Assembly (NCBI RefSeq): GCF_007655255.1
Contig: NZ_VMYE01000005.1
Span: 1 to 64,000, forward strand
Origin: Extensimonas perlucida
GTDB lineage: Bacteria > Pseudomonadota > Gammaproteobacteria > Burkholderiales > Burkholderiaceae_C
DNA length: 64,000 nt
Direction of reading: 5' to 3'
Below the pieces are notes generated by a model, which had not been told where the DNA came from, ran no database searches, and was given only the letters and a program-made list of their open reading frames with translations. The position numbers and the translations under genes were made by a program. Position 1 is the first letter of the stretch; the number at the start of each line of letters is the position of its first letter. This document shows positions 1-64,000 of this stretch, in pieces.

Positions 1-200
1 ATGTGCTCAAGACGCACCACTTTCATAGCGGGGAGGACTTGGAGCAGACTTTGTTGCGGTATGTGCAGCTCTACAACCACCACTTGCCCCAATCAGCCCT
101 GCAGAGCAAGACGCCTATGCAGGCTATACGTGGGTGGTACGATTCACACCCTCATTTGTTCCATCGGCGGCCTTATGATCGTCCGGGACTCGACACCTAG
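1..200 (+). CDS. IS481-like transposase, C-terminal part only
   Basis: The reading frame enters from the left edge and stops at a TAG at 198-200. It gives the last 65 or so residues of a DDE integrase-type transposase. The stretch RYVQLYNHHLPQSAL, followed by HPHLFHRRPYDRPG, is typical of the C-terminus of IS481/IS3-type integrase cores, after the catalytic Glu. The catalytic residues lie outside the window, so I cannot tell an intact copy from a remnant. A mobile element at this edge fits the accessory nature of the following 32 kb. I did not identify a terminal inverted repeat in the bases that follow. Confidence 0.7.
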   Translation, partial: VLKTHHFHSGEDLEQTLLRYVQLYNHHLPQSALQSKTPMQAIRGWYDSHPHLFHRRPYDRPGLDT

Positions 201-523
201 GTCCTGGAAATCCTCGAACCCATGGCGCTGAGCCAGTTGATCGATATCTGCTTGTGTGATCCGTTTCATGAAACGCTCCCAAGAATCGCTGTGATCCGTC
301 GTTGGGCGGACCAGGTCAGCTGTAACTATTCTTGATCGACAAAGCAGTGGCCTCCTGCACAAGTTTCAGTTAAGGACGTTTTTCTTCAGGTGCCAGTTGT
401 CGACAAAAAGTCCTTAGATGCACACGTTGCTCAAAAAATGAAAAATCGGTTGGTAACATTTCTGCGTGGTTCGATAAGAAGTCGAATCAACCGTCGGTTT
501 CATAGGTCAAGGAGCATCAAGCC
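201..523. other. Intergenic region, no gene recognised
   Basis: This stretch of 323 bases lies between the transposase fragment and the orphan gene at 524. Short reading frames exist but none has a ribosome-binding site or recognisable protein. The last part carries AAGGAGC about 10 bases before the ATG at 524, which serves as that gene's ribosome-binding site. I see no inverted repeat or tRNA. Confidence 0.5.
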
Positions 524-1096
524 ATGCAAGAAGTGAAAGTTGAGGTCCATCGTTTTATTGCCAATGACGACTACGCTGCCAAAGTTGCCTTTGGGGGTGA
601 TGGTGGTGAATGTCTGATTTCTCCTGCTTGGCTGCGCGATCAATACCCTAGTTTCGATCAGCTGAAGGCGGACGGGGAAGTGAATGCCGACGGATCGGTG
701 ACCATCGGGTACACGGTTGAGGTTGACGATGAAATCCGTCGACTCGTGTACAAAAATGGTATGGAAAATTTGGATATCGACTCCGAAGTCGAGCGCGCAG
801 GGATGTCGGGGTTTGAAGAGGTGGATGTGTACGAAATCCGCGTCACTGAAGAGATGCACGAGAAAGCCAAAAAAGCGGTTTTGAATGCGCTTCAAGGCTC
901 AGCCGCTGTCCGTAATCGAGAAGACGCCGATGTCCTTGAGGAAGCCATCCTCGCTTGGTATTGGGACCCCGATCGTGAAGAATGCGCCCGAATGCTCGAT
1001 GCGATTGAATACACTGTCGCTAACGACCGCGGAGCGATCGGTGAAGCAGATGTGTCTGCGTGGGAAGAGGCCACGGGCTATAGCGGCGCTGACTGA
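524..1096 (+). CDS. Acidic orphan protein (190 aa)
   Basis: I do not recognise a family. The protein has about 44 Asp/Glu against 18 Lys/Arg, a net charge near -26, spread along the whole length. There is no signal peptide, membrane segment or obvious catalytic motif. The start is supported by AAGGAGC upstream of the ATG. It stands alone, converging on the mobilization genes. Its acidity and its place in a defence island would allow a role such as a DNA-mimic or an interaction partner, but that is only a guess. The coding frame itself is well supported by length and start context. Confidence 0.65.
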   Translation: MQEVKVEVHRFIANDDYAAKVAFGGDGGECLISPAWLRDQYPSFDQLKADGEVNADGSVTIGYTVEVDDEIRRLVYKNGMENLDIDSEVERAGMSGFEEVDVYEIRVTEEMHEKAKKAVLNALQGSAAVRNREDADVLEEAILAWYWDPDREECARMLDAIEYTVANDRGAIGEADVSAWEEATGYSGAD

Positions 1097-1186
1097 CGAA
1101 GCAGAAAGAGATGACCGGTGCGACGTCAATACCACCGGAATTAACTTCGGTGGCGAACCTCGCCTTGCTCAAAATAGTGGGCCTTG

Positions 1187-1220
1187 AAAAGGCGGCGTAC
1201 TGATGTTCTGATACGCCGCC
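1187..1220 (-). terminator. Likely terminator of the mobilization operon
   Basis: Nine-base arms GGCGGCGTA (1191-1199) and TACGCCGCC (1212-1220) enclose a 12-base loop. On the minus strand the hairpin is followed by TTTT at 1190-1187, just past the relaxase stop at 1235, so it would end leftward transcription. Confidence 0.6.
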
Positions 1221-1234
1221 CTTGGTCTGAGGAG

Positions 1235-1945
1235 TCACTCATAACTCTCGAGTTTGTCCGCGCGGCGACGCCATTGGTCGTAATACTTCTCGAGCATTGG
1301 TGTCCCAGTGGATAGATTGAAGGCACTCGTACAAGCTGCTGCCACGTCAAAAAGCTGCCTGCTTGAAAACCTGAAGACATCCCAGACATCGCCACCAAAT
1401 ACCGGTGTCGCAATCACTGCGTGCACATGGATGTGCACTGTATCGCCGTGCACGACAAAAACAGCCGGCTGAGTCCCGCCCCACCCCAGAAAATCCAAGG
1501 CATCACGCGCAATGCGGATCGCGTTGGCTGCTGAAGATGCGTTTCGTCGCGGAGACTGGTGGTAATCCGCCGGGTTTCGAATCTCCGGTGATGCGATCGG
1601 CGCAAAGGCGAAGACGACATGCGCATACCAGTCGCGCGGCCGAGGCCGTCCCACACATGCTTTAAGGCCTCTACACCCCTCAATGCCCGCACACCTTTTT
1701 TGGCACACGCCTGCTTCGCGGATATAGAAATCGAATTGGTTGGCCAGGTCATCGGCGGCGGCTTCAACATCATTGCCCCAGGGCATCTGATTGAGGACAA
1801 GGTTATCGAGCTGCGGGGGGCCGAGCAGTCGATTCGATGCCGCATCTGCATCCGCTTTGGGCGTAAACAGATACTTGAACAGCCGACGCAAATCAGCCGG
1901 CCGTCTGGGCGACTTTCGCTTGAACCTGATGATCTTGATCAGCAC
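1235..1945 (-). CDS. Relaxase/mobilization protein, short form
   Basis: This 236-residue protein carries the histidine cluster of a DNA relaxase: HGDTVHIHVHAVIATP at about residues 166-181, with H171, H173 and H175 as candidate metal ligands. Tyr25, in FKYLF near the N-terminus, could be the nicking residue. Relaxases of the MOBP type use such a Tyr plus a three-His motif to cleave oriT and start conjugative transfer. At 236 residues only the relaxase domain is present, without a helicase or primase tail. The upstream gene is MobC-like and overlaps it by 7 bases, the classic mobC-mobA arrangement. It implies that the island is or was a mobilizable element. A vestigial protein is possible. Confidence 0.65.
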   Translation of the reverse strand: MLIKIIRFKRKSPRRPADLRRLFKYLFTPKADADAASNRLLGPPQLDNLVLNQMPWGNDVEAAADDLANQFDFYIREAGVCQKRCAGIEGCRGLKACVGRPRPRDWYAHVVFAFAPIASPEIRNPADYHQSPRRNASSAANAIRIARDALDFLGWGGTQPAVFVVHGDTVHIHVHAVIATPVFGGDVWDVFRFSSRQLFDVAAACTSAFNLSTGTPMLEKYYDQWRRRADKLESYE

Positions 1946-2400
1946 CCGTGGTCCTCGCGCAATTTGGCCAAGTGCAATCGAGCATCCAGATGAATTCGTG
2001 CCGTCTCTTCGATCAGTTTGGGGTCTGTCGGTGCCATGATCAACTGCTCAAGAAGAAAACCCAGCGCCAACAGCTGATTGGAGATATCCACAAGCTCTGC
2101 GGGTGGAACGATGGTTCTGTTTCGTGAAACCGCATTCCGGGCCCTGGGGTCCCAGACGTCGTCTTTGAGGCACCTCTGAACCGCTCCTGTCAGGAGATCG
2201 GAAAGGCTCGAATCGTGGCGCTGTGCTGCCATTTCGAGCTTTTTGCGCATCTGCTCTGGAACGTTGAAGTTCAGTTTGACCTTTCGCACCCCCCTTTGAC
2301 GGGGTTGGCTGACCCTTCTTTTTCTGGGTGATGCAGGTCCCTGCGGGCTGCCAGGTAACTCCTTTGCCGTTCTTTTTGGGGGTGTCTTGGGTTCAGTCAT
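1939..2400 (-). CDS. MobC-like relaxosome accessory / ribbon-helix-helix protein
   Basis: This 153-residue protein has a basic, Pro/Lys/Arg-rich first 45 residues. A ribbon-helix-helix-like segment follows (KVKLNFNVPEQMRKKLEMAA, then SLSDLLTGAVQRCL). The C-terminal half resembles MobC proteins, which contain helices around a conserved LxxLGxxLxQL pattern (here LLALGFLLEQL). MobC proteins bind oriT next to the relaxase cut site and help open the DNA. The overlap with the relaxase gene indicates cotranslation. The gene is divergent from the BREX regulator, so oriT may lie in the 332-base gap upstream, though I could not pin it down. Confidence 0.6.
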   Translation of the reverse strand: MTEPKTPPKRTAKELPGSPQGPASPRKRRVSQPRQRGVRKVKLNFNVPEQMRKKLEMAAQRHDSSLSDLLTGAVQRCLKDDVWDPRARNAVSRNRTIVPPAELVDISNQLLALGFLLEQLIMAPTDPKLIEETARIHLDARLHLAKLREDHGC

Positions 2401-2672
2401 GGCGCTTTTTGGATCGACTCTTGTCGTTCATTCTTGATCCTATATATCTTGCCATGCATCGACTCAGCGGCCCCATTGCGGTGGAGCCGATGACATGGTT
2501 CAGATCGGATCTGTGGCACGCATGTCGATGAGCGCTGAGCGGGGTGGTCCGACTCGATGCTCAGCTTCGCCGGGAGGCGGGTATGCGTTGAAGACTTCGT
2601 GGGCCGCCCGCAGCGTTGAATTTCGATCATGAATTGGGTCGACCGACTTGCCCCCCTCATGCGGGCATGGGG
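2401..2672. other. Divergent intergenic region between mob genes and BREX operon
   Basis: No supported gene lies here. It separates the leftward mobC start from the rightward BREX regulator, so it must carry the leftward promoter and could hold oriT or operators for the HTH protein. Short open frames lack ribosome-binding sites. I did not find a clear inverted repeat that I could call an operator. Confidence 0.4.
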
Positions 2673-2701
2673 TTGTGCGTAAATCAGCGTTTTGTTATGC
2701 T
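2673..2701 (+). promoter_or_regulatory. Candidate sigma-70 promoter of the BREX operon
   Basis: TTGTGC at 2673-2678 and TATGCT at 2696-2701 are separated by exactly 17 bases and lie about 32 bases before the chosen ATG at 2733. Each hexamer matches the consensus at four of six positions. This is the only good promoter-like pair I noticed ahead of the operon. The small HTH protein encoded first is a plausible regulator acting here. Confidence 0.45.
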
Positions 2702-2732
2702 GCGCAACACCCCGCCATTTTTGGGATATGCC

Positions 2733-2954
2733 ATGGTCCGCTGTCACCTGTCGACCCTTATGGGGCGCGACAAGCTTCGAATCTCTGACGTTTCGCGCCT
2801 GACCGGCCTGAACCGCAGCACGGTCACGTCCCTTTACAAGGAGACAGTGACACGTATCGATGTCGCGGCCATCGATGCTCTGTGCAGCCTGTTTCGTTGC
2901 TCCGTAGGCGAACTCTTCGAGCACGTGCCCGACCCTGACGGGAGTGCACCATGA
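2733..2954 (+). CDS. Cro/C1-type HTH transcriptional regulator (73 aa)
   Basis: This is a single helix-turn-helix domain of the XRE/Cro type. The pattern ISDVSRLTGLNRSTVTSLYK is the HTH core, followed by a helical cap (IDALCSLFRCSVGELFE) typical of the short HTH_26-like family. I chose the ATG at 2733 because it gives a domain-sized protein starting MVRCHLSTLM, as is common in this family. The earlier ATG at 2616 would add 39 residues without similarity. The stop overlaps the pglW start in ATGA. As first gene of the operon it is likely an autoregulator of BREX expression. Confidence 0.8.
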   Translation: MVRCHLSTLMGRDKLRISDVSRLTGLNRSTVTSLYKETVTRIDVAAIDALCSLFRCSVGELFEHVPDPDGSAP

Positions 2955-5900
2955 CTCTCAGCGCATCCCGCTGGCATGTGATCGCGGAATCCAGCTTTGC
3001 CTGGGAGCGTGAGGCGCTTGAGTGGCTGCGGGCCAATCTGCCCGACCGAGATTCCTGGCATGTCTGGACCAACTTTGAGTTCATCGACGACGAAGGCAAA
3101 GTCAACGAAGTCGATGCACTGGTGCTTTCGCCGGCTGGCCTTTTCCTGGTCGAGATCAAGAGCCGCCCGGGGGTGCTGCGTGGTGATGCCCACAGTTGGA
3201 CGTGGACCACGGACGGCCGCAGCTTTACCTACGACAACCCCCTGATCCTGGCTAACCGCAAGGCCAAACGTTTGGCCAGTTTGCTGCGCCGTCAACCGGC
3301 CATCGTGAAGGCCAAGGTCAGGTTACCGTTTGTCGAGCCTGCTATCTTCTTGTCCTCGTCCAGCCTGGCCTGCCAGTTGGAGGGCCTTGCCAAGACGGCG
3401 GCATACCAGAGGGGGCGGCCAGGGGCGCTGGACGACCCAGGCATCGTCGGGGCCCTCAGCAATGGCATCACCTCGCGTGCCACAACCCCTGTTGACTCCA
3501 CCCAGGCTCGCGCCATCGGCCGAGCGGTGATTGAGGCCGGCATTCGCCCCTCCAACAAGCATCGCCAGGTCGGTGATTACAAGCTCACCAAGCTCATGGC
3601 CGAGGGCGATGGCTTTCAAGATTGGGAAGCCAGTCACGTCAGCGTAGACACGATACAGCGTCGTGTGCGCATCTACACCGTCGCATCTGCGTCGTCGCCG
3701 GAGGCTCGGGCTGCCCGGCTTCGCCAGGCGCGTCGCGAATTCGAGGTGCTCGAGGGCATAGACCACCCCGGCATCCTGCGCGTCAACGACCTGAAGGAAA
3801 CCGAGCTCGGCCCGGCGCTGATCTTTGATCACGATCCCAAGGCCGTTCGGCTGGACCACCTGCTGCGGGAGAGAGGTAAGACCCTCACGATCACGCAGCG
3901 CCTGCAGATGGTCCGCGATATCGCAGAGACCCTGAAGTACGCCCACTCCAAGCGCCTGTACCACCGTGCCCTCGGGCCGCAAAGCATCACGGTCCATGGC
4001 TTGGACAGCGGCGCCATGCAGCTGCGGCTCATGAACTGGCAAACCGCCTCACGCAACGTTGGCGGCTCCAGCTCTCCCAACACCGTCCACCGCACGACCG
4101 GGACCCAACACGTTGAGGACTACGTCGAGGATCTGGGCTTGCTGTATCTGGCTCCCGAAACCACACGGGCCGACCCCGCGCAGGGTGCCAGCCTGGACGT
4201 CTTTTCCCTGGGCTGCATCGCTTTCTACATCTTCAGCGGCCAACCACCGGCCGAGTCCACTTTGGAGTTGTCAGAAAAGCTGCGAGTGGGCCAGGGCCTG
4301 CGCTTGTCCGACACCATGGACGGCTGCGGCGCCAAGCAGCAGGACCTGATCCAGTTCGCCACTGCACCGGACCTGCTGGCTCGGTACGACACGATTCAAG
4401 GCTTTTTGGACGATCTGGATGCGGTCGAAGATGAGCTGACCGCGCCTGATCCTGAGACAACGAAGGATCCGAGCATCGCCAGTACCAATGACCGGCTGGA
4501 AGGCGGGTTCACGGTCATCAAACGCATGGGGCGGGGCTCATCCAGCGACGTCTTGCTGGTCCGCCGTGACGACAGCGACGACGAATCCATCCTCAAGGTC
4601 GCGTGCGACATCGCTCACAACGACCGTCTGGTTGCTGAGGGCGAAGTCCTTGCCCGCCTGCACCACCAGAATATCGTGGCCCACCGAGAGACCCTCACCG
4701 TCTCTGGGCGTACTGCCCTGCTGCTAAAGAGCGCAGGTGCCAAGACGTTGGCCGAAAAGCTCAAAGAAGAAGGGCGCCTGTCGCTGGACATGCTGCAGCG
4801 GTTTGGTGAGGAGCTGATCGAAGCGGTGAACTACCTCGAGTCCGAAGGGGTGGCGCACCGGGACATCAAGCCCGAAAACATCGGCATCGCTGAGAGTCGC
4901 ACGCGAAAACTGCAGCTCGTCCTGTTCGACTTCTCCCTGTGTCGCACGCCGGCGGAAAACATCACTGCCGGCACCCACCCATATCTGGATCCCTTCCTGT
5001 CTCTCCGCCGGCCGCCGCGCTGGGACCTCTACGCCGAGCGTTTCGCGCTGGCTGTCACGCTGTACGAAATGGCCGTGGGCCAGCCGCCTGTGTGGGGTGA
5101 CGGACAAACGTCTCCGGCCATGCTCGACGTCGAAGCCACCATCGAGCGCGATGTCTTCGATCCCGTAACGCGTGAAGGCTTTGCGAAGTTCTTCGAAAAG
5201 GCGCTGCGGCGCGATTTCCGCGAGCGTTTCGACAACGCTGAGGAGATGCTCCGCGCTTGGCGGGACATCTTCGCCGCGCGAAGCACCGTTCACCCGAGTG
5301 ATTCGCCATCGGAAACTGGCCTGGCCGCCATCGCCCCTACGGCGACGCCTCAGACCACGATGGCCGAACTGGGCTACAGCCTCGAAGCTCAGGATGTCCT
5401 GGAGCGCATGGGCGTTCACAACGCGCGCGAGTTACTCGCTGTCGATCGTGTTCGATTTCGATACCTCAAGGGCGTCGGCGACAAGATTCGCAAAGAGATT
5501 CGGCTCACGGCGAAGGAGCTTGCCCGCCTGCGGCCCGACCTGACCCAGGGCCGCAGCGTTGCGCACGACGCCGACGAAGAAGTCGAAGGCGCAGTCAGCG
5601 TCAACGAATTGGCCGCCCAACTGTTGCCGCGCCGCCCGGCGGGTGATGACCGGCCCGAAGAGGCTGCCCTCGCGCACTACCTTGGGCTGGACGACACCGT
5701 GAAGGCTGGCACCTGGCCCAGCTTGGGTGATTCTGCTCAGGCCGGCGAAGTCGATCGGGCTACGTTGACCGCCACCCTGATCAAGGCGCGAGAGCGATGG
5801 CTCAAGACCCCGGCTTTCACCGAGCTGCGGCAACAGATGGACTCTCTGGTGCGCAGCCAGGGCCATGTGATGAGCGCGCAGGAAGCCGCTTTGGCCCTGC

Positions 5901-7228
5901 TGGCCTTGCGAGGCTGTGCCTCGCAAGACGACACCGAGCGGATGCGCCAGGCCACGGCTGTGCTGCGGGCAGCCATCGAGGCGGAGGCGCATCTCGATCA
6001 GCCCCGTTTCGAAGCCTTCGACCACCAGCCCTATTTGCTGATCGCCAGCGCCGCCCCCTGGGCCGAGTACGCGCGCCAACTGGGTACCGCGGCCGATGCA
6101 TGTGCGCTGGCAGACCCCTTGCTGCCGCCAGCCCGGGTGTTGGAGATGCTGGAAGGCGTAGCCATGCCGTCCCCGGACCAGTTGGGTGGCGTCACCCCCA
6201 TGCCACTCACGCCAACGCGCCTGCTGCGTCTGGCAGCGTCCGCATCCCGCAAGGCGGCCGTCTCCAGCCGGCAGGAAATGTATGCCCGCGGCATGGCGCC
6301 CATCCAAGCGCTGCGACAGTCCTTAGGTGCCTTGGTGGGAGCTCCAGAGCTCAAAGTCAAGGACATTCAGGATCGTGTGCGTGGCCGCTACCCAGAGGCC
6401 TCCCCACTGCCTGATCGGCCTGCGCTGGATCGACTGCTGGAAGAGGCCGGCGCACCGTTGACCTGGGACATCACCGCAGCGGGCGGCCGGGGTGCTTACC
6501 GATTGGCCACCCTGGGCAGTGCCCAGACCGCCGGTACTACCACCCAATTCTCCAGGCACGCCACGCTTCAAACCCTTCATGTGATGGGCGATGGCGACGC
6601 CACCGAGGCCGCAGCAGTCGAAGAACGCTTGATTCGGTCGCTGGATCAGGGCGGGCTTTTGGTCTTGACGGTCCACCCGCGGATCGCGCGGCATGCCGAG
6701 GCTGAATTGCTCCGCCGCTTCGGTGAATCCGAAACGCCATCGACCAACCCCATTAAGCGGATCAACTTCGATGCCCTGCTGCTGTCGGCACTGCGCGAAC
6801 AGGCCCAAGCCCTGAAGGTGGACTGGAACGTCGTACTCCAGGCGGACGCCGCCGACCGAGGCAGCCGCCATTGGACGAACCTGCAGCGCCTGGTGCAGCG
6901 CACTTTGCCCACCTTGCGCGCAGCCCTACTCAACAGCCCGTCACCCGTTCTGCTGGTCTGCGCAGGGCTGCTTGCGCGGTACGACCTGATGTCGCTGGTC
7001 ACTGAGCTGGAGTCAAACGCAGGCCGGCCGGGTCACACGCCCACTGTGTGGCTGCTGCTGCCCACCAGCCACCAGGGGCTGCCCGTGATCGACGGTGTGG
7101 CCGTGCCACTGGTCAACAACATCAACAACACCCGCACTCTGGCTTTGCCGCAGGCGTGGGTGGAAAACAAACACAGAGCGAAAAACGGGCTGCTTGCCAG
7201 CAGCCTTGTTCGTTCGTCCGACTCCTGA
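2951..7228 (+). CDS. pglW: BREX type 2 protein PglW: NERD + tandem kinase-like domains
   Basis: This 1425-residue protein defines type 2 BREX. Residues 10-130 form a NERD nuclease-related domain (EVDALVLSPAGLFLVEIKS). Two protein-kinase folds follow. The first (about 215-490) has HRA in place of the HRD catalytic motif (YHRALGPQSITV near residue 338) and no DFG, so it looks like a pseudokinase. The second (about 515-780) keeps a Gly-rich loop (MGRGSSSDVLLV), a Lys (SILKVA), HRDIKPEN near residue 636 and DFS instead of DFG, so it may be active. A helix-hairpin-helix-like segment (LKGVGDKIRKEI) follows near 840, then a long helical tail. Pgl kinases are thought to control the methylase/ATPase components after infection. 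The ATGA overlap with the HTH gene couples the two. Confidence 0.9.
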   Translation: MTLSASRWHVIAESSFAWEREALEWLRANLPDRDSWHVWTNFEFIDDEGKVNEVDALVLSPAGLFLVEIKSRPGVLRGDAHSWTWTTDGRSFTYDNPLILANRKAKRLASLLRRQPAIVKAKVRLPFVEPAIFLSSSSLACQLEGLAKTAAYQRGRPGALDDPGIVGALSNGITSRATTPVDSTQARAIGRAVIEAGIRPSNKHRQVGDYKLTKLMAEGDGFQDWEASHVSVDTIQRRVRIYTVASASSPEARAARLRQARREFEVLEGIDHPGILRVNDLKETELGPALIFDHDPKAVRLDHLLRERGKTLTITQRLQMVRDIAETLKYAHSKRLYHRALGPQSITVHGLDSGAMQLRLMNWQTASRNVGGSSSPNTVHRTTGTQHVEDYVEDLGLLYLAPETTRADPAQGASLDVFSLGCIAFYIFSGQPPAESTLELSEKLRVGQGLRLSDTMDGCGAKQQDLIQFATAPDLLARYDTIQGFLDDLDAVEDELTAPDPETTKDPSIASTNDRLEGGFTVIKRMGRGSSSDVLLVRRDDSDDESILKVACDIAHNDRLVAEGEVLARLHHQNIVAHRETLTVSGRTALLLKSAGAKTLAEKLKEEGRLSLDMLQRFGEELIEAVNYLESEGVAHRDIKPENIGIAESRTRKLQLVLFDFSLCRTPAENITAGTHPYLDPFLSLRRPPRWDLYAERFALAVTLYEMAVGQPPVWGDGQTSPAMLDVEATIERDVFDPVTREGFAKFFEKALRRDFRERFDNAEEMLRAWRDIFAARSTVHPSDSPSETGLAAIAPTATPQTTMAELGYSLEAQDVLERMGVHNARELLAVDRVRFRYLKGVGDKIRKEIRLTAKELARLRPDLTQGRSVAHDADEEVEGAVSVNELAAQLLPRRPAGDDRPEEAALAHYLGLDDTVKAGTWPSLGDSAQAGEVDRATLTATLIKARERWLKTPAFTELRQQMDSLVRSQGHVMSAQEAALALLALRGCASQDDTERMRQATAVLRAAIEAEAHLDQPRFEAFDHQPYLLIASAAPWAEYARQLGTAADACALADPLLPPARVLEMLEGVAMPSPDQLGGVTPMPLTPTRLLRLAASASRKAAVSSRQEMYARGMAPIQALRQSLGALVGAPELKVKDIQDRVRGRYPEASPLPDRPALDRLLEEAGAPLTWDITAAGGRGAYRLATLGSAQTAGTTTQFSRHATLQTLHVMGDGDATEAAAVEERLIRSLDQGGLLVLTVHPRIARHAEAELLRRFGESETPSTNPIKRINFDALLLSALREQAQALKVDWNVVLQADAADRGSRHWTNLQRLVQRTLPTLRAALLNSPSPVLLVCAGLLARYDLMSLVTELESNAGRPGHTPTVWLLLPTSHQGLPVIDGVAVPLVNNINNTRTLALPQAWVENKHRAKNGLLASSLVRSSDS

Positions 7229-7239
7229 AAGACCCTGAC

Positions 7240-10200
7240 GTGATCAACGCCACCCCACTGCTTTCAGACCTGACCAAGCTGCTCAAGCGCCTGGAAGGCG
7301 ATTTGCTGGAACGGATCGAGCAGACACCGCCGCTGAAAGCCAGCCTGCAGACCGAATGGCAAGCCGCGCGCGATGCGGACCGTTGCAACGAACCCTTCGA
7401 AACCTGGGCTGACCAGGTCATCACCCAGGCCGGCGTGCACTGGCTGCTGAGCTGTGTGTTCCTGCGTTTCATCGAAGACAACCAGCTGGTCGACCGGCCT
7501 TGGCTGGGGGGGACACCCGAGTCTGGGCGACTGGAGCTGGCGCGAGACCGGCACCACGCTTACTTTCAGGCCTACCCGCAGGAAAGCGACCGCGAGTACC
7601 TGCTGGCCGCCTTCCGTGAGGCTGGGGCGCTTCCCGGCCTGCACACCTTCTTTGACGAGGCCCACAACCCGGTCTTCCGCTTGGGCATCAGCGGTGACGC
7701 CGCCATGGCTCTGCGCCAGTTCTGGCAGCAGGTGGATCCCAGTACGGGCCTACTGGTGCACGACTTCACCGATCCGTCTTGGAACACCCGTTTCTTGGGT
7801 GACCTTTACCAGGATCTGTCGGAAGCTACGCGCAAGCGCTACGCCCTGCTGCAGACGCCTGAGTTTGTGGAGGAGTTCATCCTTGACCGGACGCTCACGC
7901 CCGCCATACGGGAGTTCGGCTACCGCGAGGTGCGGATGATCGACCCCACCTGCGGCTCTGGCCACTTCTTGCTGGGTGGCTTTCACCGCATGTTGGCCGA
8001 ATGGCAACGCAATGAGCCGAGCCGTAACTTAGTGGACGTGGCGCAAAAGGCACTGGACGCAGTCGCAGGGGTGGATCTCAACCCCTTTGCTGTGGCGATT
8101 TCCCGTTTCCGGCTGTTCGTGGCAGCCTTGCAGGCGTCTGGTGTTCATCGTCTGGTCAACGCGCACGACTTCAAGGTACACGTGGCTATCGGCGACAGCC
8201 TGCTTCACGGCACCCGTTTTGGCTTGACGCAGAGCCAGGAGTTGTTTGATGAGGCCGAGAGTCATGCCGATACGGGTCTAGCGCACGCGTACGCCAGCGA
8301 AGACTTGGCCGAGGTGCAGCGCATCCTGGGCCGCCAGTACCACGCGGTGGTGGGTAACCCGCCGTACATCGTGGTCAAGGACGCGGCGCTCAATGCGGCT
8401 TACCGCCGAAAGTACGTCAGCTGCCATCGTCAATATTCGCTGGGTGCCCCATTTACGGAGCGGTTCTTTGAGTTGGCCGTGACTGGGGTAAATGGCCGCA
8501 GCGCTGGCTTCGTTGGCCTGATAACAGCTAACAGCTTCATGACGCGTGAATTCGGTAGCAAGCTGATCGAGCAGGTACTTCCTCGACTGGACCTGACCCA
8601 TGTTGTCGACACCTCTGGAGCCTATATTCCCGGCCACGGTACGCCAACCGTGATTTTGTTCGGACGTCACCGCACACCCATTGATGAGGTTGTACGGACT
8701 GTCATGGGGATCAAGGGTGAGCCGAGCACTCCAGACCAACCAGCCAGGGGTCAAGTTTGGACGTCTATCGTCAGTCAAATTGATCGAGTCAATAGCGAGA
8801 GCGCCTTTGTCAGCGTGGTTGATACGTCTCGGTCGACTTTTTCTAAACATCCGTGGAGTCTTGGTGGCGGAGGCATTGCAGAAGTAACGCGCGCAATAGA
8901 AGAGTATTCCAGTCGGCGACTTGCGGAAGTTTCCGATGTGTTTAGCGGAACTGGTCGTACGAGCGCTGACGATGTTTTGACGGCGCCTGCTGAAGCGTTT
9001 TTCCGAACTGGTCTTACTAACGATATCAATCCGTTGGTCGAGGGTGATCAGATTCGAGATTGGAGTATCGCTGAGCGAGATGCGATTCTGACCCCTTATT
9101 CAGAAAGCGGTCTAAAGACTCTTGATGAGATTCCCTCGGCTTTGCGATGGATGTGGCCTGCGCGCACTGTAATGGCCAATCGAATGGCTTTTGGAAACAA
9201 GACCTATCTCGAGGAGGGGCGGCCCTGGTGGGCCTGGCATCAAATAAGTCTTGGTCGGCTCAATTACCCTTACGCGATAGCCTTTGCATTCGTGGCCACC
9301 CACAACCATTTTGTTCTTGATCGAGGTGGAAAGGTATTTAAGCAGTCAGCTCCAGTCATCAGATTGCCGAAAGTTGCCACTGAGATTGATTACCTGGGTC
9401 TACTGGGTCTACTGAATTCTTCGGTGGCATGTTTTTGGCTGAAGCAGGTTTCATTCAATAAAGGAGACTCTACTGACTCGAAAGGGGCAAGAACAACGGG
9501 TGATTCCGCTTTTGATACCTACGAATTTGCTTCAACAAAGGTTGCTGAATTTCCACTGTGCGATGGGCGGCCACTCAAAGCTTCAAGAGCTCTTGATAAT
9601 CAAGCGATAAAAATCGCTGAACTGCAACCCGCTGCGCTGCTCCGCAACGGGGTGTTGCCAACGCGCTTTAGCTTGGATGAGGCTTGTCGCCAAGCCGCTC
9701 TGGAGCGCCGTCAAATGGTTGCAGCCCAAGAGGACTTGGACTGGTGTTGTTATCGGTTGTATGGCCTCTTGCCAGAAGAAGTTAGAGATGACGAGGTTGA
9801 ATTTGGAGACCCCGTGGAAGTGGCGCCTGGTGAGCGTGCCTTTGAAATTGTGCTCGCTCGTAAACTGGCAAATGGAGAAGAGCAATCTACTTGGTTTGAA
9901 CGCCACGACATTAAGCCTGTTACCGAATTGCCCGGGCATTGGTCTGAAAGCTACCGTCGCGTGGTTTCGCGTCGAATCGAGCTGATTGAAAACAATCAGA
10001 TCATTGGTTTGATTGAGCGCCCCGAGTACAAGCGTCGATGGAACACACCCGCCTGGGAAGACCTTGAACAGACTGCGCTGCGCAGCTGGCTGCTGGACCG
10101 ACTGGAGGCACCTGCTCTTTGGCCAGCTGGCGCAGAGCAGCCGGCGCAGCTCACCAGTACAAGCAGGCTGGCCGAGGCCGTGGTGCGTGATGCCGATTTC

Positions 10201-10845
10201 ATGCAGATCGCTGCTTTGTATGCCGGTCATGCTGACTTCGATGTGTCGCAATTGGTGGCTGAGTTGGTCAGCAGCGAGGCTGTGCCTGCCTTGCCCGTGC
10301 AGCGGTACACCGACACCGGCCTGCGCAAGCGTGCGCAGTGGGAGGACACCTGGGCATTGCAGCGCCGCGAAGACGCGGGTGAAGACGTCGGCAAGATTCC
10401 CGTGCCTCCCAAGTACCAGAGCAAGGACTTCCTGAAGGCAGACTTCTGGCGCCTGCGGGGCGGTCTGGACGTACCCAAAGAGCGTTGGGTGAGCTACCCC
10501 GGCTGCGAACGCGGGTCAGACGGCAGCTTGGTCATCGCCTGGGCTGGCTGGAACCACCTGCAACAAGCCACCGCTGTGGCCGGGTACTACATGGACATGA
10601 AGGACAGCGAAGGCTGGGAGCCCGCGCGCCTGCAACCCCTGCTGGCCAGCTTGTTGGAACTCGTGCCGTGGCTGGAGCAGTGGCACAACGAGCTGGACCC
10701 GGTGTTCGGTGAGCGCATGGGCGACTACTACCGCGGCTTCGTGACCGAGGAGGCGCGTGGCTTGGGGTTCACGTTGGACGACCTGCGGGCCTGGAAGCCT
10801 GCAGTGACTGCGGCCAAGCGCGGCCGCAAAAAGGCTGCCGCATGA
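7240..10845 (+). CDS. pglX: BREX type 2 DNA adenine methyltransferase PglX
   Basis: The protein has 1201 residues from a GTG at 7240, 11 bases after the pglW stop. The longer frame beginning at 7048 overlaps pglW and its extra residues look noncoding. The S-adenosylmethionine site is DPTCGSGHFLLGGF at 235-248, and the catalytic NPPY is at 373-376, as in gamma-class N6-adenine methylases. The C-terminal half resembles target-recognition and spacer regions of type IIG-like enzymes. The final residues are basic (KRGRKKAA). In BREX, PglX marks the host chromosome so that unmodified phage DNA can be told apart; in Streptomyces PglX is toxic without PglZ. The stretch around 8,700-9,700 is AT-richer than the flanks, which would fit a swapped specificity domain. 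Confidence 0.93.
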   Translation: MINATPLLSDLTKLLKRLEGDLLERIEQTPPLKASLQTEWQAARDADRCNEPFETWADQVITQAGVHWLLSCVFLRFIEDNQLVDRPWLGGTPESGRLELARDRHHAYFQAYPQESDREYLLAAFREAGALPGLHTFFDEAHNPVFRLGISGDAAMALRQFWQQVDPSTGLLVHDFTDPSWNTRFLGDLYQDLSEATRKRYALLQTPEFVEEFILDRTLTPAIREFGYREVRMIDPTCGSGHFLLGGFHRMLAEWQRNEPSRNLVDVAQKALDAVAGVDLNPFAVAISRFRLFVAALQASGVHRLVNAHDFKVHVAIGDSLLHGTRFGLTQSQELFDEAESHADTGLAHAYASEDLAEVQRILGRQYHAVVGNPPYIVVKDAALNAAYRRKYVSCHRQYSLGAPFTERFFELAVTGVNGRSAGFVGLITANSFMTREFGSKLIEQVLPRLDLTHVVDTSGAYIPGHGTPTVILFGRHRTPIDEVVRTVMGIKGEPSTPDQPARGQVWTSIVSQIDRVNSESAFVSVVDTSRSTFSKHPWSLGGGGIAEVTRAIEEYSSRRLAEVSDVFSGTGRTSADDVLTAPAEAFFRTGLTNDINPLVEGDQIRDWSIAERDAILTPYSESGLKTLDEIPSALRWMWPARTVMANRMAFGNKTYLEEGRPWWAWHQISLGRLNYPYAIAFAFVATHNHFVLDRGGKVFKQSAPVIRLPKVATEIDYLGLLGLLNSSVACFWLKQVSFNKGDSTDSKGARTTGDSAFDTYEFASTKVAEFPLCDGRPLKASRALDNQAIKIAELQPAALLRNGVLPTRFSLDEACRQAALERRQMVAAQEDLDWCCYRLYGLLPEEVRDDEVEFGDPVEVAPGERAFEIVLARKLANGEEQSTWFERHDIKPVTELPGHWSESYRRVVSRRIELIENNQIIGLIERPEYKRRWNTPAWEDLEQTALRSWLLDRLEAPALWPAGAEQPAQLTSTSRLAEAVVRDADFMQIAALYAGHADFDVSQLVAELVSSEAVPALPVQRYTDTGLRKRAQWEDTWALQRREDAGEDVGKIPVPPKYQSKDFLKADFWRLRGGLDVPKERWVSYPGCERGSDGSLVIAWAGWNHLQQATAVAGYYMDMKDSEGWEPARLQPLLASLLELVPWLEQWHNELDPVFGERMGDYYRGFVTEEARGLGFTLDDLRAWKPAVTAAKRGRKKAAA

Positions 10846-10961
10846 GAGTTACAACGATTCATCAACGCTGCACACCGATGACGGGACCGACTGACCTGCA
10901 AAAGCAAGGCGTCAAGACCAAGAGAAGCAGGCCGCTGAAAAAACAATGGAGGAGCTGAAGA

Positions 10962-13900
10962 ATGCCGCTGATTAAAGATCTCATCTCGATCCCGGAGCGG
11001 GTGCACCAGGGTGACTTCGTTCTCCAGCTTTCCAAAGGTGTCACCGAGCCAGAGCAGACCCTGCGGGACTATGTTGTCACACCGCAGTTGGTGGACGCGT
11101 TCGCCAACGCCCTGGGCTTCATCCAGCAGGCGGTGCAGACCGGGGGCAGCAAGGCCGCCTATCTGCATGGCAGTTTCGGCTCGGGTAAGAGCCACTTCAT
11201 GGCGGTGCTGAACCTGCTTCTGGCTGGCAATGCGCAGGCCCGGGCGACGCCTGAGCTGGCTGATGTGGTGGCACGCCACGGATGGACCGAAGGACGCAAG
11301 TTCCTGCTGGTGCCGTATCACATGATCGGCGCGCGCGACATGGAGTCCGCCATCCTGGGGCAGTACGCCGAGTTCGTCCGCAAGAAGCACCCGGACGCCC
11401 CAGTGCCGGGCTTTTATTTGGCCGAGGGCATGTTCAAGGACGCCCGTGACCTGCGCGAGCGCATGGGCGACGACGCCTTTTTCGCCAAGCTGAACGAAGG
11501 CGCCAGTGGCGGTGGGGATGGTGGATGGGGTGCCTTCGAGAGCGGCTGGGATGCCGTCTCCTTTGAGGCGGCCATGCTGGAGCCGCCCAACGGTGAGGAG
11601 CGCGCACGCCTGGTGGGGGACTTGATCACGCAGTTCTTCTCGGCCTATCGCACACTGGCGGGCAGTGGTGAATCGTACGTTTCGCTGGACGACGGCTTGA
11701 GCATCATGAGCCGGCATGCCAAGGCGCTGGGCTATGACGCAGTCATTCTGTTCCTGGACGAGCTGGTCTTGTGGCTGGCCAGCCATGCGGCAGACGTCAA
11801 CTTCGTCAGCCGCGAAGGCACCAAGCTGGTCAAGTTGGTGGAGGCCACCAACGCTGACAGGCCCATTCCGCTGATCAGCTTTGTGGCTCGGCAGCGTGAC
11901 TTGCGTGACTTGGTGGGTGAGAACTTGGCCGGTTCGGTGCAGGTGCAGTTCAGTGACGTGCTGAAACACTGGGAGGCGCGCTTCCATCGCATCACCTTGG
12001 AGGACCGTAACCTCCCCGCCATTGCTGAGAAGCGTGTGCTGCGGCCGGTGGACGAGGCCGCACGGCAGACCTTGCAGGGCACCTTCGACGACCTGTTGAA
12101 GTTGCGCAAGGACGTGCTCGACACCCTGTTGACCACCACGGCAGACCGGGACATGTTCCGCAAGGTCTACCCGTTCTCTCCGGCACTGGTGCAGACCTTG
12201 ATTGCTGTGTCGGCGGCTTTGCAGCGCGAGCGCACGGCGCTGAAGCTGATGCTGCAGTTGCTGGTGGATCGTCGCGACGATCTGGAATTGGGGCAGCTGA
12301 TCCCCGTGGGCGACCTGTACGACGCGATTGCCGAAGGCGACGAGCCGTTCAGCGAAGGCATGCGTCTGCACTTTGAAAACGCCAAGCGCCTTTACAACCA
12401 GCGCCTGCTGCCCATGCTGGAACGACAGCACAGCGTGACCTGGGAAGCTATCAAGTTGGGGCAGGCGGACCCGGCGGCGGCCAAGAACCTGCGCAATGAT
12501 GCGCGGTTGCTGAAAACGTTGTTGCTGGGTGCGCTGGTGCCCGAGGTGGAATCGCTCAAGGCGCTGACCGCCCAACGTTTGGCGGCCCTCAACCACGGCA
12601 CTTTCCGATCCCCCATTCCGGGGCGGGAAGCGCAGGACGTACTGCGCAAGTGCAGGGATTGGGCGAGCGAAATCGGCGAAATCAAGATCACCGAAGACCA
12701 GAACCCGATCATTTCCATCCAGGTGACGGGCGTTGACATCGAGCCCATCCTGCGTGCGGCTGAAGCCAACGACAACCCCGGCAACCGACGAAAGCGCATC
12801 CGCGAGGCCTTGTTCAAGGAGCTCGGGATTGAGGACACGGGCGACCTGTTCAGCACCTACGAGTTCAACTGGCGCGGCACGCGGCGAGAAGTCGAATTGC
12901 TGTACGAGAACGTGCGTGAGATGACGGACGACCGTCTGCGCGGGCGCGCAGGCATCTGGACCGTGGTGCTGGACTTCCCATTCGATGAGGCCAACTTTGG
13001 CCCTGCCGATGACCTGGCCCGCCTTGCAGCGTATCGCGGCGGTGACACCAAGACACTGGTGTGGATCCCCTCGTTCCTGAGCAACAAGGCGATGGCGGAT
13101 TTGGGGCGCCTGGTGGTGCTGGATTACATCCTTCAGGGCGAGCGCTTTGAGACCTACGCCGGTCATCTGTCGTACGTGGACCGTGTGCAGGCGAAGGCGC
13201 TGGCCCGCAACCAGCTGGATCAGTTGCGCATCAAATTGCGTTCCCAATTGGAAGTGGCCTACGGCATCAGTACCGAGCCCCGCGATGCCATCAGCAACCC
13301 GCTGACGGCTGACCAGCAGTTCCGTTCGCTTGACCCCACCTTGTCACCGCGCCCGCCGGTCGGTGCTGACTTCAAGTCGGCCTTCGAGAGTCTGTTGGGC
13401 CAATTGTTCGCTCATCAGTATCCGGCTCACCCTGAATTCGATACCGAAATCAAGCCGGTGGTGATCCGCAAGATCTGGCCGGAGGTGCAAAAGGCCATCG
13501 AATCGCCTGGCCAGCGCGGACTGGTCCAGGACGCCGGCTTGCGCAAACTGGTTCGCTCCGTCGTCAACCCATGCCAGCTGGGGCAGATGGCGGAGACGCA
13601 CCTGTTGATTGAGCCGCACTGGCAGTCGCGTTTTTCGCAGGCCCACGCGCGAGACGGCGGAGGCCCGATCACGGTGGCCAAGTTGCGCCAATGGATCGAC
13701 ACACCCGCACCGATGGGTCTGCCGCTGGAATTGCAGAACCTCATCATCCTGGCCTTCGCGGCATCCACCAGCCGGCGTTTCACCATGCGTGGTGGGCCTT
13801 ACGAGCCGTCAGTGGACAGCATGCCGGATGAGCTGGAGTTGCGTGAGCAGTCCTTGCCCGCTGCCGGCGACTGGCAGCTTGCGCTGCAGCGCGCATCGAG

Positions 13901-14657
13901 CCTGTTTGGCTTGACGCTCGGTCAGACGCTCAACGCAGCCAATGTGGGCAAGCTGGTCGACGAAATCAAGCTGAAAGTTGGAGAAAAGCGAGATGCGGTG
14001 ACGCGCCTGGTGGTGCAGGTGCGGGACCGTACCGGCCGATACGCGGGTGGCGCCGCTGGCGCACGCCAACAAACGGCGGAGTCTGCCCAGTCGCTTCTGG
14101 CCGCTTTGGCATCGGCGGCCGATTCGGAGTTTGTTGCTGTGCTGGCGGGGGCCGATTTGCAGACTTCCGAGGCTGCCGTCGGCCGCGCTTTGGGGCAGGC
14201 GAAGGCTTGTGCTGATGCGCTTGAGCTGGGGAGCTACTGGCAGTTGTTTGATGTGGTTCTGAAGCTCAGTGATAACCGGGCGGAGGCGGCCCAGGTGATC
14301 GGGCGGCGGCTGGCCGAAGTCCTCACCAGCGATGAGCACGTGCTCGCGCTCAAGGGTCGGCTGGAGGAATTGCACCGCGATGCCATGGCTTTGCTGGCCG
14401 CTGCTGCGCCTGCGCCAGCTCCGGCTGCGGTGCCTGCTCCGGTGCCTGGTATGACCGTACCGGCTCCGGCGCCGGTAACGATCCCACCCGTGCCTGCCAA
14501 TCTGGCGCCCGAGGTGGTGGCCGAAAAGCAGCAGCTGAATCTGACCGCAGCTGAAGCCGTGGCTGCCCTGGAGGAACTGAAGGCCCGCGTGACCAGTGAG
14601 CGAGATCTGGAGCTCACGCTGAGCTGGCGCCTGCAGCGTAAGGGCACTCAGCTATGA
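10962..14657 (+). CDS. pglY: BREX type 2 large ATPase PglY
   Basis: This is a 1231-residue P-loop ATPase. Walker A GSFGSGKS lies at residues 70-77, and a Walker B-like VILFLDELVLWL comes about 190 residues later. The size and motif placement match PglY/BrxC proteins, which assemble with PglZ and PglX. Between a helical C-terminal region and the last 60 residues sits an Ala/Pro-rich linker (about 1150-1180). A good ribosome-binding site (GGAGG) lies 10 bases before the ATG, after a 116-base gap behind pglX, so PglY may be initiated independently. The stop overlaps pglZ in ATGA. Confidence 0.92.
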   Translation: MPLIKDLISIPERVHQGDFVLQLSKGVTEPEQTLRDYVVTPQLVDAFANALGFIQQAVQTGGSKAAYLHGSFGSGKSHFMAVLNLLLAGNAQARATPELADVVARHGWTEGRKFLLVPYHMIGARDMESAILGQYAEFVRKKHPDAPVPGFYLAEGMFKDARDLRERMGDDAFFAKLNEGASGGGDGGWGAFESGWDAVSFEAAMLEPPNGEERARLVGDLITQFFSAYRTLAGSGESYVSLDDGLSIMSRHAKALGYDAVILFLDELVLWLASHAADVNFVSREGTKLVKLVEATNADRPIPLISFVARQRDLRDLVGENLAGSVQVQFSDVLKHWEARFHRITLEDRNLPAIAEKRVLRPVDEAARQTLQGTFDDLLKLRKDVLDTLLTTTADRDMFRKVYPFSPALVQTLIAVSAALQRERTALKLMLQLLVDRRDDLELGQLIPVGDLYDAIAEGDEPFSEGMRLHFENAKRLYNQRLLPMLERQHSVTWEAIKLGQADPAAAKNLRNDARLLKTLLLGALVPEVESLKALTAQRLAALNHGTFRSPIPGREAQDVLRKCRDWASEIGEIKITEDQNPIISIQVTGVDIEPILRAAEANDNPGNRRKRIREALFKELGIEDTGDLFSTYEFNWRGTRREVELLYENVREMTDDRLRGRAGIWTVVLDFPFDEANFGPADDLARLAAYRGGDTKTLVWIPSFLSNKAMADLGRLVVLDYILQGERFETYAGHLSYVDRVQAKALARNQLDQLRIKLRSQLEVAYGISTEPRDAISNPLTADQQFRSLDPTLSPRPPVGADFKSAFESLLGQLFAHQYPAHPEFDTEIKPVVIRKIWPEVQKAIESPGQRGLVQDAGLRKLVRSVVNPCQLGQMAETHLLIEPHWQSRFSQAHARDGGGPITVAKLRQWIDTPAPMGLPLELQNLIILAFAASTSRRFTMRGGPYEPSVDSMPDELELREQSLPAAGDWQLALQRASSLFGLTLGQTLNAANVGKLVDEIKLKVGEKRDAVTRLVVQVRDRTGRYAGGAAGARQQTAESAQSLLAALASAADSEFVAVLAGADLQTSEAAVGRALGQAKACADALELGSYWQLFDVVLKLSDNRAEAAQVIGRRLAEVLTSDEHVLALKGRLEELHRDAMALLAAAAPAPAPAAVPAPVPGMTVPAPAPVTIPPVPANLAPEVVAEKQQLNLTAAEAVAALEELKARVTSERDLELTLSWRLQRKGTQL

Positions 14658-17353
14658 GTTTGTCCACGCCTCAGATCAAAGCGCAGCTGGAGCGCGTGCT
14701 GGACAGCGATCCGGCAGCGCAGGCGGTTGCGATCCGAGCGACGGCAAAACAGGCCTGGCCGGAATCGATCAGTCCGCAGGGAAGGCCGTTTTCGATTCGG
14801 TGGTGCGAGTCGTCTCTGGCGATTCGCGAGGCGCTGTGCGAACTGGAGCAGCATGAGCATCCGACCTCCGGCATGGTGGTGATCACACCGCTGTCTACAC
14901 ATGAAGTCGCCGAGGATATTGCAGCCCGTCTGGCCCGCGCCCGGGTGTTTCAGCCGGAAGGATGGGACATCGTCCGCGTGATGTTGCAGGCCAAAGAGAC
15001 GGACGCGCGTTTGGGCCGGTTTGCCTGGATGCCTCAAGCCCTGATCGACGGCGCAGCTCAGGGTGATTACCAGCCAGTGGCCAACGGCTTTTTGGACTTG
15101 GAGACGGCCTGGCGTGAGGTTTTGGCCCGATTCTTGGGAATCGAGGTGGCTCGACCAGATGCAGTGAGTTTGCTTACCTGGTCATTGAGGCCCGAGGCCG
15201 AGGCCAGACTGGGGCCTTTGCCGGCTGCGATGCGGGCATCCATCTTGAGCTGGCTTGCGGAGACATCCGGCGCTGCTGGCGCCATGGTGTTGGGGTGTAT
15301 CCAGGCTGGACGTACAGGGGATGCATTGTCTTTGGGACTGGTCAGTGGTGTCATCTTCGCCCCCGACGGTGAAGGGCAAACGGCTTTGGGTCAGGCGGCC
15401 ATTCGACTGGAGCGGTTCGTCAACGATCAGCACGTGGGCGTCAAGGAAGGCCGTGAGTGGGCGGAGGCTGCAGAGCGAGTCGTGCGCAGTCTCGGTGTGG
15501 AGGGCTGTCGTGCGGCACTGGATCGCGCTGATGCCTTGCTCCAGGATCTTCGGATCTCCGAGTTTGCGCATTTGAGCGATGTCCTGCCGTTGGCGTTGGA
15601 TCAACGCCTGACGGACTTTGCGGTGGCGCTGAGTACCCATGCAGCGGAGCCCACCGAAGCGAACCTGCAGCAGGTGGAGTTGCATGCTGACCGTGCCTTG
15701 AGGCACATGCTGATGAACAGCCAGCTGCCCCGCAAGGAGCGCGTCGAAATGGCGCGCCGCCTGGCTCGCTGGCTCATGAGCCCGATACCTTCCGGGGCGG
15801 CGTTGCCGGATGCCGTGGAGTGGCAAGCCGACGAGGGGGCTTATGTCGATTGGGCCCGGTTCAGGTTGTTGGGTGGGGATGAACTCAGCGAATTGTCCGA
15901 GGCCTATGCCGCCTGTCGCCGTTCAGCGATTGCGCGGCGGGATGGATTCGCCAAGTCCTTTGCCCATGCGCTTGTGCAGTGGAACGCTCAGCCTCCTGCT
16001 AACAACGGTCGAGTTGTCCTGCTCGAGCAGGTTTTGGAGCGTGTGGTCGCCCCGATTGCGGCAGTTCAGCCCACGTTGCTGCTGGTGATGGATGGTTTGA
16101 GCAACAGCATCTTCCGCGAACTGTTTGCACGGGCATCCACTCACGGCTGGACTGAATTGGTGCCGACCGCGCGGGGCATGCCGTTCGTTGGAATGGCGGC
16201 TATCCCGACGATCACCGAGGTCAGTCGAACCAGCTTGCTGTGTGGGCGGCTGACCACTGGTAACCAGGCGCAGGAGAAACCTGGCTTCGCATCGCATCCA
16301 GCCCTAATAGCTGCCAGCCGAGCGGAATATGCCCCCAAGCTCTTTCACAAGGGGGACTTGGCCGATGGCGGGAATCTTGCGTCAGAGGTTCGTGCTGCCA
16401 TCGCCAACCCCAAACAGCAGGTTGTGGGAGTGGTCTACAACGCGGTGGATGACCACCTCAGCGGGCCAGATCAACTGAACCAGCGATGGGCTCTTGAGGA
16501 TCTGCGCCTGTTGTTACCCTTGTTGCGCGAGGCGCGTGAAGCCCGTCGCGTGGTGATCATCACCGCGGATCATGGGCACCTTTTGGAAGACGGCACGACC
16601 CAGATCCCGGGTGGGGAGAGTGATCGCTGGCGCTTGGGTCGCACCGCAGCGTCGCCTCAGGAATTGGCCATCAGCGGTGGGCGAGTCGTTACCAGCGATG
16701 GTTCGAATGCCGCGGTGTGCCTCTGGGGGGAAAGCAGCCGGTATGCGGGCCGCAAGAATGGCTACCACGGCGGCTTGTCGCCCCAGGAGTTGACCGTCCC
16801 CCTCAGCCTGTTTGCTCCCTTGGGCTCGAATCTGCCAGGCTGGAGGCCAGCTCCACCCACTCAGCCGGATTGGTGGGAGCTACCGCCATTTCTGCAGCCC
16901 AAAAGCGCTGTTGCCGCGCCTGCTCCGCAAGCGAAGCCCACACGCAAAAAGACGGTGTCGGCGGAGGCGCAGCCGGGCCTGTTTGCCCCTGTCGATCTGC
17001 CTCCGTCAGCAGCTGATAGCGCCCCTCCGGACTGGATTGGGTTGCTGCTGGCCAGTCCGATCTACGCCTCGCAGCGGCAACTTGCGGCACGTGTCGCGTT
17101 GCCCGACGACAAGATGAGGCTGTTACTCGAGGCCGTGTCGGAACGCGGCGGAAAACTGTCTCGGGCGGCCTTGGCAAATCGGCTGTCGCTGGCAGAGGTT
17201 CGCATGGGCGGGCTTCTGAGTGCCGTGCGACGGATGCTGAACGTGGACCAGGCACCGGTGCTCACCGTTGATGAGGCCGCGGGATCAGTTGAGCTCAACA
17301 TGACCTTGCTGCGGCAGCAGTTCCGGTTACCTACCCAGGGGGGATTGTCATGA
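14654..17353 (+). CDS. pglZ: BREX type 2 PglZ, alkaline-phosphatase-like protein
   Basis: This 899-residue protein carries a PglZ domain, the hallmark of all BREX systems. LLLVMDGLSN places the metal-binding Asp at residue 480. A serine/threonine-rich stretch (IPTITEVSRTSLLCG) follows, then IITADHGH with Asp639 and His640, the second metal-binding motif of the alkaline phosphatase superfamily. A Pro/Ala-rich linker around 740-790 leads to a C-terminal winged-helix-like segment. PglZ is required for defence and in Streptomyces neutralises PglX toxicity. Both gene ends overlap neighbours by four bases, so synthesis is coupled to PglY and BrxD. Confidence 0.93.
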   Translation: MSLSTPQIKAQLERVLDSDPAAQAVAIRATAKQAWPESISPQGRPFSIRWCESSLAIREALCELEQHEHPTSGMVVITPLSTHEVAEDIAARLARARVFQPEGWDIVRVMLQAKETDARLGRFAWMPQALIDGAAQGDYQPVANGFLDLETAWREVLARFLGIEVARPDAVSLLTWSLRPEAEARLGPLPAAMRASILSWLAETSGAAGAMVLGCIQAGRTGDALSLGLVSGVIFAPDGEGQTALGQAAIRLERFVNDQHVGVKEGREWAEAAERVVRSLGVEGCRAALDRADALLQDLRISEFAHLSDVLPLALDQRLTDFAVALSTHAAEPTEANLQQVELHADRALRHMLMNSQLPRKERVEMARRLARWLMSPIPSGAALPDAVEWQADEGAYVDWARFRLLGGDELSELSEAYAACRRSAIARRDGFAKSFAHALVQWNAQPPANNGRVVLLEQVLERVVAPIAAVQPTLLLVMDGLSNSIFRELFARASTHGWTELVPTARGMPFVGMAAIPTITEVSRTSLLCGRLTTGNQAQEKPGFASHPALIAASRAEYAPKLFHKGDLADGGNLASEVRAAIANPKQQVVGVVYNAVDDHLSGPDQLNQRWALEDLRLLLPLLREAREARRVVIITADHGHLLEDGTTQIPGGESDRWRLGRTAASPQELAISGGRVVTSDGSNAAVCLWGESSRYAGRKNGYHGGLSPQELTVPLSLFAPLGSNLPGWRPAPPTQPDWWELPPFLQPKSAVAAPAPQAKPTRKKTVSAEAQPGLFAPVDLPPSAADSAPPDWIGLLLASPIYASQRQLAARVALPDDKMRLLLEAVSERGGKLSRAALANRLSLAEVRMGGLLSAVRRMLNVDQAPVLTVDEAAGSVELNMTLLRQQFRLPTQGGLS

Positions 17354-18660
17354 TCAGCGCGGCTCGACGTGAAGACATCGTCAGCGCGCTGCGTCGTGGC
17401 ACCGTGCCCAACAGTGGCTTGGACGCTCTTGCGGTTGGGATTGAGACTTTTGCGTCTACCCTCAATGAAGAGTTGGATGTCGTCGCGACAGGCAGAGGCG
17501 GCTTCAAGGCAGTCCGGGGTGAGTACGGCACGGGCAAGACCTTTTTTGGACGCTGGCTGCAGGAGCGGGCTCGCTCAAAGGGGTTCGCTGCGACAGAAGT
17601 ACAGATCAACGAAACCGAGACACCTCTGCATCGGCTGGAAACGGTCTATCGGCGACTGGTTGAGCACCTCGGGACGGCCGACATGGCCAGCGGTGCTTTC
17701 AGAAGCGTCATTGACGGCTGGTTTTACGCCCTGGAGCAGGATGTCCTGGCAGACCCTTCGGTAGACCCGGACGATGCGCAAGACCTTCTGAAGCGGACAG
17801 ATGCGCTCATGGAGGCGCGCCTGAGCACCATCAGCAAGACGGCACCGGCGTTTTCCGCTGTGCTTCGAACCTATCGGCAGGCCCTGGCGAGCAACGACGG
17901 CATGCTGGCTGAGGGGTTGATCAGCTGGCTGGCTGGCCAGCCCAATGTCGCGGCCAGCGTCAAGCGTGCCGCGGGTATCAAGGGCGATTTGGACCACTTT
18001 GGGGCCAGCAACTTCTTGGTCGGTCTGCTCACGATCCTTCGTGACAGCGGCTTCTCTGGGTTGGTACTGGTCCTCGATGAGGTGGAGACCTTGCAGCGTA
18101 TGCGTACCGACACCCGCGAAAAGGGGCTCAATGCTCTGCGGCAATGGATCGATGAGATTGATGCCGGTCGCTATCCCGGGCTCTACCTGGTCATCACAGG
18201 CACCCCAGCCTTCTATGACGGTCCGCAGGGCGTACAGAGGTTGGCACCTCTCGCGCAGAGGTTACATGTCGACTTTGGCACCGACCGACGATTCGACAAT
18301 CCCCGTGCGGTGCAGATCCGACTGTCGCCGTTTGACCATTCAGCCCTGCTCTCCGTTGGTCGCCGGGTGCGTGACATTTACGCGGAGGGGGTGGCAAACG
18401 AGCACCGCTTACGGTCGGTGGTCGATGACGCTTACCTGGAAACCTTGGCCCGCGCGGTGGCAGGTGGTCTTGGCGGTAAGGTCGGTGTGGCGCCGCGGCT
18501 GTTCTTGAAGAAGCTGGTGGCAGACGTTCTGGATCGAGTGGATTTGCATCCCGACTTTGATCCCCGCAAGCACTATTCACTCACGCTTTCCGAGAGCGAA
18601 ATGTCTGCGTCCGAGCGTGCAGCGGCCAGCGCAAATTCCGTGGATGACATCGAGCTGTGA
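17350..18660 (+). CDS. brxD: BREX type 2 ATPase BrxD
   Basis: This 436-residue AAA-type ATPase has Walker A GEYGTGKT at 57-64 and Walker B LVLVLDEVETLQ near 240, followed by a sensor-like VITGTPAFYD. These match BrxD (a DUF2791-type protein), one of the two components that separate type 2 BREX from the original four-gene Pgl description. It lies between pglZ and brxHI with overlaps at both ends (ATGA and GTGA). The short C-terminus after residue 415 is Ala/Ser-rich and probably flexible. Confidence 0.9.
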   Translation: MISAARREDIVSALRRGTVPNSGLDALAVGIETFASTLNEELDVVATGRGGFKAVRGEYGTGKTFFGRWLQERARSKGFAATEVQINETETPLHRLETVYRRLVEHLGTADMASGAFRSVIDGWFYALEQDVLADPSVDPDDAQDLLKRTDALMEARLSTISKTAPAFSAVLRTYRQALASNDGMLAEGLISWLAGQPNVAASVKRAAGIKGDLDHFGASNFLVGLLTILRDSGFSGLVLVLDEVETLQRMRTDTREKGLNALRQWIDEIDAGRYPGLYLVITGTPAFYDGPQGVQRLAPLAQRLHVDFGTDRRFDNPRAVQIRLSPFDHSALLSVGRRVRDIYAEGVANEHRLRSVVDDAYLETLARAVAGGLGGKVGVAPRLFLKKLVADVLDRVDLHPDFDPRKHYSLTLSESEMSASERAAASANSVDDIEL

Positions 18661-20708
18661 GCGAATTCGAGCAGCTGCACCCATCCCTTCAGTACCACGT
18701 CGTCAACACGCTGGGCTGGAGTACCCTGCGCCCCACCCAGCTGGCGGCCATTGCGCCGATTCATGCCGGAGCACACTGCCTGTTGCTGGCACCTACGGCG
18801 GGCGGAAAGACGGAGGCGGCAGCCATCCCGATCCTTTCCAAAATGTTGAGAGAGTCCTGGTCGGGCACCAGTGTCTTGTACATCTGCCCTATCAAGGCGC
18901 TGCTCAACAACCTTGAGCAGAGGTTGACCCATTACGCCGGACTGGTCGGTCGAACCGTCACCGTTTGGCACGGCGACGTCTCCCAGTCGCGGAAGCTGAA
19001 GGCGATGAAGGAGGCACCCGACATCCTTCTGACGACGCCGGAGTCCATTGAGGCGATGCTGATTTCCGTGCGCGTGGATCGTCCAACATGGTTTGGGAAT
19101 CTGCGGGCCGTGGTGGTCGATGAGCTGCACGCCTTCGCTGCTGATGATCGCGGATGGCACATGCGTTCGGTACTGCAGCGGCTCGAGCACTACCTGCCGC
19201 AACCGCTGCAACGAATCGGTCTTTCTGCAACGGTCAGCAACCCGCAAGAGCTCTTGCAGTGGTTCGCTCCGTCGGGAGAACGGCAGGTGGTTGGAAGCGC
19301 CACCGTTAGCACCGATGCCGATGTCACCATCGATCACGTTGGCAGCCTCGAAAACGCAGCAACGGTCATCTCGCGCCTCCACCGAGGTGAAAAGAGGCTG
19401 GTGTTTTGCGACTCTCGCAGCAGCGCTGAGCAGCTCAGCAGCATGTTGCGCACCAAGGATGTCCGGACCTTCGTGAGCCATGCGTCGCTGAGCGCAGCGG
19501 AGCGTAAGCAGGCCGAAGCGGCATTTGCTGAAGAAAAAGACTGCGTGATCGTGGCGACATCGACCCTGGAGTTGGGCATCGATGTAGGAGATCTGGATCG
19601 TGTGATTCAGATCGATTCGCCGTCCACGGTGTCGTCCTTCCTTCAGCGCATGGGGCGAACCGGGCGGAGGACTGGCGGTGTGAGGAACTGTTTGTTCCTT
19701 ACGACGAGTGAAGATGCTTTCATGTTGGCTTTGGGAGTCACCCAGCTGTGGTCTCAGGCCTGGGTTGAAGCCGCGCGGCCTCCGGAGGAGCCTTGGCCCA
19801 TAGTTGGGCAGCAAATCCTTGTGTCCACACTGGAGCGCGGCGAATGGCCAGCCAGCGAAGTCATCGCGCTTTTGTCGCGCTGCTTCCCCGAGTTGCCTGA
19901 AGACGGCTTTCAGTCGATGTTGACTCACATGGTTCAGAAGGGGTACCTGGATGCCAGCGAGGGGTTGTTGCGTATCGGTCCCCAGGCTGAGCGCGACTTC
20001 GGCCGTGGGCATTACCGAGACCTGTTGGCGTCATTCAGTGGGGCGCAACTCCTGACTGGCCGGCATGGCAGTGCGGAGGTGGGCTACATCGACCCCACGG
20101 TACTCTCCGGTGATGAGCCTCAGCGGCTCTTGCTCTTGGCAGGTCGCAGCTGGATGGTCAAGGAGATTGAGTGGTCGAAAAAGATTGTCTGGCTGGAGCC
20201 GGCGAAAGAGGGCGGCAAAGCTCGATGGATGGGCGGCGCACGCAGCCTGAGCCGTGAGGTCTGCCAAGGCATCCGTGCTGCCCTCATCAGTGGAACGCCA
20301 CCAGGCGTGCATCTGTCGCTGCGCGGCAAGTCTGAGCTTTCAGCGTTACAGGAGGAGCTCGCGCTCTCTCCAGGCGGGGACTTCGTGTCTAGGGCCGAAG
20401 GCCATCAGGCTCGCACCTGGACTTTTGCGGGCACCAAGCAGAACCGGACCTATGCCCGTACCGCTTCATCTGCCGGGAAGCGAGTCAAGTTTGATGCGCT
20501 CAGCGTTCAAGCTCCTGCGGCATCGCTGGTGTCCAAAAACGGCGGCGAAGCTGATGTGCAGTTGACCGTAGACGAGGTCTCACAGTTGGCCGAGGGGATC
20601 AAATTCGCGGATTGCGTGCCCGCAGATTTGCTTCTTCAGATAGTTGTTGCGCGGTTATTTGTGACCGAGTCGACGTTGGCCAATCAATCGAAGGGAGGAA
20701 TGGCATGA
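18657..20708 (+). CDS. brxHI: BREX type 2 Lhr-like helicase BrxHI
   Basis: This 683-residue superfamily 2 helicase has motif I APTAGGKTEA at 45-54, motif II DELH at 155-158, motif III LSATVSN and motif VI MGRTGRRTGG. A winged-helix-like region follows the two RecA folds, as in Lhr helicases. The start is a GTG that overlaps the brxD stop. BrxHI closes the canonical type 2 BREX gene set. Here it is not the end of the operon: its stop overlaps the next start in ATGA, which ties four further genes to it. Confidence 0.9.
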   Translation: MSEFEQLHPSLQYHVVNTLGWSTLRPTQLAAIAPIHAGAHCLLLAPTAGGKTEAAAIPILSKMLRESWSGTSVLYICPIKALLNNLEQRLTHYAGLVGRTVTVWHGDVSQSRKLKAMKEAPDILLTTPESIEAMLISVRVDRPTWFGNLRAVVVDELHAFAADDRGWHMRSVLQRLEHYLPQPLQRIGLSATVSNPQELLQWFAPSGERQVVGSATVSTDADVTIDHVGSLENAATVISRLHRGEKRLVFCDSRSSAEQLSSMLRTKDVRTFVSHASLSAAERKQAEAAFAEEKDCVIVATSTLELGIDVGDLDRVIQIDSPSTVSSFLQRMGRTGRRTGGVRNCLFLTTSEDAFMLALGVTQLWSQAWVEAARPPEEPWPIVGQQILVSTLERGEWPASEVIALLSRCFPELPEDGFQSMLTHMVQKGYLDASEGLLRIGPQAERDFGRGHYRDLLASFSGAQLLTGRHGSAEVGYIDPTVLSGDEPQRLLLLAGRSWMVKEIEWSKKIVWLEPAKEGGKARWMGGARSLSREVCQGIRAALISGTPPGVHLSLRGKSELSALQEELALSPGGDFVSRAEGHQARTWTFAGTKQNRTYARTASSAGKRVKFDALSVQAPAASLVSKNGGEADVQLTVDEVSQLAEGIKFADCVPADLLLQIVVARLFVTESTLANQSKGGMA

Positions 20709-21205
20709 CAGCGCAGATTGCAGAGCGACTGAAATTCAAGGGTGAGGAGGTTGCCATGTGCACGAACCCCCTCAGCGATTATTTCGCCATGGGCGGATTC
20801 AACCCACGATTCGAGTCCAACTGCACTGCCTTGTGGCGTGGTTACGTTGGCAACTGGGAAATCGTGAACGACCGCCTGTACCTGATCGGACTGAACGGAA
20901 CCCTGGAAGACGGTACCGAAGCGTCATTGGCGACCATCTTCCCTGACTTTCCAGAGCGGGTTTTTGCCCACTGGTACTCCGGCACGATCCGTATCCCCCA
21001 AGGCAAGCAGCTTGAATATGTCCACATGGGCTACGGCAGCACCTTCGAGCGGGACTTGTTCTTGGATGTCGAGCGAGGGGTGGTTGTGGCGACCCGAGAA
21101 CGTCACAACGGGACGGCCGAGTCTGAGAACGCTCCTGAAGGTTACGAAATCGGCGCCATGACGGTATTCCCTCGGACCGGCAAGGATGGGGGGGAATCGG
21201 TGTGA
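20705..21205 (+). CDS. Orphan protein, first gene of BREX-linked tail (166 aa)
   Basis: I do not recognise a family with a known function. The protein is soluble-looking and compact, rich in aromatic residues and beta-forming segments (for example LWRGYVGNWEIVNDRLYLIG and YVHMGYGSTFERDLFLDV). It has no signal peptide, membrane segment or nuclease-type motif. The ATG overlaps the brxHI stop and its own stop overlaps the next gene in GTGA, so it is made together with both. A longer frame starting at 20612 exists but overlaps brxHI by almost 100 bases and is less likely. It may be an adaptor or inhibitor protein, but no sequence feature shows this. Confidence 0.7.
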   Translation: MTAQIAERLKFKGEEVAMCTNPLSDYFAMGGFNPRFESNCTALWRGYVGNWEIVNDRLYLIGLNGTLEDGTEASLATIFPDFPERVFAHWYSGTIRIPQGKQLEYVHMGYGSTFERDLFLDVERGVVVATRERHNGTAESENAPEGYEIGAMTVFPRTGKDGGESV

Positions 21206-21849
21206 TCTATCTCTACTGGTACCTCGGTATCGGGGTGGTGGTCCTTGCGGTCGTCTACGGCGCTCATCACATGACGAAGGGGAAGGAGTCTGAATCTCTT
21301 CGTGATCTGCTCGAAGCCATAAATCCGGATCGCAAGAAGCTTTCATACCGTATCCTCAACAACTTTGTCGCGCCCCTTCTCGCGGCCATCGCAGTGGTCG
21401 CCGTCTGGCCCGTGGCCGTTTTCATGAAAGCCAAGGAGCTGTTTCAAAAGAAGGAAAGCTACGTGTCCCCGGAGGAACGCGAATTCGTCGTTGAGCGCGA
21501 CCACTTGCTGGAGCGACTGACTGTGCAGGAGATCGAAAGACGCGAGGTTGTCGTAGACCCGCTCAAGGCTGCACCTGAATTGCCATTTGGCCACCTCAAC
21601 GCAGCGTGGCAGGACTTCCTCAAGGGTCACGCCGATGGAGTTGAACTGTGGTCGTTCTCGGCACAGTGGCAGACGACCTGGGGGCGCAAAGAGCTGCGTT
21701 GTGGATACGTTGCCGTCGAAGACGGAGTGCCGGGTGCCCATTTCTTGACAGTGTGGAAGGAACTCCCAGAGGTGCCGGAAGCCGATGGCAAAGCAAAACA
21801 GGTGCGCGTTGATGACATTCCAGGCTGGCTCAAGAAGCATGCTGACTGA
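21202..21849 (+). CDS. Membrane-anchored orphan protein, second gene of BREX-linked tail
   Basis: This 215-residue protein starts from a GTG that overlaps the previous stop. Residues 3-22 (YWYLGIGVVVLAVVYGAHHM) and about 52-75 (NFVAPLLAAIAVVAVWPVAV) are hydrophobic and look like two membrane helices joined by a charged 30-residue segment. A charged helical region follows, then a soluble domain of about 100 residues with a WSF-W-TTWGRKELRCGY stretch. No family is recognised. Two anchors with a cytoplasmic-type domain inside a defence operon suggest a membrane sensor or effector, by inference only. It precedes the helicase gene by 33 bases. Confidence 0.65.
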   Translation: MIYLYWYLGIGVVVLAVVYGAHHMTKGKESESLRDLLEAINPDRKKLSYRILNNFVAPLLAAIAVVAVWPVAVFMKAKELFQKKESYVSPEEREFVVERDHLLERLTVQEIERREVVVDPLKAAPELPFGHLNAAWQDFLKGHADGVELWSFSAQWQTTWGRKELRCGYVAVEDGVPGAHFLTVWKELPEVPEADGKAKQVRVDDIPGWLKKHAD

Positions 21850-21882
21850 GTGTCAGGCGCGATACCTCATCAAGGAGATCTC

Positions 21883-24800
21883 ATGCAATGGGAAAAGGGC
21901 ACGGAAGTTCGTCGAATCGACAACCCCGGAAAACTTGGTGCTACGACAGGGCAAGTACGGGCTCGCGGGTCCATCAGCTACTACGGGGTCCGTTGGCGTG
22001 ACGGGACAAATGACTACGTTGCGGAAGACCAACTCGAGCTGATCTCCACGGCTCAGAGCGATGACCCTTATGGGGTGATCGAGAGCGGTCGATTTGGTCG
22101 AGCAGAAGACCTCCGCCGCAGTTTGACGCACGTGCACCTGTCCGGGCGACTCGCCAACTTGGTGTACTCGATGGGCGTTACGAACACTGAGTTCTTCGCA
22201 CACCAATACAAGCCCTTGCTGACCCTGTTGGAATCGCCCGCCGATGGTTTGCTGATCGCTGACGAAGTCGGTCTGGGCAAAACGATCGAGGCGGGCATCA
22301 TATGGACTGAGTTGCGGGCGCGTGAGGATATGCGTCGACTCCTAATCGTGTGTCCGGCAATGCTGCGCGAAAAGTGGCGAAGCGAACTGAAGAACCGCTT
22401 CGGAATCGACGCCAGCATCGTGAATGCAGCTAATTTGGCTGATGAGCTGAGAAACAGCAGCAGCTTCGGTCCGTCCAAAGCCTGGATTGCGAGCTATCAG
22501 GCGCTCAGACCACCGAAGTCTTGGAAGCCGACAGCGGAGTCAACCGGTAAGAGACTGTCGGGTCGTTCAGTGCTTGCCAACCTACTCGATGAGAACGCGA
22601 CCGACGATCCACTGATCGACCTGGTTGTATTCGACGAGGCGCACTACATGCGCAACCCGGAGAGCGCCGCGCACACCCTGGGTGAGATGCTGCGGGAGGT
22701 GTCGCACCACCGGGTGTTGTTGTCGGCAACCCCGATTAATCTTGCGAACGAGGATTTGTACCACCTGTTGCGCCTGTGTGACCCAGATCACTTTCAGTAC
22801 CCTTCGAGCTTCAGAGAAATGCTGGCCGCGAACCGACCGCTGGTGTTGGCACGCGACGCGGCACTGCGTCGAAACTCCCGATCAGAGGAGATCATCGAAC
22901 ATGTCAAAGCGGCAGCGTCCAGCGAGCTGCTTGCGAATTCGCGGCAGCTGGCCTCAATCCTTGAGGATCCACCGACGCAGGAGCGCTTACAGTCTGCCGA
23001 GTACCGAGCAGAACTGGCATCCAGTTTGGAGCGAGTGAATCTGCTAGGGCATGTGGTGACTCGCACACGCAAGCGCGATGTGCAGTTGGAGCGCCCGCGT
23101 CGGGAAGTGACGCCTGAAAAGGTTCCCATGACCGAGGCGGAACGAAAGTTCTATACCTATGTGACCGAGGTCACCCGAGATTACGCCTGGCGTCGCGGTA
23201 TCTCTGATGGCTTTCTGCTGGCTACGCCTCAGCGGCAGGTTTGCAGCTGCCCTGCTGCTTTCGCCCGCGCATGGCTCGGTGGCGACAGAACTTTAGTCGA
23301 GGACATGGCTGAACTCGTGTTGGAAGACATGGAGGAAGGCGAAGACGAGAGCGAGTTGGAGGACATCAGCGCAACGCTGAAGGAGTTCTTGCTCGCCAAC
23401 CGTCCAAGAGATGTGGACGCTGCTGAACTCGAAAGATCAGATTCGAAGTTCGCGCGGCTCCTGGATGTGTTGTCGGACTACTTCGCTGACAACCCCGTTG
23501 AGAAAGTCATTCTCTTCAGCTCTTTCCGTGCGACGGCTCACTACTTGGCCGAGCGGCTCTCTTCGGCAGGCATGAAGTCCATGCTGTTGTGGGGAAACAT
23601 GCGTGAATCCAAGCAGGACTTGATCAACGAGTTCAGGGATCGGCCGGAGTTGCGTGTGCTGGTGTCTACCGAGGTGGCCGCTGAAGGTGTCGACCTGCAG
23701 TTTTGCCGCCTGCTAGTGAATTACGACCTGCCTTGGAACCCAATGCGCGTTGAACAGCGCATCGGTCGTATCGACCGTCTGGGCCAGAAGTCCAAAGTAA
23801 TCTACATCTGGAACCTGTTTTACCAGGAGACGATCGACGAGAGGATCTTGGGCAGGCTCCTGACGCGCTTGAAGGTGTTTGAGGAAGCGCTGGGCGAGCC
23901 TGAGCCAGTGATCGGCGAGACTATACAAAGGCTCGAGTCCAAGCTGCTGACGTCGAAGCTCACACCAGAAGAAGAGGAAGCGGAGATTGAGCGGGCAAGG
24001 CTTGCACTTGAGAACGTGCGACTCCGTCAGGATGAGTTGGAGAAAAACGCCGCACAGATGATTGCCCATGGTGGGTTAGTGTTGGATCGCATCGCGGCAG
24101 CCAAGGAGCTTTCACGTCGAGTTACCGAATCCGACTTGATTATCTATGTCCGTGATTTTCTGTCTCGCCATGCTCCTGGTCATCAGTTTGCGCAGTTGGA
24201 CGATATCAACCTGTACTCCATTCAACTTCCGATGGGTATGGCGGCGGAGCTTGATGAGTTCTGTCGCCGAACAGGCCAGATTGGTCAGACCATGCTTGGT
24301 TCGGGACTGCCGCGAACGTGCAAGTTTTTGAACAGTGTCACGACGGTGGGAGGCCGCGCGTGGGAGCCAATTCATCAGTTCCATCCACTGATTCGGTTCA
24401 TCGGCGAAAAGCTGGCACGCTTAGATGAAGCCTTTTACCCAGTGGTTGCTGTCAAGCTGCAATCGAAGTTTGGTTTGGACGTATCGGCAGGCGATTACAT
24501 GTTTGCCATCCGTAAGTGGACCTTCAAGGGTGTGAAGGAAGAGGAGTGGCTTCAAGTCGCAGCGTGCGACCTTAGGAGTCAGGAGATTCTTGCAGACGAT
24601 CTGGCGGAAGGCTTGGTGAATGCTGCGCGATTGCACGGTACAGACTGGTTGGAGGCGGCGAACCTAGTCCAGCTCGACGAAATCGCTGAGCGACTTGATC
24701 AACTTGAAGTGCATTTGGCAGAAGCCTATGGTCGTGCCAGCAAACGCAAGCAGGACGAGAATTCTGACCGCTTGATGTTCCAGCTTCACGGGATCGAGCA

Positions 24801-25008
24801 ACATCTTGCCAATCGACTTCGTGTTCTGCAGGCCACGCGCAACCGGCACGAGGAGCTCGGCAGACACTCGCTTGCCAAGGCCACTCAGGGGCGAATCGAC
24901 AAATTGGCGGCGCGCATGGGACTGAAGCGAGAGCAAGTGCTCCAACGCGAACGCGTAATCCCCGATCATGTTCTGGTTTGTGCAGGGTTGTTGCGATTGG
25001 AGGGCTGA
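21883..25008 (+). CDS. SNF2/RapA-like helicase, third gene of BREX-linked tail
   Basis: This 1041-residue superfamily 2 ATPase of the SNF2 branch starts at an ATG with a strong AAGGAG site seven bases upstream; the frame is open from a GTG at 21850 but that has no such site. An SH3/Tudor-like N-terminal segment (about 1-45: GTEVRRIDNPGKLGATTGQV) is followed by motif I DEVGLGKTIEAG at 127-138, motif II DEAH at 251-254, motif III LSATPIN, then VLVSTEVAAEGVDLQFC and motif VI EQRIGRIDRLGQ. The C-terminal 350 residues are helical. The layout is closest to RapA and to DrmD of class 1 DISARM, but no other DISARM gene is present. It may translocate on DNA. Confidence 0.85.
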   Translation: MQWEKGTEVRRIDNPGKLGATTGQVRARGSISYYGVRWRDGTNDYVAEDQLELISTAQSDDPYGVIESGRFGRAEDLRRSLTHVHLSGRLANLVYSMGVTNTEFFAHQYKPLLTLLESPADGLLIADEVGLGKTIEAGIIWTELRAREDMRRLLIVCPAMLREKWRSELKNRFGIDASIVNAANLADELRNSSSFGPSKAWIASYQALRPPKSWKPTAESTGKRLSGRSVLANLLDENATDDPLIDLVVFDEAHYMRNPESAAHTLGEMLREVSHHRVLLSATPINLANEDLYHLLRLCDPDHFQYPSSFREMLAANRPLVLARDAALRRNSRSEEIIEHVKAAASSELLANSRQLASILEDPPTQERLQSAEYRAELASSLERVNLLGHVVTRTRKRDVQLERPRREVTPEKVPMTEAERKFYTYVTEVTRDYAWRRGISDGFLLATPQRQVCSCPAAFARAWLGGDRTLVEDMAELVLEDMEEGEDESELEDISATLKEFLLANRPRDVDAAELERSDSKFARLLDVLSDYFADNPVEKVILFSSFRATAHYLAERLSSAGMKSMLLWGNMRESKQDLINEFRDRPELRVLVSTEVAAEGVDLQFCRLLVNYDLPWNPMRVEQRIGRIDRLGQKSKVIYIWNLFYQETIDERILGRLLTRLKVFEEALGEPEPVIGETIQRLESKLLTSKLTPEEEEAEIERARLALENVRLRQDELEKNAAQMIAHGGLVLDRIAAAKELSRRVTESDLIIYVRDFLSRHAPGHQFAQLDDINLYSIQLPMGMAAELDEFCRRTGQIGQTMLGSGLPRTCKFLNSVTTVGGRAWEPIHQFHPLIRFIGEKLARLDEAFYPVVAVKLQSKFGLDVSAGDYMFAIRKWTFKGVKEEEWLQVAACDLRSQEILADDLAEGLVNAARLHGTDWLEAANLVQLDEIAERLDQLEVHLAEAYGRASKRKQDENSDRLMFQLHGIEQHLANRLRVLQATRNRHEELGRHSLAKATQGRIDKLAARMGLKREQVLQRERVIPDHVLVCAGLLRLEG

Positions 25009-25011
25009 CGT

Positions 25012-26826
25012 ATGCCGGACTGGTTTTCCGAACTCAAGCGCATCAAGAGCCAATTGAAGGGCCCAGAGACAGAGGCGGCCTCTCGCCCCCCGCGCAGTCA
25101 GGTGGCGCGTGTACCGGAGCTTCGGAGGGGTGGCACTCCACTCAAGCTGCCGAACACGGATGGAATGTCGCGTCTAAACGGACAGTCAAAGCCGTTGCCT
25201 CCTAATGACAAAGGGCACGGAACCGGTACGGGCCAGCTTCATCGATCTGCGCAGAGTACCGGTGGCAAAGACATCTCGAGCAAGCCTTTCCCGCGGAGCT
25301 CTCGGGGGGCAGCTTCGCCGCCCGTATCGTCTCCGGTGAAGCAGCTATCGATCCAAGTGCAGCCGGTGGTTCCAGCAAAGCGGTCTTTGAAAGCGCCTCT
25401 GTCCAAACCTCAACAACCAGCGCAGAGTTCAATCAAGCGGCCGCAGCCTGTGCCGTCGGTGTTTCGGCCTCTTCCGAAAGGCGCTCCCACCCGACAAGAC
25501 TTGTTTCGGCAGCCTGAGGGCTGGATTGCTCGAGGAGGCTGGACGCAATGTGTCGAAGCGGGGCACAGCGGAGCGGTCGATATAGTCATCGGACTCGACT
25601 TTGGTACCTCATACACCAAGGCGGCGGTTGGCTTCAGAGACAAGATCTTCCCCGTCACTTGGGACGGCGTTTCCAAGTGCGAGCCGAATTACTTGTTACC
25701 CAGTGAGTACACGGAGTTGAGAGATGGCTCGCTGTTCATTGGGCAACACCCGAACGCACGCTCAGATGAGATTCGCAACGATCTGAAGCTACCGTTCATC
25801 AACCCTGCAGTCTCCCGGTCGAGTATCGGTGCTGCCAGCACCTTCATCGCCTTGGTGCTGCGATACGTTCGAGCTTGGGTGTTCCATCATCACGGGGACA
25901 AACTTGGACGTGCACATCTTCGGTGGCAGCTCAACATCGGGGCCCCCAGTAATGGCTTGGAAAGCACTCAGTTGGCACGTGCCTACCACGCGTTGGCGGC
26001 TACGGGCTGGCGGCGAAGTCTGGAGACAAACCCACAGCGATTGGCGGGTAGCGCATCCGAGTTGTGGCAAGAAGGCGAGGCTCTACCTGATCTCGTGGAC
26101 CATCAAGTTAGGCCAGAGTTTGTGGCCCAGATGGCTGGTTACATGCAGTCACCTCAACGGCAGCGTGGCCTGCACGCACTGGTGGATGTTGGGGGAGGAA
26201 CTTTGGACGTCGTGACGTTCAATGTGCATCAAGTCGACGAAGAGGACACGTTTCCATTCCTCGTTCCTCAAGTTCATGCGTTGGGCACGCATGGGCTCAT
26301 CCAGAACAGGCTGTTGGGTGTCGAAGCCGATGGCCTTACTCGCGCAGTTGACGAACTGGCCCCAATCGACGCAGCCCCGGTCTTCGCTCGAGCTACCGGT
26401 GTCGCTGAGGCTCACGTCGTAAGCCGAGACGCACTGTTCAGGGCAGAACTGCAAAGGGTGATCAAAAGCGTATTCGATATCACCAAGAGCCGCCGCTACA
26501 GGCTGTCTGATGCTTGGCGTACGGGGATCCGCACATTCTTTACAGGAGGCGGGGCGCTGTTTGACTTGTATCGAGAGGCGCTGAAGACGATGCCTGTGCC
26601 GTCAACTCAAGGTCTGCATCTGATGCCGCTTCCACCGCACAAGAATTTGGACGGTTTCACTGGAGGGGTGCACGAATATCAACGGATCTCTGTCGCCTGC
26701 GGCTTAGCGCAGGACGCTTTCACACTGGGGCGAATTGTCCCGGCCAAGGAGGTCGAGGACGATCGTCCAGTTGTGCCGACATACAGGTCGTCTCGACCGG
26801 ACCGCGACGACCTTTATCCGAAGTGA
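25012..26826 (+). CDS. Hsp70/actin-like ATPase, fourth gene of BREX-linked tail
   Basis: This 604-residue protein begins three bases after the helicase stop. Residues 20-180 are Pro/Ser/Lys-rich, low in hydrophobics and strongly basic, so probably disordered. The rest has the phosphate-1 loop GLDFGTSYTK at 194-203, the phosphate-2 loop DVGGGTLDVV at 392-401 and an adenosine-type FTGGGALF near 510, the three signatures of the actin/Hsp70/sugar-kinase fold. No peptide-binding domain of a true DnaK is evident and the protein is too short to hold both that and the disordered head. It may be a nucleotide switch partner of the helicase. It ends the operon, converging on an SGNH hydrolase. Confidence 0.8.
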   Translation: MPDWFSELKRIKSQLKGPETEAASRPPRSQVARVPELRRGGTPLKLPNTDGMSRLNGQSKPLPPNDKGHGTGTGQLHRSAQSTGGKDISSKPFPRSSRGAASPPVSSPVKQLSIQVQPVVPAKRSLKAPLSKPQQPAQSSIKRPQPVPSVFRPLPKGAPTRQDLFRQPEGWIARGGWTQCVEAGHSGAVDIVIGLDFGTSYTKAAVGFRDKIFPVTWDGVSKCEPNYLLPSEYTELRDGSLFIGQHPNARSDEIRNDLKLPFINPAVSRSSIGAASTFIALVLRYVRAWVFHHHGDKLGRAHLRWQLNIGAPSNGLESTQLARAYHALAATGWRRSLETNPQRLAGSASELWQEGEALPDLVDHQVRPEFVAQMAGYMQSPQRQRGLHALVDVGGGTLDVVTFNVHQVDEEDTFPFLVPQVHALGTHGLIQNRLLGVEADGLTRAVDELAPIDAAPVFARATGVAEAHVVSRDALFRAELQRVIKSVFDITKSRRYRLSDAWRTGIRTFFTGGGALFDLYREALKTMPVPSTQGLHLMPLPPHKNLDGFTGGVHEYQRISVACGLAQDAFTLGRIVPAKEVEDDRPVVPTYRSSRPDRDDLYPK

Positions 26827-26888
26827 CCAGCCCAAACTTGTCACAGAGAGCTGCCAGTGGGTGCAACTGAAAGGCGTTGTCGTCCGTG

Positions 26889-27491
26889 TCAAACCGCCAC
26901 GCTCCAGTCGGCGATGGCGCGTGCAAGTTTTTGGCTCGCCTGCCCAGATGGCTCGATTGGTGACACCTCGGAAAAATCCGCCGCCTCGGTCAGAAGCGTG
27001 CGCAGGTCGAGGATGTCAAAGCGGTGTTGCATGGCGCTACGAGTCACCACATCATTGAAAACCGACAGCGCGGTCTCAAGGGCCGGGGTCAGTCCCGGCA
27101 CGGCGTCGTATATCGTACAGACTAGGGTAGGCAGTCGGCGCTCGGACACTCGATCCATAAGGTAATCGTAGTGACTCGTGAAGTCAGTCTGGATGTGGTT
27201 TAGGTGCGCTAGGGCTTCCATCACCGAACTTACCGGGTGGTCTAGGGTGGGCAGCCATGACAGGGCATCGTTACCACCGACGCTCAGCACCAGATGGGTT
27301 GTACTCGGAGGCAGCCGCTGCAACTGGGCATGCACCTGCCGCGTCACATCGCCGTCGACGGCCAGCAGTGTACAGGCGTGTGGGGATTTCAGCGTACGAC
27401 GAAGGTGCTCTATGACAGATTCGGAGGGCGCGACGTAGCTGGCGTTGTCGAATATGGAGTCGCCCAGCAGAGCCAGATGGTTGGAGGTCAT
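26889..27491 (-). CDS. SGNH/GDSL-family hydrolase-like protein
   Basis: This 200-residue protein starts MTSNHLALLGDS. The GDS block (residues 10-12) gives the nucleophile Ser12, and SVGGND holds the oxyanion Gly/Asn. In place of the usual C-terminal DxxH pair the sequence reads SPIEPSGQASQKLA, so I see no obvious catalytic His. Families with an EPS variant exist, and activity is uncertain. The frame extends upstream to 27575, but the shorter start fits the domain. The leftward order DUF1810 gene, WYL regulator, SGNH protein suggests one operon. There is no signal peptide, so a cytosolic esterase/lipase-like role is the simplest reading. Confidence 0.75.
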   Translation of the reverse strand: MTSNHLALLGDSIFDNASYVAPSESVIEHLRRTLKSPHACTLLAVDGDVTRQVHAQLQRLPPSTTHLVLSVGGNDALSWLPTLDHPVSSVMEALAHLNHIQTDFTSHYDYLMDRVSERRLPTLVCTIYDAVPGLTPALETALSVFNDVVTRSAMQHRFDILDLRTLLTEAADFSEVSPIEPSGQASQKLARAIADWSVAV

Positions 27492-27575
27492 GGGTTCACA
27501 TTCCTTTGTGATTGCCGGCAGAAAGAAGGGGTGCCTGTCGTTTCTCGAAGCGCCTGCTTTGAGTTTGTGATGCAT

Positions 27576-28544
27576 TCATGCATAGGCCCGAATGGCCTGG
27601 GCCAGTTCCGCCTTGAGGGCGGTTCTCAATTCCTTGGGCTCCAGCGCCTCCACATGCGCTCCATGGCGCAGCACGTCCAGCGTCAACTCCCGCAAATCCG
27701 TGTAAGGCAGCCGCATCTCCATGCGCCCATCGGCCAGCCATGTGATTTCCTGCTTGGGATGCCACATCTCCCGGGACACCCAGCGCGCCCGCTCGGCCGA
27801 GAACCGCAGCCGCGCCCACTGCACCTTTCTCCCAGAAAATATTCCGTACCCCTGGCCCACGAACTCTTCGAGAGTTCGCTCATCAACCTCTTGGCTCTTG
27901 ACATCCAGTAGGTGCACTTCTTCCATCGAGTCCAGCGCAAACGAGCGCAAGCCGACTCGCATGTGACACCAGGCGACCAGGTACCAGTTGCCCCGGTAAT
28001 GCACCAAGACCTGGGGAGAGACCACCCGCTCGCTGCGCTCGTCGCGGGCCCGCACGTAATACCGCAGCGCCAACTGGCGGCGGGTGAGGAGGGCGGTGGC
28101 AACCACTTCGAAGTGCTGAGCCGCCACCGCACGGTGACCGGTGGCCAGCAGGCGGAAGCGCTTCTCCACGTCGTTGGCCGCGTGCTGGCCGGATTCAATC
28201 AGGGCCCGCAGCCGTGCTTTCAGAGGTTCAATCTGCGCCTTGAGCAGCGTGGGCTGCAGGTCGGACAGCATCGCCTGCATCATCAAGAGTGCGTAGGCTT
28301 CCTGGGCGTTGAACCATAGGCCCGGCAGGTTCTGGATTTCTGCTTCTCCGTCCTGCTCGTACCGATAACCTCGTGTTTCCCGGTCCCAGACGATGGGGTA
28401 GTTCAGCCGGTCGCGCATGTACTCGATATCGCGCTTGAACGTGGCCCGGGAGACCGCCAACATTTCCAGCATCGTGCCGATGGGCACCGCCCGCCCGCCT
28501 TGTAGCAGGGCATCGATTTTGTAGAAGCGCTCGGTACGGTCCAT
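27576..28544 (-). CDS. WYL-domain transcriptional regulator
   Basis: This 322-residue protein has an N-terminal winged helix of the HTH_11/DeoR type (residues 1-60, with VPIGTMLEMLAVSRATFKRD), a linker, then a WYL domain (around 150-215: LALRYYVRARDER, VSPQVLVHYRGNWYLVAWC) and a C-terminal WCX-like region. WYL regulators bind ligands such as nucleic acids through the WYL fold and frequently control phage-defence genes (BrxR and CapW are examples). It begins one base after the stop of the DUF1810 gene and precedes the SGNH gene. It could regulate its own operon or the opposing BREX operon. Confidence 0.85.
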   Translation of the reverse strand: MDRTERFYKIDALLQGGRAVPIGTMLEMLAVSRATFKRDIEYMRDRLNYPIVWDRETRGYRYEQDGEAEIQNLPGLWFNAQEAYALLMMQAMLSDLQPTLLKAQIEPLKARLRALIESGQHAANDVEKRFRLLATGHRAVAAQHFEVVATALLTRRQLALRYYVRARDERSERVVSPQVLVHYRGNWYLVAWCHMRVGLRSFALDSMEEVHLLDVKSQEVDERTLEEFVGQGYGIFSGRKVQWARLRFSAERARWVSREMWHPKQEITWLADGRMEMRLPYTDLRELTLDVLRHGAHVEALEPKELRTALKAELAQAIRAYA

Positions 28545-28545
28545 C

Positions 28546-29349
28546 TCAGAGCAGCCTCACCGTTTCAAGATCCGCCTTGCCGCCGTAGAAATGTTTCAGA
28601 GCCGAATGAAACACCGAGTTCGGGGTGGCCGATGCTCTATCGAAGAGCGTCGCGCAAGAGCGAAACTTCATCGCGTCCACCGTCCCGAAAATATCGTCCG
28701 CCCGACGGTCCGGGTGCTGCAGGACCAGACGGAAGCACTCGTGCAGCCGGTGACCCAGCAGAGGATGCTCCAGGTACAGCCGTGCCTCGTGCAAGTCCAC
28801 GATGCCGTACTTCTGGGCTTTCCTAGAGCGACCTAGCCCGTAAAGCTGCGGAAACACAAACCACATCCAGTGCGTTTCCTTGCGACCGGCCCGAAGTTCC
28901 TCCATCGCGGTGTCGATGACCGTCGCCTGGGCCTCCACAAAGCGCTCTAGACCTGCGGGTGTCATTGTGCGACGCTGAGTCACCCGATCAAGACCCGGCG
29001 GCTGTTGCCAATACTCACCGGACGAGTAGACCGGTCGTTCGAACCGGTTCCCCCGTCGGAGGGGAAACTGGGGCGATCCGGCCACCGTCCGAAATCCCGG
29101 TTGTTCACTGAGCGGCGTGAAGCCGTTGAACGCCAGGGCATGCTCGGCCTGAGCTGCATTCGCATAAACCACTTCATCGAACACTAAACCGTGATCATCG
29201 AAGAACAGGATGGATGCACCCGTGTGAGCCGACGAATCGGCTGTGCAGGCCTCGGCCAACATCGCCCAGTTCTGTTGCAGCATGCCCGTGACCTTGAACC
29301 AGAGAGGTCCTCGGGGTAAGTCCAGCAGTTGAGCCTGTGGTCTGGCCAT
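28546..29349 (-). CDS. DUF1810-family protein with extra N-terminal domain
   Basis: The protein has 267 residues from the ATG at 29349, chosen because TTAAGGACG precedes it; the upstream ATG at 29373 lacks a site. The C-terminal 140 residues match the DUF1810 pattern: FVEAQATVIDTAMEELRAGR, HWMWFVFPQLYGLG, LEHPLLGHRL, IFGTVDAMKFRSCATLF and an FHSALKHFYGGKAD end. DUF1810 proteins have a calpastatin-like or NADAR-like alpha fold of unknown activity. The first 110 residues form an additional segment with alternating hydrophobics (ASILFFDDHGLVFDEVVY) that I cannot place. It heads the operon with the WYL regulator. Confidence 0.8.
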   Translation of the reverse strand: MARPQAQLLDLPRGPLWFKVTGMLQQNWAMLAEACTADSSAHTGASILFFDDHGLVFDEVVYANAAQAEHALAFNGFTPLSEQPGFRTVAGSPQFPLRRGNRFERPVYSSGEYWQQPPGLDRVTQRRTMTPAGLERFVEAQATVIDTAMEELRAGRKETHWMWFVFPQLYGLGRSRKAQKYGIVDLHEARLYLEHPLLGHRLHECFRLVLQHPDRRADDIFGTVDAMKFRSCATLFDRASATPNSVFHSALKHFYGGKADLETVRLL

Positions 29350-29473
29350 CTTCGTCCTTAACGAATTCAGCATGCATTCAGGTTATCGTGTTTAGTGGCT
29401 CATGCTGTGAGCCACATGTCTACCAATACTACCCCTATTGCAATCACTGTCTCATTGAGGTGGGGGTGCTCAC

Positions 29474-30487
29474 ATGCACGTTACCCTGCGCTTGCCCAAA
29501 CTGGCTGGTCGCGCTCGCTTATCTCCCAAGTTCAATAGCTGGCCAGGCATGGGTCAGTTCTTCCGTCTGCACTGGCGGGGTGAACTTGGGCTGTTCCGCA
29601 CTCTGGTGGTTGCACTCTGTGTGGTATTTGTGCCGACCACTTTGATCCTTTTTGGGGCCTTTCTGCTCAGCCAGGCCTTTCATCCTGAAAGCAAGCCCGT
29701 AGACATGATTTTTCGCCTTGGCTCCGCGGCACTGTTACCCGCCATGTTCTGGTGGGCCGTGGGGACTTACCGCAAGTCCATGAACCTCCTGACCGAGTCG
29801 AGGACGGCGGCAGCTTTTCTCACATTTCTGATGGCTGGTTTTGGAATCTGGATGCTGTGGGGCACGGCCAGGGAAGTTATTTTGTATAACTGGAAATCAC
29901 CCAGCGCCTATGCTCGCTTTCTCAGCGAGTGCGAGCAACGTACAAGCAAATGGATTTCGAAACCCTGGACCGTCACGGCTATGCCCGAACTCAACCGGAT
30001 CGTGGTTAGCGGCAGCATTGGGGAAGGCAGCGCCAAGGCTCTGGAGCGAGCAATCTTAGACAATCCGCACCTCAAGCTGCTACAGCTTGATTCCTCTGGG
30101 GGACTGGTTCATGAGGAAGAACTCATGATCGAGATCGTAAGAAAGCAGGGCCTGGACACTCTAGTGCAAGGCCGTTGCGTGAGTGCCTGCACGGGCATAT
30201 TCCTTGCTGGTGAGCGACGCTTCATCACTCCAGATGCGCGATTTGGTTTCCACCGAGCGGGCTACTGTGGACTACCGCGCGGGGCGCCGTGGGGAATTTC
30301 CGACTACATGACCTCAATCTACTACCGCGAGCGTGGTGTTGAGGAGGGCTTCATGCAGGAGGCGATGAAAACAGAGTACCACGACCTCTGGCGGCCGAGC
30401 GCCCTCGAGGTGAAGCTGGGTAAGTTCGCAACGCACTGGTGGTCAGAAAGGCCGGAAGAGTACAGCCGAGCGGCATTCATGAAATGA
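29474..30487 (+). CDS. Membrane protein with ClpP/SDH-like serine protease domain
   Basis: This 337-residue protein has three hydrophobic segments in its first 140 residues (about 44-66, 78-98 and 113-133). A soluble domain from about residue 160 resembles ClpP-like periplasmic proteins (COG3904 type). It shows IVVSGSIGEGSAKALERAI, LQLDSSGGLVHEE, then RCVSACTGIFLAG with the candidate nucleophile Ser, and FGFHRAGY with the candidate His. This is the order of the crotonase/ClpP fold. The start follows a GGTGGGGGTG stretch. It runs away from the DUF1810/WYL operon and is followed after 63 bases by a metallopeptidase gene, so two proteases may act together. Confidence 0.7.
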   Translation: MHVTLRLPKLAGRARLSPKFNSWPGMGQFFRLHWRGELGLFRTLVVALCVVFVPTTLILFGAFLLSQAFHPESKPVDMIFRLGSAALLPAMFWWAVGTYRKSMNLLTESRTAAAFLTFLMAGFGIWMLWGTAREVILYNWKSPSAYARFLSECEQRTSKWISKPWTVTAMPELNRIVVSGSIGEGSAKALERAILDNPHLKLLQLDSSGGLVHEEELMIEIVRKQGLDTLVQGRCVSACTGIFLAGERRFITPDARFGFHRAGYCGLPRGAPWGISDYMTSIYYRERGVEEGFMQEAMKTEYHDLWRPSALEVKLGKFATHWWSERPEEYSRAAFMK

Positions 30488-30550
30488 GGGATGGCCGGAT
30501 TGTGGCTCTAAAGATCAGTTGCAAGCTCAACTTCACAATGGAGTGACCTT

Positions 30551-32494
30551 ATGAACAGCCCAAGCAACAGCCCCCCGCGTGTGCGAAGCTGGATTCCACC
30601 CAGCTTCGCATGGACGACTGCACCTGACGTGTTCTGTGTTGATGTGCCGATCACCGATCCTAACGTTGTCGAATTTATATCAACCGGCTCGCTTGCGGTA
30701 ACCATCTACGCAGCTAAGGCCACAGCGCGAGCTTTAGCCCGTCTACGAAGCGGTACCGGGCTAAGACTAATGGGAGAACTGGAACAAGCGGTTTGGTCTC
30801 CTACCAAGCTCAAACCTACCGACTCACGCATTGGCCCCGGTACAAAGGTTGTCGCGTATTGCTGCGGTGTGTTTTTGCTGCCTGACGACAAAACCCTGTG
30901 CGTTCTGGTGGGCCGATCGAAGCCGTTGGTACCGGATGCCTGGATATCGTCTACCCTCAAAGCCAGTGCAGATGCGCTTCTTCTGGAGCATCAGACCAAG
31001 GTCGCCGAATTCGACGATGCGATCAGCCGTAAGAGGCAGGACAACGAGGACTTCTACGGACGCCACAGTGCCATGAAGAAGTTCGAAGGGTTCGCCCAAG
31101 CGCAGTTGGCGATGAAGAGCCAGTTTCAGCGCCCGGTTGTAACTGCGGAGCGGCTACGGACTTTCATGCTGCGTGCCGTGAAGTTCCCACAGCCTACTTC
31201 GGGCGACACGGAGAAGCTGGCTCGTTCAGCAATTTCTGCGGTCGCCGCATCTGGCTGGCCCCCTTCCCGTGATGGCAACTACGCCGGTATTCTCCCCGGC
31301 ACTGCTGGGCACCGCGCGCAAGGCCTTGTTTCATGGGCGCCCCACTCAGGCCTCCCCTCGTACCCCGAGGTCCGCTGGGCCGTTCAAAGGCGCTTGCCTG
31401 CGGCACTGCGCAAGCCGCGCAGCGAGCAGATAGGCAGTCCCAACTTCGACACTGGCGCTCAGCCGGTGGAGGACTCGGTTCAAGTCCAGGGCTTTGTTCC
31501 GGAGGCAAACGATCTCAAGGATTCGCTAGACGATCTGCAGCTCGACCAAATCGGGGACCGAGACCGGGTTGACGGCGTTCGCAGCGACTTAAAGGGACAG
31601 GGCTTCGAAGCCATCGCCTGGTTCCAGCCTTATCACGTATGGACCGAGGAAACGTGGGGCATCTACTTCGACGCCCGAAAGCTGGACGACCTGGCGCTTA
31701 GCTTTCTGGACGACTTCAAGTCGGAGAATGTTAATGGATCACACAGCCTGGCTGCGCTGCTGGCCTTTGGCCTGACCTACGCCCACGAGCTGTTCCACGC
31801 TCGGGTGGAGGCCGCACTCTCGTGGCTTGAAATCAACGCCCAGCAGCCGCGACACCTGCGCTACCAGGACCGCGTCTACCAGGCGCTGCGCGAAACGCCC
31901 GATTGGCTTGAGGAAGCCCTGGCCAACTGGTCAGCATGGGACTGGTTTAAAGCACCCAGCATCAGGTCATTGGTGACACGCATGGCGTCGAACATTGAGG
32001 GCCTGGACCGCGTCGTCGAAGGGGCTCTCGACCTCGCACCACCTGGGTATCGGGAATGGCGCCTGGGACATCACGCCGCCACATGGCGCACCTTTGCCAA
32101 CCAGTTAAGCACTGCCAACCCCAAGATCAACTCCACCAGCATCGGCTTGCCGCTTGAAAGCGCCCTGACCGGCCCGCTGCCGTACGACTTCCAGCACGCC
32201 GACATCCCTTTGCGTTTCGTGGGCTCCGGGGTCATTGCTGACCGTCTTCAGAGCCACCCGTCCACGTTCAACGTGCCGCCTCGCCGCGAGCTTGAGCGGG
32301 CGCTAAAACGCTTCCACCACAGCCTGGACGCGTCGGGCGGCAAAGGCGGTCACCAGAAGTGGACGGGGCCGGATCAACGTGCCTTCATTCTTCCCACGCG
32401 CGACCCGGTGAGCCCGGGCGTCTTCAAGACGTTCCTGCACCATGTGGGCATCGATAAAGCCACTTACGTTCGTCAAGTTCGACCTAATCTCTGA
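30551..32494 (+). CDS. Zinc-metallopeptidase-like protein with HicA-like C-terminus
   Basis: This 647-residue protein has no overall family that I recognise. HELFH at 412-416, within TYAHELFHARVEAAL, is an HExxH zinc site. A Glu in DWLEEALANW about 45 residues later is placed like the third ligand of gluzincins. The last 60 residues (GGKGGHQKWTGPDQRAFILP then SPGVFKTFLHHVGIDKATYV) follow the HicA mRNA-interferase pattern, including the His of GSHHxF-type motifs. The N-terminal 330 residues are predicted mixed alpha/beta with no motif. GGAGTGA precedes the ATG. The arrangement suggests a protease effector joined to a dsRNA-binding-like fold, which is inference. Confidence 0.7.
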   Translation: MNSPSNSPPRVRSWIPPSFAWTTAPDVFCVDVPITDPNVVEFISTGSLAVTIYAAKATARALARLRSGTGLRLMGELEQAVWSPTKLKPTDSRIGPGTKVVAYCCGVFLLPDDKTLCVLVGRSKPLVPDAWISSTLKASADALLLEHQTKVAEFDDAISRKRQDNEDFYGRHSAMKKFEGFAQAQLAMKSQFQRPVVTAERLRTFMLRAVKFPQPTSGDTEKLARSAISAVAASGWPPSRDGNYAGILPGTAGHRAQGLVSWAPHSGLPSYPEVRWAVQRRLPAALRKPRSEQIGSPNFDTGAQPVEDSVQVQGFVPEANDLKDSLDDLQLDQIGDRDRVDGVRSDLKGQGFEAIAWFQPYHVWTEETWGIYFDARKLDDLALSFLDDFKSENVNGSHSLAALLAFGLTYAHELFHARVEAALSWLEINAQQPRHLRYQDRVYQALRETPDWLEEALANWSAWDWFKAPSIRSLVTRMASNIEGLDRVVEGALDLAPPGYREWRLGHHAATWRTFANQLSTANPKINSTSIGLPLESALTGPLPYDFQHADIPLRFVGSGVIADRLQSHPSTFNVPPRRELERALKRFHHSLDASGGKGGHQKWTGPDQRAFILPTRDPVSPGVFKTFLHHVGIDKATYVRQVRPNL

Positions 32495-32693
32495 ACCACC
32501 AAGCCCTCTTTACGGCGGTGTGACAAGATTTTCCGAACCTCTGAATGTGAACAGCACAGCGTCTCACTCGATGGGGTAAGCAGCAGACTCGAAGATCGTG
32601 CCTCGCAGTGGGGCCGATCACGAGGTCACCGTCATTTGCCTTCATTTGTCACCACGCGTGGTGGGGTATTCCGGGGGACCGATGGAATGGGCT
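32495..32693. other. Right end of the accessory island, noncoding
   Basis: Between the metallopeptidase stop and the mutS remnant there is no convincing gene. The island-type sequence appears to continue to about 32,732, where homology to MutS begins on the other strand. I found no obvious direct repeat that could be an attachment site, and the left junction is outside the window, so the two ends cannot be compared. Confidence 0.4.
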
Positions 32694-32822
32694 TTAAAGA
32701 AAAATCAAACGCGACAAGGGCTTAGAAATCACGCCCATGTACTGCTGCATCATCGGCGTGTGGCTTTTTTCCAGTGCAGTGTCCCCCGTGGGCGGAGCAG
32801 AAAAGTCGTTGCGTGGCTTCAT
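32694..32822 (-). pseudogene. mutS: mutS, 5' fragment cut off by the island
   Basis: Twenty bases after the cysM stop, with GAGGGAC as ribosome-binding site, a leftward frame begins MKPRNDFSAPP and continues KSHTPMMQQYMG. HTPMMQQY is the invariant start of DNA mismatch repair protein MutS (in Escherichia coli it lies at residues 10-17, followed by LRLKAQ). Here similarity stops after about residue 30, at position 32,733. Unrelated residues run to a TAA at 32694-32696. The remaining 800 or more codons are absent from this side. MutS recognises mismatches after replication, so the chromosome may lack mismatch repair unless an intact copy exists elsewhere or the fragment is a duplicate. Confidence 0.8.
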
Positions 32823-32841
32823 CGTCAAAAAGCACCGTCCC

Positions 32842-33753
32842 TCAAACCGGGAACACGCCCGTGGAAAGGTAGCGGTCGCCGCGGTCGCAGACCACGAACA
32901 CCACCGTCGCCTGCTGCACGCGCGCGCCGATCTGCTGCGCCGCCCAGCACGCCCCGGCCGCCGAAATGCCTGCAAAAATGCCCTCTTCGCGCGCGAGGCG
33001 CCGGCACATGTCCTCGGCGTCGTCCTGGCCGACGTAGATCAGTTCATCGACCAGGCTGGGGTCGTAAATTTGGGGCAGATATTCCTCGGGCCACTTGCGT
33101 ATGCCAGGAATGCGCGCGCCCTCCTGCGGCTGCGCGCCGATGATTTGGATCGCGGGGTTTTTTTCCTTGAGAAAACGCGCCACGCCCGTGATGGTGCCCG
33201 TGGTGCCCATGGCGCTCACGAAATGCGTGATGCGCCCGCCCGTCTGCTCCCACAGCTCGGGCCCCGTGGTCTCGTAATGGCTGCGCGGGTTGTCGGGGTT
33301 GGCGAACTGGTCGAGCACCTTGCCCTCGCCGCGCTTTTGCATGGCTTCGGCGAGGTCGCGCGCGTATTCCATGCCGCCGCTCTTGGGCGTTAGCACGAGC
33401 TCGGCGCCAAACGCCTTCATGGTCTGCGCGCGCTCGATCGAGAGGTCTTCGGGCATCACGAGCACCATGCGGTAGCCCTTGATGGCCGCGGCCATGGCCA
33501 GCGCGATGCCGGTGTTGCCCGAAGTGGCCTCGATCAACGTGTCGCCGGGGCGGATCTCGCCGCGCTCCTCGGCGCGGCGGATCATCGAGAGCGCGGGCCG
33601 GTCTTTCACCGAGCCCGCGGGGTTGTTGCCCTCGAGCTTGGCCAGAATCACATTGCCGCGCGCGGCGCTTTCCTGCGCGCCTATGCGCTGCAGGGCCACG
33701 AGCGGCGTGCGGCCCACGGTGTCTTCTATGGTCGGGTACGGAGGGTGTTGCAT
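32842..33753 (-). CDS. cysM: Cysteine synthase B
   Basis: This 303-residue PLP enzyme makes cysteine from O-acetylserine and sulfide or thiosulfate. It starts MQHPPYPTIEDTVGRTPLV. The PLP lysine is in NPAGSVKDRPA (about residue 45), the substrate loop is EATSGNTGIAL, and the phosphate-binding GTTGTITGV follows. The ending resembles CysM rather than CysK in length and in KWPEEYLPQIYD. A frame open to 34041 passes through the tRNA and is not real. Base composition is clearly higher in GC than in the island. The next gene downstream would be mutS. Confidence 0.9.
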   Translation of the reverse strand: MQHPPYPTIEDTVGRTPLVALQRIGAQESAARGNVILAKLEGNNPAGSVKDRPALSMIRRAEERGEIRPGDTLIEATSGNTGIALAMAAAIKGYRMVLVMPEDLSIERAQTMKAFGAELVLTPKSGGMEYARDLAEAMQKRGEGKVLDQFANPDNPRSHYETTGPELWEQTGGRITHFVSAMGTTGTITGVARFLKEKNPAIQIIGAQPQEGARIPGIRKWPEEYLPQIYDPSLVDELIYVGQDDAEDMCRRLAREEGIFAGISAAGACWAAQQIGARVQQATVVFVVCDRGDRYLSTGVFPV

Positions 33754-33793
33754 AAGCTCAACTGTGCCATAATTGCCGGCTTCATTGCATGCC

Positions 33794-33878
33794 GCCCGGG
33801 TGGTGAAATTGGTAGACGCAGGGGACTCAAAATCCCCCGCCGCGAGGCGTGCCGGTTCGAGTCCGGCCCCGGGCACCA
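33794..33878 (+). tRNA. tRNA-Leu, anticodon CAA
   Basis: Acceptor arm GCCCGGG (33794-33800) pairs with CCCGGGC (33868-33874). The anticodon loop CTCAAAA gives anticodon CAA. A long variable arm of class II type precedes the TTCGAGT loop. A75-CCA is encoded at 33875-33878. It is divergent from cysM. Confidence 0.95.
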
Positions 33879-33906
33879 GCGCATCGCGCCAAGCGCACAA
33901 AACAGA

Positions 33907-33940
33907 GCCGCACCGCCTTTTTGGGACGTGCGGTTTTTTG
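33907..33940 (+). terminator. Rho-independent terminator after tRNA-Leu
   Basis: CCGCAC (33908-33913) pairs with GTGCGG (33928-33933) across a 14-base loop and is followed by TTTTTT. It lies 30 bases after the tRNA CCA end. Confidence 0.7.
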
Positions 33941-34032
33941 CTTTTCCTGGCGAGAAAAAAGCCGTCTGCAAGCCGAAAAACCATGGCGTAAGATGGTCCT
34001 TCGTCGGCAACGAGAAACGAAGGAGACAGGCC

Positions 34033-34863
34033 ATGGAGCAAGCCTCACGCGAATTCGACTACAGCACACCTGCACCGGGGCTTGGCGTTTTGCGCCTGCA
34101 ACGACCCACGCGGCGCAATGCGCTGCATCTGGCATTGGTGCATGACCTGCACCGCCTCTTCGACCAGATTCTGGCCGACGCGTCGCTGCGCGCACTGGTG
34201 CTGTACGGCGAAGGCGGGCACTTTTGCGCCGGGCTAGACCTCAAAGCATGGGTCGAAGGTAAAGACTTCGATAAAGCGCAAGTGCTGCAAGCCATGCGCC
34301 TGCAGCAGACTTTCGCAGGTCTGGTCCAGCGTTTGCGCGCGAGCGACGCGGCCGTGATCGCCGCCGTCGATGGCGTGGCCGTGGGTGCGGGCATGGCGCT
34401 GACGCTCGCAGCCGACGTGCGCTTTGGCACCGCACGCACGCAATTTCACATCGGCGCCGTGCGCATCGGCCTGACCGCGGGCGAATGCGGCATCAGCTAC
34501 CACCTGCCACGCCTGATCGGCGCGGGGCGCGCGTTCGAGCTCATGCTCACAGGCCGCCCCATGCCCGCCGACGAGGCATTGCAAGCGGGCCTGCTCAGCG
34601 GCCTTGTGCCGCCCGAGCAGTTGCTGGCGCGCGCGCTCGAGTGCGCACAGCAGATCGTCGCCAATCCGCCCTACTCCACCGCGCACACCAAGCGGCTCAT
34701 GTGGCAAAACATCGACGCGCCCAGTCTGGCAGCCGCGCTCGAACTCGAAAACCACGCGCAGGTGCTCGGGCTGATGACGCAAGACTTCGACGCTGCAGTG
34801 CAGTCCTTTGTGCAAAAGAAAGCGCCTACGGGATCCGCAGGGGTCGCGCCGGTGCAAAGCTAG
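34033..34863 (+). CDS. Crotonase-family enoyl-CoA hydratase/isomerase
   Basis: This 276-residue protein has AAGGAGACAGG eight bases before the ATG. The crotonase oxyanion motifs are LVLYGEGGHFCAGLDLK (about residues 55-70) and AAVDGVAVGAGMALTLAADV (about 115-135). RLIGAGRAFELMLTGRPM and a C-terminal helix follow. Enzymes of this family hydrate or isomerise acyl-CoA esters; the substrate is not evident. The usual GG(N/D) stretch reads GAGM, and the catalytic Glu position near LTAGECGIS is kept. The stop codon TAG is formed by the first three bases of a MITE, so the natural C-terminus may have been changed. Confidence 0.85.
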   Translation: MEQASREFDYSTPAPGLGVLRLQRPTRRNALHLALVHDLHRLFDQILADASLRALVLYGEGGHFCAGLDLKAWVEGKDFDKAQVLQAMRLQQTFAGLVQRLRASDAAVIAAVDGVAVGAGMALTLAADVRFGTARTQFHIGAVRIGLTAGECGISYHLPRLIGAGRAFELMLTGRPMPADEALQAGLLSGLVPPEQLLARALECAQQIVANPPYSTAHTKRLMWQNIDAPSLAAALELENHAQVLGLMTQDFDAAVQSFVQKKAPTGSAGVAPVQS

Positions 34864-35027
34864 GAGCCTGTCGGACTTTGGGCGTCGAAAGCGAAGATGC
34901 GCCCCAGCGAGGCCAGTTTTTGCCGGATTCGCCGCTCCATAGTGGTGCCATGGGGCAAGAAGCCGGTAAAAAATGGGCCGCTGCGGCGCATTCGCAGCCG
35001 ACGATTCCAAAGTCCGACAAGCTCCTA
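34861..35027. repeat. 167-bp palindromic MITE, copy 1
   Basis: The element starts TAGGAGCCTGTCGGACTTTG and ends with the near-perfect complement CAAAGTCCGACAAGCTCCTA. The interior carries a smaller palindrome around CCATAGTGGTGCCATGG. A second copy of exactly the same length lies in inverted orientation at 45741-45907 with about eight differences. It has no coding capacity beyond chance frames. Such long-palindrome, non-autonomous elements are mobilised by a transposase elsewhere or act as folded RNA/DNA structures. Confidence 0.85.
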
Positions 35028-35108
35028 GGGGCCGCGAGAACTAAAACCAGCGACGAAAGTAGGAAATTTCACCGCCATCGTGAATTCGCTGCTACAATAC
35101 GAGGCTTC

Positions 35109-35185
35109 GCGGCTGTAGCTCAGCTGGATAGAGTACTTGGCTACGAACCAAGGGGTCGTGGGTTCGATTCCTGCCAGCCGCACCA
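35109..35185 (+). tRNA. tRNA-Arg, anticodon ACG
   Basis: Acceptor arm GCGGCTG (35109-35115) pairs with CAGCCGC (35175-35181). The anticodon stem CTTGG/CCAAG encloses CTACGAA, giving ACG. The T loop is TTCGATT and ACCA is encoded at the end. Confidence 0.95.
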
Positions 35186-35195
35186 CCATTCAGGT

Positions 35196-35236
35196 AAGCC
35201 CTGCAATCACCATCGATTGCGGGGCTTTTCCTTTTT
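35196..35236 (+). terminator. Rho-independent terminator after tRNA-Arg
   Basis: AAGCCCTGCAATC pairs with GATTGCGGGGCTT (one G-T pair) around a six-base loop. A broken T run follows. It begins about ten bases after the tRNA. Confidence 0.8.
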
Positions 35237-35278
35237 TTGATCCCGATTTTCCGCCCTAGATTTTCCGTTTTTTGCGCC

Positions 35279-35860
35279 ATGAGCAAAGCCTTCACCAAGG
35301 AAGCCGACGCGCCAGAAGATGAAGAGCTGGCACTGCCGCCGCTGCCTGCAGGCGGCAAAAATTACATCACGCCGCAAGGCTACGCGCGCCTGCGCGCCGA
35401 ACTGCTCGACTTGATCGATCACGAGCGCCCCAAAATCGTCGAGGTGGTGCACTGGGCCGCGAGCAACGGCGACCGCTCGGAAAACGGCGACTACCTCTAC
35501 GGCAAGAAGCGCCTGCGCGAGATCGACCGGCGCATCCGCTTTCTGACCAAGCGCCTCGAAATCTCCGAGGTGGTCGATCCCTCGCTGCACGCGGGCAGCG
35601 ACCAGGTGTTCTTTGGCGCCACGGTGACCTACGTCGATGACCTGGGAGACGAGCGCACGGTGACCATCCTTGGCATCGACGAGGCCGACAGCAGCCAGGG
35701 GCAGGTGAGCTGGATTTCACCCGTCGCCCGGGCCCTCTTGCGCGCGCGTGTGGGCGACGAAGTGCAACTGCCCACGCCGGGCGGCGTGCGCACGCTGGAG
35801 ATTTTGCAGCTGCACTATCCCGAAAACCCCGCCGCAACCACCCCTGCGCCCAAAGCCTGA
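35279..35860 (+). CDS. greB: Transcript cleavage factor GreB
   Basis: This 193-residue protein starts MSKAFTKEADAPEDEE. A coiled-coil domain (YITPQGYARLRAEL to FLTKRLEISEVVD) carries the two acidic tip residues in SNGDRSENGDY (around 80-90). The FKBP-like C-terminal domain has VFFGATVTYVDD and VSWISPVARALL. GreB enters the RNA polymerase secondary channel and triggers cleavage of backtracked transcripts. KKRLREIDRRIRFL is the GreB form of the motif. The upstream frame to 35237 overlaps the terminator and is unlikely. It converges on spoT with a five-base gap. Confidence 0.92.
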   Translation: MSKAFTKEADAPEDEELALPPLPAGGKNYITPQGYARLRAELLDLIDHERPKIVEVVHWAASNGDRSENGDYLYGKKRLREIDRRIRFLTKRLEISEVVDPSLHAGSDQVFFGATVTYVDDLGDERTVTILGIDEADSSQGQVSWISPVARALLRARVGDEVQLPTPGGVRTLEILQLHYPENPAATTPAPKA

Positions 35861-35865
35861 AGCAT

Positions 35866-38130
35866 TCAGCCCTGCGGCGTCATGCGCACGGCACGCAGTA
35901 CCGCGGGTGTGCGCCGGAGGTTGCGCAGGGCCGCCTCGAGGTGCGCCTGATCGCGCACGGCGATGAGGAAGCGCAGTTCAGTGGTTTCGAGCGCGGCTTC
36001 GTCGGGCATGTCCACGTGGATGATATCCACCTCCGCGTCGGCCAGCGCAGCCGCCACGCGCGCGAGCACGCCCTTGCCGTTGGTCACGGTGACGACGATG
36101 CCCGTCTCGAACAAGCGGGCGGGTTCGTCCGACCAATCGACGGCGATGAAACGCTCGCTGTCTTTGTCCTGCAGGCGCTTGGCCACGCTGCAGTGGGCAT
36201 TGTGCACCACCAGGCCTTCACCGCGCCCTAGGTAGCCCACGATGGCGTCGCCCGGCACGGGGCGGCAGCAGCTCGCGTATTGCACCGAGGCGCTCTCGCT
36301 GCCGTCGAGCATGATCGCGCCTTGCGAGAGGGTTTCGTGCGCGGTATAGCGCTCGCGGCTCATGAGCAGGGCGTCGGGGCGATGGCCGATTTCACCCAGC
36401 AGCGCCACCAGCCGCTTGGCGACGATGCTCGCGATACGCTTGCCCAGGCCGATGTCGGTCATGAGCTCACTGCGCGTGCGGTTGCCGGTAAAGCGCAGCA
36501 GCTTGTCCCAGATCGGCTGCGTTTCGGCATTGAGCGGCGGCAACTGCGCCAAGCCCTCGGCACGCAATGCCTGGCTCAGCAGCTTTTCGCCCAGTCCTTC
36601 AGACTCGGTTTGCGCAAGGGTTTTGAGGTAGTGGCGGATTTTCGAGCGCGCGCGCCCCGTGCGCACGAAGCCGAGCCAGGCCGGATTCGGTGTGGACACC
36701 GGCGCCGTGATGATCTCGACCACGTCGCCGTTGGTGAGCTCGGTGCGCAAAGGCACGAGCTCGCCGTTGATCTTGGCCGCGGTCGCATGGTCGCCCACGT
36801 TGCTATGGATGGCGTAGGCAAAATCGACCACCGTCGCGCCACGCGGCAAAGCCATGATCTGGCTCTTGGGCGTGAATACATAGACGGCATCCGGGAACAG
36901 GTCCACCTTGACGTGATCCCAGAACTCCGCGGCGTCACGGGTTTCGTTCTGGATGTCCAGCAGCGACTGCAGCCACTTGGTGCCCAGGCGCTCGGCCGCC
37001 GTGCCATCGGCGTTTTGCGCCTTGTAAAGCCAGTGCGCGGCCACGCCCGCCTCGGCGACCACGTGCATTTCTTCGGTGCGGATCTGAAACTCGATGCTCA
37101 GGTTCGCCGGCCCCACCACGGTGGTGTGCAGCGACTGGTAGCCGTTGAGCTTGGCGATCGCGATATGGTCCTTGAACTTGCCCGGCACGGGCTTGTACAT
37201 CTGGTGCAACACGCCCAAGGCGGTGTAGCAGTCCGTCACGGTGGGCACGATCACGCGAAAGCCATAGATGTCCGTCACCTGCGCGAAGCTCAGATGCTTG
37301 AGCTGCATCTTCTGGTAGATCGCATACAGCGTTTTCTCGCGGCCGGCCAGGCGCACCTTCATGCCTATGCGCGAAAAAGCCGCATCGACCTCGGCCTGCA
37401 CTTTTTTGATGAGGTCGCGGCGGCGGTTGCGCGACTTGTTGACGGCCTTGGCCAGCGTGGCATAGCGCCAGGGGTGCAGGTAGCGAAAGGCCAGGTCTTG
37501 CAACTCACGGTAGGTCTGGTTGAGCCCGAGCCGGTGCGCGATCGGTGCGTAGATTTCGAGCGTTTCGCTCGCAATGCGCTGCCACTTGCTGCGCGGCATG
37601 TCGGCAAGCGTGCGCATATTGTGCGTACGATCGGCGAGCTTAATAAGGATCACGCGCACGTCACGCGCCATGGCCAGCAGCATCTTGCGAAACGACTCGG
37701 CCTGATTTTCCTCGCGCGTGTGGAATTGCAGCTTGTCGAGCTTGGTCAGGCCATCGACGAGTTCGGCCACCGTGACGCCGAAGCGCTCGATCAGGTCTGC
37801 CTTGGTGACGCCGCAGTCCTCCATGGCATCGTGCAGCAGCGCCGCCATGAGCGCGGGCGCGTCGAGCTTCCAGCTCGCGCACAGCGCCGCCACAGCGATC
37901 GGATGGGTGATGTAGGGTTCGCCGCTATTGCGCAGCTGGCCCAGGTGCGCCGCGTCGGCAAAGCGGTAGGCCTTACGCACCTGCTCAATGCTTGCGGCGT
38001 CGAGATAGTCGAGGCTGTCCACGAGCGCGGCAAAGCTCGCCGCAGCGGCATTGGCCGCGGCATTCGTGGCCGCAACCGCCCCCCCCGCAGGCGCGGGGTT
38101 TGCCGCAAGAGGATGGAGTGCCACGTTCAT
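35866..38130 (-). CDS. spoT: Bifunctional (p)ppGpp synthetase/hydrolase SpoT
   Basis: This 754-residue protein starts MNVALHPL and has an Ala-rich head. The HD hydrolase domain (about 60-210) has HDAMED and ADRTHNMRTL intact. The synthetase domain has DIYGFRVIV and KLNGYQSLHTTV. The TGS domain (about 410) and a C-terminal ACT domain complete it. Because hydrolase and synthetase motifs are both kept and the gene sits in a gmk-rpoZ-spoT operon, it is SpoT rather than RelA. Two hairpins separate it from rpoZ, which probably lowers readthrough. A short Met extension to 38190 is not supported. Confidence 0.95.
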   Translation of the reverse strand: MNVALHPLAANPAPAGGAVAATNAAANAAAASFAALVDSLDYLDAASIEQVRKAYRFADAAHLGQLRNSGEPYITHPIAVAALCASWKLDAPALMAALLHDAMEDCGVTKADLIERFGVTVAELVDGLTKLDKLQFHTREENQAESFRKMLLAMARDVRVILIKLADRTHNMRTLADMPRSKWQRIASETLEIYAPIAHRLGLNQTYRELQDLAFRYLHPWRYATLAKAVNKSRNRRRDLIKKVQAEVDAAFSRIGMKVRLAGREKTLYAIYQKMQLKHLSFAQVTDIYGFRVIVPTVTDCYTALGVLHQMYKPVPGKFKDHIAIAKLNGYQSLHTTVVGPANLSIEFQIRTEEMHVVAEAGVAAHWLYKAQNADGTAAERLGTKWLQSLLDIQNETRDAAEFWDHVKVDLFPDAVYVFTPKSQIMALPRGATVVDFAYAIHSNVGDHATAAKINGELVPLRTELTNGDVVEIITAPVSTPNPAWLGFVRTGRARSKIRHYLKTLAQTESEGLGEKLLSQALRAEGLAQLPPLNAETQPIWDKLLRFTGNRTRSELMTDIGLGKRIASIVAKRLVALLGEIGHRPDALLMSRERYTAHETLSQGAIMLDGSESASVQYASCCRPVPGDAIVGYLGRGEGLVVHNAHCSVAKRLQDKDSERFIAVDWSDEPARLFETGIVVTVTNGKGVLARVAAALADAEVDIIHVDMPDEAALETTELRFLIAVRDQAHLEAALRNLRRTPAVLRAVRMTPQG

Positions 38131-38176
38131 GCCGTCAAATGTAGCGCGCAAAGAGGGGCAGGCGCAGCCTGCAAAT

Positions 38177-38203
38177 AAAAAGCACCGCATTGCGGTGCTT
38201 TTT
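38177..38203. terminator. Symmetric hairpin between rpoZ and spoT
   Basis: AAAAAGCACCGC and GCGGTGCTTTTT flank a three-base loop. It can act as a terminator on either strand and would attenuate leftward transcription into spoT. Confidence 0.7.
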
Positions 38204-38217
38204 ATGATAGTTGCATG

Positions 38218-38265
38218 ACAAAAAAGTGCCAGCGCTTTCCCTCAGGAAAACGCTCAGCCGGGCAC
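38218..38265 (-). terminator. Terminator overlapping the rpoZ stop
   Basis: On the minus strand GGGCAC-type sequence at the rpoZ stop pairs with GTGCC near 38225, followed by TTTTTT. The inner arms GAGCG/CGCT add to it. Together with the hairpin at 38177 it forms a double barrier before spoT. Confidence 0.6.
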
Positions 38266-38457
38266 TTTTTTCAGCATTTCGAGGCCGACCTTGCCCGCGG
38301 CGATTTCCCGTAGCGCCGTGACTGCGGGTTTGTTGCGGCTTTCGATGCGCGGCGCATGGCCTTGGCTGAGCATGCGCGCGCGGTACGCGGCGGCGAGCAC
38401 GAGTTGGAAGCGGTTGGGGATTTTTTCCAGGCAGTCTTCTACGGTGATGCGTGCCAT
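38254..38457 (-). CDS. rpoZ: RNA polymerase omega subunit
   Basis: This 67-residue protein starts [20 protein letters not shown], the standard beginning of omega, followed by [12 protein letters not shown] and [12 protein letters not shown]. Omega helps fold beta-prime and carries part of a ppGpp site. It lies 19 bases after gmk and before spoT, the usual order. The frame extends to 38511 but the domain start and normal length favour this ATG. Confidence 0.95.
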
Positions 38458-38476
38458 CGGCGTTCTCCGGGGGTGT

Positions 38477-39097
38477 TCAGATGATGTGCAGCGCTTGGAA
38501 GGTCTCGGCACGGGCGCGCAACTGGGCGGCGTACTTGAGGCGCTGGGCGTGCACTATGGTTTTCAGATCGAAAAGCGCACGCTCAAAGAGTTCGTTGATT
38601 ATAACGTAGTCAAATTTGTGCGCCTGCGCCATCTCCTGGGCGGCGTTTTTCAGGCGCATTTCTATGATCTCGGGCGCGTCTTCGCCACGGCGCTCCAGGC
38701 GGGCGCGCAATTCTTCCCAGCTGGGCGGCAGGATGAAGATGAGCACGGCCTGCGCAAATGCCTGGCGGATTTGCATGGCCCCCTGGAAGTCGATTTCGAG
38801 CACCACGTCGCCGCCTTGCGCAATGCGCTCCTCGATGGCTTTTTTGGACGTGCCGTAGCGGTTGCCGTGCACATTGGCCCATTCGACGAAAGCCTGCGCC
38901 TGCACCATGGCGTCGAACTCTTGCGGGCTGACGAAATAGTATTCGCGCCCATGCTTTTCCTGCCCGCGCGGCGCCCGCGTGGTGTGTGAAACCGAAGGCC
39001 GCACATGCGAGTCGAGCTCGAGCAAGGCTTTCACGAGGCTGGACTTGCCGGCCCCACTGGGCGCCGAAACTACAATAATATTGCCTGGATAGTCCAT
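38477..39097 (-). CDS. gmk: Guanylate kinase
   Basis: This 206-residue protein phosphorylates GMP to GDP with ATP. The P-loop is [10 protein letters not shown] (about 11-20), the GMP-binding part is [19 protein letters not shown], then [13 protein letters not shown]. It matches bacterial Gmk in length. It sits after yicC with a 50-base gap and before rpoZ, linking guanine nucleotide supply with ppGpp metabolism. Confidence 0.95.
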
Positions 39098-39147
39098 GAT
39101 TTATCTACACCGATAGCTATTTTATACATAGCATCAAGCGGCGGCCG

Positions 39148-40065
39148 TCACTCGAGGTTTTGCACCTGCTCGCGCATCTGCTCGATCAGCACCTTCATGT
39201 CCACGCTGATGCGCGTGAGTTCGAGCGCGGCCGACTTGGAGCCCAGCGTGTTGGCTTCCCGGTGCAGCTCCTGGATCAGAAATTCGAGGCGTTTGCCGAT
39301 TTCGCCGCCTTTGTCCAGCAGGCGCTCGATCTCGTCGAGATGCGCGTTCAGGCGCGAGAGCTCCTCGGCCACGTCGATGCGCAGCGCAAAGGCCGTTGCC
39401 TCGGTCAGCGCGCGCTCGCGCGCCGCTTCGGGCGGGACGCTGCCTTCGACGGCAGCCATGGCCTCTTGCCAGCGCTCGAGAAAGCGCTGGCGCTGCTGTT
39501 GCACGAGCTGGGGCACGAGCGGTTGCGCCTGCAGCGCGAGCGCGCGCAACTGCACGAGCCGGTCGCGCAGCATGGCGGCCAGGCGCTCGCCCTCGCGCGC
39601 ACGCGCCGCGCGCAGGGCGTCGAGCGCCTGCTGCGCGAGCTCGGACACGATGGAGCCCCAGTCTTGCGCCTGTGTGCCGGCGCTGGCGCTCAGGCGCATG
39701 GCCTCGGCCACGCTCAAAGGCGCGGCCTGCGGCAGCCAGGCGCGTATGCCATCTTGCAACACGCTGAGGCGCTGCAGCAGGCGCGGCGAAAGGTCTGGCA
39801 AGTCCACGCCGTCGCTGCTTTCGAGCGCGGCGCGCACTTCGATCTTGCCGCGTTTGAGCTGCGCGGTAAGCAGGTTACGCAACGCCGGCTCGGCGGCGCG
39901 CAACTCGTCGGGCAGGCGAAAACTCAGGTCGAGAAAGCGGCTGTTGACGGCGCGAATCTCCAGCCCCAACCCGCGCTTGGGCAAAGCCGCAGGCTCGGTT
40001 TCGCCCTCCGTGGCGCCAGGGCGATGCTGCACACTGGCGTATCCGGTCATACTGTAAACTGGCAT
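39148..40065 (-). CDS. yicC: YicC-family endoribonuclease
   Basis: This 305-residue protein starts MPVYSMTGYASVQ, the family hallmark. It continues with EIRAVNSRFLDLSFRLPDEL and ends with the conserved EIGKRLEFLIQELHREANTLGSK region and MREQVQNLE. YicC proteins are stress-linked RNases whose Glu/His-rich C-terminal part binds metal. It heads the leftward yicC-gmk-rpoZ-spoT operon, divergent from the kinase gene 76 bases away. Confidence 0.92.
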   Translation of the reverse strand: MPVYSMTGYASVQHRPGATEGETEPAALPKRGLGLEIRAVNSRFLDLSFRLPDELRAAEPALRNLLTAQLKRGKIEVRAALESSDGVDLPDLSPRLLQRLSVLQDGIRAWLPQAAPLSVAEAMRLSASAGTQAQDWGSIVSELAQQALDALRAARAREGERLAAMLRDRLVQLRALALQAQPLVPQLVQQQRQRFLERWQEAMAAVEGSVPPEAARERALTEATAFALRIDVAEELSRLNAHLDEIERLLDKGGEIGKRLEFLIQELHREANTLGSKSAALELTRISVDMKVLIEQMREQVQNLE

Positions 40066-40141
40066 GAGACTTTGATGGCTTGCTTGGTGATCGGGCGATT
40101 ATCCTGGTTCCACGCCCCGATCCCGAACCTTTGCGCGCACC

Positions 40142-41140
40142 ATGTCCAAAATCAAGCCGGCTCCCTTACCGTCTGGCAGCACCCTAGGCGGCTACCGCCT
40201 GCTGCGCCATTTGTCCTCAGGGGGCTTCGGCGTGGTGTATCTGGCCCAGGACGCCGAAGGCCAGCAGGTGGCGATCAAGGAGTATCTGCCCTCTTCGCTG
40301 GTCACGCGCGCGCCGGGCGAGTTGCTGCCCCAGGTGCCGCCCGAAAAACTCTCGCTGTACCGGCTGGGACTCAAGAGCTTTTTCGAGGAGGGGCGCTCGC
40401 TGGCGCAGATTGCGCACCCCGCGGTGGTCAGCGTGCTCAACTTCTTTCGTGAGAACGAAACGGTTTACATGGTGATGAACTACCTGGAAGGCGCGACCTT
40501 GCAGGACTTCATCGTCACCGCGCGCGAGCTCAAGCAACCCAAGGTGTTCCGCGAATCGACCATACGCTCGCTGTTCGACGAAGTGCTGCGCGGCCTGCGT
40601 ATCGTGCACCAGCACAAGATGCTGCACCTGGACATCAAGCCGGCCAACATTTTCATTACCGACGACGACAAGGAGGTACTGATCGACTTTGGCGCGGCGC
40701 GCGAGGTGCTGTCCAAAGAAGGCAACTTCATCCGCCCGATGTATACCCCCGGCTTCGCCGCGCCCGAGATGTACCGGCGCGACAGCAGCATGGGGCCGTG
40801 GACGGATATTTACGCCATCGGCGCCTGCATCTACGCCTGCATGCAGGGCTACCCCCCGAGCGAGGCGCCGCAGCGCACCGACAAAGACCGCATTGCGCAA
40901 GCGCTGACCAAATTGCGCGGCGTGTATTCGGACAGCCTGATCGAAATCGTCGAGTGGTGCATGGCGCTGGACCCGCTGTCGCGCCCGCAGTCCGTGTTTG
41001 CGCTGCAAAAAGCCCTGAGCCGCGAGGGCGAGCGGCGCTACACCAAGCTGTCAGTCTCCGAAAAAATGCGCCTGCAGCTCATGAAGTCGGATGCCAAAAA
41101 ACCCGCTGCGCAAGCCCCCGCTGGCGCCAAACCGCAATGA
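40142..41140 (+). CDS. Serine/threonine protein kinase, bacterial PASTA-less type
   Basis: This 332-residue protein consists of one kinase domain without a membrane segment. The Gly loop is LSSGGFGVVYLA, the ATP Lys is in VAIKEYLPSSL, the catalytic loop is LHLDIKPANIFI (HLD for HRD, Asp kept), and DFGAARE is the metal loop, with a GFAAPEMY activation-segment end. The C-terminus is a basic and Ala-rich tail. It overlaps the PP2C phosphatase gene in ATGA, forming a kinase/phosphatase pair. Targets are not shown by the sequence. Confidence 0.9.
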   Translation: MSKIKPAPLPSGSTLGGYRLLRHLSSGGFGVVYLAQDAEGQQVAIKEYLPSSLVTRAPGELLPQVPPEKLSLYRLGLKSFFEEGRSLAQIAHPAVVSVLNFFRENETVYMVMNYLEGATLQDFIVTARELKQPKVFRESTIRSLFDEVLRGLRIVHQHKMLHLDIKPANIFITDDDKEVLIDFGAAREVLSKEGNFIRPMYTPGFAAPEMYRRDSSMGPWTDIYAIGACIYACMQGYPPSEAPQRTDKDRIAQALTKLRGVYSDSLIEIVEWCMALDPLSRPQSVFALQKALSREGERRYTKLSVSEKMRLQLMKSDAKKPAAQAPAGAKPQ

Positions 41141-42051
41141 AATTTTCGGTATTCCAGGTCAGCCGTCGCGGCGGCCGCGCCAAGAACGAAGACCGCATGG
41201 GCTACTGCTACACGCGGGAGTCCAGCCTCTTTCTGCTCGCCGACGGCATGGGCGGCCACCCCGAAGGCGAGGTAGCGGCACAGATTGCGCTGCAAACCAT
41301 CGCCCACCTGTTCCAGAACCAGGCCACGCCGCAGCTCCCGGACGTGCCGACGTTTTTGTCTTCTGCGCTGCTGGCTGCGCACCATCAAGTCCTGCGCTAT
41401 GCCAACGACAAGCTCCTACCCGACGCGCCGCGCACCACGCTGGTCGCTGCCGTGCTGCAGGGGGGCGCAGCCTTCTGGATCCACTGCGGCGACTCGCGCC
41501 TGTACCTGGTGCGCGGCGGCGCGATCGCAGCGCGCACGCACGATCATTCCTACCACGCGCTGCTCGACGGCCCGCCCGCGCAGTCCAAGTATGCGAACCG
41601 CAACCTGCTGTTCACCTGCCTGGGCTCGCCGCTCAAGCCGGTCTTCGACCTCGGCGGTCCGGTGACATTGGCGCAGGGCGACCGCATCCTGCTGTGCTCG
41701 GACGGCTTGTGGAGTGCGCTCGACGACGACACCATCGCGCAGCGCCTGGGCCAGCAAACCGTGGAACATGCCGTGCCCGACCTCGTCGAAGACGCGCTGC
41801 GCAAGGCGGGCGCGGCCAGCGACAACGTCACTGCGCTCGCGCTCGAATGGGAAATGCCCGACGACTTCCCGTCTTCCATGGGCATTTCCACCGACAGCAT
41901 AGGCGAAGGCGCCTTTGCCTCCACCATCCAGGCCGAGCCCCCCGATGCCCTCGAAGACGCCTTGCTGGGCGAGCTCGACGAAGCCATGATCGAGCGCTCG
42001 ATCGCCGAAATCAACGAGGCCATCCGCCGCTCCGCCGAGCGCCGCCGTTGA
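41137..42051 (+). CDS. PP2C-family protein phosphatase
   Basis: This 304-residue protein has the PP2C metal motifs: NEDRMGY, LLADGMGGHPEGEVAA (about 27-42), HCGDSRLYLVR, LLCSDGLWSAL and SDNVTALALEW. All the Asp metal ligands are present. A 60-residue C-terminal extension beyond the phosphatase core is acidic. The start was set by the overlap with the kinase stop; the longer frame from 40798 lies antisense-free inside the kinase and is not real. It probably reverses the kinase. Confidence 0.9.
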   Translation: MKFSVFQVSRRGGRAKNEDRMGYCYTRESSLFLLADGMGGHPEGEVAAQIALQTIAHLFQNQATPQLPDVPTFLSSALLAAHHQVLRYANDKLLPDAPRTTLVAAVLQGGAAFWIHCGDSRLYLVRGGAIAARTHDHSYHALLDGPPAQSKYANRNLLFTCLGSPLKPVFDLGGPVTLAQGDRILLCSDGLWSALDDDTIAQRLGQQTVEHAVPDLVEDALRKAGAASDNVTALALEWEMPDDFPSSMGISTDSIGEGAFASTIQAEPPDALEDALLGELDEAMIERSIAEINEAIRRSAERRR

Positions 42052-42208
42052 AGCACCGCTGAAGCCATTGCCCCGGTGCCGCATCTTGCACGGCCCGCGC
42101 TCCGCCCCCAAGTGAACGAACGCCGGGCCGGCCAGCGCCGCCGCCTCGGTGGGCTGGCAGGGCGCCTTTCGCCCCACACTGCTTCACCCCTCTTTCTGAA
42201 AATTAGCC

Positions 42209-42937
42209 ATGAGCACCATTTTTCGTAGCAATCAACGCCCCGCCGACGCCATGCGCCCCGTGCGCATCACGCGCAACTACACCATGCACGCCGAAGGCTC
42301 GGTGCTGATCGAACTTGGCAACACGCGCGTGCTGTGCACGGCCTCGGTCGAAGACAAGGTGCCGCCGCACCAGCGCGGCAGCGGCGCGGGCTGGGTCACG
42401 GCCGAATACGGCATGCTGCCGCGCGCCACGCACCAGCGCAACGACCGCGAGGCCGCGCGCGGCAAGCAAAGCGGACGCACGCAGGAGATTCAACGCCTGA
42501 TCGGGCGCTCGCTGCGCGCCGTGTTCGACCTGCGGCTGCTGGGCGAGCGCACCATCACGCTGGACTGCGACGTGATCCAGGCCGACGGCGGCACGCGCAC
42601 TGCGGCGATCACCGGCGCCTGGGTGGCCGCGCAGGACGCCGTGCACCAGCTGCTCGCCAGCGGCAAACTCAGCCAGTCGCCCATCCGCGAAGCCGTGGCC
42701 GCCGTCTCGGTGGGCATGCTGCAGGGCACGCCGCTGCTGGACCTCGAATACGAGGAGGACCAGCGCTGCGACACCGACATGAACGTCGTCATGACCACCG
42801 CGGGTGCCTTCGTCGAACTGCAGGGCACGGCCGAGGGCGCGGCGTTCACGCGCGCGCAGCTCGACCAGATGCTCACGCTGGCCGAAAAAGGCATCCGCGA
42901 GCTGCTCACGCTGCAACAAAAAGCGCTCTACGAGTAA
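42209..42937 (+). CDS. rph: Ribonuclease PH
   Basis: This 242-residue exoribonuclease trims tRNA 3' ends with phosphate. It starts [20 protein letters not shown]. It carries [39 protein letters not shown] and [17 protein letters not shown] (catalytic Asp residues), all family motifs. The length is normal. It is followed by rdgB after a 45-base gap that contains a genus-type repeat. Confidence 0.95.
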
Positions 42938-42981
42938 TAGCTGCTTGCGCTTGATACATAAGGGCTAGAGGCCAATTTGAC
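42936..42981. repeat. Extragenic repeat of the Comamonadaceae type
   Basis: ATAGCTGCTTGCGCTTGATA followed by AAGGGCTAGAGGCCAATTTG. The same scheme recurs at 55601-55652. The inner parts GCGCTTG and its partial complement can pair. I associate the pattern with many Comamonadaceae genomes, from memory. Confidence 0.6.
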
Positions 42982-42982
42982 C

Positions 42983-43588
42983 ATGAAAATCGTGCTGGCA
43001 TCGAACAACCCCGGCAAGCTCGCCGAACTGCAAGCCATGCTCGCGCCGCTGGGCGTGGAGCTGCTGCCCCAGGGCGGGCTCGGCGTGGGCGAGGCCGAGG
43101 AGCCGTACTGCACCTTCGTCGAAAACGCGCTCGCCAAGGCGCGCTTTGCCGCGCAGCACACGGGCCTGCCCGCGCTCGCCGACGACGCGGGGCTGTGTGT
43201 GGACGCCTTCGGCGGCCTGCCGGGCGTGCAAACCGCCTACTACGCCACGCAATTCGGCTACGCAAAGGGCGATGCAAACAACGTGCGCGCGCTGCTCGAA
43301 CAAATGCGCGGCATCAGCAACCGCCGCGCCGCGCTCGTGAGCACGCTCGTGGCCGTGCGCAGCCCGCAAGACCCCGAGCCGCTGATCGCCGTGGGCCGCG
43401 CCGCGGGCGAGATCACCGAAGCGCCGCGCGGCAGCCACGGCTTCGGCTTCGACCCCGTGATGTACCTGCCCGAACTCGGCAAAACCTTTGCCGAGCTGCC
43501 GCCCGAAGCCAAAAACGCGCACAGCCACCGCGGCCAGGCCGCGCGGCAGATGATGCAGCTGCTGCGTGAGCGCTGGCTCGCGGGCTGA
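42983..43588 (+). CDS. rdgB: dITP/XTP pyrophosphatase
   Basis: This 201-residue Ham1/RdgB enzyme removes non-canonical purine triphosphates. It starts MKIVLASNNPGKLAELQ, has EPYCTFVENALAKARFAAQ and LADDAGLCVDAFGGLPG (metal/substrate site), and GFGFDPVMYLPELGKTFAEL with a final SHRGQAARQM. All are characteristic. A TTG start two codons earlier is possible but the ATG fits the family. hemW begins eight bases after its stop. Confidence 0.95.
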   Translation: MKIVLASNNPGKLAELQAMLAPLGVELLPQGGLGVGEAEEPYCTFVENALAKARFAAQHTGLPALADDAGLCVDAFGGLPGVQTAYYATQFGYAKGDANNVRALLEQMRGISNRRAALVSTLVAVRSPQDPEPLIAVGRAAGEITEAPRGSHGFGFDPVMYLPELGKTFAELPPEAKNAHSHRGQAARQMMQLLRERWLAG

Positions 43589-43595
43589 AATCCCC

Positions 43596-44876
43596 ATGCC
43601 CACCATCCCCATCCGCCCGGCTGTGCCCGACGAAAGGCACAGCGCCCATCCCGCCGAACCCACGCCGCCCCCGCCGCGCGACCTGCAGCAGTCCATGCGC
43701 CCGGGCGTGCTGCACTTGCCCAGCCTGCCGCCGCTCGCGCTCTACGTGCACCTGCCCTGGTGCCTGCAAAAATGTCCGTACTGCGACTTCAACTCGCACG
43801 CGCTGACGGCCAGCGGGGCCGAGGCCGAGGCGCTGCAGTCGCGCTACATCGACGCGCTCGTCGCCGACCTCGAAGCCGCGCTGCCGCTCGTGTGGGGGCG
43901 CAAGGTCTTGAGCGTCTTTCTCGGCGGCGGCACGCCCAGCCTGTTCGCGCCCGAGCGCATCGAAGCGCTGCTGGGCGCGATCCGCGCGCGGCTGCCGCTG
44001 CTGCCGGGCTGCGAAATCACGCTCGAAGCCAACCCCGGCAGCTTCGAGCGCGCGCGCTTTCACGCCTTTCGCGCCGCGGGCGTCACGCGCTTGTCGGTGG
44101 GCGTGCAGAGCTTTTCCGACCGCCACTTGCAAGCCCTGGGCCGCGTGCACGACCGCGCGCAGGCCCTGGCCGCCATGCACGAGGCCGCGCAGGCGTTCGA
44201 CCACTTCAACCTAGACCTGATGTACGCCCTGCCGGGCCAGACGCTCGCAGAACTGGAGCAGGACGTGCACACCGCGCTTGCCTTTGCGCCGCCGCACCTC
44301 TCCATCTACCAGCTCACCATCGAGCCCAACACCTACTTTGCCAAGCACCCGCCGCCCGCGCTGCCCGAAGACGACCTGGCCTACGCCATGCTCGACCGCA
44401 TCACCGCGCTCACGCAGGCCGCGGGGCTGCAGCGCTACGAAGTCTCGGCCTACGCGCGCCCCGGCCACGCCTGCGTACACAACGGCAATTACTGGCAGTT
44501 TGGCGACTACCTGGGCCTGGGCGCGGGCGCGCACAGCAAGCTGAGCTTCGCGCACCGCATCGTGCGCCAGGTGCGCTTTCGCGACCCGCAGCGCTACATC
44601 ACGCAGGCGCTCGCGGGCCAGGCCGTGGCCCAGGACGACGAGGTGCGCCGCGCCGACCTGCCCTTCGAATTCATGCTCAACGCGCTGCGCCTGCGCGAAG
44701 GCTTTGCGCTGCAAGACTATTGCGACCGCACGGGCCTGCCGCTTTCGACCATCGCCCCGGCACTGGAGCAGGCCGAACGCCAGGGCCTGATCACCCGCGA
44801 CCTGGGCCACGTGCGCCCGACGGCGCGGGGGTTTGATTTTTTGAACGACTTGCTGGAGTTGTTTTTGCCGGAGTGA
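43596..44876 (+). CDS. hemW: Radical SAM heme chaperone HemW
   Basis: This 426-residue protein has the HemW radical SAM motif CLQKCPYCDF (three Cys plus an extra Cys) near residue 66, then VFLGGGTPSLF, EANPGSF and LSVGVQSF. The C-terminal HemN domain includes GLGAGAHS and the winged end. It resembles HemN but lacks the long N-terminus and residues of the true oxygen-independent coproporphyrinogen oxidase. The Pro-rich first 45 residues are non-conserved. The start at 43596 avoids overlap with rdgB. Confidence 0.9.
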   Translation: MPTIPIRPAVPDERHSAHPAEPTPPPPRDLQQSMRPGVLHLPSLPPLALYVHLPWCLQKCPYCDFNSHALTASGAEAEALQSRYIDALVADLEAALPLVWGRKVLSVFLGGGTPSLFAPERIEALLGAIRARLPLLPGCEITLEANPGSFERARFHAFRAAGVTRLSVGVQSFSDRHLQALGRVHDRAQALAAMHEAAQAFDHFNLDLMYALPGQTLAELEQDVHTALAFAPPHLSIYQLTIEPNTYFAKHPPPALPEDDLAYAMLDRITALTQAAGLQRYEVSAYARPGHACVHNGNYWQFGDYLGLGAGAHSKLSFAHRIVRQVRFRDPQRYITQALAGQAVAQDDEVRRADLPFEFMLNALRLREGFALQDYCDRTGLPLSTIAPALEQAERQGLITRDLGHVRPTARGFDFLNDLLELFLPE

Positions 44877-44939
44877 GCGGGCTGACCTTGATACGGGCGC
44901 GGGTTGGGCTATTTGCCGCTTTAAGCAAAAATGGCCGCT

Positions 44940-44977
44940 GACGCAGAACCAGCGCGCGCAAACAGCTTCTTTTTTAG
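44940..44977. repeat. Short dispersed repeat, type B, copy 1
   Basis: ACGCAGAACCAGCGCGCGCA followed by AACAGCTTCTTTTTT. A close copy stands at 48768-48799 beside the ABC permease gene. Both lie downstream of the convergent ends of core genes. No protein is coded here. Confidence 0.45.
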
Positions 44978-44993
44978 GAGTTTTTTGACACCG

Positions 44994-45389
44994 TTAGTCC
45001 GCAGAGAGCGCGACCGCGATGTCTGGGAACGACCGTAGCACTTTGCCATCCATGGTCACGAGCTTCGTTCCGAGCGTCTTCGCGAGCGCAACGAACTCGC
45101 AATCGTATGCGGAGCATTCACTGTCGCGCACCAGTTCGAGGACGCTACGCGAGTCGACCTCGTATTCGGCGCCCGAGAGCAAATCCTCGGCCTCGCTTTG
45201 GAGCGCATGCGCCTGCTCGAACGTCAGCTTTCCGCGCCTCAGATATCCGGCCAGAATGTTGCGAAATTCGCTGCGCCAAAGCACAGGCGCGGCCCAATCA
45301 GGGTCGTGCTCCATCAGCGCCTCTGCTGCCGCCGTATATTCTCCTGGCAGGTACAGATACGCCAACACGTTTGAATCCACGACCCTCAT
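44994..45389 (-). CDS. vapC: PIN-domain toxin of a VapBC pair
   Basis: This 131-residue protein is a PIN-domain ribonuclease: DSNVLAYLYLPGE gives the first Asp, WRSEFRNILAGYL gives the Glu, SAYDCEFVALAKTLG the third acid and LVTMDGKVLRSFP the last Asp. VapC toxins cut RNA, often initiator tRNA. The start overlaps the antitoxin stop by four bases. It lies just after hemW in a region with mobile DNA, so recent acquisition is plausible. Confidence 0.88.
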   Translation of the reverse strand: MRVVDSNVLAYLYLPGEYTAAAEALMEHDPDWAAPVLWRSEFRNILAGYLRRGKLTFEQAHALQSEAEDLLSGAEYEVDSRSVLELVRDSECSAYDCEFVALAKTLGTKLVTMDGKVLRSFPDIAVALSAD

Positions 45390-45640
45390 GGACGCCCTTG
45401 CTTCTTCAAGGCGTCAATGTCGCGGGCGCGAAACTTCGTGTTTAGTCCCGCCCGCAGTTGGCGCGCACGGGCAAGTCGTTCAGTCGGGCTTATCTTGGTC
45501 GGCATAAGCACAGTCTCAAGGCACACAATGGCTTCACTGTTCAGGCTGCGACGGTGCATTTCTGCCGCGACCTTCAGCTGCTCGTATACGTCGTCCGGAA
45601 TGTTTTTCAATGTCAGCGTTGTAGGCACGGCATTCACCAA
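45386..45640 (-). CDS. vapB: VapB/FitA-like ribbon-helix-helix antitoxin
   Basis: This 84-residue protein starts MVNAVPTTLTLKNIPDDVYE, an Arc/FitA-type ribbon-helix-helix (KNIPDDVYEQLKVAAEMH and RSLNSEAIVCLE), followed by a C-terminal tail that would wrap the toxin. It is upstream of the PIN gene in the usual antitoxin-toxin order with an overlap that couples translation. The RHH domain probably autoregulates the pair. Confidence 0.88.
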   Translation of the reverse strand: MVNAVPTTLTLKNIPDDVYEQLKVAAEMHRRSLNSEAIVCLETVLMPTKISPTERLARARQLRAGLNTKFRARDIDALKKQGRP

Positions 45641-45740
45641 GCATCATGGAACCAAAACGGTTGCATTTTACAGACTGCTCGCTGGCTTGCCGATTTGCGG
45701 GCTGACGTTGCCTGCGCTTTTGGATGGAAGTCCAGGCTCC

Positions 45741-45907
45741 TAGGAGCCTGTCGGACTTTGGAATCGTCGGCTGCAGATGCGCCGCAGCGGCCCATTTTTC
45801 ACCGGTTTCTTGCCCCATAGCACCACTATGGGGCGGCGAATCCGGCAAAAACTGGCCTCGCTGGGCCGCATCTTCGCTTTCGACGCCCAAAGTCCGACAG
45901 GCTCCTA
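45741..45907. repeat. 167-bp palindromic MITE, copy 2 (inverted)
   Basis: The same element as at 34861-35027 in opposite orientation, about 95 percent identical by eye. Ends are TAGGAGCCTGTCGGACTTTG and CAAAGTCCGACAGGCTCCTA; the outer arms are here fully complementary. The interior hairpin is CCCATAGCACCACTATGGG. It stands upstream of the vapB gene. Confidence 0.85.
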
Positions 45908-46026
45908 GGCGCGGCCGGCAACCGCGTCGCCCAGCTTCTGGGATGCCTCATCGACCAGCAGGAAGTGAAATCTTCACCCTATTTCAGGCAGAAATGACGG
46001 GCGTAGCAAGCTACGATTACAAGAGC

Positions 46027-46266
46027 ACCCCCCCCCCGAAAACGCCGCCGCGTGAGCGCGAGCGCGAGCCAGAAGGCGCCGAGGGTGGTGAACGCGAGCA
46101 CCAGCGCGGGGCGCAGGGGTTGGGCGGGCCATTGGTCCATGAACAGGGGGCGCACGAGTTCGACCGCGTTGGTCAGCGGCAGCGCCGCCGAGAGGGTGCG
46201 CACCAGGGGCGGGAGCTGTTCGCGCGGGAAGAACACGCCCGAGAGGAACATCATGGGCGAGAGCAC
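46027..46266 (-). pseudogene. Duplicate of the 3' end of the ABC permease gene
   Basis: About 240 bases match 48805-49044 with a constant offset of 2,778 and only a few differences. It encodes the last 75 or so residues of the permease (MMFLSGVFFPREQLPPLVRT ... ALALTRRRFRG) and then runs on into unrelated codons. At 46267 the match ends where the AATTGGGGTCAGAG motif starts. No start codon or promoter belongs to it, so it is a fragment. Confidence 0.85.
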
Positions 46267-46267
46267 T

Positions 46268-46290
46268 GGAATTGGGGTCAGAGTCCAGTT
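46268..46290. repeat. AATTGGGGTCAGAGTCC motif, copy 1
   Basis: This motif marks the exact end of the permease duplicate. A related copy (AAATTGGGGTCAGACT ... CCAATTTTC) is found at 47330-47346 and 48682-48698, split by the IS element; joined, it is a palindrome. Comparable motifs are, from memory, found near IS200-like/RAYT transposase genes. Confidence 0.5.
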
Positions 46291-46406
46291 ATCGCTGCGC
46301 AGCTTGGGCTGTGGCGTGGTGTTTGCTGGCATATACTGGCCGCAGAGGTGTGCTACAAGTGGGCCTCTCTGTGGAAAAATTGCGTTATACGCCGAATTTT
46401 TGAATG

Positions 46407-46443
46407 AGTATACGCCGCTTGCGGCGTATACTGAACGTTAGCC
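46407..46443. other. Possible recombination-site remnant before the cassette
   Basis: A perfect 12-base inverted repeat (AGTATACGCCGC, TT, GCGGCGTATACT) is followed after five bases by GTTAGCC at 46437-46443. GTTAGCC is the integron core site at which cassettes join (cut after the G). The left half of a full attC is not clear, so this could be an attC/attI relic or the insertion point. Confidence 0.5.
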
Positions 46444-47313
46444 ATGACAACAGCACTGCCATCCGTCGTCATCCTTTCTCGGTCAAGGCAAGCCCGTATG
46501 ACGGAGGAGCTACTGCATGCCCTTCGCCTGATCCCACGAGAGCAACTCACCCAGTGGGGTGCCGACTCAGGAGTTTTGTTCGGTAAGGTTAGTTGGCGCC
46601 GCGCAAAAAACCTTGGCAAGTTGATCAGTCGCCTGAGTCGAGGCACAGTTGATGAAGCAACTGGCGCATATAAGGCACATAAACAAGGTAATCTTAAAGA
46701 GCACGCATCGAGCCGCGTTACAACCGCTAAAGAATCCATCGTATCCACCATCTCTAATGTCACGACATCCGTAAAGATTTTGCAGCAAGCTGTTCGCTCA
46801 AATCCAAAGCAGAACGCACCCGCCCTTGTAGTTTCAACCCTCGCTTTTTTGGCTGCATCTGGTGGCGTAGACGGTGATGGCGGAGTTCCCGACCTCGATC
46901 TGATTGCAGGCATCGATGCGCACCGATCAATATTCACTCATTCGATTCTCTCTGGCGCGGCAATCGAAACTTTCTTATTGGCCTCAGCGTCGTTTATCGG
47001 GATTGCCCATTCGTACTTGCCAGAAACGCACGATCCCATATGGGACGCTATTGCTACGCACAAGGATCAGTACGTTAGGGCCACTTCGCAAGGCGCCTCT
47101 CTGGGTATTGCTTATCACCTGTTTATTGACAGCGCGATCGAGCCAGGCGCTTATCACGATCTTCCTGGAACGCACTCTATCGAGGCGCATCAGGCTGTGG
47201 CCGGCGCGAATGCAATTGCCGAGGGTATTGATGTCAAACATAAAGCGCCAAAGCGTCATGGCTAACAATTCATTCAAGCGGAAACCGCTTCGCGGTTCGG
47301 CTTAATTCAGGCG
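46438..47313 (+). mobile_element. Single integron gene cassette
   Basis: The unit runs from TTAGCC at 46438 to the G of the GTTATGCC site at 47313, 876 bases. It holds one gene starting two codons after the junction and an attC site that contains the gene's stop codon, the classical cassette layout. No integron integrase gene is present in the window, so the cassette is solitary. Confidence 0.75.
46444..47265 (+). CDS. Cassette gene: YdjM-like membrane-associated protein (273 aa)
   Basis: The protein starts MTTALPSVVILSRSRQARMT just after the cassette junction and stops within the attC. The first 130 residues have no motif. Residues about 145-240 show DLDLIAGIDAHRSIFTHSIL, a hydrophobic stretch (AIETFLLASASFIGIAHS) and LGIAYHLFIDSAIEPGAYHD. 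The D-D-HR-THS pattern with a later YH-D is reminiscent of YdjM/YbcI-type metal-dependent inner-membrane hydrolases, but the match is partial. Base composition is far lower in GC than that of its surroundings, as usual for cassettes. The function is unknown. Confidence 0.7.
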   Translation: MTTALPSVVILSRSRQARMTEELLHALRLIPREQLTQWGADSGVLFGKVSWRRAKNLGKLISRLSRGTVDEATGAYKAHKQGNLKEHASSRVTTAKESIVSTISNVTTSVKILQQAVRSNPKQNAPALVVSTLAFLAASGGVDGDGGVPDLDLIAGIDAHRSIFTHSILSGAAIETFLLASASFIGIAHSYLPETHDPIWDAIATHKDQYVRATSQGASLGIAYHLFIDSAIEPGAYHDLPGTHSIEAHQAVAGANAIAEGIDVKHKAPKRHG

Positions 47314-47319
47314 TTATGC
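47260..47319. other. attC site of the cassette
   Basis: Sixty bases from GGCTAAC (47260-47266) to GTTATGC (47313-47319). Inner parts AATTCATTCAAGC and GGCTTAATTCAGGCG are the paired L boxes, and CCGCTTCGCGG-like sequence forms the hairpin tip. The sequence is close to the attC that accompanies aadA-type resistance cassettes, as I remember it. The two extrahelical bases would come from the L box mismatch. Confidence 0.85.
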
Positions 47320-47346
47320 CTAAAAAGTAAAAATTGGGGTCAGACT

Positions 47347-48681
47347 CTGAGGTTTCCCCACAAATTCACTCTACAAAACACGCTTGCTGGGCCTGGCGGC
47401 GAAGCAATTCCAAAGCTTGTTCGAGCCGAAGTTTGCGCAGCCATGACTCCCCCGCATCGATGATCCGACGAGCCAAGGTCAACGTGGAAATTTCCTTGTG
47501 CTCGCGCTTGTGACGGCCAACGCTCTGGAAATACCGCTGCATCTGGCGCTGTTGCGCACACTCACCGATCAGACGCAGCAACCACCCCGCCAGATGTCCG
47601 ATCAGCAGCAGTATCTCCAGCCGCCTGCTCGAGCGTGAGCGTGTGGCGCTCAGGCCCAGCCCCAAGCGCTCATTCTTGAGGTCGCGGAAAGATTGCTCGA
47701 TACGCATCCTCTGCGCATACAGCCCCGCAATCGCTTGCGCACTCAAATGCGCAAGGCTTGGCGAGCACGCCAGCAGCCACGGCTCACGGCCTCTGCGGGC
47801 GGCCTTGAGCGAGCTGCGACAACGCGAGCGCTGCCCCTTGTGCGTGCGCCGCGTGCGCCCCTTGGGCACGCGCTGCAGCAGAATCAGCCGACAGGCCACG
47901 GGGTGGCTGCGCACGTAATACGCATCGGCAAACGCTTGGGCATCCGAAGTGGCTGCAGGGTACAGCTGTGTGCAGCGCTGCCAGTGCCCCGTGCCAATGC
48001 GCACCATGTCTTTGCCGCGAATGCGCCCTACCCAGTGCCAGCGGTGTTGCGCCACCAACTCGAACCAGGTGGAGCGAAAGCCAGCATCCGTCATGATGGT
48101 GGGCGCATGGCCTGCTGGCAGCATGCTGGCCAGGCGCTGCAGGAAATGGCGGTGCACCTCGAGGTTGCCGTACTTGTGCTGCGGGTGGATTTCTTCATAC
48201 AGTGTGACGCTGCGCCCCTCTACGGCAACGCTGGCGCGCAGCAAGTGCCAACGCTGATCGGGCGTGACGTCTGACCAGTCGATCACCACCAGCAGTTGTC
48301 CGACCTGTGTCAACCATTGCGCCGCCACTTGCCGATAGATGTCCTGGCGGGCGCCATGCAGCGCATCGTTGCCCAGCAGACGGTCGATTCGTTTGATGCG
48401 ATGGCGCATCGCCGTGCTCGGCTCCAGAGCGCGGGCCAGCTGGCTCAGGCTCAGGTGGGCTCCCCGCAAAGCACTGGATACCGCCGCCTTGACTGCTTGG
48501 GCTAGCTTGGCATGCAAACGCGACAGGCATTTTCCCAGCATTTGGTCTACGAGCAGGTTCGTGTGCATTCGAAGCCCTCCATCGGCGTTTGTGCGTCGGG
48601 ATGAAGAATCAATCCATGTCTCGCAGGCTAAATGGCATCTAACTGCTTGAATTTAAACACAAATTTGTGGGGATACCTCAG
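47347..48681. mobile_element. IS10-like insertion sequence (IS4 superfamily), complete
   Basis: This 1,335-base element has ends CTGAGGTTTCCCCACAAATT (left) and, read inward, CTGAGGTATCCCCACAAATT (right). The CTGAG...CCCC layout matches IS10 ends. It is bracketed by the direct repeat GGTCAGACT at 47338-47346 and 48682-48690, the 9-bp target duplication expected of the IS10/IS50 group. The single transposase gene is intact, so the insertion is probably recent and competent. Confidence 0.9.
47366..48568 (-). CDS. IS10-group DDE transposase
   Basis: This 400-residue protein fits the IS4-family DDE fold: VVIDWSDVT holds the first Asp (about residue 97), IMTDAGFRS the second (about 160), and YAQRMRIEQSFRDLKNERLG is the Y-(2)-R-(3)-E-(6)-K signature with the catalytic Glu. 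Charged C-terminal helices follow. The frame is unbroken. It performs cut-and-paste transposition at the element's ends. The protein fills almost the whole IS. Confidence 0.92.
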   Translation of the reverse strand: MHTNLLVDQMLGKCLSRLHAKLAQAVKAAVSSALRGAHLSLSQLARALEPSTAMRHRIKRIDRLLGNDALHGARQDIYRQVAAQWLTQVGQLLVVIDWSDVTPDQRWHLLRASVAVEGRSVTLYEEIHPQHKYGNLEVHRHFLQRLASMLPAGHAPTIMTDAGFRSTWFELVAQHRWHWVGRIRGKDMVRIGTGHWQRCTQLYPAATSDAQAFADAYYVRSHPVACRLILLQRVPKGRTRRTHKGQRSRCRSSLKAARRGREPWLLACSPSLAHLSAQAIAGLYAQRMRIEQSFRDLKNERLGLGLSATRSRSSRRLEILLLIGHLAGWLLRLIGECAQQRQMQRYFQSVGRHKREHKEISTLTLARRIIDAGESWLRKLRLEQALELLRRQAQQACFVE

Positions 48682-48767
48682 GGTCAGACTCCAATTTTCG
48701 GGCGCTTGCGATAGAACAGAGGGCGTGTTGCGCCCGACGACGCCCATACTCAAAAACCCCCTTCCAC

Positions 48768-48800
48768 GCAGAACCAACGCGCGCAAGCAGCTCCTTTTAC
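48768..48800. repeat. Short dispersed repeat, type B, copy 2
   Basis: ACGCAGAACCAACGCGCGCA followed by AGCAGCTCCTTTTA resembles 44940-44977. It lies directly downstream of the permease stop at 48808. Confidence 0.45.
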
Positions 48801-48807
48801 CAGAGCG

Positions 48808-49635
48808 TCACCCCCGAAAACGCCGCCGCGTGAGCGCGAGCGCGAGCCAGAAGGCGCCGAGGGTGGTGAGCGCGAGCACCAGCGCGGGGCGCAGGGGTTG
48901 GGCGGGCCATTGATCCATGAACAGGGGGCGCACGAGTTCGACCGCGTTCGTCAGCGGCAGCGCCGCCGAGAGGGTGCGCACCAGGGGCGGGAGCTGTTCG
49001 CGCGGGAAGAACACGCCCGAGAGGAACATCATGGGCGTGAGCACCAGCGTGAAGTAGTAGGTGAAAAAATCGTAGCTCTTGGCGAGCGCATTGAAGATCA
49101 GCGCCAGGCTCGAAAACATCAGCCCCACGGCCAGCAGCACCAGCCAGGCCACGAGCAGCTTGGGGCTGTGGCTGATGCCCAGCGCGAGCATCACGCCCAT
49201 GATCGCCGTGACCGTGAAGATCGACTTGAACGCGGCCCAGAGCATCTCGGCCAGCACCACGTCGTCCAGGCGCAGGGGCGCGTTCAGGATGCCCTCCCAG
49301 GTTTTTTGCACGTGCATGCGCGAAAAGGCCGAATACAGCGCCTCGAAGCTCGCGGCGTTCATCGCGCTCATGCAGATCGAGCCGCTCGCAAGGAACAGGA
49401 TGTAGGGCACCTGCCGTCCGCCGCCCACGTCGATCTGCCCGACCAGTGCCCCCATGCCGTAGCCAAAGGCGACGAGCCACATCAGCGGCTCGGCGATGTT
49501 GCCCAGCAGGCTGGGCACGGCCAGCTTGCGCCAGACGAGCAGATTGCGCAAGAACACCGGCCACCAGCGCAGCGACAGGCTGGGCGGGCGCCACAGCGAT
49601 GGGGCGGGCGGGGGTGTTTGGAGACTTTGGGTCAT
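48808..49635 (-). CDS. ABC-2 type transporter permease, NodJ family
   Basis: This 275-residue membrane protein has about six hydrophobic segments. PYILFLASGSICMSAMNAAS, TWEGILNAPLRLDDVVLAE and TPMMFLSGVFFPREQLPPLV are NodJ/DrrB-type patterns. Such permeases pair with a NodI-like ATPase for export of lipid-linked or hydrophobic molecules. No ATPase gene is adjacent on this strand: the upstream neighbour is the opposing purT. The ATPase must be elsewhere. Its 3' end is the source of the fragment at 46027. Confidence 0.88.
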   Translation of the reverse strand: MTQSLQTPPPAPSLWRPPSLSLRWWPVFLRNLLVWRKLAVPSLLGNIAEPLMWLVAFGYGMGALVGQIDVGGGRQVPYILFLASGSICMSAMNAASFEALYSAFSRMHVQKTWEGILNAPLRLDDVVLAEMLWAAFKSIFTVTAIMGVMLALGISHSPKLLVAWLVLLAVGLMFSSLALIFNALAKSYDFFTYYFTLVLTPMMFLSGVFFPREQLPPLVRTLSAALPLTNAVELVRPLFMDQWPAQPLRPALVLALTTLGAFWLALALTRRRFRG

Positions 49636-49776
49636 GGGCGCTGCGCGGGGTGGGGAGAAGAAACGGTGCGGCGGGAATTATCGTTTGCACCCGCCAAATC
49701 CACCGCCGCGCGCGCTGATTCACGCGGCGAGGGCTCGATTACAGTCACGCTTTTGTTTTGACCCGGAGCCCTGCAC

Positions 49777-50982
49777 ATGACCACCCTCGGAACGCCGCTA
49801 TCCCCTCACGCCACCAAAGTCATGCTGCTGGGCGCGGGCGAACTGGGCAAGGAGGTGCTGATCGCGCTGCAGCGCCTGGGCGTGGAGACCATTGCGGTCG
49901 ATCGCTACGAGCACGCGCCGGGCCAGCAGGTGGCGCACCATGCGCGCACCATCATGATGAGCGACGCGGCGCAGCTCAAGGCGCTGATCGAGGCCGAACG
50001 CCCGCACCTCGTCGTGCCCGAGATCGAGGCCATTGCCACGCCCGTGCTGCAGGAGCTCGAAGCCGCTGGCGCAGTGCGCGTGATCCCGACTGCACGTGCG
50101 GCGCGCCTGACCATGGACCGCGAAGGCATACGGCGCCTGGCGGCCGAAACCCTGGGCCTGCCCACCAGCCCCTACCGCTTTTGCGACTCGCTCGCCGAGC
50201 TGCAGGCCGCGATCGACGGCGGCATCGGCTACCCCTGCATCGTCAAGCCCGTGATGAGCAGCTCGGGCAAAGGCCAGAGCAAGATCGACGGCCCTGCCGA
50301 TGTTGCCAAGGCCTGGGACTACGCCATGGCTGGCGGGCGCGTGAGCCAGACGCGCGTGATCGTCGAGGGCTTCATCGACTTCGACTACGAAATCACGCTG
50401 CTCACGGTGCGTGCGCCGGATGCCGCGGGCGGGCAGATCGCCAGCCACTTTTGCGCGCCCATTGGCCACCTGCAGGTGGCCGGCGACTACGTCGAGAGCT
50501 GGCAGCCCCACCCCATGCCGCCCGCGGCGCTCGACAAGGCCCAGCAGATTGCGCGCGCCGTGACCGACAACCTCGGCGGCCAGGGGATTTTTGGCGTAGA
50601 GCTGTTCGTCAAGGGCGAGCAGGTCTGGTTCAGCGAAGTCAGCCCGCGCCCGCACGACACCGGCATGGTGACCATGGTCACGCAGTGGCAGAGCGAATTC
50701 GAGCTGCACGCGCGCGCCATTTTGGGTCTGCCCGTCGATACCAGCCTGCGCAACCCGGGCGCGAGCGCCGTGATCTACGGCGGCGTGGAGGCGCGCGGCA
50801 TCGTGTTCGATGGCGTCGATGCGGCGCTGGCCGTGCCCGGCACCGACCTGCGCCTGTTTGGCAAGCCCGAGAGCTTTGCCAAGCGCCGCATGGGCGTGGC
50901 GCTCGCGCATGCCGACGACGTGGCCACGGCGCGCAGCCGCGCCCAGCTCGCCGCCAGCAAGGTGCGCCCGCGGGCGGCCTGA
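49777..50982 (+). CDS. purT: Formate-dependent GAR transformylase PurT
   Basis: This 401-residue ATP-grasp enzyme makes formyl-GAR from formate, ATP and GAR in purine synthesis. It begins [20 protein letters not shown]. It has [41 protein letters not shown] (ATP-grasp) and [26 protein letters not shown], the catalytic end. The length matches PurT. It stands alone and is divergent from the permease. Confidence 0.95.
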
Positions 50983-51039
50983 GCGCACGCACCGGGCCAG
51001 CGGCCTCACACGTGTGTAATCCCGTGCGCAACCCCGTGC

Positions 51040-51996
51040 TCAACCCACGAGCCAGGCCACGGCGGCAGAAAAGCTCACGAAGGCCAGCGTGGTCGATACC
51101 AGGATGACATGCGCCACGCGCCCCGTGTGTGCGCCGAAGCGCTCGGCCAGCAGCGACACGTTGCTCGCGCTCGGCAATGCCGCCACGAGCACCAGCGCGA
51201 CCAGCGTCTGCGGCGCCAGCGGCACGCCCAGCGCCTGCGCAGCGTGGCCCACGAGCCACACCAGCAGCGGGTGCGCGAACAGTTTGGCGAGCGCGAGCGG
51301 CACGTAATCGACAGGGCGCACGCGCTCGTGCTGCTGCATCTGTGCACGTGCGAGCACCGCGCCGATGGCAAACAACGCCACGGGCGACGCGGCCTCGGCC
51401 AGCATGGCCACGGTTTTGTCCAGCGGCCCCGGTAGCTGCCACTGCAGCGCCGAGGCCAGCGCGCCCAGCGCGGTCGCCCAGGGCATGGGGTTGGCTGACA
51501 TGCCGCGCAAAGCCTGGCGCAGCGCCACCGCCGCACCGTGCGCTCCCGCGCCGTCGAGGCGCGACAGCGCAATGCACAGCGAGGTGGTGCACACCATGTC
51601 CACCAGCATGGTCAAAATCACCGGCCCGGCGGCCTGCGCGCCCAGCAGGGCCACGAGCAGCGGCACACCCATGAAGCCCGAATTTGGCATGGCCGCGACG
51701 AGCGCGCCAAAGGCTGCGTCGTTCCAGTTGCAGCGCAGCGCGCGCAGGCCCAGCACCCCGCCCGCGACCAGCGGCAGCGCACACAGCAAATACACGCCGC
51801 CCGCGACCGGATCGAGCAGCTGCCCGATCGGCGTGCGCGCGCCAAAGCGGTAGAGCATGCAAGGCAGCGCAAAAAACAGCACGAAGGCATTGAGCCCCGG
51901 GATCGCCGCGAGCGGCAGCAGCCCGCGCCGCGTGGCCAGGTAGCCGCACAGCACGAGCGCGAAAAAGGGGAAGGTGATGCGCAGGATGTCCCACAT
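51040..51996 (-). CDS. AEC-family (auxin efflux carrier-like) transporter
   Basis: This 318-residue integral membrane protein starts MWDILRITFPFFALVLCGYL. It has about ten hydrophobic helices with the AEC features GFMGVPLL (with Asn/Pro-containing ANPM) and LPSASNVSLLAERFG. The family moves organic acids or auxin-like molecules with a proton gradient. The substrate is unknown. Longer frames to 52074 have no signal or start site. It faces the flavin oxidoreductase gene in the same direction, separated by 128 bases. Confidence 0.88.
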   Translation of the reverse strand: MWDILRITFPFFALVLCGYLATRRGLLPLAAIPGLNAFVLFFALPCMLYRFGARTPIGQLLDPVAGGVYLLCALPLVAGGVLGLRALRCNWNDAAFGALVAAMPNSGFMGVPLLVALLGAQAAGPVILTMLVDMVCTTSLCIALSRLDGAGAHGAAVALRQALRGMSANPMPWATALGALASALQWQLPGPLDKTVAMLAEAASPVALFAIGAVLARAQMQQHERVRPVDYVPLALAKLFAHPLLVWLVGHAAQALGVPLAPQTLVALVLVAALPSASNVSLLAERFGAHTGRVAHVILVSTTLAFVSFSAAVAWLVG

Positions 51997-52124
51997 GGTG
52001 CGGCAATGTTCGCGAGCTGCGGCGCGGCGCCAGGAACGCGGGCACGCCAGGCTGTGCAAGGCAAGGCGGGACACCCGCCGTGCACGGCAGCGTTACTACG
52101 TCACGGCGTTACTGCATGACGGCA

Positions 52125-53219
52125 TTACTGCACGAACAGGTTCTTCACCCCATGCGGCAGTGCGCGCCAGTATTGCGGCGGGGCCTGCACCTGCGCGCCG
52201 AGCGCGACGGCGGCGTGCCAGGGCCAATGCGGGTCGTAGAGAATGGCGCGCGCGACGCCGATGAGGTCGGCCTGGCCGCTCGCGAGGATGGTCTCGGCCT
52301 GCTGTGCCTCGGTGATCAGACCCACGGCGATCGTGGGCGCACCCGTAGCCGCGCGCACTTGCTGCGCAAGTGCGACTTGGTAACCCGGCCCGACCGGGAT
52401 TTGTTGCTGCGGCGACAGGCCCGCGCTCGACACGTGCACGTAGGCGCTGCCGCGCGCGTGCAGCCGGCGTGTGAGCTCGATGCTCTGCGCCACGTTCCAG
52501 CCGCCTTCGACCCAGTCGGTGGCCGAGATGCGCACGCCCACGGGGAAGTCCGGCGCCACCTGCGCGCGCACCGCGTCGAACACGCGCAGCAGCAGGCGCA
52601 TGCGGTTTTCAAGCGTGCCGCCGTAAGCATCGCTGCGCTGGTTGGACAGCGGCGAGAGGAATTCGTGCAGCAGGTAGCCGTGCGCGGCGTGCAGCTCGAT
52701 CAGGTCCAGCCCCAGGCGTTCGGCGCGCCGCGCGGCCTGCGCAAACGCTGCCACCACGCGTTCGATGCCAGCCTCGTCGAGCGCCAGGGGCGCTGCATCC
52801 TGCGGATCGAAGGGCAGCGGCGACGGCGCCACCACCTGCCAGCCGCCCTGCTGCGGCGTGAGCGCGCGCCCGCCCTCCCAGGGCACCGCGGTCGATGCTT
52901 TGCGCCCCGCGTGCGCGAGCTGGATGCCTATGGGCATGCGTGAATAGGCGCGCGCGGCCTGCAGCGCGCGGCCGAGCGCGGCCTCGTTCGCGTCCGACCA
53001 CAGGCCGATGTCGCGCGGCGAGATGCGTCCCACGGGCTCCACGGCCGCGGCCTCGATGATGAACAGCCCCGCGCCCGACAAGGCCATGCGGCCGAAGTGC
53101 AGCACATGCCAGTCGCTCGCGTTGCCGTCCTCGGCCGAGTATTGGCACATGGGTGCGATGACGATGCGGTTGGGCAGCGTCAGCCGGCCCAGCTGGTAGG
53201 GGGAAAACAAAAGGCTCAT
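52125..53219 (-). CDS. Old-yellow-enzyme family NADPH dehydrogenase (YqjM-like)
   Basis: This 364-residue FMN enzyme starts MSLLFSPYQLGRLTLPNRIV. APMCQYSAEDG contains the Cys that tunes FMN in the thermophilic-like OYE class. AHAGRKAS, ELHAAHGYLLHEFLSPLSNQRSDAYGG (with the substrate HxxH pair) and VGLITEAQQAETIL follow. It reduces activated alkenes with NADPH; the physiological substrate is unknown. An ATG at 53300 would add 27 residues without similarity. Confidence 0.9.
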   Translation of the reverse strand: MSLLFSPYQLGRLTLPNRIVIAPMCQYSAEDGNASDWHVLHFGRMALSGAGLFIIEAAAVEPVGRISPRDIGLWSDANEAALGRALQAARAYSRMPIGIQLAHAGRKASTAVPWEGGRALTPQQGGWQVVAPSPLPFDPQDAAPLALDEAGIERVVAAFAQAARRAERLGLDLIELHAAHGYLLHEFLSPLSNQRSDAYGGTLENRMRLLLRVFDAVRAQVAPDFPVGVRISATDWVEGGWNVAQSIELTRRLHARGSAYVHVSSAGLSPQQQIPVGPGYQVALAQQVRAATGAPTIAVGLITEAQQAETILASGQADLIGVARAILYDPHWPWHAAVALGAQVQAPPQYWRALPHGVKNLFVQ

Positions 53220-53456
53220 GGTGAATCTCTCCGAACGCGGGAAGGAAGATGGCAAAAACCGGAAAAACGGCGCGGACGCGGACACGCAGGGTGTGAACAA
53301 AAAGGTTCTCGGAGCATTGTGCCGCAGGCCTCGCGACCAAGGGGGTCGCCGTTATCATTACCCGCTGCGCGTGCCCGGGCGTCCCGGCCCGCCCTCCTTT
53401 CGCGCCCGTCGCGCCTCATCGTTTTCTCTCGCTTCGTTTCCCCCGCTCTCGCTCCC

Positions 53457-55586
53457 ATGTCCAAAGGTTTGAACCTTGCCCAGATGCAGGCCGTGCACTA
53501 CACGCAGGGCGCGTGTCTGGTACTGGCCGGCGCCGGCTCGGGCAAGACGCGCGTGATCACGCACAAGATCGCGCACCTGATCGATGCACACGGCCTTGCG
53601 CCGCAGCGCATCGCGGCCATCACCTTCACCAACAAGGCCGCGGCCGAGATGCGCGAGCGCGCCGCGGGCCTGATCGGGCGGCGCGCCAAAGACCTGCTGC
53701 TGTGCACCTTCCACGCGCTGGGCGTGCGCCTGCTGCGGCAAGACGGCCAGCGGCTCGGGCTCAAGCCGCAGTTCAGCATCCTCGACAGTGACGACGTGCT
53801 CAGCATCCTCAAGGACGCCGCAGGCGGCACCACCGACGCGGCCACGGCGCGCCAGTGGCAATGGGCGCTGAGCCGCTGGAAAAACATGGGCCTGAACGCC
53901 GCGCAGGCGCTGGCCCAGGCCAGTAACGACGAAGAACACCAGCTCGCGCGCATCATGGCGCGCTACGAGGAGCGCCTGGCGGCCTACCAGAGCGTGGACT
54001 TCGACGACCTCATCGGCCTGCCGCTCAAGCTGCTGCGCGACTACCCCGACGTGCGCGACAAGTGGCAGACGCAGCTCGGTTACGTGCTCGTCGATGAATA
54101 CCAGGACACCAACGCCACGCAGTACGAGCTGCTCAAGCTGCTCGTGGGCGCGCGCGGCCACTTCACCGCGGTGGGCGACGACGACCAGAGCATTTACGGC
54201 TGGCGCGGCGCCACGCTGGACAACCTCAAGCGCCTGCCGCAGGACTTTCCGCAGCTCAAGGTCATCAAACTCGAGCAGAACTACCGCTCGACCAGCGCCA
54301 TCCTGCGCGCGGCCAACAACGTCATCGGGCCCAACCCCAAGCTGTTCCCGAAAACGCTGTTTTCCGAGCTGGGCGAGGGCGAGCCCGTGCGCGTGATCGA
54401 CGCCGACAACGAAGAGCACGAGGCCGAGCGCGCCGTCGCGCGCATCCAGAGCCTGCGCGCCGCGAGCAACCCGCCGCCGGCCTGGCGCGACTTTGCCATC
54501 CTCTACCGCGCCAACCACCAGGCCAAGCCCTTCGAAAAGGCGCTGCGCCGCGCCAACATCCCCTACAAAGTCTCGGGCGGCACGGGCTTTTTCGACCGCG
54601 CCGAGGTGCGCGACCTGTGCGCCTGGTTTCGCCTGTGGAGCAACAACGACGACGACCCGGCCTTTTTGCGCGCCATCACGAGCCCGCGGCGCGGCATAGG
54701 CCCGCAGACGCTCGCGCAGCTGGGCCAGTTTGCCAGCCAGCACAAGCAAAGCCTGTTTGGCGCACTCTTCAACGCCATGCTGCCCGCCGCCGTGCCGCGG
54801 CGCGCGCTCGACGGCCTGCACGAGTTCGGGCGCTGCGTCAACGATCTGGAATACCGCGCGCGCCACACCCTGGGCGCCGAGGCGGCGCGCGCCTTTCTGG
54901 CCGACTGGCTGCAGGAGATCGGCTACGAAAAGCACCTCTACGAGAGCGAAGACAGCGACAAAGTCGCCGCCGCGCGCTGGAGCAACGTGCTCGAATTCTG
55001 CGACTGGATGGCGCAGCGCGCGGGCGGTCAGGCCGACGACGCTGCGGGCGGCGTGGTCACTACCCAAGCCAAGAGCTTGCTCGAAGTCGCGCAGACCATC
55101 GCGCTGCTCTCCACCATCGCCGACCGCGAGCAGGAGCAGGACTGCGTCACGCTCTCCACGCTGCACGCGGCCAAGGGGCTGGAGTGGCCGCACGTGATGC
55201 TCGTGGGCGTGACCGAAGGCATGCTGCCATTCCAGCCCGGCCAGGCCGACCCAGACGGCGGCAGCGAAGCCGCCACGCGCACCCCGAGCGCCGACGAGCT
55301 GCAGCGTCTGCAGGAAGAGCGCCGCCTGATGTACGTGGGCATCACGCGCGCCCAGCGTACGCTCGCCGTGAGCTGGAGCAAGCGGCGCAAAAAAGGGCGC
55401 GAGATAGTGCCCGCGCGGCCCAGCCGCTTCATCGCCGAAATGGCGCTGCAGGCCGGCACCACGCGCGAAGACCCGCGCGCCAAGCTCAAGGCACTGCGCG
55501 CCGAATTCGCGGCCAAGGCGCAGGCCCAGGCCGATCCCAAAGTCGCACCCCCACCCGCTACGGGCGCCGGCACACCAGCCCCATGA
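53457..55586 (+). CDS. rep: ATP-dependent DNA helicase Rep
   Basis: This 709-residue superfamily 1A helicase starts MSKGLNLAQMQAVHYTQGA. Motif I is AGAGSGKTR, Ia TFTNKAAAEM, II VDEYQDTN, III GDDDQSIYGWRGA, IV EQNYRST, V TLHAAKGLEW and VI YVGITRAQ. The order and the length of the N-terminus match Rep rather than UvrD. It unwinds 3'-5' at stalled forks. Its C-terminal 40 residues are an Ala/Pro-rich tail. The stop overlaps the following lipoprotein gene by four bases (ATGA). Confidence 0.93.
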   Translation: MSKGLNLAQMQAVHYTQGACLVLAGAGSGKTRVITHKIAHLIDAHGLAPQRIAAITFTNKAAAEMRERAAGLIGRRAKDLLLCTFHALGVRLLRQDGQRLGLKPQFSILDSDDVLSILKDAAGGTTDAATARQWQWALSRWKNMGLNAAQALAQASNDEEHQLARIMARYEERLAAYQSVDFDDLIGLPLKLLRDYPDVRDKWQTQLGYVLVDEYQDTNATQYELLKLLVGARGHFTAVGDDDQSIYGWRGATLDNLKRLPQDFPQLKVIKLEQNYRSTSAILRAANNVIGPNPKLFPKTLFSELGEGEPVRVIDADNEEHEAERAVARIQSLRAASNPPPAWRDFAILYRANHQAKPFEKALRRANIPYKVSGGTGFFDRAEVRDLCAWFRLWSNNDDDPAFLRAITSPRRGIGPQTLAQLGQFASQHKQSLFGALFNAMLPAAVPRRALDGLHEFGRCVNDLEYRARHTLGAEAARAFLADWLQEIGYEKHLYESEDSDKVAAARWSNVLEFCDWMAQRAGGQADDAAGGVVTTQAKSLLEVAQTIALLSTIADREQEQDCVTLSTLHAAKGLEWPHVMLVGVTEGMLPFQPGQADPDGGSEAATRTPSADELQRLQEERRLMYVGITRAQRTLAVSWSKRRKKGREIVPARPSRFIAEMALQAGTTREDPRAKLKALRAEFAAKAQAQADPKVAPPPATGAGTPAP

Positions 55587-55600
55587 AACCCTCTATAACT

Positions 55601-55652
55601 CTTTTATTGATAGCTGCTAGCGCTTGCGCATCAAGCGCTAGAGGCCAAAATG
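55601..55652. repeat. Comamonadaceae-type repeat inside the lipoprotein signal
   Basis: TTGATAGCTGCTAGCGCTTG followed by CATCAAGCGCTAGAGGCC is a better palindrome than the copy at 42936. It is read in frame as LIAASACASSARGQ, so the repeat supplies the lipobox and first mature residues of the lipoprotein. Confidence 0.65.
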
Positions 55653-55921
55653 ATGCAAAATCCTCGGCAGAGTGCCCCGCCGCGGCGGACACCAGCCAGG
55701 CGCAGCTCCTGGGCCACTGGCGCGCCGAGTTGCAAGGCCGCAGCGCGCCCGTGCTGCTACAGCTCACGCCACACCCCGAACTGCGCGAGAGCGTGCATGG
55801 CACACTGCAGCGCGACGGCACCACGGTGCTGCTCGCCGGTGACGTCGATGAAGGCCAGCTCACGCTCGAAGAGTCCACCGACGGCAAGCACATCAGCGCG
55901 AACTGGCTGGGCACCGTGCTG

Positions 55922-56082
55922 GTGTGCTGCCCCGCAAATAACTGCACATGAAATCGCGCCTTCGCGCCCAGGGCGGCGTTGCAAATCCTCGCGATAGCTA
56001 CGGCTATCGCTGCGGTTTGCGCCTTGCCCTGAACGCGAATCCATCGATTTCATTAAGTGCAGCTACTTGCGGGGCAGCACAC
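55922..56082. mobile_element. 161-bp MITE with 36-bp inverted ends
   Basis: The left end reads GTGTGCTGCCCCGCAAATAA then CTGCACATGAAATCG; the right end, read inward, is GTGTGCTGCCCCGCAAGTAG then CTGCACTTAATGAAATCG. The centre holds another palindrome (GATAGCTACGGCTATCGC). No gene is carried. It sits within the lipoprotein frame and changes it. I cannot define the target duplication with certainty. Confidence 0.85.
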
Positions 56083-56182
56083 TAGAAGGAACTTGCGGCA
56101 AGGAGATACGCGGCACATGGAACAGCGACAGCACCGATCCACCAACGAGCATTTCTTTCATCTTGCGCAAGATGGCGCCCGA

Positions 56183-57529
56183 ATGAGCGCGGCGCGCCTG
56201 CTGGCCGGCTGGCTCGCTTCAGGCAGTTGCGCCTGCGCGCTCGCTTCGGGCACGGCGCTCGCGCAGACGCCAGCCAACACGCCTGAAGCACCAACCCCGG
56301 CACGGGCGCCTGCATCCGTGCCTGCACCGGCGCTTGCCGCGCCGCCCTCGAGCGCTGCGCCGCGCGCCGCCCAGGGCGCCACCGCCTGGCAACGCTGCAC
56401 CACCTTGCCAGGCGACGCCGCGCGCCTGGCCTGCTTCGACCAATGGGCGGGCCAGCAGGCTTGGCAGTCCGCACCCACGCAGGCCGCTGCGGCGCCCCCA
56501 GGATCGCCCCCGACCAACGCCGCGACAGGCACGGCAGGCACTGCCACTACCGCCACTACCGCCACTACCGCCACTACCGCCACTACCGCCACTACCGCCA
56601 CTACCGCCACTACCGCCACCACCACTCCCACCCCGGCAGACCTGCCGCCAGCGTCCGAGCCCATCCTCGTGCAAGTCGATGGCTGCCGCGACACGCGCTA
56701 CAGCCTGCTCGCGCGCTTTTGGGAGCTCGAACCAGGTTCGAGCTGCGGCGTGTTCCGCTTTCGCGGCTACCGGCCCATCAGCGTTTCGGTGGTCGGCGCG
56801 GACACCGTGAACGACCAGCCCAGTTCCCCGGCACCGGATCACACGGCTGCGCCCATCAACTACCGGCGCACCGAGATGCGCCTGCAGCTGTCGGTGCGCA
56901 CCAAGCTCGCGCAAGGGCTGCTCACGCAAGGCGCCGCGCAGCGCCTCGATTCGCTGTGGTTCGGCTACACGCAGCAGTCGTACTGGCAGCTCTTCAGCGG
57001 CGACATCTCGCGCCCGTTTCGCAACACCGACCATGAGCCCGAAGTCGTCTATGTCTATCCCACCGACGCGCAGCTGCCCTGGGGCTGGCGCTGGCGCTAC
57101 AGCGGCGTGGGGCTGGTGCACCAATCGAACGGCCAGACCCTGCCCTTGTCGCGCAGCTGGAACCGCATCTACCTGATGACCGGCGTGGAGCTCAACGACC
57201 GCTGGAGCGTCACGGCGCGACTGTGGCGGCGCCTCGGGGAAGGTGGCACCGACGACGACAACCCCGGCATCAGCAACTACGTGGGCCGCGCCGAGCTGCA
57301 GGCCACCTGGAACCCCGACGAGGTCAACACCTACATCGCCACGCTGCGCAACTCTTTCGGCAGCGCCTGGCGCGGCTCGGCGCGGCTCGAGTGGCTGCAC
57401 ACGCTGGGCGGAAAGCAAAGCAATCTGCGCCTGCACACGCAGCTCTTCAGCGGCTATGGCGACAGCCTGGTGGACTACAACCGCAAGCGCACGGTGCTGA
57501 GCCTGGGCGTGAGCCTGGTCGATTTCTGA
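56183..57529 (+). CDS. pldA: Outer membrane phospholipase A
   Basis: The protein has 448 residues with a signal peptide of about 28 residues (MSAARLLAGWLASGS to TALAQ). A Pro/Ala/Thr-rich spacer (30-160) includes a Thr-Thr-Ala tandem. A phospholipase A1 domain begins at about 200: WFGYTQQSYWQ, VYVYPTDAQLPWGW, then VGLVHQSNGQTLPLSRSWNR with the catalytic His and Ser, and the beta-barrel end VLSLGVSLVDF. It degrades outer-membrane phospholipids. I chose the ATG at 56183, as it heads a signal peptide and overlaps the old lipoprotein stop; the frame from 56057 enters the MITE and is not the native start. Confidence 0.9.
   Translation: MSAARLLAGWLASGSCACALASGTALAQTPANTPEAPTPARAPASVPAPALAAPPSSAAPRAAQGATAWQRCTTLPGDAARLACFDQWAGQQAWQSAPTQAAAAPPGSPPTNAATGTAGTATTATTATTATTATTATTATTATTATTTPTPADLPPASEPILVQVDGCRDTRYSLLARFWELEPGSSCGVFRFRGYRPISVSVVGADTVNDQPSSPAPDHTAAPINYRRTEMRLQLSVRTKLAQGLLTQGAAQRLDSLWFGYTQQSYWQLFSGDISRPFRNTDHEPEVVYVYPTDAQLPWGWRWRYSGVGLVHQSNGQTLPLSRSWNRIYLMTGVELNDRWSVTARLWRRLGEGGTDDDNPGISNYVGRAELQATWNPDEVNTYIATLRNSFGSAWRGSARLEWLHTLGGKQSNLRLHTQLFSGYGDSLVDYNRKRTVLSLGVSLVDF
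56546..56617 (+). repeat. Nine-base minisatellite in pldA
   Basis: Eight perfect tandem units of ACTACCGCC, encoding Thr-Thr-Ala eight times at residues 122-145 of PldA. Length changes would stay in frame, so the spacer length can vary between strains without loss of the enzyme. Confidence 0.9.
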
Positions 57530-57708
57530 ACACGACTGACGCAAATCGGGGTTGGGCAAGGCGTTCGCTCCATGGCAAAACGCCTCGCTGCATCCTTGTT
57601 TGCGTAAGTCCAGCTGAAAATCGTTACAAAAAACCCCTGCTTCCCCGCGTTATTCCCAGGATAGGCGCGCACCACAAGCCGCAAAATGCCTCGCCAGAGG
57701 AACACGCC

Positions 57709-58104
57709 ATGGACATGCAATACCAACTCAAGGCCGGCAGCTATTACCTGTACGACCTGCGTGATGCGCCCAGCGCCGCCACGGGCGAGCGCCGCTTCCG
57801 GCTCAAGACAGAGTCGGTTGCCCTGGCCTTCGATCGCCACACGGGGCAATTGCACCAGCATGGCAGCCCCACGCGCATCCTCTCGTGGGCCAGCATGGCG
57901 CGCCGGCGCCTGCGCGCCGCGGGCGCGCCTGACGTAGCCGACGATTTGGTCGTGGTCTCGGGGCCGCTGCCCGTGGACGAAATCAACAAGTGCCTGCGCA
58001 TCCAGGGCTACTGCCGGCGCCTGCTGCAGCGCCTGGGCAGCCTGCCGCACGGCAAATTCCAGCGCCCTGCCGAGTCGTACGCACACTATCGCAAGGCAGC
58101 CTGA
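57709..58104 (+). CDS. Hypothetical protein (131 aa)
   Basis: I do not recognise a family. The protein starts MDMQYQLKAGSYYLYDLRDA, is basic, with YLYD and RRFRLKTESVALAFDRHTGQ, and ends LPHGKFQRPAESYAHYRK. It has no signal peptide or membrane segment, so it is probably a small cytosolic protein. AGAGGAA precedes the ATG; frames that start earlier overlap pldA. It is alone between pldA and a convergent universal stress gene. Confidence 0.65.
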   Translation: MDMQYQLKAGSYYLYDLRDAPSAATGERRFRLKTESVALAFDRHTGQLHQHGSPTRILSWASMARRRLRAAGAPDVADDLVVVSGPLPVDEINKCLRIQGYCRRLLQRLGSLPHGKFQRPAESYAHYRKAA

Positions 58105-58146
58105 AAACCAGCGCGCACTGACTGTCAGATACCGATCACTGCGCCG

Positions 58147-59841
<1,695 letters not shown>

Positions 59842-59861
59842 CGCCTATTTCGGGCACGCTC

Positions 59862-60608
59862 TCAAGGAATGCCGAGCAAATCCAGGATGCCGCAGATGAA
59901 AGTGAGCGGGTGCGGCGGGCAGCCGGGCACATACAGCGTGGGCTGGATGCGCTCCAGAAACTGCCGATCGAGGGCCGCGCTTTGCGCGAATACACCGCCC
60001 GAGATCGCGCAGGCCCCGACAGCGATGAGCAGCTTGGGCTCTGGCATGGCGTCCCAGCACAGCTGCAGCGCCTGCGCCATGTTGCGCGTCAGCGGCCCCG
60101 ACAGCACCAGGCCATCCGCGTGCCGGGGGGAGGCCACAAAGTCGATGCCGTAGCGGCCCAGATCGAAGTTGACGTTGCCCAGCGCGTTGATTTCCATCTC
60201 GCAGCCGTTGCAGCCACCTGCCGAGACCGAACGCAGCTTGAGCGAGCGGCCGAAGCGACTATGCAATGCCGCGGACACCTGCACCGGATCCACGTCGGGG
60301 CGCGCGGCGCTCAGCACCAAGCCGGAGCGCTGCGTGGCGGCCAGTTTGACATCGCTGCTGAAACCGATCTTGCCGCTGGGGCAGACGGCGGCGCAGTCGC
60401 CACAGAGCACGCAGCGCCCCAGATCGACCTGCACCGGCTCCAGCGCCAGCGCCTGGCTCGGACACACCGACACGCAAGCCGAGCAGCCGGCAGCACATGC
60501 GGCTTCGCCGATGACGGGCTTGCCGCGAAAGCCTGCGGCCTGCGCCGCGCGCAAATCGGCAATGTATTGCGTGCCCTGGGATCTTCGGACGGCGAGAGAT
60601 TTGAACAT
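59862..60608 (-). CDS. Hyf-like subunit: two-cluster ferredoxin fused to NuoB-type small subunit
   Basis: The first 100 residues of this 248-residue protein carry CAAGCSACVSVCP and GRCVLCGDCAAVCPSG, ligands for two [4Fe-4S] clusters (HyfH-like). The second half is a NuoB/HyfI small subunit with GGCNGCEMEI, GACAISGG and PGCPPHP, the Cys set of the proximal cluster. In most group 4 complexes these are separate proteins, so this is a fusion. It would carry electrons to the large subunit encoded next to it. It ends the leftward operon, 20 bases from tgt. Confidence 0.85.
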   Translation of the reverse strand: MFKSLAVRRSQGTQYIADLRAAQAAGFRGKPVIGEAACAAGCSACVSVCPSQALALEPVQVDLGRCVLCGDCAAVCPSGKIGFSSDVKLAATQRSGLVLSAARPDVDPVQVSAALHSRFGRSLKLRSVSAGGCNGCEMEINALGNVNFDLGRYGIDFVASPRHADGLVLSGPLTRNMAQALQLCWDAMPEPKLLIAVGACAISGGVFAQSAALDRQFLERIQPTLYVPGCPPHPLTFICGILDLLGIP

Positions 60609-60614
60609 GGGACT

Positions 60615-62138
60615 TTATAGATCGTTGCCGCAATACGAGAGGTCGAAGCTCTTGTTGCACAGGGGAAAGTCGGAAATCGCGTTGTCACGCACGGCCAGTG
60701 CGAGCCCGTACCAATTGGCCAGCGAGGGGTCTTGCACCTTGTAATGGCGCAGCTCTCCGCCAGCGCCGGTCTCCAGCACCTGCACCACCGGCCCGCGCGC
60801 GCCTTCCGTCAGCGAAACGCACAAGGCCTCGGGCTGCAGCGCCGGCGGCGCTGCTGCAAAGGAAGAAGCATCCGTGATGCCCTGGTCGTCTTCTGCGCCC
60901 TCCGGCATGCCCTCCTCCAGCACCCGCAACAGCCAGGCGACGGACTGCTCCGCTTCGCGCATACGCAGGAGCACGCGCGCCCAGCAGTCGCCCTGCGGTT
61001 CGGTCACCAGGGACAAAGGCGCAGCGCCATATACCGGCCCCGGCAGTTCGGTGCGCACATCCTGCGCCACGCCGCTGGCGCGCGCCACCACACCGAGCAG
61101 GCCCAGGTCACGCGCTGCCTGCGTGCTGACCGTCCCCACACCGAGGCAGCGCGCTGTGACGCTGCGCGCCGTGCGCATGCGTTCATTGATTTGCGCAAAG
61201 TCGACGGCGAAAGCGCGCAAGGTCTGCACCAGGTCCTCGCGCAATGCGTCGCTCAGTACGCTGGAGCGTCCCGGCCGGATCCAGCCGCGGCCGAAGCGGT
61301 TGCCGCAGACGCGCTGGGTGGCGTTGATGATCGCCGTGCGCAAGCGGCCATAGGTACTGCCGCCCTGCAGAAAGGCAATGTCCGTGGCCAGGCCCCCAAG
61401 GGTGGCGACATGCATCGCCACGCGCTCGAGCTCCAGCGCCACGGCGCGCGACAGCGCCGTGCCCCAGCCCACGCTGCGACCACTCAACGCCTCGATGGCT
61501 GCGCAATGGCCCCAGGCATAGGCGACGACGGAATCCCCGCAGACGGATTCCAGCAAAGGCGCCAGCGTCCAGGCCGGGCGGTGCAGCAGCATTGCTTCGA
61601 CGCCGCGGTGCTGGTAGCCCAGCTGGACTTCCAGGTGATACACCGTTTCACCGAGGCACATGAAGCGGAAGTGGCCGGGTTCGATCACGCCCGCATGAAT
61701 CGGGCCCACCCCCACCTCGTGCACGCTGTGCCCGCGCACCTGGAAAAACGGGTAGTCCGCCATGCGCTGCTGGCGAGCGCCCTCGAAACGCACCGGCTTG
61801 AGCCAGGGATGCCCTTCTGGGAGCAGACCGGTTTGCTCCCACAGTTCGCGCTCATACATCTGCGCCGCAGGATGCGCGCAAGTCAGACTGGGGTAGCGCG
61901 CGCCGCCTCGCGCCGTGCCACGCAGTACCTCCAGCGGCCCCTGTGCCGGCTGAAAGACGGCGGTAAGAACGCAATCCTCGGGTTCGCCGGCGCATGCAGG
62001 CCGTCCGAACAAAGTCACCAACCGCTCTCCCGCCGCCAGCCGCTGCGTACAACTCTGCGCAAAATCAGGCAGCGCCTGCAGCGGTATGTCGCGCAGCGCC
62101 TTCAGCGTCCAGGGTGACAAAAATGCGTGCGCAGGCAT
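60615..62138 (-). CDS. Hyf-like large subunit (NuoC-NuoD fusion type) lacking Ni ligands
   Basis: This 507-residue protein has a NuoC-like N-terminal part (1-140), a linker with FFQVRGHSVHEVGVGPIHAG, and a NuoD/HyfG domain. GYQHRGVEAMLL is kept. The L1 motif, CGxC in [NiFe] enzymes, reads ESVCGDS, and the C-terminal DPCxxC reads DLSYCGND, so the four nickel Cys are not in place. No processed C-terminal tail is present. This fits the energy-converting hydrogenase-related (Ehr) type. The start was set by the overlapless ATG five bases after the previous stop. Confidence 0.85.
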   Translation of the reverse strand: MPAHAFLSPWTLKALRDIPLQALPDFAQSCTQRLAAGERLVTLFGRPACAGEPEDCVLTAVFQPAQGPLEVLRGTARGGARYPSLTCAHPAAQMYERELWEQTGLLPEGHPWLKPVRFEGARQQRMADYPFFQVRGHSVHEVGVGPIHAGVIEPGHFRFMCLGETVYHLEVQLGYQHRGVEAMLLHRPAWTLAPLLESVCGDSVVAYAWGHCAAIEALSGRSVGWGTALSRAVALELERVAMHVATLGGLATDIAFLQGGSTYGRLRTAIINATQRVCGNRFGRGWIRPGRSSVLSDALREDLVQTLRAFAVDFAQINERMRTARSVTARCLGVGTVSTQAARDLGLLGVVARASGVAQDVRTELPGPVYGAAPLSLVTEPQGDCWARVLLRMREAEQSVAWLLRVLEEGMPEGAEDDQGITDASSFAAAPPALQPEALCVSLTEGARGPVVQVLETGAGGELRHYKVQDPSLANWYGLALAVRDNAISDFPLCNKSFDLSYCGNDL

Positions 62139-62143
62139 GGCGA

Positions 62144-63598
62144 CTACCCTCCGATCGACTGTGCCACGGCCCGCAGCAGTCGGGTGAACGGTTCGGGCGT
62201 GTAGGTGCCGAGCATGGTCAGGATGGCCACGAAGCCCAGCTTGGGCACGGTGGTCAGCCTGGGTTCGTGCGCCGTCGGCACCTCGCGGCTGGGCGCACCC
62301 CAAAGCATGGGAAAGACACAGCGCCCCGTGGCCACAAAGATCACCGTCAGCATCACGCACATCAGTGTGAACGCCATCAGGTTTCCCGCCTGGACGATGC
62401 CCGAGAGGGTCAGCATTTCCGCCAGAAAACCGGCAAAAGGTGGAAAGCCCAGCAAGGCAAAAATCCCCACGGTAAACAGGGACCCGGAAAAAGGCAGGAT
62501 GCGGATGACGCCGCTCAGTGCCGCAACGTCATTGGTGCCGTAGGTGGCGCGCAGCCGCCCGGCGGTCAGGAACAGCAAGGCCTTGACGAAGGCATTGCTC
62601 ACCACGTACAGCACCACACCGTAGGCGGCCGCTTGGCCCACCGACAGCCCCAGCGCGATGACCCCGGACGAGCTGATACACGCATAGGCAATGAGGCGTT
62701 TGTAATTGCGCACCGCCATCACTTTGACGGCCGCCACCACCAGCGACAAATAGCCCATGACCAGCAGCTCCTGCGCCACGAAGCTGGTATCCACACCGCG
62801 GCACACCTGCAGAATGCGAAATACCGCCACCATGCTGATATTGAATTGCACCGCTGCCAGCAGGGCGCTGGTGCTGGTGGGTGCAGTTTCGTAGGTTTCC
62901 GGCAGCCAGCTATACAGCGGCGCCAGCCCCAGTTTGCCGCCCAGGCCAAAAACCATGAACGCCAGCCCCAGATGCTGCCAGCCATCGCCCGTGGGGCTGA
63001 GTGCCTGGCCCAGCGCATCGACGGCGAAGTCGATATCGACACCGCGCAAAGCGGCCGACTGCGTCAGGCACATGAAGCCCATGAAGGTGAGCGACAGGCT
63101 CATGGCCGAATACAGCACAAAACGCCAGGCCACGGCCTTGGGCAGAGCCGTATCCCCTCGCGCCACCAGCGGCGCGGCGCACAAGGTGCTGAGCTCGAGC
63201 AAAGTCCACAACACGATCAGGTGGTTGGACAGCACCGCCAGGTTGGTCACGAGCATGAACAGCAGCGACAGTGCGGCTCTTGGCAGAAAGTCGCGCGCCA
63301 GCCGGGCCGAGGTGCGCCGGCGCGAAAAAAGGTACACGCTGATCCCGAGAAACACGGTGTTCACCACCCCGATGAACAGCAGCGAGGTGGCGTCGAGCAC
63401 CAGATAGCGCCGCGCAAAATACCGCGGCAATGCTTCCAGCGGGAACACAAGGAACACCGCCATGGAAGCCAGCCAAAGCAACAGCGCGATGCCGACCAGC
63501 GCCAGCGGCGCCCAATTGCTGCCACGCGCACTGCCGGAGGATGACGCCGCCAGCGTCACAGGAGCATGGCGTTGTGCACTGTCTATGGCCGTATTCAT
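62144..63598 (-). CDS. Hyf-like antiporter subunit (HyfF/NuoN type)
   Basis: This 484-residue protein has about 13-14 membrane helices of the NuoL/M/N and Mrp antiporter family. VLWTLLELSTLC holds the conserved Glu on the early helix, GKLGLAPLYSWLPETYE the Lys with the broken-helix motif, and AVRNYKRLIAYACISSSGVI and LFLTAGRLRATYG the later half. Such subunits pump H+ or Na+. It overlaps the upstream small membrane subunit by four bases (ATGA) and is followed by the large subunit. Confidence 0.88.
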   Translation of the reverse strand: MNTAIDSAQRHAPVTLAASSSGSARGSNWAPLALVGIALLLWLASMAVFLVFPLEALPRYFARRYLVLDATSLLFIGVVNTVFLGISVYLFSRRRTSARLARDFLPRAALSLLFMLVTNLAVLSNHLIVLWTLLELSTLCAAPLVARGDTALPKAVAWRFVLYSAMSLSLTFMGFMCLTQSAALRGVDIDFAVDALGQALSPTGDGWQHLGLAFMVFGLGGKLGLAPLYSWLPETYETAPTSTSALLAAVQFNISMVAVFRILQVCRGVDTSFVAQELLVMGYLSLVVAAVKVMAVRNYKRLIAYACISSSGVIALGLSVGQAAAYGVVLYVVSNAFVKALLFLTAGRLRATYGTNDVAALSGVIRILPFSGSLFTVGIFALLGFPPFAGFLAEMLTLSGIVQAGNLMAFTLMCVMLTVIFVATGRCVFPMLWGAPSREVPTAHEPRLTTVPKLGFVAILTMLGTYTPEPFTRLLRAVAQSIGG

Positions 63599-64000
63599 GG
63601 CTCCCTCGCCACTGCGTCATCCGAAGCCGCACAAGCCGAAGCCCCGGGGTCGGGCGCAGCCTGTGCGCGCACCAGCCATACTCCGACCACCACGGTGCCC
63701 ACATACAAGCCGCTGACGCCCAGGTGCACAGGCACGGACCAGGGCTCGGACATCAGGGACTCGAACAACGCCAGCGCGTTTTCCATGAACAGCAGCGCCA
63801 CCAGTTGGGCGACCGGCGCGCGGTTGGTGGACAGCAGCAAAAACGCCATCGTGCCGGTGGCCGCCACCACGCCCAAGGTCAGAGCACGCACGTCGGCACG
63901 CGCGCCGTCGCCAAACTTGAACGCCAGAATGATCAAGGCCAGGGCCACGCCCCAGATCAACAGATTCGAGGGCATCAGGTCTTCGTGTGCGGCAGCCGAT
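63595..64000 (-). CDS. Hyf-like small membrane subunit (HyfE type), 5' end beyond the window
   Basis: At least 126 residues with three or four hydrophobic helices: NLLIWGVALALIILAF, LTLGVVAATGTMAFLLL, VALLFMENALALFESL and VHLGVSGLYVGTVVVGVWLV. The MEN(A)L pattern is like the end of HyfE (YCLMENG in Escherichia coli). An ATG at 63975 is possible, but the frame stays open to the window edge and HyfE proteins are near 210 residues, so I treat it as partial. The short C-terminus is Ala/Asp-rich. It overlaps the HyfF-like gene. Confidence 0.7.
   Translation of the reverse strand, partial: SAAAHEDLMPSNLLIWGVALALIILAFKFGDGARADVRALTLGVVAATGTMAFLLLSTNRAPVAQLVALLFMENALALFESLMSEPWSVPVHLGVSGLYVGTVVVGVWLVRAQAAPDPGASACAASDDAVAREP

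Follow-up and report, generated by a model that had tools for sequence, protein, structure and literature searches.

A lone mobile integron gene cassette stands in the window, that is, in the whole stretch of 64,000 nucleotides analysed here, at an attI without an integrase gene beside it. The locus is very probably what is left of a sedentary chromosomal integron. This reading is based on the similarity of the docking site to attI sites, the anatomy of the cassette, a left side that is broken in two species, and the different cassettes that these species carry at the same crossover. The confidence stated applies to the remnant itself and excludes the separately graded step in which the class 1 integrase IntI1 acts in trans. 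A deletion would have taken intI, sparing its putative first codons, attI as the docking site, and the side with the cassette (Table 1). After this loss, at least one cassette would have been precisely excised or inserted at attI by an integrase acting in trans.

Table 1. Features of the cassette locus and its flanks (window positions; a slash marks the crossover)
Feature	Position	Strand	Remarks
3' fragment copied from ABC-2 permease gene	46033-46266	-	98% identical direct repeat
Left copy of palindromic repeat AATTGGGGTCAGANTCCAATT	46270-46290	.	at break point of lost intI
Putative 5' stub of lost intI	46291-46332	-	MPANTTPQPKL..., start codon at 46332
Orphan chromosomal-integron attI	46385-46437	+	similarity to attI of six intI-linked loci; motif
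attI inverted repeat AGTATACGCCG/CGGCGTATACT	within 46407-46432		crossover after G46437
Cassette	46438-47313	+	876 bp
Cassette gene, YdjM-like putative membrane-associated hydrolase (weak assignment)	46444-47265	+	273 aa; TAA at 47263-47265, inside attC; two relatives
attC, aadA/fosE type	47260-47319	+	60 bases; R'' GGCTAAC at 47260-47266, R' G/TTATGC at 47313-47319
Residue right of attC TTATGCCTAAAAAGTA	47314-47329	+	unlike the 203-bp piece there in G821
Right copy of palindromic repeat	47330-47347		contains the IS4-family element
Left target-site duplication of IS, 11 bp, GGGTCAGACTC	47337-47347	.	right copy 48681-48691
IS4-family element	47348-48680	-	transposase 47366-48568; NF033591, 278 bits
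Intact ABC-2 permease copy	48808-49635

The limits of the cassette were read directly from the window sequence. The crossover lies between 46437 and 46438 (...GAACG/TTAGCCATG...), where G/TTAGCC opens the cassette with a 5' boundary of the form G/TTRRRY and the crossover G is 46437. GGCTAA in R'' is exactly complementary to TTAGCC at the cassette start, as is expected of a once-circular cassette that closed at TTAGCC. The attC has paired R''/R' and L''/L' boxes, and its L boxes are identical or nearly so to those of eight plasmid attC sites. A covariance model built from nine sites, eight from plasmid records and the window site itself, scored the window attC at 83.6 bits and the next best site in the window at 10.7 bits. 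Because the window site helped to build this model, the independent test is blastn of the attC: 3611 plasmid records match the query, the attC end is covered in all of the best 40 of 3611, and the site matches class 1 cassettes such as fosE, aadA and catB8. The sequence-only reading had described a mobile cassette with a GTTAGCC junction, a stop codon within attC and a 60-base attC, all of which can be read in the sequence, and the blastn matches to aadA/fosE-type plasmid cassettes bear out its comparison of the attC with that of aadA cassettes. Folding of the bottom strand, proposed there as a check, gave z -1.28, with 25 of 200 shuffles equally good; the fold is unremarkable and weak evidence alone, and the site is supported by blastn instead. 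The low GC ascribed to the cassette gene was likewise confirmed (GC3 49.8% vs 89-91% in three neighbouring genes), the cassette as a whole having 52.3% GC vs 62.6% in the window. The extent of 46407-47319 originally given is corrected to 46438-47313 for the mobile unit; its first position, 46407, is where the inverted repeat of attI opens.

The cassette was matched in its own genome solely at its own place, and a search of the whole genome with the covariance model found no second aadA-type attC at E<=10. The idea of an upstream attC remnant was rejected, as the model gives no match upstream. Other attC types were sought at the locus only, with a rough finder that did not recover the window site itself: at a high threshold it missed both this site and that of the sister species G821, and when relaxed it found the G821 site and still missed that of the window.

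The docking site left of the cassette resembles the attI of integrons that retain their integrase gene. In a BLAST comparison of 46267-46443 with 22 intI loci, the best match was to L125 (87% of 55 nt, E 5e-15), followed by L112 (83% of 58 nt, E 7e-13) and L124 (82% of 60 nt, E 3e-11), with weaker matches to L127 (83% of 36 nt, 2e-6), L120 (81% of 37 nt, 3e-5) and L109 (75% of 56 nt, 3e-5). All six matches lie just upstream of the intI frame and in attI-to-cassette orientation; three further matches of the left flank were at chance level or within a coding start (E 0.05-0.7). The motif derived from the matches consists of AGTATRCNCC, a gap, GGNGYATACT, two bases and ACG. With up to three substitutions allowed, it occurs upstream of intI in seven of the 22 loci in which an intI frame was found (L109, L112, L120, L124, L125, L126 and L127); none of 440 mononucleotide shuffles contains it. 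A scan of both strands of 29 loci (L106-L134) returned the same seven, the motif being absent from the seven loci without an intI frame. Its specificity is strengthened by a background scan of 602,227 other bases (overlapping loci counted repeatedly), in which all 26 matches represent the window or the G821 site. The motif is not universal, even within the window's own family, f1, where five of eight non-IntI1 intI loci carry it (L112, L120, L125, L126 and L127) and L143, L145 and L146 do not; this count makes it less general, and the loci are mostly the best-scoring intI matches and not a random sample.

Pairing between the arms of the inverted repeat is kept through two-sided changes at four of 11 pairs (at least four in 15 of 500 shuffles), with seven cells of two-sided change, a number that 0 of 500 shuffles reach. 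The covariation score was equalled in four of 500 shuffles, and sliding the partners destroys the pairing; a count of further pair types was no better than in shuffles (430 of 500 as high). A hairpin and a dimer-binding site would look alike in such an analysis, and a role of the repeat as operator or hairpin is therefore putative. The AGTATRCNCC/GGNGYATACT repeat is conserved, with compensating changes, at the attI of some chromosomal integrons of the family and order. Close copies of the window site are rare: none of 398 other genomes of the order contains a 35-base left-flank pattern at up to three mismatches, and relatives were recovered by the looser comparison only. The left flank has no plasmid match, and its repeat occurs in no viral contig. 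Compared with attI1, the docking site gave only chance-level matches (E 3.9) to L106 and L135, the loci with the class 1 integron of G821, and none was listed to L017. The cassette boundary thus carries no attI1, and what lies beside the first cassette is an attI, as in a sedentary chromosomal integron.

The integrase gene that should adjoin this attI is missing except for a putative 5' stub, in keeping with the earlier description of a chromosomal setting without an integrase beside the cassette. The place expected for the body of intI is occupied by the permease fragment. The putative intI ATG (46332, minus strand) is 105 nt away from the crossover G; the first intI ATG of six integron loci is at 92-105 nt, and that of one further locus at 72 nt. 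The predicted N-terminus reads PKL, like that of intact IntI (PKLLDQ), before the frame enters the palindromic repeat and the permease fragment. With only about 11 residues the stub is short, and its assignment to a lost intI is accordingly putative. Nine family-relative stretches around the permease have only the permease (in two of them also the next gene) in common with the window.

The genus comparison comprised the genomes of two other species, G821 and G822. G821 aligns to 42541-46445 (96.0%) and resumes at 48681 (98.7%). Its left side contains the same permease fragment with the same junction, repeat, stub and attI, with three mismatches in 198 positions. At the same G/TT crossover, however, G821 carries a different cassette of 609 bp, which starts with TTGGGC and has an attC with R'' GCCCAAC, matching its own start, and R' GTTATGC. 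The 166-aa product of this cassette matches no Pfam family at E<=10 and one relative, at 32% identity, in a Vibrio record. To the right of the G821 cassette follow a 203-bp piece starting with TTATGC and then the palindromic repeat without an IS. This 203-bp piece (L103, contig C47) contains a 59-aa ORF and looks like a truncated second cassette. The window cassette had no match in G821 or G822, either in the compared stretches or among the candidates scored (40 of 336 and 40 of 298), which makes its absence from these genomes a weak observation. G822 has neither the copied permease fragment nor the attI in the compared stretches, and no intI at E<=1e-60. Since the break is common to the window and G821, intI would have been lost before these species split. 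The cassettes differ, which points to recombination at attI after the split, barring a swap of entire arrays through homologous recombination; some integrase was thus probably active once the local intI had gone.

On the right, the IS4-family element lies 34 bp from the cassette. It has its own target duplication inside the palindromic repeat, and at the same place G821 has an uninterrupted AAAATTGGGGTCAGACTCCAATTTT and no IS4-family element. The IS is thus later than the shared attI, incidental, and not part of the cassette; a cassette borne by this IS was considered and rejected on the same observations. The palindrome AATTGGGGTCAGANTCCAATT is dispersed, with 57 genome sites within one mismatch of its core vs one for a reversed-pattern control, and it sometimes occurs in close pairs, as at 46270-46290 and 47330-47347. 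Another repetitive feature, at 45736-45912, is an MITE-like element of about 175 bp with 26-bp inverted ends; its copies make up most of the matches listed for a query that contains it, which number 79-85 per genome in all three genus genomes. A gene pair coding for a PIN-domain toxin and an FitA-like ribbon-helix-helix antitoxin (44994-45640) also lies beside the locus.

Two origins had been offered in the sequence-only reading, the last piece of a lost array or insertion at a secondary site, and the attI and stub favour the former. Loot et al. reportedly described in 2024 the insertion of cassettes at attG or secondary sites. Placement by IntI1 at such a chance site in the chromosome was at first favoured because the genome contains intI1, and it was dropped after the attI match, as the docking site does not conform to the definition of an attG as neither attI nor attC. 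A lone chromosomal cassette is what this route would produce, secondary-site insertion is known (according to the available part of PMC10127599), and the empty-site GTTAT would fit the GWTMW consensus cited in the available part of PMC4618277. Against these points, the site is an attI by both sequence and position, G821 carries a different cassette joined at this very base, and the same attI stands next to intI in relatives, which argues strongly against chance siting and leaves this explanation very improbable.

How the two species came to hold different cassettes can be accounted for in other ways. A longer ancestral array may have survived the loss of intI, each species then losing different cassettes by precise excision. 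The arrangement in G821, one cassette plus the 203-bp piece starting with TTATGC, and that in the window, a different cassette followed by a short TTATGCC residue, would agree with this, whereas no cassette is common to the two places compared. We regard such an array as a serious contender, if on balance somewhat doubtful; it would still call for an integrase acting in trans once intI was gone, and so belongs with the remnant reading as a variant. Unlikely, by comparison, is that homologous recombination between the flanks imported an array from another, unsampled strain, no integrase having acted once intI was lost. Flanks of 96-99% identity suffice for such an exchange, but both arrays begin at the exact crossover base behind the same attI and the same broken left side, and two different cassettes would still have had to join this attI, before or after intI was lost.

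If cassettes were exchanged at the remnant attI, the likeliest helper would be the IntI1 encoded by class 1 integrons of the Tn402 type; the two genomes carry nearly the same intI1 gene. The search for intI elsewhere in the genome, which had been recommended from the sequence, led to contig C16, where intI1 (493 bits) is the one genome match above the TIGR02249 cut-off; an IS3-family element, with a transposase scoring 196 bits, splits this gene. In G821, intI1 on contig C9 is an open frame of 337 aa. The genes of the two genomes are 100% identical over 1031 nt, comprising most of the gene and 100 nt beyond its end, and 98.7% identical over a further 233 nt at the other end. Both copies reside in class 1 integrons with tni-like genes of the Tn402 type (names from matching plasmid annotations), on contigs separate from the cassette in these draft assemblies. 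The presence of intI1 in such integrons in both genomes makes IntI1 the natural candidate for action in trans. Like a class 1 integron, the window locus has the attC type of resistance cassettes, with intI1 elsewhere in both genomes; it differs in that its docking site is not attI1. The class 1 integron on C16 (L017, 4776-8415) consists of the interrupted intI1, attI1 and one cassette, followed by the tni-like genes; this cassette carries a SnoaL/DUF4440-type gene, and its R'' CGCCGAAC matches its TTCGGCG start. Beside the open intI1 of G821 (L135, 14759-15088) lies a gene for a QacE-type SMR efflux protein (200.8 bits, cut-off 185).

The substrate of integron integrases is attC in the form of its folded bottom strand, which they join to attI at G/TT, so that a circular cassette is inserted or released. 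IntI1 prefers attI1 over foreign attI sites, a preference that speaks against its action here. An orphan attI whose own integrase was deleted might persist as a live exchange port, at which class 1 IntI1 from mobile elements loads and unloads cassettes; this proposal is tentative, and we place it just short of an even balance. If it is true, chromosomal integrons that are themselves dead would stay in circulation through mobile integrons, which would also take cassettes from them. The attC type cannot settle whether IntI1 acted, because a chromosomal array with an aadA-type attC is present in G987; for the same reason, the aadA-type attC was rejected as proof of a class 1 origin.

The gene carried by the cassette has relatives in two of 398 other genomes of the order, none in 397 other genomes drawn from the phylum, and none in plasmids, phages or viral contigs. 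A search of genome contigs gave no match with a single protein query, and an alignment query gave two loci, which are the same two relatives. These share about 41% identity with the window protein and occur in metagenome-assembled genomes titled Hydrogenophilales and Gammaproteobacteria; beside neither of them is there an aadA-type attC. Invariant in all three proteins are H160 R161, F164 T165 H166 S167, Y224 H225, Y237 H238 D239 and E247 A248 H249. We take the motifs HR..FTHS, YH, YHDLP and EAH to suggest a YdjM-like metal-dependent membrane-associated hydrolase. The designation YdjM-like, already made from the letters of the sequence, is based on the conserved HR..FTHS residues and on a sub-threshold Pfam match of YdjM (PF04307) to one of the two homologs (E 0.0076, 16.2 bits vs a cut-off of 29); the window protein itself matches neither a Pfam nor an NCBIfam family at E<=1. 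The cargo is thus probably a YdjM-like membrane-associated hydrolase, the assignment being weak. PADLOC gave no match for the protein, which hit one PHROG at E 0.074 and had a best solved structure at E 0.18; its AlphaFold2 model is poor (mean pLDDT 51.9). Expression of the gene is doubtful, as no sigma-70-like promoter was found in 46200-47400 (0 found, 1.1 expected).

The closest known systems include chromosomal integrons of family f1 (L112, L120, L125, L126 and L127), with which the remnant shares the AGTATRCNCC inverted-repeat attI at about 70-105 nt from the intI start; it differs from them in that intI is deleted and one cassette is left. The aadA-type attC is also in line with chromosomal integrons, as G987 illustrates. 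In the terms of IntegronFinder, an attC-bearing cassette without a neighbouring integrase is a CALIN or single-attC element, and the window locus is of this kind. Unlike a CALIN, it still has an attI that can be recognised and, putatively, a stub of intI, and default reporting of CALINs needs two attC (available part of PMC9024848), whereas one of the aadA type was found in the window genome. Loss of the integrase is given as the origin of CALINs (PMC11389934), which are also described as mobilisable in trans (PMC11389934, PMC12444791), each in the part of these papers available. Secondary and attG sites, CALINs and trans mobilisation are treated across the available parts of PMC12901181, PMC10127599, PMC9024848, PMC12444791, PMC4618277, PMC8352920 and PMC11389934, with a citation in PMC11023631. 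Among the papers listed in literature searches that covered titles and abstract openings, with few subscription papers, none points to the window locus or to the attI inverted repeat.

Natural cases in which integrase loss can be ordered before cassette exchange would be useful tests of CALIN mobilisation. Here, the shared deletion would date the loss, two cassettes at one crossover base point to later exchange, and a near-identical intI1 is present in both genomes. The attI inverted repeat may further serve as a sequence tag for orphan attI sites that integrase or attC scans miss. An aadA/fosE-type attC was also observed at 2501-2573 of L032, from the Desulforapulum plasmid pHRM2a, between a hypothetical gene and a GIY-YIG nuclease gene, where it may mark another lone cassette.
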